Below are positions 1 through 33,732 of a stretch of DNA of 33,732 nt, one piece after another; positions within the stretch are counted from its first letter, which is position 1; each line of letters opens with the position of its first letter. Under the pieces are notes generated by a model. That model made no database searches. It saw only the letters and a list, made by a program, of their open reading frames with translations, and had not been told where the DNA came from. The DNA comes from Bacteroidales bacterium (GTDB taxonomy: Bacteria; Bacteroidota; Bacteroidia; Bacteroidales; DTU049), in assembly GCA_016937255.1 (NCBI GenBank), contig JAFGWG010000087.1:1-33732 (forward strand), read 5' to 3'. The position numbers were made by a program, and so were the translations under genes.

Positions 1-1076
1 GTGAATTCTAAAACAAGGGTATCTGTATGTATGAGTTTACCTTTGTGGAGGTTGCTAAGAACTTTGAAAGTTGTATCTGTAATGACTTTATTGTTTCGAA
101 GCTTAACATTCAAATCCTGATAAATGGTGTCTGCGAAGCTTCCATCACTGATAATACACCCTAAACTATCTTGCGTTCTGTTGGGAAGCCAGAAAATTAT
201 AGTGTCTTGATCATTATCCCATTCATATTGCACATCGCCACCCATTAAAATACTCACTTGTGGGTTTTTCAAGCTCTCTTTGAATCCTATTCTAACTGTT
301 CTGAAGCGAATGACTTCATTTTTGATTTTTTTCTGAGTGGTATCCGCATTTTCAAAAAGCCTGATTTTTAGAGAATCGAGGCGGGTATTCTCTGCATCCA
401 AAACGATAGGCTCAGGATAGAATCCTATTAATTCGGTGGCCAGATTAAATATATAATCAGAATTGGCATCTACCAGAGCCAGAGCATGATAGGTTCCGGG
501 CTTCAAATTACTGAACACAAAAGCGCCTTTTTCATTGCTATGTGCCAGATAAACCGGAGTAGTATCTTTAATATCATTTTTGCTATTGTGTAATAATACC
601 CAGGCTTCGTCATTAGATGTGTTTTCAAAGGCATTTATGGCAAACCCACTAATTGTGCAGGAATCAAGGTATGGTCCTGTACTAAAAACATAATGCATAT
701 TGGTGCTGATATTGCTTTCAGTAATATCCTGTACCGAATTCCCAAAAAAGATGTGATACGTACCTGCGTCAGCTAAGGAGTCGGGAAGTTTGATAATAAT
801 TTTCTTTCCTTTTGCAGTGATATCAACATCCTCTCCAATAAAAGGGTTCATTAAAACCTGAGAACGAGGATTATTCAGTTTAACAAACTCGTCGAATTCC
901 AAAATGATTTTGTTTCCTGTGAAATTAATGGTGGAATCAGCCGGATATGCTTGGAGAAGTTCTGGAGGAGCTTTATCTGTAGACCCTCCCGTAGGCTTAA
1001 CCACTGTTGCACAAGCCAATAGGGCAAGTGCGATTACTGCAACCAGGAGAAAATATATTCTTGTGGAATGATGCAT
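1..1076 (-). CDS. Ig-like (Big_5-type) domain lipoprotein, 3' end cut by window
   Basis: An open frame of 358 codons runs from an ATG at 1076 off the left edge. The N-terminus has a short charged start, a hydrophobic stretch and a lipobox (LLAC, Cys about residue 22), so it should be a lipoprotein of the cell envelope. Residues from about 35 to 140 read like the bacterial Ig-like fold seen in many Bacteroidota lipoproteins: a PPEL start, a FDEFV segment and a FGNSVQD segment. A carboxypeptidase-regulatory-like beta segment (NLKPGTYHALALVDAN) follows at about 195-215. The start codon lies 2 nt after the pgi stop, so it is probably co-transcribed and translationally coupled with pgi. The precise role is unknown. 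The family call comes from recognising the pattern, not from an alignment. Confidence 0.75.
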   Translation of the reverse strand, partial: MHHSTRIYFLLVAVIALALLACATVVKPTGGSTDKAPPELLQAYPADSTINFTGNKIILEFDEFVKLNNPRSQVLMNPFIGEDVDITAKGKKIIIKLPDSLADAGTYHIFFGNSVQDITESNISTNMHYVFSTGPYLDSCTISGFAINAFENTSNDEAWVLLHNSKNDIKDTTPVYLAHSNEKGAFVFSNLKPGTYHALALVDANSDYIFNLATELIGFYPEPIVLDAENTRLDSLKIRLFENADTTQKKIKNEVIRFRTVRIGFKESLKNPQVSILMGGDVQYEWDNDQDTIIFWLPNRTQDSLGCIISDGSFADTIYQDLNVKLRNNKVITDTTFKVLSNLHKGKLIHTDTLVLEF

Positions 1077-1078
1077 AA

Positions 1079-2419
1079 TTAGCTGTCTAATCTTTTTTCC
1101 AATTTTTCTTTAAGTTCTTCATATCCTTCTTTTCCCAAAAGAGCAAACATGTTTTTCTTGTAGGCTTCTACTCCCGGCTGATCAAATGGATTTACCTGTA
1201 ATGTATAAGCACTTACCGCACATGAGAATTCAAAGAAATAAAGAAGCTCAGATATACTGTATTCTGTAATATCAGGAATTTCAATTTCAATCACAGGAAC
1301 ACCTCCGTCAGAATGTGCAAGTTGGGTAGCACTTTCAGCTTTTCGGTTTACAAAAGATAGACTTTTTCCTGCAAGATAGTTTAGTCCATCATTGTCGTCT
1401 TCAAATAGTGGAATTTCAATATCGCTTTTAAGGTCTTTTACTGTAATGAAGGTCTCGAAAAATACCCGCAAACCATCCTGAACAAATTGACCGAGAGAGT
1501 GCAAATCGCTTGTGAAAGTAAGTGACGCAGGGAAAATTCCCTTATGTTCTTTACCTTCACTTTCTCCAAAAAGTTGTTTCCACCATTCACTAATGGTACT
1601 CAGCGAAGGGTAGAAAGTGCTTTGCAGTTCAATGGGTTTACCCTTCTGATATAGAAGGTTGCGAATAGCTGCATATTTTAATGCAGGATTATCTTCCAGT
1701 TTCTGGTGCGAACAAAGATATGTTTCTGCGTCTGAAGCGCCTTTCAACATTTCTTCAATATTGAATCCTGCAAGAGCAAGAGGCACCAGCCCAACCGGTG
1801 TAAAAACAGAGAAACGTCCGCCGATATCATCATCAATAACAAAACTGCGAAGATTTTCTTTATCGCAAAGTGAGCGTAGAGCGCCTATTTTTTCATCGGT
1901 TATTGCAACAATGCATTTACGGCTTTCTGAGCCATGTTTCTTTTGCAAAAGTGCTCTTAATAATCTAAATGCAATGGCAGGCTCAGTGGTTGTTCCTGAT
2001 TTTGAAATAACCACCACGGCAAAATTTTTGTCTTCGAGAAAAGCCAACAATTGTTGATGGTAAGACGGATCAAGATGATGTCCAGCAAAGAGGATTTCGC
2101 GCTTGTTTTTATCTGGAAAATGATCTTTCAAGGCATCGTAAACAGCTTTTGTGCCTAGATACGATCCACCAATGCCCACAACAACAATATAATCGGGAGA
2201 AAAGGCATCGATATCTTTTTTGCAATCTTGTATTTCACTTAGAATTTTAGCATTCCCCAAACACTGAGTTGGCCAATGCAGCCAGCCGGTAAACTCAGAC
2301 CCACGCCCGTTTCTTTCCAAAAGCAATTTCGAAGCATGTATAATAAATGGATCGATTTGATTAAAATCTTCTTCAGTAAGAAAATCTTTTAGTAAATTTA
2401 CGTTGATTTTTGTACGCAT
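1079..2419 (-). CDS. pgi: Glucose-6-phosphate isomerase
   Basis: This 446-residue protein interconverts glucose-6-phosphate and fructose-6-phosphate in the cytoplasm, the second step of glycolysis. The length fits the short form of the enzyme found in Bacteroidota and Firmicutes rather than the roughly 550-residue enterobacterial form. The first SIS domain carries GIGGSYLGT at about 82-90. The phosphosugar-binding segment SKSGTTTEPA follows, then the family signature GGRFSVFTPVG around 200-210 and the active-site region GESEGKEHKG near 290. A C-terminal helix contains the usual YKKN. The start ATG at 2419 has a TATCTTTG promoter-like box just upstream. The downstream lipoprotein gene begins 2 nt after the stop. 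Confidence 0.96.
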   Translation of the reverse strand: MRTKINVNLLKDFLTEEDFNQIDPFIIHASKLLLERNGRGSEFTGWLHWPTQCLGNAKILSEIQDCKKDIDAFSPDYIVVVGIGGSYLGTKAVYDALKDHFPDKNKREILFAGHHLDPSYHQQLLAFLEDKNFAVVVISKSGTTTEPAIAFRLLRALLQKKHGSESRKCIVAITDEKIGALRSLCDKENLRSFVIDDDIGGRFSVFTPVGLVPLALAGFNIEEMLKGASDAETYLCSHQKLEDNPALKYAAIRNLLYQKGKPIELQSTFYPSLSTISEWWKQLFGESEGKEHKGIFPASLTFTSDLHSLGQFVQDGLRVFFETFITVKDLKSDIEIPLFEDDNDGLNYLAGKSLSFVNRKAESATQLAHSDGGVPVIEIEIPDITEYSISELLYFFEFSCAVSAYTLQVNPFDQPGVEAYKKNMFALLGKEGYEELKEKLEKRLDS

Positions 2420-2440
2420 TTTGGCTCAACTTGATTATGA

Positions 2441-2448
2441 CAAAGATA
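2441..2448 (-). promoter_or_regulatory. Candidate -7 element for pgi
   Basis: The minus strand reads TATCTTTG here, matching the Bacteroidota -7 consensus TAnnTTTG, and would place the transcript start about 15 nt before the pgi ATG. A TTTG lies only 14 nt further upstream, shorter than the usual spacing of about 19-21, so the -33 element is uncertain. A second TATCTTTG on the same strand at 2563-2570 is an alternative distal promoter. Confidence 0.45.
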
Positions 2449-2590
2449 CAAACTTATAAAAACAAAGATGCAGGAAAATTGTTTTCCCTGCATCCATGTG
2501 TTAAACCAATAAATTAACCAAAAACCTGAAAAATATCTTAGTATTTGTATTTTTCGCTGCTACAAAGATACGATACGGAAAAGCCATTCT

Positions 2591-2627
2591 GTGTTAAGTG
2601 ATGTTAAGAAGTGTTAACAAGTGTTAA
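2591..2627 (+). promoter_or_regulatory. Four direct repeats at exact 10-bp period; probable response-regulator operator
   Basis: The heptamer GTGTTAA occurs at 2591, 2611 and 2621, with ATGTTAA at 2601. All four are in the same orientation, start exactly 10 bp apart and are separated by 3-nt spacers. A fifth GTGTTAA lies at 2498. OmpR/PhoB-family regulators bind head-to-tail direct repeats of about 10-11 bp, and the gene pair immediately downstream encodes such a regulator, so autoregulation is the natural reading. The array ends 13 nt before the kinase ATG, so binding would interfere with, or closely control, transcription of the pair. It might also reach the divergent pgi. That the regulator binds here is inferred. 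Confidence 0.6.
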
Positions 2628-2640
2628 TTTGCAAAGAAAT

Positions 2641-4350
2641 ATGTCCAACAACAATCGCTTAAAATATATAATCATCATCCTTTCGGCATCTGCTATGCTT
2701 GGAATTGCTGGTGTACAATATTATTATTTGCGCACAGCAATCGATGCAAAAGAGGCTACTTTCGACCGAAATGTTAACGAGGCGGTTTCTCGTGTCATTT
2801 ATCAAATAGAAAAACATGAAATTGCAGTACAATTAAAAAGTAAGCTTCAGACATACTCCAAAGGAGTTGGGCTAATTAACCTTCTTGATTCTCTTAATCA
2901 AAGCCTGTTTCAATCGTTGCAGGAGATGGGAATTGATAGCATGGGTGAGGACTCGGTGGTGGATCTCACTCGAGAGCGAATTAGCTTTCAGATTGCCATG
3001 AACCGCTATGGCGAATACCAGCAGGGGCTCGATTCGTCCTTAAGGTATAATTCAATGGATACATTGGATGCGGATTCCTTGAAGCGGCTGCAACTTTTTG
3101 AAGCTATTCAAAACCGCCGATTGTTTACCGCTAAAAAGAATATACAATATTCAAAAGACGATAAAACCAATACCTACGAAGATAAGCAGGAGTTTTTACT
3201 TTATGATTCTCTATATACCAGTGTAGAACAATACCTGATGCGCACATATATTATTGGCGATGTAATGGAGGACTTTTTCAATATTAATCATTTTTCTCCT
3301 ATTGAAACACGTATTGATTCATCATTTATTGATTCTTTGATTGCATCTGAACTTTCTTTGAAGGGAATAAATATTGAGTATGACTTTGGAATTTATAGCC
3401 CGCGCAGAGATACAATTTTACTTCAAAAAACAGGTAAATACGAAGAGGAATTGCGCAACGAAGGTTATGGGTTCAGACTTTTTCCGAGCGATATGTTTTC
3501 TCCTCCTGAGTACTTACTAATTTATTTTCCCAAGAAAAGCAGCTATATTTATGCGGAGGTGTCCGGCATGTTTTTGCTCACGCTTGTATTGGTCGCAGTT
3601 ATTATATTCTCGTTTTTCTTTGTGGTCTTTTCATTACTCAGACAGAAAAAATTGTCGGAAATGAAAACAGATTTCATTAATAATATGACCCATGAAATAA
3701 AGACACCAATTTCAACTATATCACTAGCTTGTGAGGTTTTATCTGATAATCAGACTGAAATTTCGCCCGAAAAACAATTTGAATTCATTCATATTATTGC
3801 GCAAGAAAACAAGCGTCTGGCCGCCATGACAGAAAAGATATTGCAAACTGCAATTATTGAAAAAGGCCGAATGGGATTAAAAAGAGAAAAGCTTAATACA
3901 CATCATATCATACAACAGGCTGTTGAAAATATTCAGCTATTGGTGGAGCAGAAAGACGGCGTCATTGAACAAGATTTGTCAGCAGAAAGAACATTAATCA
4001 TGGCAGATTCCATACATTTTGAGAATGCAATTTTTAATCTTCTCGATAATGCAAACAAATACAGCGAAACACAACCTAAAATAGAAATCCAAACGAAAAA
4101 CATAAACAATAGCATATTGATTTCAATTAAAGACCATGGAATTGGGATTTCAAAAAAAGATCAGAAACGAATTTTTGAAAGACTCTATCGTGTGCCAACC
4201 GGAGATGTTCATAATGTTAAAGGGTTTGGTCTTGGGCTAAATTATGTTAAAGCTATTATTGAGGGTCACGAGGGAGAAATCACACTGCAAAGTGAACTTG
4301 GAAAAGGCTCAGAATTTATTATTAAAGTACCTTTGTATCATGCGAAATAA
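2641..4350 (+). CDS. Two-component sensor histidine kinase (RprX-like)
   Basis: A 569-residue membrane kinase that should autophosphorylate on histidine and pass the phosphate to the regulator encoded next. It has a membrane segment at about residues 8-28, an extracytoplasmic sensor region of roughly 280 residues with no recognised domain, and a second membrane segment near 310-335. The kinase core follows: an H-box with MTHEIKTPI (His351), an N-box (NAIFNLLDNANKYS), a G1 box (DHGIGIS) and a G2 box (GFGLGLNYVK). I chose the ATG at 2641. The in-frame GTG at 2611 lies inside the direct-repeat array and would put ten atypical residues before the membrane segment. The last 11 nt overlap the regulator gene. 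The architecture resembles the RprX family of Bacteroidota; the stimulus is unknown. Confidence 0.92.
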   Translation: MSNNNRLKYIIIILSASAMLGIAGVQYYYLRTAIDAKEATFDRNVNEAVSRVIYQIEKHEIAVQLKSKLQTYSKGVGLINLLDSLNQSLFQSLQEMGIDSMGEDSVVDLTRERISFQIAMNRYGEYQQGLDSSLRYNSMDTLDADSLKRLQLFEAIQNRRLFTAKKNIQYSKDDKTNTYEDKQEFLLYDSLYTSVEQYLMRTYIIGDVMEDFFNINHFSPIETRIDSSFIDSLIASELSLKGINIEYDFGIYSPRRDTILLQKTGKYEEELRNEGYGFRLFPSDMFSPPEYLLIYFPKKSSYIYAEVSGMFLLTLVLVAVIIFSFFFVVFSLLRQKKLSEMKTDFINNMTHEIKTPISTISLACEVLSDNQTEISPEKQFEFIHIIAQENKRLAAMTEKILQTAIIEKGRMGLKREKLNTHHIIQQAVENIQLLVEQKDGVIEQDLSAERTLIMADSIHFENAIFNLLDNANKYSETQPKIEIQTKNINNSILISIKDHGIGISKKDQKRIFERLYRVPTGDVHNVKGFGLGLNYVKAIIEGHEGEITLQSELGKGSEFIIKVPLYHAK

Positions 4351-5035
4351 TAAAATCTGCATATTGCTGGCCGAAGATGACGTGAATCTTGGCGTTATTT
4401 TGAAAAGCTTTCTTTCAGCCAAAGGCTTTGACGTTATTCTTACCCGTAACGGAAATGAAGCACTCGATCAATACAAAAGTACGTCTGGTATAGATCTAGC
4501 TTTAGTCGATGTAATGATGCCCGATAAAGATGGCTTTGCTCTTGCCAAAGACCTGAAATCAATGTCTGCCAATCTGCCATTAATTTTTTTAACCGCCAAA
4601 ACCATGCAAGATGATATTCTAAAAGGTTTTGAACTGGGTGCCGACGATTATATCACTAAGCCTTTTAGTATGGATGTACTACTAGCGCGCATTAATGCAT
4701 TGGTCAATAGATTGGTCAATGTTTCCCAAGAAAGTGATGAAAACATCAGCCTGGGTAAATTGGTTTTCGATTTCAGCAGACAAACGGTAAATAAAGGAAA
4801 TGAAGTGAAAAAACTTACCGCAAAAGAAGCCGAATTGCTTAAACTTCTAGTAGAAAACAAAAATAATATTACAGATAGAAAAACTGCATTAGACCTAATT
4901 TGGGGCAATGATGATTATTTTAGCTCCCGAAGCATGGACGTGTATATCACTCGCTTACGTAAGGTCTTAAAAATGGATGAAAATATAGAATTGATGAATA
5001 TTCACGGCCGCGGTTATAAACTTATGTGCAATTAA
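4340..5035 (+). CDS. OmpR/PhoB-family response regulator (RprY-like)
   Basis: A 231-residue cytoplasmic DNA-binding regulator. The receiver domain (about 1-120) has the acidic pocket EDD at 12-14, the phosphoacceptor Asp57 in LVDVMMP, Thr85 and the conserved Lys107 in ITKPF. The winged-helix domain (about 130-231) ends with the recognition and wing segments SMDVYITRLRKVL and GRGYKL. The start ATG at 4340 overlaps the kinase stop, giving MRNNKICILLAEDD as a normal receiver beginning. Longer in-frame starts lie inside the kinase gene and make no family sense. Overlap with the kinase implies coupled translation and a cognate pair. The 10-bp direct repeats at 2591-2627 are its likely binding site. 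Confidence 0.95.
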   Translation: MRNNKICILLAEDDVNLGVILKSFLSAKGFDVILTRNGNEALDQYKSTSGIDLALVDVMMPDKDGFALAKDLKSMSANLPLIFLTAKTMQDDILKGFELGADDYITKPFSMDVLLARINALVNRLVNVSQESDENISLGKLVFDFSRQTVNKGNEVKKLTAKEAELLKLLVENKNNITDRKTALDLIWGNDDYFSSRSMDVYITRLRKVLKMDENIELMNIHGRGYKLMCN

Positions 5036-5058
5036 TGTGATCAAAGCAGCGAATTTCT

Positions 5059-5066
5059 TAAATTTG
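5059..5066 (+). promoter_or_regulatory. -7 promoter element for the DUF5063 gene
   Basis: TAAATTTG matches the Bacteroidota -7 consensus TAnnTTTG exactly and would start transcription near 5073, giving a leader of about 25 nt to the ATG at 5099. No clear -33 TTTG was found. The GTG at 5066-5068 overlaps this element, which argues against the longer reading frame starting there. Confidence 0.5.
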
Positions 5067-5098
5067 TGCTTTCATATTATCGAAAGAAATTCTGGCAC

Positions 5099-5617
5099 AT
5101 GAATCAAGTAACAGATGACTATATGGCTGTCAGAGAGCTTCTGACCCTTGGCAATGAATATTGCTATTTCGCAGAAAATCAATCTAAATACGAAGAAAGC
5201 TATCGCCTGACTTTCTTACAACGAGCATTGGCGGCGCTATATCTGAAAGGCTCACTGCTTCCTGAAATACTGGAATGTGATACCGCATATATGCAACGCT
5301 TTGTGACTGAAGAAAACTACGAAATTCTCTTCAATGAAATGCGTGAACGATTTGGGAAAAATGATTTGTTTCACACCGCAGATTCTATTAGTGGAGATCT
5401 TATCGAACATAGTCTTTCTGAACTTTTGTGCGACATTTATCAAGACATGAAAGACCTTTTCATTACTTTCAGCAAGGGCTTGGAGGCCGAAAAACAATGC
5501 GTGGCCTACTATGCAGCAACATGGTTTCAAGAGCGTTGGGGAAAATCAATTGCTATGGCTCTGCCCATAATTCATGAATTAATGTCAGCCGAAAATCCAG
5601 ATATGGACTTGGAATAA
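5099..5617 (+). CDS. DUF5063-domain protein
   Basis: A 172-residue, mostly helical, probably cytoplasmic protein without signal peptide or membrane segment. From memory of the family, several landmarks match Bacteroidota DUF5063 proteins: an N-terminal EYCYFAE segment, then YLKGSLLPE, YVTEENYEIL, LLCDIYQDMKDLFITF and a C-terminal WFQERWGKS. The function of the family is unknown. The ATG at 5099 is preferred over an upstream GTG at 5066, because the latter sits inside a promoter-like TAAATTTG box and would add residues not typical of the family. It lies between the two-component genes and an exported thioredoxin-like protein; its own promoter suggests a separate unit. Confidence 0.75.
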   Translation: MNQVTDDYMAVRELLTLGNEYCYFAENQSKYEESYRLTFLQRALAALYLKGSLLPEILECDTAYMQRFVTEENYEILFNEMRERFGKNDLFHTADSISGDLIEHSLSELLCDIYQDMKDLFITFSKGLEAEKQCVAYYAATWFQERWGKSIAMALPIIHELMSAENPDMDLE

Positions 5618-5647
5618 TATTTGTTAAACAACTAAAAAAAGAAACCC

Positions 5648-7084
5648 ATGAATAAGATAATTCCGGCTATCCTTTTTATATGCCTCTTTGCCAGTACCTT
5701 GTTTTCACAAGAAATTCCAGGCTATAAAATTGACATTAAAGTCAAAAACCTCAAGGATACATCTGTTTATTTAGGTTATTACTTCGGAAAATACCAGTAT
5801 ATCCGCGATACTGTACAACTCGATGCAAATGGAGAAGGTGTTTTTGAAACCACTGACACTGTTGGCGGAGGTATTTATTTTATTGTATTACCCAGTAAAA
5901 AGTATTTCGAAATTTTACTTGATCGCGAACGCACGTTTTATGCAGAATGCGATACCGGAGATGTAACCTCCAGCCTAAAAGTAAAAGGAAGCAAGGATAA
6001 TATTGCATTTGCTGAATACCAAAAATATATAGCAGAAAAAGGAAAAGAGATCGAAGCATTAATGCCCATTTATAATAAAATAAAAGATGGAGACAATAAA
6101 GACTCCATCGATTTAATGACCAAGAAAATGCAATTCATAAACGAAGAGGTAGTTGATTATAAAGAAAAATTCATTAAAAAATATCCCGAATCATTTCTCT
6201 CAGTGGTTTTCAAAGCCTCGAAAGAACCTGAAATGGCTGAAACACCACTCAAACCAGATGGCACCAAAGATTCGATTGCAGAATATCAGTATTATAAATC
6301 TCATTTCTGGGATGAAATTGATTTGACAGACGACAGACTTCTACGCACCCCTGTCTTAAACAATAAAATAGATCAGTATTTCAATAAAGTAATTGCTCAG
6401 ATACCCGACACCATTATTTCTGAAGTTGATAAAATTATTGAAATGTCTCGACCGAATAAAGAGGTTTTCAAATATGTGGTTTGGTATCTAACACACAATT
6501 ATGAAACATCTCACGTGATGGGATTTGATGCAATATTTGTTCATATAGTAGACTATGTATATCGCGTAGGTGATGCGTTTTGGGTGTCGGAAAAAGTCCT
6601 TCAAAAAATTATTGAGCGGGCTGATGCATTAAAACCAAATCTGATTGGTGCAATTGCGCCAAATCTAATTCTGCTAAATACTGAAAACAAACTTGTGCCT
6701 ATGCATGCAGTACCTGCAGAATACATGATTATTTATTTTTGGTCATACGACTGCGGTCACTGTGCTAAAGAAACACCACGTTTGGTGGAATATTATAATG
6801 AAGTTAAAGATACCTTTGATCTAAAAGTGTATGCAGTTTGCACCGACACTAGTATTACCAAATGGCAACAGACGCTGGAAGAAAAGAAAATGGGAGATTT
6901 CATCAATGTAAATGGCACACGTAGTGCTTTAGGAAATTTTCATGATCTATACGATATTTATTCAACCCCTGTAGTATATTTGGTAGATCGAAAAAAACGC
7001 ATCATTGCCAAAAGAATTCCTGTCGAAAGTATTGGTACTTATTTAGATCATTATCGAAAAGATCCTTTGTTCGACGTTGAATAA
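5648..7084 (+). CDS. Exported thioredoxin-like protein, DUF4369/DUF5106 type
   Basis: A 478-residue protein with a signal peptide ending near residue 20 (FASTLFSQE), so it probably works in the periplasm or at the outer membrane. Residues from about 25 to 115 form the beta-rich DUF4369-type N-domain (DTSVYLGYYFG... VYLG pattern). A helical middle region of DUF5106 type spans about 120-330. The C-terminal redoxin domain has the active-site motif CGHC (Cys369, Cys372) in a FWSYDCGHCAKE context and the cis-proline segment STPVVYLVD near 440. It is likely a TlpA/ResA-like thiol-disulfide oxidoreductase; its substrate is unknown. The start is 30 nt after the DUF5063 stop and a weak TAATATTTG box sits between them, so joint transcription is possible. 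Confidence 0.88.
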   Translation: MNKIIPAILFICLFASTLFSQEIPGYKIDIKVKNLKDTSVYLGYYFGKYQYIRDTVQLDANGEGVFETTDTVGGGIYFIVLPSKKYFEILLDRERTFYAECDTGDVTSSLKVKGSKDNIAFAEYQKYIAEKGKEIEALMPIYNKIKDGDNKDSIDLMTKKMQFINEEVVDYKEKFIKKYPESFLSVVFKASKEPEMAETPLKPDGTKDSIAEYQYYKSHFWDEIDLTDDRLLRTPVLNNKIDQYFNKVIAQIPDTIISEVDKIIEMSRPNKEVFKYVVWYLTHNYETSHVMGFDAIFVHIVDYVYRVGDAFWVSEKVLQKIIERADALKPNLIGAIAPNLILLNTENKLVPMHAVPAEYMIIYFWSYDCGHCAKETPRLVEYYNEVKDTFDLKVYAVCTDTSITKWQQTLEEKKMGDFINVNGTRSALGNFHDLYDIYSTPVVYLVDRKKRIIAKRIPVESIGTYLDHYRKDPLFDVE

Positions 7085-7093
7085 ATTCACACT

Positions 7094-7999
7094 GTGAAAA
7101 TACGCTCCATTTTTAGTTCCTCTAGGAATCAGGGTTTGCTATACGCAATGGCTGATGTATTGTCCATGACTGGCGTATACATCATTACTAAATTATTTCT
7201 AAACGACTTGCCTTTCCCAGTTTTTGGGGTTTATTGGTTTAGCGCCGGCTTGCTCTGGAATACCATCATAGTATTTGTTAAACCCAATGTGATTAAAAAA
7301 TTCAAGTTTGAAAGAAACTTTCTAGCCTTTCTGTTTCTAGTTGGCTTACTTGATATGACAGCGACCCTCATGTGGTTTAAGGCCATTAACGACACGGATA
7401 ACCCATCGCTGGTTTCATTTATGACCAATATCGGGCCCATTTATGCTGCTATTTTGGGGTATTTATTCTTAAAAGAACGATTCTCCCTTTCTGAGATTAG
7501 CGGAGTAATTATTACCCTTGCAGGAGCTGTCTTAATCGGATACAGAAAAGATTTCACATGGGCTGAATTTCTTTTTACCGGAGCTGGACTAATATTAATT
7601 TCTTCTTTACTCAGTGCTATAGGAAAAGTTATTCTGAAACCTCGGATAAAAAATTATCACCCTATAATGTTGAGTATTAACAGGATATTATACCTGCTAA
7701 GTTTTTCACTAATTGCCTGTTTTATAATGGGCTACGACCTTGCCATTGACCCAAAACTAATACTGGCTATTGCTGGCGGCTCCCTCCTTGGGCCCTTCAT
7801 TTCAGCTTTCGCAGGATACAATGCGTTGGAACGATTAAAGGTAACTACATGGTCTATTCTTAGTACCAGTCGATCCTTTTTTGTACTCATTGCAGGGTTT
7901 CTGGTCATGGGGATTTTACCCGAAACATATCAGATATTCGGAGGTATTCTCACCGTAATAGGTGTGCTTGTAATTACTTTTGCAAGGGTGAAAAAGTAA
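7094..7999 (+). CDS. EamA/DMT-family transporter
   Basis: A 301-residue polytopic membrane protein with about ten predicted hydrophobic segments and an internal duplication typical of the drug/metabolite transporter superfamily. The first EamA half carries FMTNIGPIYAAILGYLFLKERF, the second FISAFAGYNALERLKVTTWSIL followed by a GILPETYQIFGGILTVIG end. The substrate cannot be read from sequence. I kept the GTG start at 7094, 9 nt after the preceding stop. The next ATG at 7148 falls inside the first membrane helix and would truncate it. The gene probably shares a transcript with the thioredoxin-like gene upstream. No terminator is evident after it. Confidence 0.88.
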   Translation: MKIRSIFSSSRNQGLLYAMADVLSMTGVYIITKLFLNDLPFPVFGVYWFSAGLLWNTIIVFVKPNVIKKFKFERNFLAFLFLVGLLDMTATLMWFKAINDTDNPSLVSFMTNIGPIYAAILGYLFLKERFSLSEISGVIITLAGAVLIGYRKDFTWAEFLFTGAGLILISSLLSAIGKVILKPRIKNYHPIMLSINRILYLLSFSLIACFIMGYDLAIDPKLILAIAGGSLLGPFISAFAGYNALERLKVTTWSILSTSRSFFVLIAGFLVMGILPETYQIFGGILTVIGVLVITFARVKK

Positions 8000-8085
8000 T
8001 AAAAACAACATTTGGCCTCTTAATCCAAGAAACCATAAACACCTGTTTATCAATAACATTTTATGCTTTTCAAAAAAAATCTACC

Positions 8086-8093
8086 TACCTTTG
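8086..8093 (+). promoter_or_regulatory. -7 promoter element for the ECF sigma operon
   Basis: TACCTTTG matches TAnnTTTG exactly and sits about 47 nt before the sigma-factor ATG, in the 140-nt gap after the EamA gene. A T-rich stretch at 8064-8070 is a weak -33 candidate. The consensus is that of the primary sigma factor, so the operon may have basal housekeeping expression besides any autoregulation. Confidence 0.55.
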
Positions 8094-8139
8094 TAACATA
8101 ATGAAAACTTGATCGTCTTAATGTCGTAATAATTTTTAC

Positions 8140-8643
8140 ATGACCAGATCAGAATACAACAATTGCGTAGATGATTATTCAGATGCCATTTTCCGTTTTA
8201 TTAGGAAAAGTCTGAATGACGAAGATGATGCAGCCGATATTGTGCAGGAAGCTTTTATGCGATTGTGGGAAAAAGTAGAATCAGTCAGCTATGATAAAGT
8301 AAAATCGTATTTGTTCACTTCAGCATATCATATTATGATTGATTTCATTAGAAAACGGAAAAAGATTGTAGCCGAAAAAGACAGCGGCGACGTTTTCATG
8401 GATGAAAAATACGGTTCCTACGATGCAGACATGAATATAGATTTGAAATCGGTTCTCAATGAGGCGCTGTCGCGTTTACCCGAAATTCAGCGAAGTGTGA
8501 TTTTACTACGCGATTATGAGGGGTATTCGTATCAAGAAATCGGAGAAGTTTGCAAATTGAATGAAAGCCAGGTAAAGGTTTATATATATCGAGCCCGACT
8601 CACTCTGCAAAAATATCTGAAAAACGTGGATTTGGTAATTTAA
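8140..8643 (+). CDS. ECF-type RNA polymerase sigma factor
   Basis: A 167-residue sigma-70 factor of the extracytoplasmic-function group. Region 2 spans about 10-80 and shows the typical DAADIVQEAFMRLWEK helix and the SYLFTSAYHIMIDFIRKRKK segment that contacts the -10 region. Region 4 spans about 105-160, with LPEIQRSVILLRDYEGYSYQEIGEV and the helix-turn-helix NESQVKVYIYRAR. There is no region 1 or 3, as expected for this group. The gene is followed 11 nt later by a membrane anti-sigma-like gene and then an outer-membrane barrel gene, which is the usual Bacteroidota envelope-sensing arrangement. The inducing signal is unknown. Confidence 0.94.
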   Translation: MTRSEYNNCVDDYSDAIFRFIRKSLNDEDDAADIVQEAFMRLWEKVESVSYDKVKSYLFTSAYHIMIDFIRKRKKIVAEKDSGDVFMDEKYGSYDADMNIDLKSVLNEALSRLPEIQRSVILLRDYEGYSYQEIGEVCKLNESQVKVYIYRARLTLQKYLKNVDLVI

Positions 8644-8654
8644 TAAAGCAAACG

Positions 8655-9656
8655 ATGATCAACAAAGACAACTATATAGAATACATTGTGGATTATTTCG
8701 ACGGGAATTTGTCGGATAATCAGCAAGAATCTCTTCTCTTATTTTTGGGTGAAAACCCTGAATATAAAGACGAATTTAACAATTATTCAGAAGCCATTGA
8801 AGATGGTGTTTTAGGCGAAGCCATTGAAACGCCAAAATCGCTAAAAGACACATTAAAAAGTATTCCCGAAACACATGCAAAAGCAAATAATGAAAAGCTT
8901 GTTGCATATATAGAAAATGATCTTTCAGCTGCTGAACGCAAAGAAGTAGAAAAAGCCTTGGTTGAGAACAGCGAAATGCAACGTTCATTATATTTATTAG
9001 AAAAAACTCGTTTTGAAGCAGACATAGATGTGGTTTTCCCACACAAATCTGCATTAAAACGTTATCTCATCCCTCCGTTTGTAAAAAGAACAGTCATCGC
9101 AGTTACTTCTGCAGCAGCCATTCTATTATTGTTCTGGAATATTATCGGCACCGGTAATACAAACCAAAGCAACCCGCAGCTTGTTTCTCAAATGTCGATA
9201 ATGACTCCTTTTAGAAATCACTTGAATTTTGCTCTTTCGGTAAACGATTCTGATGACCCTGATACGACAAAAACAAACAACAACAATGTTATCGTTACTC
9301 CTGGAAATCAAGAACCGGAAATTATACAAGGTATTCCTCTAATTGCTTCTGCAGAACAAGTTCCAGTAGAGGAAAAAGCTCCTCAAAGCATCAACGACGT
9401 TCGTACCGAATACCTTGAAATTTACGCGTACACAAAATATAAAATCAATGCAAATAATCCTGATGCCGAAGAAAAGAAAGAATCAACACTTGGCACATTT
9501 GCAGAATGGACAGCCTGGGCACGTCAAACAGTAAGCGGTGAAAAATCAATAAAAGATAATCCTGCAAACCAATTAACTGCTTCCGATATAAGTAATTTTG
9601 GCATCAGCACCCTTAGTAGAATTGCCGGAACCAATATTCCGCTAGCCATAAAATAA
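8655..9656 (+). CDS. Membrane-anchored anti-sigma-like protein
   Basis: A 333-residue protein with one membrane segment at about 145-165 (VIAVTSAAAILLLFW). The cytoplasmic N-terminal part contains two similar short helical modules: one around residues 10-45 (YFDGNLSDNQQESLLLFL, then NPEYKDEF) and one around 83-118 (YIENDLSAAERKEVEKAL, then NSEMQRSL). These resemble anti-sigma domains without the zinc-binding Cys/His set. The part after the membrane segment (about 165-333) is low-complexity and N/T/P-rich at first, with no recognised domain. Its position right after the ECF gene is the strongest evidence for the role: it should hold the sigma factor inactive until an envelope signal arrives. 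It lacks zinc ligands, as many Bacteroidota anti-sigma proteins do. Confidence 0.75.
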   Translation: MINKDNYIEYIVDYFDGNLSDNQQESLLLFLGENPEYKDEFNNYSEAIEDGVLGEAIETPKSLKDTLKSIPETHAKANNEKLVAYIENDLSAAERKEVEKALVENSEMQRSLYLLEKTRFEADIDVVFPHKSALKRYLIPPFVKRTVIAVTSAAAILLLFWNIIGTGNTNQSNPQLVSQMSIMTPFRNHLNFALSVNDSDDPDTTKTNNNNVIVTPGNQEPEIIQGIPLIASAEQVPVEEKAPQSINDVRTEYLEIYAYTKYKINANNPDAEEKKESTLGTFAEWTAWARQTVSGEKSIKDNPANQLTASDISNFGISTLSRIAGTNIPLAIK

Positions 9657-9719
9657 TTTTCACTGTAACATTTTTTGCGACTATACGTCTTACCCCTGAA
9701 ACAAAAAAATAACACGATC

Positions 9720-11123
9720 ATGAAAACAATAAGTACACTACTGATTTTATTTGCCGCTACCATTTTTTCTTTAAATGCACAAGATGTGGTAATTGATTCT
9801 CCGCTCGATAATTTTAATGAAATGAACATACGGGGTTCCGTCAATGTGCATTTCTCGCAAGGAGAGTCCTCTCATATTAAATGCACCCTTTCTGAGAAGG
9901 CTAAGGATGCACTTACATACGAAGTTGATGGCTCAGTCCTTTATCTTAGTACAAAAAAAAGTCCTGAAACAATAGATGTATATATAAGTGCTCCTCAACT
10001 TAAAAAAGTTGATATCGGATCTGCAGCAAGTTTTAACTCAGAAGGGCAGATAAAAGGCACAGCCATAACTTTCATCACTTCGGGTGCGGCATCAATGGAA
10101 GCAGACATAGCCGTTGAAAGCCTTGATATTATTGCCGATGGTGCCTCTGATCTCAAATTAAGCGGAAGCGCAAATAAGCTTAAAGCTAAAGCACAGGGAG
10201 CCACAACTCTTAAGGCCAAAGACCTTGTAGTTGAACAAGCAGATATCATTGCCTCTGGGGCTAGTGATTTAGATCTGAATGTAAGTAAATCGCTAAAAGT
10301 ATATGCTGAAGGAGCTTCTGACGTGAATTTTATTGGTGCCCCTGAAAATGTTAACATTGAAATTGAAGGAATAGCAAACGTAAATGACAAAGAAGCCGTT
10401 GGTAATATTCTTATTAAAGATGGCGACACCCTCTCAATAGGCAATAGAGAAATCATTATTACAGAAGATGATATTGATAAAGACAATAGTGATTTTAACG
10501 GTCACTGGGGTGGAATTGATTTCGCCTTCAATGGATTTCTTTCACCTGCAAATGAATTAAATATTGCCCCAGGCAATTCATTTATGAACCTCGAATTTTC
10601 ACGCTCCTGGGGGCTTGAACTAAACTTAATAGAGCAGAGCTTCAACCTTGTTCGCAACCATATTGGTTTGGTAACAGGCCTTGGACTACATATTCAAAAT
10701 TATCGCCTAGATAATACTGTTCGCTTAATCAGTGACTCTGCAACGCTGATGTCATGGACCGATACCATGTCAAATAGTATCCGCAGTAAAATGGTAAGTT
10801 CATATCTTATTCTGCCCTTGATGCTCGAATATCAAACCAATAATGAAAATGAAAAAAACAGCTTTCATATTGGGGTTGGTGGCTTCGTTGGAACTCGCCT
10901 TTCCAGTCACACAAAAGTGAGTATTGATAATGGAAATGGAAAAGACAAAATCAAATCTTACGACAATTACCATCTCAATCCTCTTAAATACGGTTTAATG
11001 GCACGTATAGGATGGGGACATTTGAATCTTTTTGCCAATTACAGCCTTTCAACCATGTTTGCAGATAATGAAGGACCCGAGGTTTACCCTCTGGAGTTTG
11101 GAATCACGATAGTTGGCTGGTAA
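9720..11123 (+). CDS. Outer-membrane protein: DUF2807 (GIN) head fused to beta-barrel
   Basis: A 467-residue exported protein. The signal peptide ends near residue 20 (TIFSLNAQD). Residues about 25-215 form the DUF2807 putative auto-transporter-head fold, with its repeating pattern of Gly-Ala-Ser/Asp turns (SGAASMEAD, DGASDLKLSG, QGATTLKAKD, SGASDLDLN, EGASDVNF). After a short linker, residues about 260-467 look like an outer-membrane beta-barrel: WGGIDFAFNGFL, alternating hydrophobic strands and an aromatic, polar C-terminus (FGITIVGW). The ATG at 9720 gives a clean signal peptide; an upstream TTG at 9675 would bury it. It is the third gene of the ECF sigma/anti-sigma operon and a probable envelope target or sensor partner. 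A terminator follows. Confidence 0.85.
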   Translation: MKTISTLLILFAATIFSLNAQDVVIDSPLDNFNEMNIRGSVNVHFSQGESSHIKCTLSEKAKDALTYEVDGSVLYLSTKKSPETIDVYISAPQLKKVDIGSAASFNSEGQIKGTAITFITSGAASMEADIAVESLDIIADGASDLKLSGSANKLKAKAQGATTLKAKDLVVEQADIIASGASDLDLNVSKSLKVYAEGASDVNFIGAPENVNIEIEGIANVNDKEAVGNILIKDGDTLSIGNREIIITEDDIDKDNSDFNGHWGGIDFAFNGFLSPANELNIAPGNSFMNLEFSRSWGLELNLIEQSFNLVRNHIGLVTGLGLHIQNYRLDNTVRLISDSATLMSWTDTMSNSIRSKMVSSYLILPLMLEYQTNNENEKNSFHIGVGGFVGTRLSSHTKVSIDNGNGKDKIKSYDNYHLNPLKYGLMARIGWGHLNLFANYSLSTMFADNEGPEVYPLEFGITIVGW

Positions 11124-11153
11124 ACTTTTCTGATCTGTGTCAGCTAATGCTTC

Positions 11154-11185
11154 AGCAGCTTCTAAAAACGGAAGCTGCTTTTTTA
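11154..11185 (+). terminator. Rho-independent terminator of the ECF operon
   Basis: A perfect 9-bp stem (AGCAGCTTC at 11154-11162 with GAAGCTGCT at 11171-11179) encloses an 8-nt loop and is followed by a T run. It lies 31 nt after the barrel-protein stop. Confidence 0.9.
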
Positions 11186-11260
11186 TTTGAATATATGTTT
11201 TTTATTCTCATCTTTCTTTTTTACTTTTACACTCTAAACCACCTTCAATAAGTTTCATTT

Positions 11261-12706
11261 ATGAAAATACTTATACTCTTTTTTACAATCATTCTTTCAC
11301 TAAATCTTTCAGCACAATTGCTGATAAAGGAATCAGAGGCTTTCCCAATGAAGCTCACTTCCGTTTCTGTGGATAAGGATGCAAAAACAATTGTGGCAGG
11401 ATCTTACGACAAAAATATTTACTGTCTTAATCCGGAAAACGCCACAAAAACAAAAACTATTGAAGAACATAAAGGCTTTGTTATAGCCACTGCATATTCT
11501 TCAGAGAATAATCTTTTTGCCACTGCAGGTTGGGACAAAAGAATTGTGATTTGGGATGCAGGAACAATGGCAAAGAAAATTGAAATAGAAGCACATAACG
11601 ACCGAATTAACGACTTGGCCTTTTCTCCTGATGGGATGAAACTTGCCAGTGTTTCCGACGATGGAACTGTTAAAGTATGGGACATGCTAACAGGTGGCGA
11701 AATTTATTCCATTGAAGATCATGAAGACGCTGTTACTTCCGTTTCATACAGCAAAGATGGATCTATGATTGCCTCTGGGAGCTGGGATAATACAGCAATG
11801 ATTCACGCCTCTTCAGATGGCAAATTAATGCATACTTATGAAGGACATAGGAATACAGTCAGTACTGTTGATTTTTCATTTGATGGATCAATGCTTGCAA
11901 CTGGTGGCGAAGACAATGTGGTATTAATCTGGCGAACTGATACAACAATGCTGCTTGCAAAATTCGACTATTTCCGTCAGCCAATAACTAAAGTACTGTT
12001 TATTCCTGGCGATAAATATCTTTTCTGCGCCGAAGCCACTGGCGACCTTAAAGTGTATAATGTTGTTGACAAACAATTGCTTGAACAAAATATTCTTCAC
12101 GAAGGAGCCATAAAAGATATGTGCCTCAATGAAGACAAGGATCTTCTAATTACTAGTGGAGCCGATAATAAAATTAAAATTTGGAATATTGCTGAATTCA
12201 AATATTTCGACTGTTTGAAAGAAAAAATTGCCTCTAAAAAAGAAATGACCAGACCCAAGGGTGAGTTTGAAACTACAGAACAATATGAAGCTCGTCTCAA
12301 ACAATACGGCATTATAAAACAGGCTTTTGTGGCAGAATGTACTCGTGAAGCAAAAGCTAGAGAAAAAGCAGAGCAAGAGAAAAGAGATAAGGAAATTCTG
12401 GCAACATATAAATATGTTCTTCTTCCTCTCGAGGGATTAGGAACCTATAATGCCGACGATAAATTCTATCCCATAGTTTTTGAAGGGAGCACTTACAATG
12501 TAAATATGGGTATAGAAGAAGCAAAATCACTTAAAACTAACGTTGCTAAAGCAAAAGTAAAGGCTATTTCTAGAGTTATAAATGGCAATACTGAAATATT
12601 TAATTTTCAGTTAATCCATCCTGTTAGCGGTACTGCTTTCCCCTTTGGTAAACAGATTACAGCTGCTGAAGATAAATATCTCAGACAATTTCTTAGTGGC
12701 CACTGA
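11261..12706 (+). CDS. Exported WD40 beta-propeller protein with extra C-terminal domain
   Basis: A 481-residue protein with a signal peptide ending near residue 19 (LSLNLSAQ). Seven WD40-type repeats follow at about 25-315, recognisable from their ends: YDKNIYCLNP, WDKRIVIWDAG, DDGTVKVWDML, WDNTAMIHAS, EDNVVLIWRTD, TGDLKVYNVV and ADNKIKIWNIA. These are enough for one closed seven-bladed propeller. A charged helical segment begins with RPKGEFETTEQYEARL near 328, continues with a KAREKAEQEKRDKE stretch, and leads to a C-terminal domain of unknown fold (about 390-481). The propeller probably works as a protein-binding platform in the periplasm or envelope. It stands alone, after a terminator and before the yceD promoter. 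Confidence 0.88.
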   Translation: MKILILFFTIILSLNLSAQLLIKESEAFPMKLTSVSVDKDAKTIVAGSYDKNIYCLNPENATKTKTIEEHKGFVIATAYSSENNLFATAGWDKRIVIWDAGTMAKKIEIEAHNDRINDLAFSPDGMKLASVSDDGTVKVWDMLTGGEIYSIEDHEDAVTSVSYSKDGSMIASGSWDNTAMIHASSDGKLMHTYEGHRNTVSTVDFSFDGSMLATGGEDNVVLIWRTDTTMLLAKFDYFRQPITKVLFIPGDKYLFCAEATGDLKVYNVVDKQLLEQNILHEGAIKDMCLNEDKDLLITSGADNKIKIWNIAEFKYFDCLKEKIASKKEMTRPKGEFETTEQYEARLKQYGIIKQAFVAECTREAKAREKAEQEKRDKEILATYKYVLLPLEGLGTYNADDKFYPIVFEGSTYNVNMGIEEAKSLKTNVAKAKVKAISRVINGNTEIFNFQLIHPVSGTAFPFGKQITAAEDKYLRQFLSGH

Positions 12707-12737
12707 TCGTGCTTCAGATCTATAATCAAGAATAATT

Positions 12738-12767
12738 TTTGTGTAATTCAAATAATTATTAACTTTG
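12738..12767 (+). promoter_or_regulatory. Promoter of yceD-rpmF-fabH
   Basis: TTTG at 12738-12741 and TAACTTTG at 12760-12767, separated by 18 nt, match the Bacteroidota -33/-7 arrangement well. The transcript should start near 12774, about 19 nt before the TTG start of yceD. Confidence 0.7.
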
Positions 12768-12792
12768 CAAACTCTTAAAAATTGAGAGTTAT

Positions 12793-13269
12793 TTGAAGGC
12801 TTTAAGTGAATATAGAATTGCATTCAGGGGGTTATCAGATGGAAATCATGATTACCACTGGGAAATTAGCAAGTCGTTCTTTGAAAATATCCCTGATTCT
12901 GGAATCAGAGATGCTATGGTTAGTGTGGATTTAGTACTCGTCAAATCAGGTAGGCTATTCGAGTTAAATTTTGTCTTTAAAGGCAGTCTAACTCTTGCTT
13001 GCGACCGTTGTCTTGACGATCTCATACTGGTGATAAACCAAGTGAATCCGCTTATTGTTCGTGAAAGTGAAAAAGGAGAAGAAAGCAGTGATGATATACT
13101 GTTTGTCACTCCCAGCGATTACGAACTGGATGTATATCAAAGCATTTATGATTTTATTATGTTGTCAATTCCAATGCGCCGAGTGCATGAAGAAGGGCAA
13201 TGTAATGCCGAGATGATGGAACGTTTTCAAGATATTCAAATTGATGAAGCTGATGATGAATTAAAGTAA
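12793..13269 (+). CDS. yceD: YceD/DUF177 family protein (23S rRNA accumulation)
   Basis: A 158-residue cytoplasmic protein of the DUF177/YceD family, linked in other bacteria to accumulation of 23S rRNA and the large ribosomal subunit. The family hallmark CDRCLDD is present near residue 74, inside LTLACDRCLDDL, with the acidic middle region and the C-terminal IPMRRVHEEGQC segment typical of Bacteroidota members. The start is a TTG at 12793: the reading frame has no ATG upstream, the promoter lies just before, and this start gives the expected KALSEYRIAFRGL beginning. It is followed 14 nt later by rpmF, the standard neighbour of this gene. Confidence 0.9.
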   Translation: MKALSEYRIAFRGLSDGNHDYHWEISKSFFENIPDSGIRDAMVSVDLVLVKSGRLFELNFVFKGSLTLACDRCLDDLILVINQVNPLIVRESEKGEESSDDILFVTPSDYELDVYQSIYDFIMLSIPMRRVHEEGQCNAEMMERFQDIQIDEADDELK

Positions 13270-13283
13270 AAAATGAGAAGGAA

Positions 13284-13463
13284 ATGGCTAATTTAAAATT
13301 TCGTTTTTCTAAACAAAGATCGCGCACAAGAAGAGCCACTCGCAAAGCAGTTGCTCCAACTTTTATGATATGCCCTAATTGTGGCACACCCGTTCGCTAT
13401 CATAATGTGTGTGGTGAATGTGGTTTTTATAAAGGTAAACAGGCAATAGAAAAAACTGCATAA
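13284..13463 (+). CDS. rpmF: Ribosomal protein L32
   Basis: A 59-residue basic protein of the large ribosomal subunit. It has the Arg/Lys-rich N-terminus (SKQRSRTRRA), the conserved KAVAPT segment at 21-26, and four zinc-ligand cysteines in CPNC (30, 33) and CGEC (43, 46), followed by GFYKGKQAIEK. It starts at ATG 13284, preceded by GAGAAGGAA as a purine-rich leader, and ends 13 nt before fabH. The N-terminus reads MANLKFRF where most relatives have a proline at position 4 (MAxPKRR), a small divergence. The gene order yceD-rpmF-fabH is usual for this phylum. Confidence 0.95.
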   Translation: MANLKFRFSKQRSRTRRATRKAVAPTFMICPNCGTPVRYHNVCGECGFYKGKQAIEKTA

Positions 13464-13476
13464 TTTTTCTATCAAT

Positions 13477-14475
13477 ATGGGGAAACACAAAGCGATTATT
13501 ACGGGTGTTGCAGGAGTGTTGCCAGATTATATTCTGACTAATGATGAATTGAGCCAGATGGTAGACACTTCCGATGAATGGATTATGTCTCGTATAGGGA
13601 TTAAAACTCGTCATATTCTTAAAGAATATGGACAGGGGTCTAGCGACCTTGGCGCTGCTGCTGTCAGAAAATTGCTTGAAAAAACCGGCACTTCTCCTGA
13701 CGAAATTGATCTAGTTCTATGTGCCACAGTTACGCCCGATCACCCATTTCCTGCTACTGCCAATATTATAAGCGATAAAGTTGGAATTAAAAATGCTTTT
13801 AGTTTCGACATTAATGCTGGTTGTAGTGGATTTCTTTATGGCTTAACCACCGCCACCTCATTTATTGAGTCTGGTCGTGCAAAAAAAATCATATTGATTG
13901 GTGCTGAAAAGATGTCTTCTATTGTAGATTATACAGACAGAGCAACCTGCCCTATATTTGGAGATGGTGCAGGTGCCGTATTGATTGAACCTACAGAAGA
14001 AGATTTAGGCGTAATAGATATTCATCTTCAGAGCGATGGTATTGGTCGCCACCACCTTCACCAAAAAGCTGGTGGATCAGTTCACCCTGCATCAGCAGAA
14101 ACTGTTTCCAACCGTGAGCACTTCATTTATCAGGAAGGTCAGCCTGTATTCAAATGGGCCGTTTCAAAAATGGCTGACACTGCTGTTGACATTATGAAAA
14201 GGAATGGATTAACTTCTGAAACTGTTGACTGGTTGGTTCCCCATCAAGCAAACATGAGAATTATTGAGGCCACAGCACATCGCATGGATCTGCCGAAGGA
14301 AAAAGTAATGATTAATATTTCAAAATACGGCAATACCACTGCTGCTACTCTGCCTCTTTGTCTAATGGATTATGAGAAGCAACTTCGTAAAGGAGACAAT
14401 ATTATTCTTGCAACATTTGGTGCAGGATTTACATGGGGTGCGGCCTATTTGAAATGGGCCTACGATGGCAAATAA
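13477..14475 (+). CDS. fabH: 3-oxoacyl-ACP synthase III
   Basis: A 332-residue condensing enzyme that joins acetyl-CoA (or another short acyl-CoA) to malonyl-ACP to start fatty-acid synthesis in the cytoplasm. The complete catalytic triad is visible: Cys116 in NAGCSGF, His256 in VPHQAN and Asn286 in YGNTTAA. The N-terminal TSDEWIMSRIGIKTR segment and the C-terminal FGAGFTWGA are characteristic. It is the last gene of the yceD-rpmF-fabH unit, 13 nt after rpmF and followed by a terminator. There is no plsX between rpmF and fabH, unlike the proteobacterial order. Confidence 0.97.
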   Translation: MGKHKAIITGVAGVLPDYILTNDELSQMVDTSDEWIMSRIGIKTRHILKEYGQGSSDLGAAAVRKLLEKTGTSPDEIDLVLCATVTPDHPFPATANIISDKVGIKNAFSFDINAGCSGFLYGLTTATSFIESGRAKKIILIGAEKMSSIVDYTDRATCPIFGDGAGAVLIEPTEEDLGVIDIHLQSDGIGRHHLHQKAGGSVHPASAETVSNREHFIYQEGQPVFKWAVSKMADTAVDIMKRNGLTSETVDWLVPHQANMRIIEATAHRMDLPKEKVMINISKYGNTTAATLPLCLMDYEKQLRKGDNIILATFGAGFTWGAAYLKWAYDGK

Positions 14476-14498
14476 ACACTTGTATAATATTTTTTATT

Positions 14499-14524
14499 AA
14501 AGCACTCTTCGGGGTGCTTTTTAT
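14499..14524 (+). terminator. Terminator after fabH with UUCG tetraloop
   Basis: A stem pairs AAAGCACTC with GGGTGCTTT (one T-G wobble) around a TTCG loop at 14499-14520 and is followed by a short T run. It closes the yceD-rpmF-fabH unit, 24 nt after the fabH stop. Confidence 0.88.
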
Positions 14525-14573
14525 TTATATGAAATATAAACTGAGTTTTTTAGCCATATTTCTCATTTTTATA

Positions 14574-14581
14574 TATATTTG
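14574..14581 (+). promoter_or_regulatory. -7 promoter element for ferredoxin
   Basis: TATATTTG matches TAnnTTTG, about 27 nt before the ferredoxin ATG, and lies after the fabH terminator. A T-run near 14547-14552 could serve as -33. Confidence 0.55.
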
Positions 14582-14608
14582 CAAAATCAGAATAAAAAAA
14601 AAAGAGTT

Positions 14609-14776
14609 ATGGCTTACGTAATTACAGAAGATTGTACCGCATGTGGTACCTGTATTGATGAGTGTCCGGTTGAAGCAATCAACCCAGGTCCTATTTACAA
14701 AATAGATCCAGACATCTGCACAGATTGTGGTTCTTGCGCTGATGTTTGCCCGGTTGAAGCAATTCACCCTGAGTAA
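14609..14776 (+). CDS. 2[4Fe-4S] ferredoxin, short clostridial type
   Basis: A 55-residue electron carrier with two complete cluster motifs: Cys9, 12, 15, 19 and Cys37, 40, 43, 47, each CxxCxxCxxxCP. The sequence is almost symmetrical (ECPVEAI and VCPVEAI), as in clostridial ferredoxins. This low-potential cytoplasmic ferredoxin suggests an anaerobic or fermentative host, for example serving pyruvate:ferredoxin oxidoreductase or hydrogenase. The ATG at 14609 is preceded by AAAGAG; the ORF-extending upstream codons are poly-lysine from the A-rich leader and are not coding. It is transcribed alone, between the fabH terminator and a shared bidirectional terminator. Confidence 0.96.
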   Translation: MAYVITEDCTACGTCIDECPVEAINPGPIYKIDPDICTDCGSCADVCPVEAIHPE

Positions 14777-14790
14777 AATTATCAATACAT

Positions 14791-14828
14791 AAAAAAAGAG
14801 GCTTATAAAATATGAGCCTCTTTTTTTT
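14791..14828. terminator. Bidirectional terminator between ferredoxin and ArsR genes
   Basis: A 10-bp stem (GAGGCTTATA at 14798-14807 with TATGAGCCTC at 14811-14820, one T-G wobble) has an A run on the left and a T run on the right. It therefore works for the plus-strand ferredoxin and the minus-strand ArsR gene. The T run touches the ArsR stop codon. Confidence 0.92.
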
Positions 14829-15126
14829 ATTGCTTACCACATTTATTAATGCAGTCAATAAGCTCTATTATTGCCCCTGATTTAAGGGAATAGTATGTGT
14901 TTTTCCCATCCCTTCTTGATTCCAAAATATTATTTGACTTCAGAATATTAAGGTGATGAGATGCACTGGCTTGCTCAATTCCTAATGCTTGATAAATGTT
15001 TGTTACATTCATTTCTTCTTTCTTTTCCAGAAGTCTGATGATTTGAATTCTCATTGGATGAGCCACTGATCGAAGACGCTGAGCGGTGATTTCTAACTTA
15101 CGAATATCAATTTCTGCTTTTGTCAT
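14827..15126 (-). CDS. ArsR/SmtB-family transcriptional regulator
   Basis: A 99-residue winged-helix repressor. The segment RLRSVAHPMRIQIIRLLEKKEEMNV is the first half of the domain. The recognition region EQASASHHLNILKSNNILESRRDGKNTYYSLK is typical of the family. No CVC metal motif is present in the recognition helix; the only cysteines are two near the C-terminus (CINKC), which could be a metal- or redox-sensing pair. The inducer is unknown. The divergent amidohydrolase gene starts 91 nt away on the other strand, and both promoters lie in this gap, so the amidohydrolase is a plausible target. The stop overlaps the bidirectional terminator. Confidence 0.92.
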   Translation of the reverse strand: MTKAEIDIRKLEITAQRLRSVAHPMRIQIIRLLEKKEEMNVTNIYQALGIEQASASHHLNILKSNNILESRRDGKNTYYSLKSGAIIELIDCINKCGKQ

Positions 15127-15146
15127 GACATTATATGTTTATAGCA

Positions 15147-15154
15147 CAAATATA
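15147..15154 (-). promoter_or_regulatory. -7 promoter element for the ArsR gene
   Basis: The minus strand reads TATATTTG, matching TAnnTTTG, about 20 nt before the ATG at 15126. Confidence 0.55.
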
Positions 15155-15205
15155 TAACTATTTATTTTTAATCGTCGTTTCTTTTTGTTAAATATGAAAA
15201 TTTCA

Positions 15206-15213
15206 TACATTTG
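15206..15213 (+). promoter_or_regulatory. -7 promoter element overlapping the amidohydrolase start region
   Basis: TACATTTG matches TAnnTTTG, and a TTTTTG at 15182-15187 could serve as the -33 element about 18 nt upstream. The box ends 3 nt before the ATG at 15217, so a start 6-8 nt downstream would yield a leaderless or nearly leaderless transcript. Confidence 0.5.
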
Positions 15214-15216
15214 TAT

Positions 15217-16392
15217 ATGAAGATTTTTTGCCCGGAATATATTTTATGGGAAAACGGAGAAATTTACTCGGGCTACCTTGTCTTAGTTCAAGACTCTGGT
15301 AAAATTAAAAAGCTCTTACCCCTTGATAAAATAACGGGTAAACAACGCAAAGAGATAATCCACTTGAAAGGATTGCTTATTCCAGGTTTAGTTAATGCGC
15401 ATTGCCACCTTGAATTATCATGGATGAGGGGTGTAATTGATGCAATTGAAGGTATTGAGGATTTTTTTGCGCATATGCGCGGAATACATACAAAAAAGCC
15501 AAATGAGATACACATACTTGAAAAACTAACCAATAGTATATCCGAAATGTATGCTGGTGGAATTAATGCATGTGCCGATATTAGCAATACAGGTATAAGT
15601 TTTCTACCCAAAGAACATAGCAATATTCAATTTCACACTTTTGTAGAAGTTTTCGAGAAAGAAGGTCAATCAAGAGAAGACATTCTTCATACCGCAGAGC
15701 ATTTAATGCAAAAATTTATTGATTCTGATCGCCATACCGCATCGCTATCTCTTCACACCCTTTTTACAAGCTCGCGTTCGTTAATGGATAATGTGGCCAA
15801 CCAGATAGTTGCGCAGAACAAATTGCATAGCATTCATTTTATGGAAAGCAGGGAAGAAAAAATGTTCTTTACTGAGGGCAGACCCATGCAAAATATTCAC
15901 GAGAAACTTAAAGTAGAGTTTTCCTCAAACAGACCAGCCGATATAGCTGCTGAAATATTACCTAAAGAACAACGCATACTTTTTGTTCATAATACTTATG
16001 CTTCAGAGCGAGATATTATTGAGATTATTGAGCATTTCAATGATCCATGGTTTTGTTTTTGCCCGGCTTCCAATGAATTTATCAGCAAGGAAATCCCAGA
16101 CATTAATGCATTTATTAAACATAGTGAAAATCTTGTTCTTGGAACCGACAGTTATGCTTCAAATTCAAAATTGAATATTTTTGCTGAAATGCAAATTATT
16201 CTAAATCATTTTCCCAATTTAGAGTTAGGCGACTTGCTTAAAATGGCCAGCATCAATGGTGCGCGATTACTAAACATTGACAAACATTTTGGAAGCATAA
16301 GTCCAGGAAAAAACCCTGGACTCATACAGATCAGAGACTATAGTCCTGAACGAAAAGATATATTATTCAAAGAAATTATTCGATTATTCTGA
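15217..16392 (+). CDS. Amidohydrolase-superfamily metal-dependent deaminase/hydrolase
   Basis: A 391-residue cytoplasmic enzyme of the cytosine-deaminase-like amidohydrolases. Metal ligands expected for the fold are all present: His62 and His64 in NAHCHLELSW, His207 in IHFMESREE (with Glu210), a second His at 258 in FVHNTY, and Asp311 in LGTDSYASN. The C-terminal KMASINGARLL segment and the ISPGKNPGLI turn are typical. The HCHLELS form occurs in chlorohydrolase/aminofutalosine-deaminase-like members, so a deaminase of a purine-like or related compound is possible, but the substrate is not established. The gene ends 2 nt from the convergent DUF4468 gene, leaving no room for a terminator. It diverges from the ArsR gene. 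Confidence 0.85.
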   Translation: MKIFCPEYILWENGEIYSGYLVLVQDSGKIKKLLPLDKITGKQRKEIIHLKGLLIPGLVNAHCHLELSWMRGVIDAIEGIEDFFAHMRGIHTKKPNEIHILEKLTNSISEMYAGGINACADISNTGISFLPKEHSNIQFHTFVEVFEKEGQSREDILHTAEHLMQKFIDSDRHTASLSLHTLFTSSRSLMDNVANQIVAQNKLHSIHFMESREEKMFFTEGRPMQNIHEKLKVEFSSNRPADIAAEILPKEQRILFVHNTYASERDIIEIIEHFNDPWFCFCPASNEFISKEIPDINAFIKHSENLVLGTDSYASNSKLNIFAEMQIILNHFPNLELGDLLKMASINGARLLNIDKHFGSISPGKNPGLIQIRDYSPERKDILFKEIIRLF

Positions 16393-16394
16393 TT

Positions 16395-16922
16395 TCACCA
16401 ATTGTCTTCAAGAACTTCTTTCTTTTTCATTCCTTCTTTGATGTCAGCAATCAAACCCAAAACATGTGTATTTACCTGAGAGAGATAGTCGTCATATTTA
16501 GTTAAATAAGTAGGGTCTTCTTTGTCAAGCCACCGCTCCAAAGGATATTTTGATTGGGCCTTCATGGTAAAATCATCTATGGTATACCGATATCGATTTT
16601 CCTTACACTCAATTTTAAATGCAAAATCAACAATAGTATTACTGTTCATCTCAACACCTTCCTCGTCGGTATCAACCATTCTAATTCTATGCCTCCCTGA
16701 AAACTCACCTTTTTCCGGGTCACGTGTTCTAAAAACATTTGCAGGATTCTTAAAATATGTATTCACCCAAGTGATTCCTCGGTTATACAAAGTGTCTTTT
16801 ATCCCCGCTTCATCAACAACATCCTGATATGTAATTAGTTTTGTGTCAGAATCTACAGGCACCTGCGCCTTAACGACGATAAAAAGAACAATCGATAAAG
16901 TAAAAAGCAAAGTCTTTTTCAT
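16395..16922 (-). CDS. DUF4468-domain exported protein
   Basis: A 175-residue protein with a signal peptide ending near residue 19 (LFIVVKAQ). The mature part begins VPVDSDTKLITYQDVV, then LYNRGITWVNTYF, with a central IVDFAFKIECKENRYRYTIDDF strand pair. This is the pattern of the DUF4468 (TATA-binding-protein-like fold) family common in Bacteroidota. The location is probably periplasmic and the role unknown. I chose the ATG at 16922 because the longer frame would start inside recQ and hide the signal peptide. A TATTTTTG box lies between recQ and this gene, so it is likely monocistronic. It converges on the amidohydrolase gene with a 2-nt gap. Confidence 0.85.
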   Translation of the reverse strand: MKKTLLFTLSIVLFIVVKAQVPVDSDTKLITYQDVVDEAGIKDTLYNRGITWVNTYFKNPANVFRTRDPEKGEFSGRHRIRMVDTDEEGVEMNSNTIVDFAFKIECKENRYRYTIDDFTMKAQSKYPLERWLDKEDPTYLTKYDDYLSQVNTHVLGLIADIKEGMKKKEVLEDNW

Positions 16923-16959
16923 AATGCTGAATTTTTTTCTTCTTAAACAATAATAGTTC

Positions 16960-16967
16960 CAAAAATA
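16960..16967 (-). promoter_or_regulatory. -7 promoter element for the DUF4468 gene
   Basis: The minus strand reads TATTTTTG, matching TAnnTTTG, about 38 nt before the ATG at 16922 and just after the recQ stop. A clear -33 was not found. Confidence 0.5.
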
Positions 16968-16992
16968 CGCAATATCTCCAATTTGTAAAAAA

Positions 16993-18906
16993 TCAATCCT
17001 GATTCCACCGAAGTTTTTGATTTTTATCTGATTTAATTTTCCCATTATCAAGCAACCATCGAATAGCTTTCATCGCTCTTTCCGAATCCATAGTACCAAT
17101 TTGCGACATTAATTCGCGAATTCCCAATTCTTTCTTTTGCAAAAGAGGTTTTATAATTTTAATAACGGTGTTGAAATGGTATTCACTCAAATCTATTTCT
17201 GTACGCTTCTCACAAACATCACATCTACCACAGCGACGCGAATCTTTCTCACCAAAATACTCCAGTAAAATCTGGCTTCTGCATTTAGAGGACGACTCAA
17301 CATATTGAATCATTGCATTCATACGTTGCTCAGCCATTTGTTTCCGCTGAAAGTAATGCTCTTCTGAAAGAATTATTTCCTTTTCATCTAGGCGGGGACT
17401 AAGAAAAGTAATGCGTGGACTATTGCTTGCTGGAGAGTACGACAAAACATCCATTCGATCAAGAGTTTGCAAGCCTTTTGCTACTATAGATTTATCGGCT
17501 CGCATACGTTGCGCAAGAGTAAATTCGTCTATTCGGATAAAGTCTGTGAAAACACCAGAATATGAACGAATAAGTAATTGAATGAAAGGATCAAGTTTTG
17601 GGTTTTCAATTTGAAAACGATACAAATCATTTTTATTGAGGAGAAATTTAATCTTTGATGGATTAAAAATGGCTTCAGACAGACCGATATAGCCTTCTTT
17701 CTCCAAAAGTTTTAGCGCATGGTGCGTTTCCAGAATAGGGAGTTCATAATGCTTACAGAAATCTGCAATTTCAAAATCAAGTGTTACCAATTCTCCGCTG
17801 CCGATTACCAGCCTAAGGTAGTTTCCCAAAGCCGAATAAACTCGAGCAATGAAGTCGATCGGAGGATAAGATGCCTCCAACATTTTTAACGATTCTTCAA
17901 TATCGGCATTATTCCAAAGCAACCAAGCATGAGATGTTTTTCCGTCTCGACCCCCACGACCTGCTTCCTGAAAATAGGCCTCTGTACTATCCGGAATATC
18001 AAGGTGAGCAACCAGACGCACATCTGCTTTGTCGATACCCATACCAAAAGCATTGGTGGCCACCATTACCCGAACATTTCCTTTAAGCCATAAATTTTGG
18101 CGCTTATCTCGTTCTAAAGGATCTAACCCAGCATGATAGAAAGATGCTTTTATACCATTTCTGGAAAGAAACTGAGCAGCCTCACGAGTTTTGCGTCGGC
18201 TACGAACATAAACCACCGAAGTGCCAGGATATTCATTTAGCAGATGCAAGAGCCTTTCATTTTTATTTTCTTCCTTAATGGCATTGTACACAAGATTTTC
18301 GCGATAGAATGACTGCCGAAAAAGCTGACCCTTTTGAAACGCCAGATTTTTCATAATATCTTGAGCAACAATTTCTGTGGCTGTAGCTGTTACAGCTATT
18401 ATTGGAGTTCCTGGGATTAAATCTCTGATTTCTGAAATTCTAAGATATGGCGGACGAAAATCAAATCCCCATTGAGAAATACAATGCGCTTCATCAACTG
18501 CTAATAAATTAACATTCATTTTTTGCACACGCAAGCGAAAAATATCAGTAGCCAGCCTTTCTGGAGAAACATAAAGGAATTTTACATCATCGTAAACACA
18601 ATTATTAAGGGCAATATCAATTTCATGCTTGTTTAATCCACTGTGTATAGCATACGCCTTTATTTGTCTTTTTTTCAGATTCTCTACCTGATCCTTCATT
18701 AATGCGATGAGTGGCGTAACTACAATGCAAAGCCCTTCGCGAGCCATAGCCGGCACTTGAAAAGTAATAGACTTCCCTCCCCCTGTAGGCAATAGCGCAA
18801 GAGTATCTTGACCAGCAAGTACAGAAAGGATAATATCCTCCTGCATGGGTCTAAAACTACTATAACCCCAGTATTCACGTAAAATACTATGTATCTTTTC
18901 TTTCAT
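16993..18906 (-). CDS. recQ: ATP-dependent DNA helicase RecQ
   Basis: A 637-residue 3'-5' DNA helicase of recombination and repair. The Walker A motif LPTGGGKS is at 39-46, DEAH at 138-141 (VDEAHCISQWG), motif V/VI with GMGIDKADVRLV and QEAGRGGRDG around 305-340. The zinc-binding RQC element has Cys542, Cys559, Cys562 and Cys565. A short RecQ C-terminal winged region follows, ending in a small helical tail (about 585-637). The classical HRDC domain is not evident; the length matches the short RecQ form of Bacteroidota. The start at 18906 is supported by a TATCTTTG box just upstream. Confidence 0.95.
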   Translation of the reverse strand: MKEKIHSILREYWGYSSFRPMQEDIILSVLAGQDTLALLPTGGGKSITFQVPAMAREGLCIVVTPLIALMKDQVENLKKRQIKAYAIHSGLNKHEIDIALNNCVYDDVKFLYVSPERLATDIFRLRVQKMNVNLLAVDEAHCISQWGFDFRPPYLRISEIRDLIPGTPIIAVTATATEIVAQDIMKNLAFQKGQLFRQSFYRENLVYNAIKEENKNERLLHLLNEYPGTSVVYVRSRRKTREAAQFLSRNGIKASFYHAGLDPLERDKRQNLWLKGNVRVMVATNAFGMGIDKADVRLVAHLDIPDSTEAYFQEAGRGGRDGKTSHAWLLWNNADIEESLKMLEASYPPIDFIARVYSALGNYLRLVIGSGELVTLDFEIADFCKHYELPILETHHALKLLEKEGYIGLSEAIFNPSKIKFLLNKNDLYRFQIENPKLDPFIQLLIRSYSGVFTDFIRIDEFTLAQRMRADKSIVAKGLQTLDRMDVLSYSPASNSPRITFLSPRLDEKEIILSEEHYFQRKQMAEQRMNAMIQYVESSSKCRSQILLEYFGEKDSRRCGRCDVCEKRTEIDLSEYHFNTVIKIIKPLLQKKELGIRELMSQIGTMDSERAMKAIRWLLDNGKIKSDKNQKLRWNQD

Positions 18907-18922
18907 TCTATCTTGACTGATT

Positions 18923-18954
18923 CAAAGATATGAATTTTAAGGGATAGGCGCAAA
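18923..18954 (-). promoter_or_regulatory. Promoter of recQ
   Basis: On the minus strand TTTG (18954-18951) and TATCTTTG (18930-18923) are separated by 20 nt, a good Bacteroidota -33/-7 pair. The transcript start would be near 18916, about 10 nt before the ATG. Confidence 0.65.
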
Positions 18955-19009
18955 ATGATTCTCGCAGACCTGTAACGCAAGTCATGAGACATGAATAGTG
19001 CAAAGATTA

Positions 19010-19768
19010 TTATTCCTTATTAAAATGCCCCGAGCTCGCCTGGGCGGTAGGCATAATAAGCATGTCATTGATATTCACATGATCAGGAAGACTGGCAACA
19101 TAAAAAACGACATCTGCAATATCGTTAGGGGTTAATGGCTTATAGCCATTATATATCGCATCCGCTTTTGATTTATCGCCATGAAAACGAACGATACTAA
19201 ATTCAGTTTCTACGGCTCCGGGTGCAATTTGCGAAACTTTGATCATGTGGGGTAATAAATCTACGCGCATGGCCTTTGTAAGAGCATCTACGGCATGTTT
19301 TGTTGCGCAGTACACATTTCCATTCGGATAAACTTCTTTGCCTGCTATGGAACCAATATTGATGATGTGCCCTTTTTTGCGTTCAATCATAAGTGGCATT
19401 ACAGCCCTGCTCAGATATAAAAGCCCTTTCACATTGGTATCGATCATTTTTTCCCAGTCGTCAATATCTCCATCTTGTATGGTATTGAGCCCACTGGCTA
19501 ATCCAGCATTATTGATAAGAACATCGATGTTTTTCCATTCATTAAGAAGCGATTCTATGGCATTTTTTACAGCGTTCTTATCGCGAATATCAAATGCAAG
19601 GTAAAGAACTTCGATTCCATATTTTTCTGTGAGTTCATTTTTTATCTGCTTCAGACGTTCTTCTCTACGACCTGTAATAATAAGACGGTCTCTATTGCGT
19701 GCAAAATATTCGGCACATGATCGACCAATGCCGCTTGTGGCACCAGATATTAAGATGGTTTTAGTCAT
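19010..19768 (-). CDS. Short-chain dehydrogenase/reductase
   Basis: A 252-residue NAD(P)-dependent oxidoreductase of the classical SDR family. The nucleotide-binding motif is SGATSGIG at 8-15. The NNAG motif is in DVLINNAGLASGL near 90, and the active-site Tyr153 and Lys157 are in YCATK, preceded by the catalytic Ser in INIGSIAG. The GRREERL segment after the second strand suggests NADP preference. The substrate is unknown; close relatives include YdfG-type serine/3-hydroxy acid dehydrogenases. The ATG at 19768 overlaps the last codons of the membrane-protein gene by 8 nt, so it is translated from the purL-containing transcript. Confidence 0.93.
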   Translation of the reverse strand: MTKTILISGATSGIGRSCAEYFARNRDRLIITGRREERLKQIKNELTEKYGIEVLYLAFDIRDKNAVKNAIESLLNEWKNIDVLINNAGLASGLNTIQDGDIDDWEKMIDTNVKGLLYLSRAVMPLMIERKKGHIINIGSIAGKEVYPNGNVYCATKHAVDALTKAMRVDLLPHMIKVSQIAPGAVETEFSIVRFHGDKSKADAIYNGYKPLTPNDIADVVFYVASLPDHVNINDMLIMPTAQASSGHFNKE

Positions 19769-21092
19769 TGGAAGCAGATTTATTAGGTTTTTTTTGAAAT
19801 ATCGCCAATATTCTTTTCGTATCAATTAGCATCAGAAGTCCAATTACGAAAAATGGCAGCCCTGGAATTCTGTACCGAACTAAAGCGCCAAGTACCGGTG
19901 TAGTTAGTCCTAATAGAATAAAGAGTAATAGGCTAAAAAAGAAGCAGAAATAGATAATTCTGTTGTTCTTTCTTCCTTTTAATGGAAAAACTATAGCTAA
20001 AACAATCATCAAAATTAGAACAATATTTTCCAAAAGAGGCAGTATCAATAAAGGTGATGAAATATCCCCAAAAAACGGTCTAAAAAGTGTATTTATAAGT
20101 GCTAAAGGAGCAAACACAGCAAAAGATGCAAAATTCGCCTGTAATTCAAATGGTTTAATGAAGCTCCCTGCCTGTTCATGAAGTGCAAGGCCAATGAAAT
20201 CATGCTGTTTTCCAACAAGCAAGCTAAAAATATTGTATTCAGGAAAGAAATATCCTAAAACCACCACAATATCAATGAAGAAGAATAATGTCAGCGAATA
20301 TTTCAATAATGCCCTTTTATTATTGGAGAAAATGACCCAGAGATTTGCAGCTAGCACCGGAATAAATACTGCCAACACGTACATTTTCGTATAAAACAAA
20401 AGAACTCCCCCTAAGATGGCAGCCAATAAGCGTATAATGCTAAATCCAATAAAAATAAGCTGCTGAATGGCATACAAAAACAACCCTAATCCAAAAATAA
20501 GAATGCTTTCTTTTAACGCCCCTGAACTCCAAAACAATAGTGAGGGAATTAGAAAAACCGCAAAGTATAATTCATACGGTCGCCCCTTAAAATAGGTGTG
20601 AAAAACTCGAAATAGCGCTACCAGACCCAAAAAGGCAAGAAAGATCATAAAAAGATTATGCACTTGGAAAAACCCAAACGAAAACATCCTGAAAAAAGCA
20701 TTAACCCTAATTATGGTATGAGAATCATTGTACGTAACCGTTTCATATTCTCGATACCAGTGATTCATTTTTGTGTAATAATTCTCATCAAAATAAGAAT
20801 TATCATTATTGATGCCCAATAGCATTTGAAAATAGTCTGCAGGCTGCTCCTTTAAAGCCTCGTGCATGATTTTACTATCGTCGAAATACTTAAAAATATC
20901 GGCTTCGCTGCGGTCAGTATAGTATTGGGTATAAAGTAAAGTAAGCCCAAAACCTGCAATGATTTTCAGGTACAGTGCTAATAGCACATATTTTCTTTTA
21001 ATGCCGGGCAGCTTAAAAAAGCGCACTTTTAGCACTAAAAAGCTAAAAAGAGCTATGAGCAAAATAACATAAATAATTTCCAAAAAAGACAT
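19761..21092 (-). CDS. Polytopic membrane protein, possibly EpsG/GT-C-like
   Basis: A 443-residue protein with roughly ten hydrophobic segments spread over its length. After the second segment comes a soluble loop (about residues 60-135) rich in Asp and Tyr, with YTDRSEADIFKYFDD and NHWYREYETVTYNDSH. An acidic first loop of this kind is a feature of GT-C-type glycosyltransferases and EpsG-like polysaccharide proteins, but I cannot assign an activity with confidence. The start codon shares one base with the purL stop (TAATG), and the stop overlaps the SDR start. Co-expression with purine synthesis may simply reflect operon history. Confidence 0.7.
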   Translation of the reverse strand: MSFLEIIYVILLIALFSFLVLKVRFFKLPGIKRKYVLLALYLKIIAGFGLTLLYTQYYTDRSEADIFKYFDDSKIMHEALKEQPADYFQMLLGINNDNSYFDENYYTKMNHWYREYETVTYNDSHTIIRVNAFFRMFSFGFFQVHNLFMIFLAFLGLVALFRVFHTYFKGRPYELYFAVFLIPSLLFWSSGALKESILIFGLGLFLYAIQQLIFIGFSIIRLLAAILGGVLLFYTKMYVLAVFIPVLAANLWVIFSNNKRALLKYSLTLFFFIDIVVVLGYFFPEYNIFSLLVGKQHDFIGLALHEQAGSFIKPFELQANFASFAVFAPLALINTLFRPFFGDISSPLLILPLLENIVLILMIVLAIVFPLKGRKNNRIIYFCFFFSLLLFILLGLTTPVLGALVRYRIPGLPFFVIGLLMLIDTKRILAIFQKKPNKSASND

Positions 21093-24000
21093 TATTTACG
21101 GGTTTTTTCAATCCATTTTCGTGCATTTACAAATGCTTCTATCCACGGACTATGTGTATCTTCAGTTCTACTATCTGGATAATATGCCCATTGCCAAGGG
21201 AATATTGATCTTTCGATATGAGGCATCATGGCTAAATGTCTCCCATCTGCAGAACAAATAGCAGCAGCATTGAAGTCGGAGCCGTTTGGATTCCCGGGAT
21301 ATTCAGCATAGCTGTATTTCATTGGGATATTATATTGGGCTTCGTCTTCAGGTAAAACAAATTTGCCTTCGCCATGTGCAACCCAAACACCAAGTTTACT
21401 TCCTGCCAACGATGAGAGCATGACACTATTATTTTTAGGAACATCTACGCTCACAAATCCAGATTCAAATTTCTTCGATTCGTTCCAATGCATTTTCGGG
21501 TGATTATCTTTCATCTCAGGAAAAATCACCCCCAGTTCTGTTACTACCTGGCACCCATTGCAAACACCAAGGCTTAATGTGTCGGGGCGTGCGTAGAAGT
21601 TTTTAAGTGCTTTTCCGGCTTTTTCATTATAGAGGAATCCTGCAGCCCAGCCTTTGGCAGAGCCAAGAACATCGGAATGACTAAAACCACCTACAAAGAC
21701 AATCATATTAACGTCTTCAAGATTTTCTCTTCCAGAAATGAGGTCGGTCATGTGAATGTCTTTAACATCCATTCCGGCTTCGTACATACTATAAGCCATT
21801 TCACGATCACCATTAACCCCTTTTTCACGAATAATGGCAGCTTTTATGTTTTCCGCTTTTCGTGCAGAAATTTTACCCTTAAATGATTCAGGAAATACAA
21901 ATTTTAACGGTTGGTTTTTATAATTCTCATAACGGCGTTCGGCTAGATCAGCACCACTTTGTAAGCGATCCATCAAGTATGATTTTCTATACCACACATC
22001 ACGCAGTGTGTCAATATCAAAATACTCGTATTTATTATTTTTGATAATCTTAAAAACACGTTCTTTAAGAATCTTTCCAATAACATGGAAATCTATACTT
22101 TTACTATAGAGATAGTCTACCACTTTCTTTGGGTCGCGCACCTGAATTAAAATCCCAGGATTTTCGGCAAATAAAATGGCAGGAATATCGGTTTCCGGAA
22201 TACGACTTATATTAATATCAAGCCCAACTTTGGGACTGGCAAAACACATTTCCAGAAGCGATGTCATCATACCTCCGGCACCAATATCGTGTCCGGCAAT
22301 GATTGTATCTTTTTCGATTAAAGACTGAACAACATTGAATGCACGAACAAAATGTTCCGGATCCAGCACATCAGGGGCTTCAGAGCCAATCGAATTAAGT
22401 GTTTGAAAGAAAGCTGATCCACCAAGCTTATAATCTGATTTTGAGAAGTTTATGTAAATAAGCGTGGAGCAAAGATCGGGTTTCAATTCCGGAGTGATGG
22501 CTTTTTTAACATCTGTTACTTCGGCAGCAGCAGACACAATAACAGTTCCCGGGGAAAGCACTTTCTTTCCGTCTGGATATTTCTGTGTCATTGACATTGA
22601 ATCTTTTCCCGTTGGGATATTGATGCCCAGATTTACACAAAAATCGCTTATGGCTTTTACTGCGCGGTATAGTCTTGCATCTTCTCCGGGATTTCCTGCA
22701 GGCCACATCCAGTTGGCACTGAGAGAAACGCCCTTGATTCCGTCTTTAAGTGGAGCCCAAATAATATTGGTTAAGGCTTCAGCCACACTAAGCCTTGATG
22801 CTTTTTCCGGATCAATTAATCCTGCTGTACTTGCATGTCCAATTGAAGTGGCCACACCACTGGTGCCAGTATAATCAAGCGCAATAATTCCACAATTATT
22901 CAAAGGAATTTGTATTGGTCCACAACATTGCTGCATGGCAATGCGTCCTGTAACCGAACGATCAACTTTGTTGGTGAGCCAGTCCTTACAAGCCACCGCC
23001 TCGTGTTTCAAAATTAAGCGGAGATAGTTTTTGAATTTTGATAGTTCGTATGTGGGGTCAATGTATTTTTTCTGTTGCTCTTTGTCGCGGATTTCAATCT
23101 GTGGCGTGTTGCCAAACAGATATTCGAGCTTCAAATTAAATGGTTTTTCTCCATTTTCATGGGCAAAAGTCAGTTTGTGATTTCCTTTAGTCTCTCCTGA
23201 AACATAAAGAGGTGCACGTTCCCGTTCAGAAATTTCTTCAATCTGTTTAAGATGCTTTTTGCGAATCAACAAGCCCATTCTTTCCTGCGATTCATTTCCA
23301 ATAATTTCTTTAGCAGAAAGGCTTGGGTCGCCTACAGGTAATTGGTCTAGATACACAATGCCACCTGTATCTTCCATTAGTTCGCTGAAGCAATTCAAAT
23401 GGCCGCCTGCACCATGATCGTGAATTGAAACTATGGGGTTGTTTTCCGACTCGGCTAAAGCACGAATTACGTTGAAAACGCGCTTTTGCATTTCAGGATT
23501 GGCACGTTGAATGGCGTTAAGCTCAATTTTATTGGCGTATTGTCCAGTATTTACTGAAGAAACAGCACCGCCACCCATTCCAATGCGGTAATTATCGCCA
23601 CCCATCATGATGAGGAGTTCTTTGCCTTCAGGAATATCTTTAAGCGCACTTGATTTTAAGGCATAGCCAATTCCACCGGCAAGCATAATAACTTTATCAT
23701 AAGCAGTCACCTCATCGTTTTCTTCGTGCTCGAAAGTAAAAACAGAGCCACAAATTAGAGGTTGACCAAATTTATTCCCAAAATCAGATGCACCGTTGGA
23801 AGCTTTAATCAGAATATCGGCCGGGTGTTGATACAAAAATGGTCTTTCTTCAGGCTTGCCACTAAAATCTTCTTCTTCATCCACACGAGGAAGGGAAGTC
23901 ATATAAACTGCAGTTCCTGCAACAGGCAAACTGCCTTTTCCTCCGGCCATACGATCGCGGATCTCGCCACCTGAACCGGTAGATGCACCATAAAAGGGCT

Positions 24001-24760
24001 CAACTGTTGTAGGAAAATTATGAGTTTCTGCTTTTAGTGAAATTACAGACGGAGCCTTAAAAACATGAAACTCCGATGCTTTTTCGGCTTCTTTTGGCGT
24101 AAAAACATCAATTTCAGGGCCTTCCACAAAGGCAACATTATCTTTATAGGCAGAAACCAGATAATTCGGGTTTTCTTTCGATGTTCGTTTAATCCAGTCA
24201 AACAGCGATTTTTCGGTTTCAACATCGTTAATGATGAATTTTCCGTTGAAAATTTTGTGGCGGCAATGTTCTGAATTTACCTGGCTAAAACCAAAGATTT
24301 CGCTATCGGTAAGTTTCCGGCCTATTTTTTTACTTACATATTTCAGGTATCGAATTTCTTCGGCATTGAGTGCCAGCCCTTCCTGTTCGTTGTAGGCTTC
24401 AAGATTGTCCACTTCTACCGGTTCTTCCTTTTTACGAACAATATCGAAAATGTTCTGCGTCAGGTCATTGTACTGCATTTCAAGCATGGGGTCGAACCTG
24501 CCATTGTCTTCGCGAAACATTTCAATGCGCTCAATTCCACTCATCCCCATGTTTTGGGTAATTTCTACCGCATTGGTGCTCCATGGCGTAACCATTTCGC
24601 TGCGCGGTCCGATGTATTTTCCCTTAAGTGTTCCGTTTTGAATGGTATCGGGATTACGAAACAACCATTTGCATTTTTCAATATCGCTCTTCGTAAGTTC
24701 CTTTGCTGATTTTAAGGCGTAAACCACCTTTTCTTCCTGGCTGATAAAAAATGTAAGCAT
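21092..24760 (-). CDS. purL: Phosphoribosylformylglycinamidine synthase, single-chain form
   Basis: A 1222-residue FGAM synthase that converts FGAR, ATP and glutamine to FGAM in the fourth step of de novo purine synthesis. It is the large fused form, with a PurS-like N-domain, the FGAM synthase core (SQVNSEHCRHKIFNG; KAETHNFPTTVEPF; STGSGGEIRDR) and a C-terminal glutaminase. The glutaminase triad is complete: Cys1067 in LGVCNGCQ, His1181 and Glu1183 in MPHIERS. I placed the start at 24760. The first 25 residues of the longer frame lie upstream of a TAAGTTTG promoter box, and the family usually begins with the MLTFFIS-like strand. Two genes follow with overlapping codons. Confidence 0.96.
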   Translation of the reverse strand: MLTFFISQEEKVVYALKSAKELTKSDIEKCKWLFRNPDTIQNGTLKGKYIGPRSEMVTPWSTNAVEITQNMGMSGIERIEMFREDNGRFDPMLEMQYNDLTQNIFDIVRKKEEPVEVDNLEAYNEQEGLALNAEEIRYLKYVSKKIGRKLTDSEIFGFSQVNSEHCRHKIFNGKFIINDVETEKSLFDWIKRTSKENPNYLVSAYKDNVAFVEGPEIDVFTPKEAEKASEFHVFKAPSVISLKAETHNFPTTVEPFYGASTGSGGEIRDRMAGGKGSLPVAGTAVYMTSLPRVDEEEDFSGKPEERPFLYQHPADILIKASNGASDFGNKFGQPLICGSVFTFEHEENDEVTAYDKVIMLAGGIGYALKSSALKDIPEGKELLIMMGGDNYRIGMGGGAVSSVNTGQYANKIELNAIQRANPEMQKRVFNVIRALAESENNPIVSIHDHGAGGHLNCFSELMEDTGGIVYLDQLPVGDPSLSAKEIIGNESQERMGLLIRKKHLKQIEEISERERAPLYVSGETKGNHKLTFAHENGEKPFNLKLEYLFGNTPQIEIRDKEQQKKYIDPTYELSKFKNYLRLILKHEAVACKDWLTNKVDRSVTGRIAMQQCCGPIQIPLNNCGIIALDYTGTSGVATSIGHASTAGLIDPEKASRLSVAEALTNIIWAPLKDGIKGVSLSANWMWPAGNPGEDARLYRAVKAISDFCVNLGINIPTGKDSMSMTQKYPDGKKVLSPGTVIVSAAAEVTDVKKAITPELKPDLCSTLIYINFSKSDYKLGGSAFFQTLNSIGSEAPDVLDPEHFVRAFNVVQSLIEKDTIIAGHDIGAGGMMTSLLEMCFASPKVGLDINISRIPETDIPAILFAENPGILIQVRDPKKVVDYLYSKSIDFHVIGKILKERVFKIIKNNKYEYFDIDTLRDVWYRKSYLMDRLQSGADLAERRYENYKNQPLKFVFPESFKGKISARKAENIKAAIIREKGVNGDREMAYSMYEAGMDVKDIHMTDLISGRENLEDVNMIVFVGGFSHSDVLGSAKGWAAGFLYNEKAGKALKNFYARPDTLSLGVCNGCQVVTELGVIFPEMKDNHPKMHWNESKKFESGFVSVDVPKNNSVMLSSLAGSKLGVWVAHGEGKFVLPEDEAQYNIPMKYSYAEYPGNPNGSDFNAAAICSADGRHLAMMPHIERSIFPWQWAYYPDSRTEDTHSPWIEAFVNARKWIEKTRK

Positions 24761-24778
24761 GCTTCCGGCTTTATTTTG

Positions 24779-24786
24779 CAAACTTA
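24779..24786 (-). promoter_or_regulatory. -7 promoter element for the purL operon
   Basis: The minus strand reads TAAGTTTG, matching TAnnTTTG, with the expected transcript start about 12 nt before the ATG at 24760. Its position decides the purL start against the longer frame. Confidence 0.55.
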
Positions 24787-24888
24787 AGGTAAAAAATGGA
24801 AACTTTTGAGTGGCTTTTGGATTCTTTTTGAACAATGCTAAAAGATGTTCTTTAAGCGATTATTCTAAATTTGGTGAGTGTTGTTGTT

Positions 24889-24908
24889 TTAGTACACCCT
24901 CACATACT
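24889..24908 (-). pseudogene. 20-nt relic of a fourth lipoprotein gene end
   Basis: The plus-strand 20-mer TTAGTACACCCTCACATACT is identical to the 3' end of the second lipoprotein gene at 26132-26151, where it encodes its last residues and stop. Here it lies about 20 nt beyond the stop of the third lipoprotein gene and encodes nothing complete. It is best read as the scar of a lost or recombined further cassette. Confidence 0.6.
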
Positions 24909-24929
24909 ATTATTATCTCACTTTGTCAC

Positions 24930-25472
24930 TTAATAAATTCGTTCATACGTAATTGTATCTACCTGAATATAAACAATACCCTGTGAACGGGAAGTAATCA
25001 TGTAATCTAATGGGTTTGTAACACTATTTGTTTTAAATAAATCTGAATAATATATGCCCGAAATTGTATCGGAGTAGTTAGATAGTTCAATTAACCCTTC
25101 AAAGCCCAAATTTGGCAAAAAAATGTCACAAAATTGAGCTTCATTGGGAATATTAATATTTTCTTCAAAGTAGCCATTAAATGTAGCCATAATTTCATAA
25201 TATGAATGACCACTATGTGAAAACCATATATCCAATTTTTCAATATAAACATTGTCATATGGCATTTTATTCAAATCAAGTGTTTTGTTATTTACATAAA
25301 GCAATAATGTATCATTATTATTGTTTTGCATTTTTATTGTATCGCCTATCTCAACAGCATAATATAAGCAGACGCTTTTGTATTCTTCAGAAAGATAGTG
25401 ATACTCTGCATCTCTTTTACAAGATATTAACAGAATAAATACTGCACTAATAAGAAATGACAAGTTTTTCAT
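24930..25472 (-). CDS. Array lipoprotein, copy 3
   Basis: A 180-residue lipoprotein with a short signal peptide and lipobox (FILLISC, Cys18). The mature part is beta-rich with no recognised domain. It shares with the other two array lipoproteins the segments EEYKSVCLYYA, GDTI, ELSNYSDTISGIYYSDLF and the C-terminal SRSQGIVYIQVDT...YERIY, while the middle differs strongly. The start ATG at 25472 lies 26 nt inside the last codons of the preceding sorting module, in another frame. The last 33 nt around its stop are identical to those of copy 1, not copy 2, which points to recombination. The function is unknown; a surface partner of the secreted hydrolase is a guess. Confidence 0.8.
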   Translation of the reverse strand: MKNLSFLISAVFILLISCKRDAEYHYLSEEYKSVCLYYAVEIGDTIKMQNNNNDTLLLYVNNKTLDLNKMPYDNVYIEKLDIWFSHSGHSYYEIMATFNGYFEENINIPNEAQFCDIFLPNLGFEGLIELSNYSDTISGIYYSDLFKTNSVTNPLDYMITSRSQGIVYIQVDTITYERIY

Positions 25473-26121
25473 AATTTTGCGTTTTGATATTTAACAAATA
25501 GACGCCGGGTGTAAACATAGATAAGTCTATTATCAAAGTGCTATTGCTTTTTACCAAAACAAGTGTTTTTCCAAAGATGTTTGAAACAACAACTATGTAC
25601 TCTTCATTTGCAGCCAAATGCTCCGGTATTATATTCACAATGGCATTGGTTGGATTCGGATAAACATAAAATTGTGGAGAAATATCGGGTTCGGTATTTT
25701 TAACAGTTGGAGTTTTCACTGAATTATTTTCTGGGCAATGCACCTTTATTATTTTGGAGTCAATGGCTGTTCCTCCAGAATCAATAGTACAATAAAGGGT
25801 GTATTGACCTGCTTGCAAATTATCAATCTGAATTTCGTTCCCCAAATAATTAGTTTCCACATTTTCTCCGGTAAGTGTCCAGAAATAGTCAGTTTCTGTT
25901 GAATTGGCACTCATCCTTGCCAAAAACTGATTGCAAGATATTGGTTCAACTTGTATTTGAGTATTTGATGGCATAAAAACAGATTGCCTGTTATTGGGAT
26001 CACAAATATCAATCCCCACTTCAGCATGAAATACCGACCCTTCTTCGGCAATGAACCCATCTGAGAGTATGATTTCATTTCCTGCTCTCTTTATGTAATG
26101 ATATTTGATGTTTTTAAGCAT
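25447..26121 (-). CDS. Orphan 3-coathanger/T9SS-tail module, copy 3
   Basis: An intact 224-codon frame without signal peptide or catalytic part. It opens at an ATG (26121) 10 nt after the stop of lipoprotein copy 2 and quickly enters the module: RAGNEIILSDGFIAEEGSVF at about 12-31, an Ig-like middle region with ENVETNYLGNEIQIDNL and GQYTLYC, and a T9SS type A tail from about 152 (FYVYPNPTNAIVNIIPE) to GVYLLNIKT. It is the most diverged of the three modules. As a free protein it could not be exported through Sec and then T9SS. It may be a silent cassette, a decaying duplicate, or merely a translated leader for the lipoprotein that starts inside its 3' end. Confidence 0.7.
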   Translation of the reverse strand: MLKNIKYHYIKRAGNEIILSDGFIAEEGSVFHAEVGIDICDPNNRQSVFMPSNTQIQVEPISCNQFLARMSANSTETDYFWTLTGENVETNYLGNEIQIDNLQAGQYTLYCTIDSGGTAIDSKIIKVHCPENNSVKTPTVKNTEPDISPQFYVYPNPTNAIVNIIPEHLAANEEYIVVVSNIFGKTLVLVKSNSTLIIDLSMFTPGVYLLNIKTQNYEKLVISY

Positions 26122-26131
26122 GAAAACCAGA

Positions 26132-26668
26132 TTAGTACACCCTCACATACTGCACTGTGTCATTTTGTGCATAAATTATACCTTGAGAACGGGAGGTAAT
26201 GATGTATTTTGATGGGACTGCCTGATGCCGAATTTTATATAAATCTGTGTAATAAATACCAGAAATTGTATCGGAATAGTTAGATATTTCTAATATTCCA
26301 AATATCACAAAATCATCAAAGGAAATATATAACTCAGGAGTACTGTCATCTACTTGCATTGTTACACTGAAGTACTGAGGCTGAAACCCAATATTGGCAA
26401 AATACAACTCATAAATCTGATAATGTCTATGCGAATCATAAACATGGTTTAGATAATAGAATTTTTTTTCGTTAACTATAAAATGCAATGTATCAGATGT
26501 GTCCTTGCAAAGCACGATTGTATCACCTACATTATCGGAATAATAAAGACATGCACTTTTATATTCTTCAGTAACATCAAAGTATTCTTCCTCTGGATTT
26601 ACACAAGAAGATAATATCACAATAAGCAACACACAACTAGTTATGTATAATCTTTTTATTGGTTTCAT
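26132..26668 (-). CDS. Array lipoprotein, copy 2
   Basis: A 178-residue lipoprotein with signal peptide and lipobox (VILSSC, Cys about 20), followed by VNPEEEYFDV; acidic residues soon after the Cys recall the surface-export signal of Bacteroidota lipoproteins. Shared family segments are EEYKSACLYY, GDTI, EISNYSDTISGIYYTDLYK and SRSQGIIYAQNDT, with a diverged centre. The start ATG at 26668 lies 32 nt inside the end of sorting module copy 2, so one stretch of DNA encodes both the tail's last residues and the signal peptide's start. A longer in-frame start would lie in the module's coding region and spoil the signal peptide. Function unknown. Confidence 0.8.
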   Translation of the reverse strand: MKPIKRLYITSCVLLIVILSSCVNPEEEYFDVTEEYKSACLYYSDNVGDTIVLCKDTSDTLHFIVNEKKFYYLNHVYDSHRHYQIYELYFANIGFQPQYFSVTMQVDDSTPELYISFDDFVIFGILEISNYSDTISGIYYTDLYKIRHQAVPSKYIITSRSQGIIYAQNDTVQYVRVY

Positions 26669-27314
26669 AAAATTCTGTTTTAAATTTGAGATAATATATC
26701 CCTTTTGAAAAGGATGAAATATCAATTACAAAAACACCTCTAGCCTTGTAATTCGCAAGTTCTTTGCCAAGAATATCCGAAATAATTATTTCATACTCAG
26801 TATCATAAAATATGTCACCTGGAATAATATTAATTTCACCTTCTGTAGGGTTGGGATACATAAAAACTGCGGCACCTAGCTGGCCCTCATTTTGCACTTC
26901 AGGTGCGTGTGTAGCTGCCCTGTCTGATACACAGTTAACCATAAAAACCTTGGATGTTGTACATGTTTGGTCATTTGCCATACAATATACTGTATATTGC
27001 CCATTAGGCAGATTCTCTAGTAAAATTTCGTTCCCTATTAAATTCAAGTTCGTGTGTTCACCTGTAATTGACCAGTTAATGTTTTTAGCTGAATTATTAG
27101 ATAAGAAAATTGAAATATGACCACAATCACTATCAGATATGATAATGTTTTTTGTATTGGGGAGGCTGACAGGTGCTTTTCCCCCGCCCGGCGGACAAAT
27201 AGATACACCCACTTCAGCATGAAAAACAGAGCCTTCTTCGACAGTAAAACCATCGGAGAGGGTGATTTCGTTTCCGGCACGTATAATATTTTGGCACTTA
27301 ATAAATTCGTTCAT
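26637..27314 (-). CDS. Orphan 3-coathanger/T9SS-tail module, copy 2
   Basis: An intact frame of about 225 codons lacking any signal peptide or catalytic domain. The ATG at 27314 overlaps the last codons of lipoprotein copy 1, so translation would rely on coupling; two further in-frame ATGs lie slightly upstream. After about ten residues it enters RAGNEITLSDGFTVEEGSVF, then the Ig-like GKAPVSLPNTKNIIISDSDC region and a T9SS tail (VFMYPNPTEGEINIIPG). It aligns with residues from about 747 to the end of the hydrolase, with the last 167 nt nearly identical to the hydrolase tail (three differences by eye) but the middle much less so. Silent cassette or duplicate remnant. Confidence 0.7.
   Translation of the reverse strand: MNEFIKCQNIIRAGNEITLSDGFTVEEGSVFHAEVGVSICPPGGGKAPVSLPNTKNIIISDSDCGHISIFLSNNSAKNINWSITGEHTNLNLIGNEILLENLPNGQYTVYCMANDQTCTTSKVFMVNCVSDRAATHAPEVQNEGQLGAAVFMYPNPTEGEINIIPGDIFYDTEYEIIISDILGKELANYKARGVFVIDISSFSKGIYYLKFKTEFYETNKKIIHN
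26674..26840 (-). repeat. Near-identical 167-nt tail repeat, copy in module 2
   Basis: Aligned by eye with 27822-27988, this stretch differs at three positions out of 167 with no gaps. It covers the end of the T9SS tail up to just before the lipoprotein start. Flanking sequence on both sides is far more diverged. Confidence 0.85.
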
Positions 27315-27816
27315 ACGTAATTGTATCATTCTGCGCATAAACGATACCTTGAGAACGGGAAGTGATGATATATCTTGATGAGATATTCATATCTCTGATT
27401 TTATATAAATCAGAGTAAAAAATACCTGTAATAGTATCAGAGTAGTTTGAAGATTCCAATGTTCCATTAATATCAAAGTTATCAATCCTAATATAAATTT
27501 CAGGGAGGTTAGTATCAACACTCATCTGTACTGAAACATGATTGTTTGTAGGCAAGAACCGCACATCTAATACTTGATAGCTCCTATTATCATATGGCAA
27601 ATCAAAATAATGTAAAGAAATATTATTTACGGTATAAGCAATTGTATCGACTGAGCCTCGAAGAAATATAAGAGAGTCGCCCATTTCAACTGCGTAATAT
27701 AAACAAGCACTTTTGTAATTTTCAGGAACATCATAGTATTCTTGTTCAGGATTGTTACAAGAAATTAGAATGAGTGCTAAACAACTAGTTATAAATAATT
27801 TTTTTATTGATTTCAT
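27298..27816 (-). CDS. Array lipoprotein, copy 1 (partner of the hydrolase)
   Basis: A 172-residue lipoprotein with signal peptide and lipobox (LILISC, Cys about 20), followed by NNPEQEYYDV. Family segments are ENYKSACLYYAVEMGDS, SSNYSDTITGIFYSDLYKI and SRSQGIVYAQNDTITYERIY, with a variable centre. The ATG at 27816 lies 32 nt inside the 3' end of the hydrolase gene in a different frame, so the two proteins should be made in step. That obligate linkage suggests the lipoprotein acts with the secreted hydrolase, for example as surface anchor, chaperone or inhibitor, but no domain evidence supports any of these. The gene stop lies 17 nt before the coathanger part of the next cassette. Confidence 0.82.
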   Translation of the reverse strand: MKSIKKLFITSCLALILISCNNPEQEYYDVPENYKSACLYYAVEMGDSLIFLRGSVDTIAYTVNNISLHYFDLPYDNRSYQVLDVRFLPTNNHVSVQMSVDTNLPEIYIRIDNFDINGTLESSNYSDTITGIFYSDLYKIRDMNISSRYIITSRSQGIVYAQNDTITYERIY

Positions 27817-30676
27817 TGGAGTCTGTTTTAAATTTGAGATAATATATCCCTTTTGAAAAGGATGAAATATCAATTACAAAAACACCTCTAGCCTTGTAAT
27901 TTGCAAGTTCTTTGCCAAGAATATCCGAAATAATTATTTCGTACTCAGTATCATAAAATATTTCACCTGGAATAATATTAATTTCACCAACGGTTGGGTT
28001 GGGATATACAAAAACTTCGGCAACTTGAGGCACTTTATCCTGTGTTTTTACGGTGTTTACAGCTTCTCTATCCACAACACAATTAACTGTAAAAACTTTG
28101 GAAATTGCATTCTTTTGGTTATCAGCCGTATAATATACCGTATATTGTCCATTAGGCAGGCCTTCAACTAAAATTTCTTCACCACTAAAACTCAGATTTG
28201 TGTTTTCTCCGGTAATAGACCAGCTAATGTTATCATCTTTATTATTGGATAATGAAATCGAAATCTGACGACAGTCATTTCCGGAAATGATTATATTCTT
28301 TGTATTTATGAGGGTGACGGGCGCTTTTCCCCTGCCAGGCGGACAAATAGATACCCCCACTTCGGCATGAAAAACAGAGCCTTCTTCGGCAGTGAAACCA
28401 TCAGATAAAATGATTTCGTTTCCGGCACGGAAATTAACAGTTGACCCGCTTTCGATTATTACTTCCCCCTCAGCAATGTGTTTTTGATAAGTATTATGAT
28501 CAACATCTTCATAAATTTGTGTATCAACATATTTCCCTGCAATTATAGAATTTGTCCCTTCAAAATCAGTACTATTATCAATATATCTGTTTTGAATATA
28601 GTGATCAACGGGCATAAACTCTACCATTTCAATTTCTTCCTTTAATTCATCTAAATAATCGACAGTATGGTATGTATTATCCGCATCCGCATAAATATCA
28701 TCAAAAGGCGTAAGGTTATTATCAATCAGGTCATCTTTGCCTCTGTTAGGATAGTTTTCGTTTAAAAAGGTGTAGTTGCCCGCATTCCAGAGACTTTCAT
28801 CGAGGTCTATGGCGCTGGCGGTGGGCACGAAGGTGAATTTTGTATGAATGTCTTCATAAAAATTTGAGATGTACCCACCGGGAGCATTTGTGTATGGTCG
28901 GTATGAACCTGAAACACGACCTGACATCAATTCAGTTGTAGGAACTCCAAAATAGAACCTTGTCATTTGAAAAACCAGCTGATTGGTTGGCTGATATTCA
29001 GTATACCATGCTTTTGTTTCTAATCCAACAACTGAGAAATTAATTTGGAAACTGAAAATCTCATTTCCTGGAATAACATCAGGCTGTAATATAGCTCTGT
29101 TGCTACCATTTGAAAATGCAACATTCCTGCTTTTCATTGGATATCCTAAATTATTCAATGAATTTTGAAAACTTGGATGAATAGCTGAAAATAATATATG
29201 GTTTGCCATTAATTGCGAAGCCCCTTGTGATGCATATCGACCAATTAAATCAATTATTGATACATCGAGATTTAAAATCAATGATAACCAGCTAAAATAA
29301 TAAGATTGAAAGACAGTTGGAACAAATGAAGCATATGCAATGGCATATTGTAACCCTTCAGGAATAAATGCACCTTTATGAGGTGAATCATAAGAAACGT
29401 ATAAACCAACTTTATGATCATAACCTTCATTTTCCAGCTCCTTTAAGGCTATTCTTCCAAGAATACCTCCCATGCTTTCACCAATATATATACTTTCAAA
29501 ATAATCTTGCTTGATGTCATTAATTCCTTTAATCAGGATTTTTATTAGGTCTGCACTCACATACATGTCGTTTTCAGGGGTCTCAATATTCACGAGAAAG
29601 ATATCATATCCTCTCGCCCTTAGATCAGTTATTGTTCCACTCCATTTGCTTTCCAGATATTCTAGGGTTTGATCTCCAAGAATATCAAAGCCTTCGCAGA
29701 TAATGACCGGTTTGTCCAAAACCCCATCGCACCCTTCATAATATGCATAGCTTGCACCATTTAGTGAAAACCCCGGATTAGATTTATTTGTGTTAAATAA
29801 AACAAATGTCGAGTCATCTGCGGGTATATAACCAATAAAATCAGGTTCATCCAATTGAAGTGAAACAATATTCATTCTTGAGTAGGAAATCAATGTATCA
29901 CTGTCTGTATAAACTTTAAAACGTATGCTTTTTTCTCCGGCAGAACTATAGCTTATTACATAAGTTTGCTCCAAATCTTTGTTTAAAAACCTGTACCCGC
30001 TTCCATCCTCAAAATCAACCCATATTTCATTAATCTCATCGTCCATATTAGAAAATAGCAGGTTTGGTGTGTAGTGGTAATAAACTGTACCATTATACAC
30101 ATTTTGCAGCAAAGTTGTACCGGAAAAAATATCCATTGGCTGATATGCAGGATTAGAAAAATCGTTGGCACTCATCATGTCTTTAATTACAGTATCGGGT
30201 AAATAATCCCCCCTGTAAAAGAGTATGGACAAGCCCACCAGCGAAGATGCATATTTTTCCTTAACGGTATTGCTGTCAACAATGACAGAAAACTCAGGCA
30301 ACCCAAGTGTACCACCAAACACCGAGTTGTCAATGCCTGAGTACATATATTTCCACCTGTACAGGCTTGTCATTACAGGCACGCCATTATTCCAGTCTTC
30401 AAGGTCATTTAATATGAGAAAACCGTAATTAAAAAGTAAGTTGCTTTGCATACCGCTATGATCAAGATTTTCGTAAAATTGCTTGGCTTCATTGATGCTT
30501 TGCTCAATTACTACAGCAAACGAATCCTGTCCTATGTCGGGGACGGGGAGGGTTTGGGCAGAGACAGGGTTATTACATAGAATAGATACACTTAATAGAA
30601 ATACTCCCAAAATAATTTTTGAATATTGTAAACGATACTTTTGCTTTTTGTTAATATACTTTTTTATATCATGCAT
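27785..30676 (-). CDS. T9SS-secreted alpha/beta hydrolase (esterase/lipase-like)
   Basis: A 963-residue secreted protein. The signal peptide ends near residue 40 (NNPVSAQT). A catalytic alpha/beta-hydrolase domain of the PGAP1/DUF676-like serine-esterase type begins near 325 (PVIICEGFD), with the nucleophile Ser401 in YIGESMGG, followed by YDSPHKGAF. The segment HTKFTFVPTASAIDLDE near 610-627 resembles one seen in related Bacteroidota secreted esterases and may carry the catalytic His. A 3-coathanger stack domain (RAGNEIILSDGF, about 747-775), an Ig-like region and a T9SS type A tail (VYPNPTVGEINII to the end) complete it. It should be exported by Sec, pass the outer membrane through T9SS and be attached at the surface or released. 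Substrate unknown. The start lies 4 nt after the upstream stop. Confidence 0.87.
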   Translation of the reverse strand: MHDIKKYINKKQKYRLQYSKIILGVFLLSVSILCNNPVSAQTLPVPDIGQDSFAVVIEQSINEAKQFYENLDHSGMQSNLLFNYGFLILNDLEDWNNGVPVMTSLYRWKYMYSGIDNSVFGGTLGLPEFSVIVDSNTVKEKYASSLVGLSILFYRGDYLPDTVIKDMMSANDFSNPAYQPMDIFSGTTLLQNVYNGTVYYHYTPNLLFSNMDDEINEIWVDFEDGSGYRFLNKDLEQTYVISYSSAGEKSIRFKVYTDSDTLISYSRMNIVSLQLDEPDFIGYIPADDSTFVLFNTNKSNPGFSLNGASYAYYEGCDGVLDKPVIICEGFDILGDQTLEYLESKWSGTITDLRARGYDIFLVNIETPENDMYVSADLIKILIKGINDIKQDYFESIYIGESMGGILGRIALKELENEGYDHKVGLYVSYDSPHKGAFIPEGLQYAIAYASFVPTVFQSYYFSWLSLILNLDVSIIDLIGRYASQGASQLMANHILFSAIHPSFQNSLNNLGYPMKSRNVAFSNGSNRAILQPDVIPGNEIFSFQINFSVVGLETKAWYTEYQPTNQLVFQMTRFYFGVPTTELMSGRVSGSYRPYTNAPGGYISNFYEDIHTKFTFVPTASAIDLDESLWNAGNYTFLNENYPNRGKDDLIDNNLTPFDDIYADADNTYHTVDYLDELKEEIEMVEFMPVDHYIQNRYIDNSTDFEGTNSIIAGKYVDTQIYEDVDHNTYQKHIAEGEVIIESGSTVNFRAGNEIILSDGFTAEEGSVFHAEVGVSICPPGRGKAPVTLINTKNIIISGNDCRQISISLSNNKDDNISWSITGENTNLSFSGEEILVEGLPNGQYTVYYTADNQKNAISKVFTVNCVVDREAVNTVKTQDKVPQVAEVFVYPNPTVGEINIIPGEIFYDTEYEIIISDILGKELANYKARGVFVIDISSFSKGIYYLKFKTDSNEINKKIIYN
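27822..27988 (-). repeat. Near-identical 167-nt tail repeat, copy in the hydrolase gene
   Basis: Partner of the repeat at 26674-26840: 164 of 167 positions agree by eye, without gaps. It encodes the last third of the T9SS tail up to the start of lipoprotein copy 1. Confidence 0.85.
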
Positions 30677-30680
30677 TTGT

Positions 30681-32753
30681 CTACTGTATTACAAGCTTCA
30701 AAGATTTATTTCCAAATTCGCTACCAACAGAACAAATATAGATTCCTTTTGATAAAAAAGACAAATCAATTTCAATAACTGATTCATCGAAATGGTTGGA
30801 ATATACATTAATACCACTAGCAGTAACAATATTCACTGTGTATTGATTAATATTTGTCTCCAATGTAAAATGCCCATTATTGGGATTTGGATATATATTT
30901 AAAGAAACTACTGAAGTAATTCCCATTGTATTATTTTCTATATTACTCATATACTTGGCTATTTCAGCATTATTAATTGAATCCCTATTCGACATATTTT
31001 TTAAATTAATATTTTGAGCGATATTATCTAAAATATAACTGCAGTCCGTTGTTGTAGGGTCGATGCAGGCCATATAATTAACTGAATTGTCAATATATCC
31101 ATGAAAATCAGCTCCTTCTTCAACTTGAAATCCGTCCATTAAAACAATTTCCTCTCCTGCAACAAATGTAACTCTGCCTTGACCTTCAGCAGGATCAGTT
31201 TTTACATTATAATTCATTGCAGTAATTTCATTTGCCGCCATAAAATTCTTCTTGTCATATTCAGTTATATTCTCCTTATGGATATTGTATAATGCAAGTT
31301 GATCTATTGGAATAGGCGAAAAATCATAAGATGTGCTATAAAAAGCTTCTGCAATTAGATTAAAATAAAACATATAGTCTAACCTTGAAAATGAATCAGA
31401 ATATGGATCATCTCTGTCTCCTCCAATTCTGTCTGATGCATTCCATTCGGTTGAGGGAACCCCTGTGTCGTTTCCCCTGCACGGTGCAGCATCTAGCAGA
31501 CATAAATAGTATTGTAATGAAATGGGATTATTATAATTTGTATTATGCAAAATATTGTACATTAATGGAAGAAACTCCCAGTGATTACTTATGCCTTTAT
31601 TTACTAATCTCTCCATTAGCTCGGCATCACTTTCCGGAGAAAAAGATGGAGGAAACCAATTAAATGTCATGGCACCATACCCACCCACAGCTGCCAAAAC
31701 TAAAGGATAAAGATTTGTAAAGAGAGTAATTGAAGAAGTCCATTTAATATTATAACTTATAACTGTTAGAGCCTGTGTCAAATACCCTAGCGTGCTATAC
31801 GAAGACCCTTGAGTAATATAAAATGAACTTGCAGCAAAACCAATTGCATGACGAAAAGCTAATGCACCTCCTTCATTGCACAAATCACTTCCACAGTCCC
31901 TATTTGTAGGTGAAAAACAAGCATAAATATCTTTACTGTTACAAGTGCCATAAACACATCTGTCCATACAAGAGTTCCAGTATGTCCAATCGTGAGCAAC
32001 TAAATAATCTATGATTCGTTTTGTTATTAATTGAACTTCTTCAACAAATGATGTAGTAGAGTAAGTTCCATCTGAAAAAATTGAATTTTGCCAGTTTTCT
32101 GAGGGGGGTAGAAACCTTTTCACAAATGCAAAACCCATTAATAAAGGAGCCAAGTGATCCTGGCTCATCTCAGAGCCTTTCTTTATATACTCTTCGTAAG
32201 AAGAGTTTATACATTTAACTCTTTTCCCTTCAGGAATTGGAACCCAGCTTTCATTTAATTTATCAATGTATGCTTGTTCTAACGCAAAAACTTTAGGGAC
32301 ATCATCTCTTATCATAAATCCATTAATGTTATTTGGGCAATACCCTGTTCCGGTACATGAAGAACAACTCCAAGACTGCTCAGCTTCCCAATCAAGACGA
32401 TTAATGGCATTAATGGCAAAAAACAGTTCTTTCTTAGTTTGCATAACCTCAGGGCTGCTTGAAGACAATCCGGATTTTATTAATAAATCATATTCCATTG
32501 CCAGTGTTGCAATATAATAACTAATCATCCATGCTTCATCACTCCACATAACTTGATCATCTAAAGTCCTACTCCTGCCTGGAATATCAAACCCCTTTTC
32601 TGAAATATCTTCGGTGGTAATCATGTAATTTTTTAATCGTTCTTTATAAATCCAATATTTTTCTTTATTATATTGAAATTGTGCATTAAGTGACTGTAAA
32701 CAGAATAATACAAGTACAAATAATGCAGTAATTTTATAAATGTGTATTCTCAT
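30681..32753 (-). CDS. Cys-rich T9SS-secreted protein of unknown function
   Basis: A 690-residue secreted protein. The signal peptide ends near residue 25 (LQSLNAQ). Residues about 25-520 are mostly helical and carry clustered cysteines (SWSCSSCTGTGYCPNN, CMDRCVYGTC, CFSPTNRDCGSDLC), suggesting disulfide-stabilised surface structure. I recognise no catalytic domain. A 3-coathanger-like segment (VAGEEIVLMDGFQVEEGADF) lies near 545-565 and a T9SS type A tail (LNIYPNPNNGHFTLETN) near 615-690. The ATG at 32753 is 4 nt after the preceding stop and gives a clean signal peptide; the longer start overlaps the upstream gene. It precedes the hydrolase by 4 nt and is presumably co-secreted with it. Confidence 0.82.
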   Translation of the reverse strand: MRIHIYKITALFVLVLFCLQSLNAQFQYNKEKYWIYKERLKNYMITTEDISEKGFDIPGRSRTLDDQVMWSDEAWMISYYIATLAMEYDLLIKSGLSSSSPEVMQTKKELFFAINAINRLDWEAEQSWSCSSCTGTGYCPNNINGFMIRDDVPKVFALEQAYIDKLNESWVPIPEGKRVKCINSSYEEYIKKGSEMSQDHLAPLLMGFAFVKRFLPPSENWQNSIFSDGTYSTTSFVEEVQLITKRIIDYLVAHDWTYWNSCMDRCVYGTCNSKDIYACFSPTNRDCGSDLCNEGGALAFRHAIGFAASSFYITQGSSYSTLGYLTQALTVISYNIKWTSSITLFTNLYPLVLAAVGGYGAMTFNWFPPSFSPESDAELMERLVNKGISNHWEFLPLMYNILHNTNYNNPISLQYYLCLLDAAPCRGNDTGVPSTEWNASDRIGGDRDDPYSDSFSRLDYMFYFNLIAEAFYSTSYDFSPIPIDQLALYNIHKENITEYDKKNFMAANEITAMNYNVKTDPAEGQGRVTFVAGEEIVLMDGFQVEEGADFHGYIDNSVNYMACIDPTTTDCSYILDNIAQNINLKNMSNRDSINNAEIAKYMSNIENNTMGITSVVSLNIYPNPNNGHFTLETNINQYTVNIVTASGINVYSNHFDESVIEIDLSFLSKGIYICSVGSEFGNKSLKLVIQ

Positions 32754-32757
32754 AGCA

Positions 32758-33519
32758 TTAGTGTTTAATGTTAAATCCAATGTTTATACCTAAGTGTAGA
32801 GTTGGCCAAATGCTTGTGTAAATTGATCCCGGTGTATTGAAATTATATTCAAATCCATAATAATTTGATTCCGATATTATTAGCTTTTTTTTCCTAAGTC
32901 CAATTCCTGCATAAACTTCTGCAATAAAGTTCTTTATAAGGACCATCTTTCCCACGGTAAATTCAAAGGAATAAACTTGTTTTGAAAAATCATCTCTATC
33001 AGGTTTCTGATCATCATACGGATCAAGACATGCAGGAAAATCATCCAGCCGTCTGGAATTTGAAAAAGTAAATGAATATGATTTATACAGCAATAATGGC
33101 TGAAAAAACCAGTTTTTACCGTAATAATGTCTAAAAGCAATCCCGAATCCATAACCTTCAGCTGAGTATTTTGCTGAATGAATAATATCTACACTGTCCC
33201 GGTAAAACTCTTCTGTTTTAGCTAATTTCCTGTCGTTTGGGGTAAACCCTGAATTTCTGTATCCAAATCTGAATAATATTGAATTGCTTTTCCCAACAGG
33301 GATCTCAAATAAAACTCGGGCATCATCCCAAATCCATTGAAGTGGGTTGATTTTAATGTTTAAATGACTTCTGGTGCTATCTGAAAATAAATGGCTCATT
33401 GAATCAGCAATATTATAATTTGTCGTTGAATTATTCACTTTCCAATTGCTGTATTGAGCAAAACCATTATGATGCAGAAAGCAGCACCACAGAGATAATA
33501 TTAATACAAACTGCTTCAT
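32758..33519 (-). CDS. Predicted outer-membrane beta-barrel protein
   Basis: A 253-residue protein with a signal peptide ending near residue 21 (HHNGFAQY). The mature region alternates hydrophobic and polar residues in strands (NIKINPLQWIWDDARVLFEI, SILFRFGYR, YGFGIAFRHYYG, WFFQPLLLYKSYSF, FIAEVYAGIGLRKKK, TLHLGINIGFNI), which is the pattern of a small outer-membrane barrel of about 8 strands, similar in feel to DUF3575-type proteins. Its start shares one base with the stop of the upstream gene (TAATG), and the next gene starts 4 nt after its stop. It may be a structural or assembly partner of the secreted proteins; that is inference. Confidence 0.78.
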   Translation of the reverse strand: MKQFVLILSLWCCFLHHNGFAQYSNWKVNNSTTNYNIADSMSHLFSDSTRSHLNIKINPLQWIWDDARVLFEIPVGKSNSILFRFGYRNSGFTPNDRKLAKTEEFYRDSVDIIHSAKYSAEGYGFGIAFRHYYGKNWFFQPLLLYKSYSFTFSNSRRLDDFPACLDPYDDQKPDRDDFSKQVYSFEFTVGKMVLIKNFIAEVYAGIGLRKKKLIISESNYYGFEYNFNTPGSIYTSIWPTLHLGINIGFNIKH

Positions 33520-33732
33520 TATTTATTTTCCAACTCATTAATTCTGCTTTCCAACTGAAGAATATACAATGTGAGCTCCTCAACTTTCTGCAAAAGCATC
33601 ATATTCATTTCACTCACATTAATGCCATTTTCTTCAGTTTCCTCGGCAGATGGTATTCCGGGTAAATGCCCGAATTCATCAATATAGGCCTGTAGCTCTT
33701 CAAAGCTCATAAGTTTATAATCATCTTCAAAA
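33519..33732 (-). CDS. C-terminal end of a large surface/tail-fibre-like protein, 5' end outside the window
   Basis: The frame is open to the right edge; 70 C-terminal codons are visible. The sequence (DDYKLMSFEELQAYI, then HLPGIPSAEE, ENGINVSEMN, and a final Leu/Glu-rich coiled coil KVEELTLYILQLESRINELE) is the stereotyped C-terminus of many large Bacteroidota proteins with tail-fibre or peptidase-S74-like endings. The internal ATG at 33710 is not the start. It overlaps the next gene by one base (TAATG), so the accessory operon continues upstream beyond the window. Confidence 0.75.
   Translation of the reverse strand, partial: FEDDYKLMSFEELQAYIDEFGHLPGIPSAEETEENGINVSEMNMMLLQKVEELTLYILQLESRINELENK

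Follow-up and report, generated by a model that had tools for sequence, protein, structure and literature searches.

The DNA analysed here, hereafter the window (33,732 nt from a Bacteroidales bacterium), carries the glucose-6-phosphate isomerase gene pgi on the minus strand (1079..2419) and, facing away from it on the plus strand, genes for a histidine kinase with HisKA and HATPase_c domains in an RprX-like position (2641..4350), both assigned from domain or profile matches, and for an OmpR/PhoB-family response regulator with Response_reg and Trans_reg_C domains (4340..5035). The kinase-regulator pair is followed on the same strand by genes for a DUF5063 protein and a DUF4369/AhpC-TSA protein (5648..7084). 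The initial annotation had called the regulator RprY-like, which is a fair label inasmuch as RprY is its best-matching NCBIfam model, but the score of 277.8 bits lies under the 370-bit cut-off of that equivalog model (NF051850), as do the scores of the four other regulators scanned (277.6 to 352.9 bits). A second RprY-like kinase-regulator pair is encoded in the same genome (G000:C212; loci L102 and L339), with a paralogous regulator scoring 277.6 bits. Further along the window (8140-9656), an ECF-type sigma factor gene is followed by a gene with a sub-threshold match to a zinc-finger, anti-sigma-like domain.

The intergenic region before the kinase gene contains four RTGTTAA heptamers with the core word GTTAA (2591..2627, plus strand). 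As described in the initial annotation, GTGTTAA starts at 2591, 2611 and 2621 and ATGTTAA at 2601, all in the same orientation and at an exact pitch of 10 bp, the last heptamer ending 13 nt 5' of the kinase start codon at 2641. With up to one mismatch allowed, the pair RTGTTAA-N3-RTGTTAA matched the window three times, every time inside the array, compared with a chance expectation of 0.21 on average, and three matches were reached in none of 100 window shuffles. The exact pair is found only three times in the 3.85 Mb genome (254 contigs), and all three matches are this array. The motif had also been put forward as a means of finding the regulon; in this genome the scan disclosed none beyond chance, and the array alone stands out. 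The pair with up to one mismatch occurs at 12 places versus 15 for a backward control, placing the 9 places other than the array at the level of chance, and scanning for three units with at most two mismatches returned 11 places, four of which are the array itself, versus 50 for the control. A further GTGTTAA at 2498, considered as a fifth site, is present but does not belong to the operator, since its position falls within the minus-strand RNA predicted below and the four g3 relatives shown have GATAAACC there instead.

Conservation of the array upstream of homologous pairs was assessed in a first set of 110 kinase loci (80 from named genomes and 30 from relatives), four of which were cut at contig ends and five of which were duplicates. 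At least two GTTAA words at a pitch of 10 or 11 bp were found on the kinase strand in 77 of the 101 unique upstream sequences; the opposite strand of these sequences contained no GTTAA pair at either pitch, and the best of the other 29 permuted pentamers reached 7 of 101. In a Bacteroidales set combining 60 further loci from across the order with the same 30 relatives' loci (90 in all, two of them cut), the array was present in 75 of the 88 usable loci and a tandem array was absent from 13; a later group of 20 loci comprised 15 with and 5 without an array. From their sequence resemblance, our guess is that three of the arrayless loci (L258-L260) come from gut-type Bacteroidales. Most Bacteroidales arrays have a pitch of 10 and most Saprospiria arrays one of 11, but neither preference is absolute (L023 and L043 at 10; L033 mixed). 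Because the letters between the words vary at constant pitch and strand, the pattern speaks for protein half-sites rather than for copied DNA. Same-orientation half-sites at 10-11 bp pitch, a linked regulator with receiver and Trans_reg_C domains, retention of the array before homologous kinase-regulator pairs and a fixed distance to a -7 box (see below) together support the original assignment of the array to the OmpR/PhoB-family type of operator, the linked regulator being its presumed binder. The recognition-helix region, R-S-M-D-V-Y-I-T-K-L-R-K or a close variant, is kept in 18 of 18 aligned regulators; since these include the arrayless paralogue and that of the arrayless locus L258, its retention is compatible with binding of the array but neither proves it nor discriminates.

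To define promoters, we used TAnnTTTG, the consensus of the Bacteroidota -7 box according to the portions of PMC7366714 available to us. At the 67 array-bearing loci of the first set outside the window's family, this box followed the last word at 27, 28 or 29 nt in 37, 13 and 3 instances, respectively. Among the 64 array-bearing loci of the Bacteroidales set outside the family, a kinase-facing box lay 27-30 nt past the array in 54 (35 of 12,800 in the null) and an away-facing box exactly 22, 32 or 42 nt before the array in 33 (52 of 12,800), both nulls being derived from shuffles in which letters were shuffled singly; with neighbouring offsets allowed, both boxes were present at 34 of the 64. 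The distances of 32 and 42 nt correspond to 22 nt plus one or two pitches, as would be expected if outer words had decayed, and at several such loci the gap is filled by one-mismatch words. Judged from these sequences, a two-sided promoter with a central array is a common design outside the window's family, and the kinase-facing box at 54 of 64 loci makes it likely that the regulator controls its own operon there, as had been proposed for the window.

Order-wide scans recovered the same two geometries. The kinase-facing arrangement, GTTAA-N5-GTTAA-N27-29-TAnnTTTG, was present in 156 of 295 Bacteroidales genomes (backward control, 28 by table count) and at no place in the window's own genome. 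The away-facing arrangement, TTAAC-N5-TTAAC-N22-TAnnTTTG, was present in 43 of 295 (backward control, 7 by table count), and its only occurrence in the own genome is this locus, on the minus strand. Thirty loci from the kinase-facing scan were examined, one per genome: 20 are kinase loci, and two of the 10 others precede homologues of the window's DUF4369/AhpC-TSA protein in two other genomes (39% over 458 aa and 41% over 406 aa). Kinase loci account for 7 of the 30 examined from the away-facing scan; one of them, L312, has the array reversed, at 22 nt, and directed towards the kinase itself. Taken together, the loci from the two scans support the array as the operator of this two-component family. 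In four genomes, a reversed array stands 22 nt from a -7 box at genes that by eye encode MoxR-type ATPases (L316, L324, L331 and L332). Two further arrays, of four words apiece, lie in genome G139 (L140 and L153); a -7 box stands at roughly the expected distance, and the fetched stretch gave no kinase match.

The window's family, sampled in 12 genomes of which one was cut at a contig end, provided 11 informative loci, and here the proposed control of the regulator's own operon found no support. A kinase-facing box at 27-30 nt was absent from all 11, even with one mismatch allowed, and in the window the stretch 2530-2640 contains no consensus -7 box facing the kinase. An away-facing box, in turn, stood exactly 22 nt from the array at 11 of 11 loci (six TAnnTTTG and five TTnnTTTG, the latter one mismatch away), compared with 13 of 759 for boxes with at most one mismatch at other single offsets. 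It reads TATCTTTG in five loci, TATTTTTG in one, TTATTTTG in four and TTACTTTG in one; in the window, TATCTTTG occupies 2563..2570 on the minus strand, 22 nt from the first GTTAA. The spacing stays at 22 nt although the intervening sequence differs among the loci, one of which (L117) retains two exact words only. With no kinase-facing box at 27-30 nt and an invariant away-facing one, the promoter that fits the array in this family is that of a divergent RNA.

Transcription from this promoter would yield a small RNA of about 100 nt (2458..2556, minus strand), the two ends of which are placed from the -7 box and a T-tract. The predicted intrinsic terminator consists of a hairpin (2466..2495, minus strand) and a T-rich tail extending to about 2457; its T-tract begins 100 nt past the -7 box. 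The fold of 2457-2560 has a z of -3.96. A second -7 box with the sequence TATCTTTG lies 3' of the terminator (2441..2448, minus strand) and presumably serves pgi. In its sequence, the unit has the hallmarks of a stand-alone small RNA, namely its own promoter of Bacteroidota type and an intrinsic terminator before the next gene. Of the 48 loci that have a phased away-facing box, 40 show this arrangement, a terminator being found by rule within 230 nt of the box (11 of 960 for shuffles), with the T-tract 85-149 nt downstream of it. At the remaining eight loci, L115, L241 and L255 have a terminator by eye, the promoters of L129, L246 and L250 open a protein gene, and L219 and L237 have no terminator by rule.

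Within the predicted RNA, comparison with relatives singles out a conserved box, GGTTTTTGGTTAA (2514..2526, minus strand), as the candidate pairing region. Its form varies across the 48 loci, being GGTTTTTGGTT in 15, TTTAGGGTTT in 5 and different elsewhere. Genera g1 and g3 largely share the block preceding the hairpin, CAGGTTTTTGGTTTA..TTGGTTTATC, and the g2 loci have TTTTAGGGTTTGAC in its place together with an unrelated hairpin; in relatives, this position is occupied by hairpins that differ in sequence. In a five-sequence alignment of g1 and g3, both sides had changed at 2 of the 10 pairs of the hairpin and at 1 of the 7 in a 5' helix; with a covariation term of +0.2, nil overall, the alignment adds little. 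A covariance model built from a 14-sequence alignment contained no base pair and was dropped. Scanning the window against Rfam produced no match at the gathering threshold and, at a lax setting, six sub-threshold matches (best E 0.2). We considered whether the own genome contains the RNA twice and rejected this: the box matches exactly at six sites, of which one belongs to the RNA and two are the candidate target leaders described next, and roughly 90 nt at each of the five non-RNA sites contained no terminator by eye.

The complement of the RNA box, AACCAAAAACC, occurs at 33 sites in five genomes of the family against 67 for a backward control and is thus rarer than the control, with no overall enrichment. 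We examined 30 of the 33 sites, four of which are the RNA locus itself. At eight of the 26 others, the word is followed after 0-9 nt by the ATG of a protein that carries an N-terminal signal sequence, six of these proteins having a lipobox (both features called by eye), and one further site precedes a weak ORF. This amounts to 9 of 30 sites, compared with 1 of 27 for a single permuted control word (Fisher p 0.013, under a 12-nt rule set after the sites had been seen). In the own genome, two complementary leaders adjoin the start codons of exported lipoproteins; of 59 one-mismatch box sites there, 24 were examined, none lying within 12 nt of such a start and one lying at 14 nt. The word adjoins the start of the own-genome DUF4349 lipoprotein (C44) and of a DUF4349 homologue in G010 (44%), and it also stands next to the start of a more distant homologue in G255 (27%; outside the domain scan), a genome in which no away-facing box was recognised, a point that counts against these targets. 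A second pair of homologues with the word next to the start is shared by G007 and G295 (34%). The RNA sequence at 7 of the 48 loci includes TTCAT-N-GGTTTTTGGTT, which is complementary to such a leader together with its start codon.

When 131 gene starts of the own genome were ranked by duplex energy with the RNA, the two candidate targets came first (-25.6 and -22.2 kcal/mol), followed by a third at -22.0; as the loci supplying these starts had been chosen beforehand by their complementarity, and many starts besides the two were automatic calls, this ranking is weak evidence. The order-wide scan for AACCAAAAACC before ATGAA found matches in 81 of 295 genomes; we did not treat it as a test, since antisense copies of the RNA locus match as well. 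Behind the sites of 30 loci examined from that scan lie 17 ORFs of at least 100 aa, 14 of them exported-looking by eye. Such leaders may be generic for exported proteins, with the words common for other reasons, and these sequence matches are no more than suggestive of an RNA whose box pairs with leaders of exported-lipoprotein mRNAs and represses them.

The reading that we favour, and regard as probable overall, is that the array is the regulator's operator and drives a divergent small RNA whose box pairs with lipoprotein leaders. Head-to-tail dimers of the response regulator, whose gene lies 1.7 kb downstream, would occupy the four words as their half-sites. At most Bacteroidales loci examined, the promoter region of the array faces the kinase-regulator operon, with about half of them also facing a divergent transcript; in the window's family, where the divergent promoter is the only one to keep a fixed geometry, the array would most likely activate the minus-strand RNA of about 100 nt, running from about 2556 to 2458 and ending, short of pgi, at the intrinsic terminator. 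Pairing of its conserved box, GGUUUUUGGUU, with AACCAAAAACC leaders that adjoin start codons would then keep exported lipoprotein mRNAs from being translated, which would constitute an envelope-control loop. The array and its conservation, the fixed spacings, the -7 boxes, the terminator and the conserved box are read from sequence and comparison; binding of the array by the regulator, activation and production of the RNA are, in this scheme, what we infer from geometry and conservation, and the mRNA targets with their repression are suggestive only. Counting against the scheme are the five of 11 family boxes that are off consensus, the homologous loci that lack a tandem array, the variable form of the RNA box, the reversed array of L312 and the protein genes opened at L129, L246 and L250.

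Plain autoregulation, under which the array would control the kinase-regulator operon only, either by activation or as a repressor site over its leader or start, and the minus-strand features would be incidental, is an unlikely account of this locus. It would agree with the position of the array, which adjoins the kinase start at all 11 family loci, with the fixed kinase-facing box at the 54 of 64 loci from other families, and with a report that P. gingivalis RprY, suspected to act as a repressor, shifted its own promoter in an EMSA (PMC3646045, in the portions available). Moreover, a one-mismatch kinase-facing box is found 107-109 nt before the kinase ATG at L106-L109, inside the stretch antisense to the RNA; the window's own lies at 107 nt, a distance shared with L107-L109, and if this box were the kinase promoter, the array would sit in the kinase leader. 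Against this, the family lacks the box at the 27-30 nt used elsewhere, and the distance from the last GTTAA to the ATG varies from 18 to 14 to -2 nt, the last of these overlapping the start codon, whereas the minus-strand box is fixed at 22 nt throughout. The kinase is accordingly not supported as the target of the array in this genome.

The minus-strand unit could instead be a pgi leader with an attenuator, the regulator tuning pgi through the leader terminator, but we consider this very improbable. Although pgi is found in the fetched stretch at 24 of the 48 loci with a phased away-facing box, it has no match at the g2 loci or the other remaining loci, at many of which the fetched upstream flank is short; four g2 loci with enough sequence and no pgi match upstream keep a hairpin at this place (three by rule and L115 by eye), and in the window the second -7 box separates the terminator from pgi. 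Least probable of all is that the array is bound by another regulator, such as that of the paralogous pair, or is a repeat with no regulatory role. The paralogous regulator does score like the window's against RprY and has a similar recognition-helix region, but no array precedes its operon in the stretches examined, and the array accompanies the present operon in 77 of 101 upstream sequences with its strand, pitch and promoter distances fixed.

Operators of the PhoB/OmpR type, such as the pho box and the OmpR sites of E. coli, consist of same-strand half-sites at a pitch of 10-11 bp bound by head-to-tail winged-helix dimers. The window array resembles them in the orientation and pitch of its half-sites and in its proximity to a promoter, and differs in its word, GTTAA, and in that its distance from the promoter is either 27-30 nt or 22 nt, according to orientation. 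At E. coli ompC/micF, OmpR sites lie between a gene and a divergent small RNA; likewise, a single array here lies between a gene and a predicted divergent, antisense-type small RNA that would act on envelope mRNAs, although the phylum and sequences are different and the neighbouring gene is that of the regulator's own kinase. Among Bacteroidales small RNAs, FopS of B. thetaiotaomicron consists of a single-stranded portion with a terminator behind it and base-pairs close to the start codons of its target mRNAs, much as predicted here (PMC11697453 and PMC7366714, portions available); unlike in the present case, the same portions describe no two-component regulator operator for FopS or GibS. Identity of the RNA with FopS/GibS was rejected, as the FopS consensus printed in PMC11697453 lacks this box, and MasB of B. 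thetaiotaomicron, which the available text places in the Cur regulon, was set aside as a different case.

RprXY of B. fragilis likewise has its kinase and regulator genes side by side (PMC3646045, portions available), and RprY is the best NCBIfam match of the window's regulator, which stays under the equivalog cut-off. Neither PMC3646045 nor PMC6032018 uses the words motif, consensus or binding site in the text available. Within the open-access text available on RprY/RprX, OmpR-family repeats and Bacteroides small RNAs, we found no description of this operator or RNA, and no binding motif for this regulator family. The word, pitch, orientation and two promoter distances would provide a readable operator code for the family across Bacteroidota, predicting regulon members in other genomes, and the predicted RNA would be a candidate small-RNA family tied to that operator, with named candidate targets.

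More tentatively, and with somewhat less than even confidence, a Bacteroidota-wide envelope circuit can be envisaged in which RprY-like regulators acting on two-sided GTTAA promoters would fire their own operon and, in Bacteroidales, a divergent RNA that shuts down lipoprotein mRNAs; it would be the counterpart of the enteric sigma-E and OmpR small RNAs. At a minimum of seven loci from Sphingobacteria, Saprospiria and Chitinophagales (L036, L042, L050, L056, L066, L068 and L088; L042 and L056 by eye only), the gene opened by the away-facing promoter encodes an exported protein and would there take the place of the RNA, and a few Bacteroidales loci, among L129, L246, L250, L270 and L275, have the same layout. 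Several of the exported proteins compared are mutually related, and some have a type IX secretion tail or PDZ domains. Two genomes of family f101, G111 (L414) and G294 (L415), have two and three box complements before ATGAA and three and four operator-plus-promoter sites, respectively, with no kinase match for G111; the RNA has possibly been multiplied in both.
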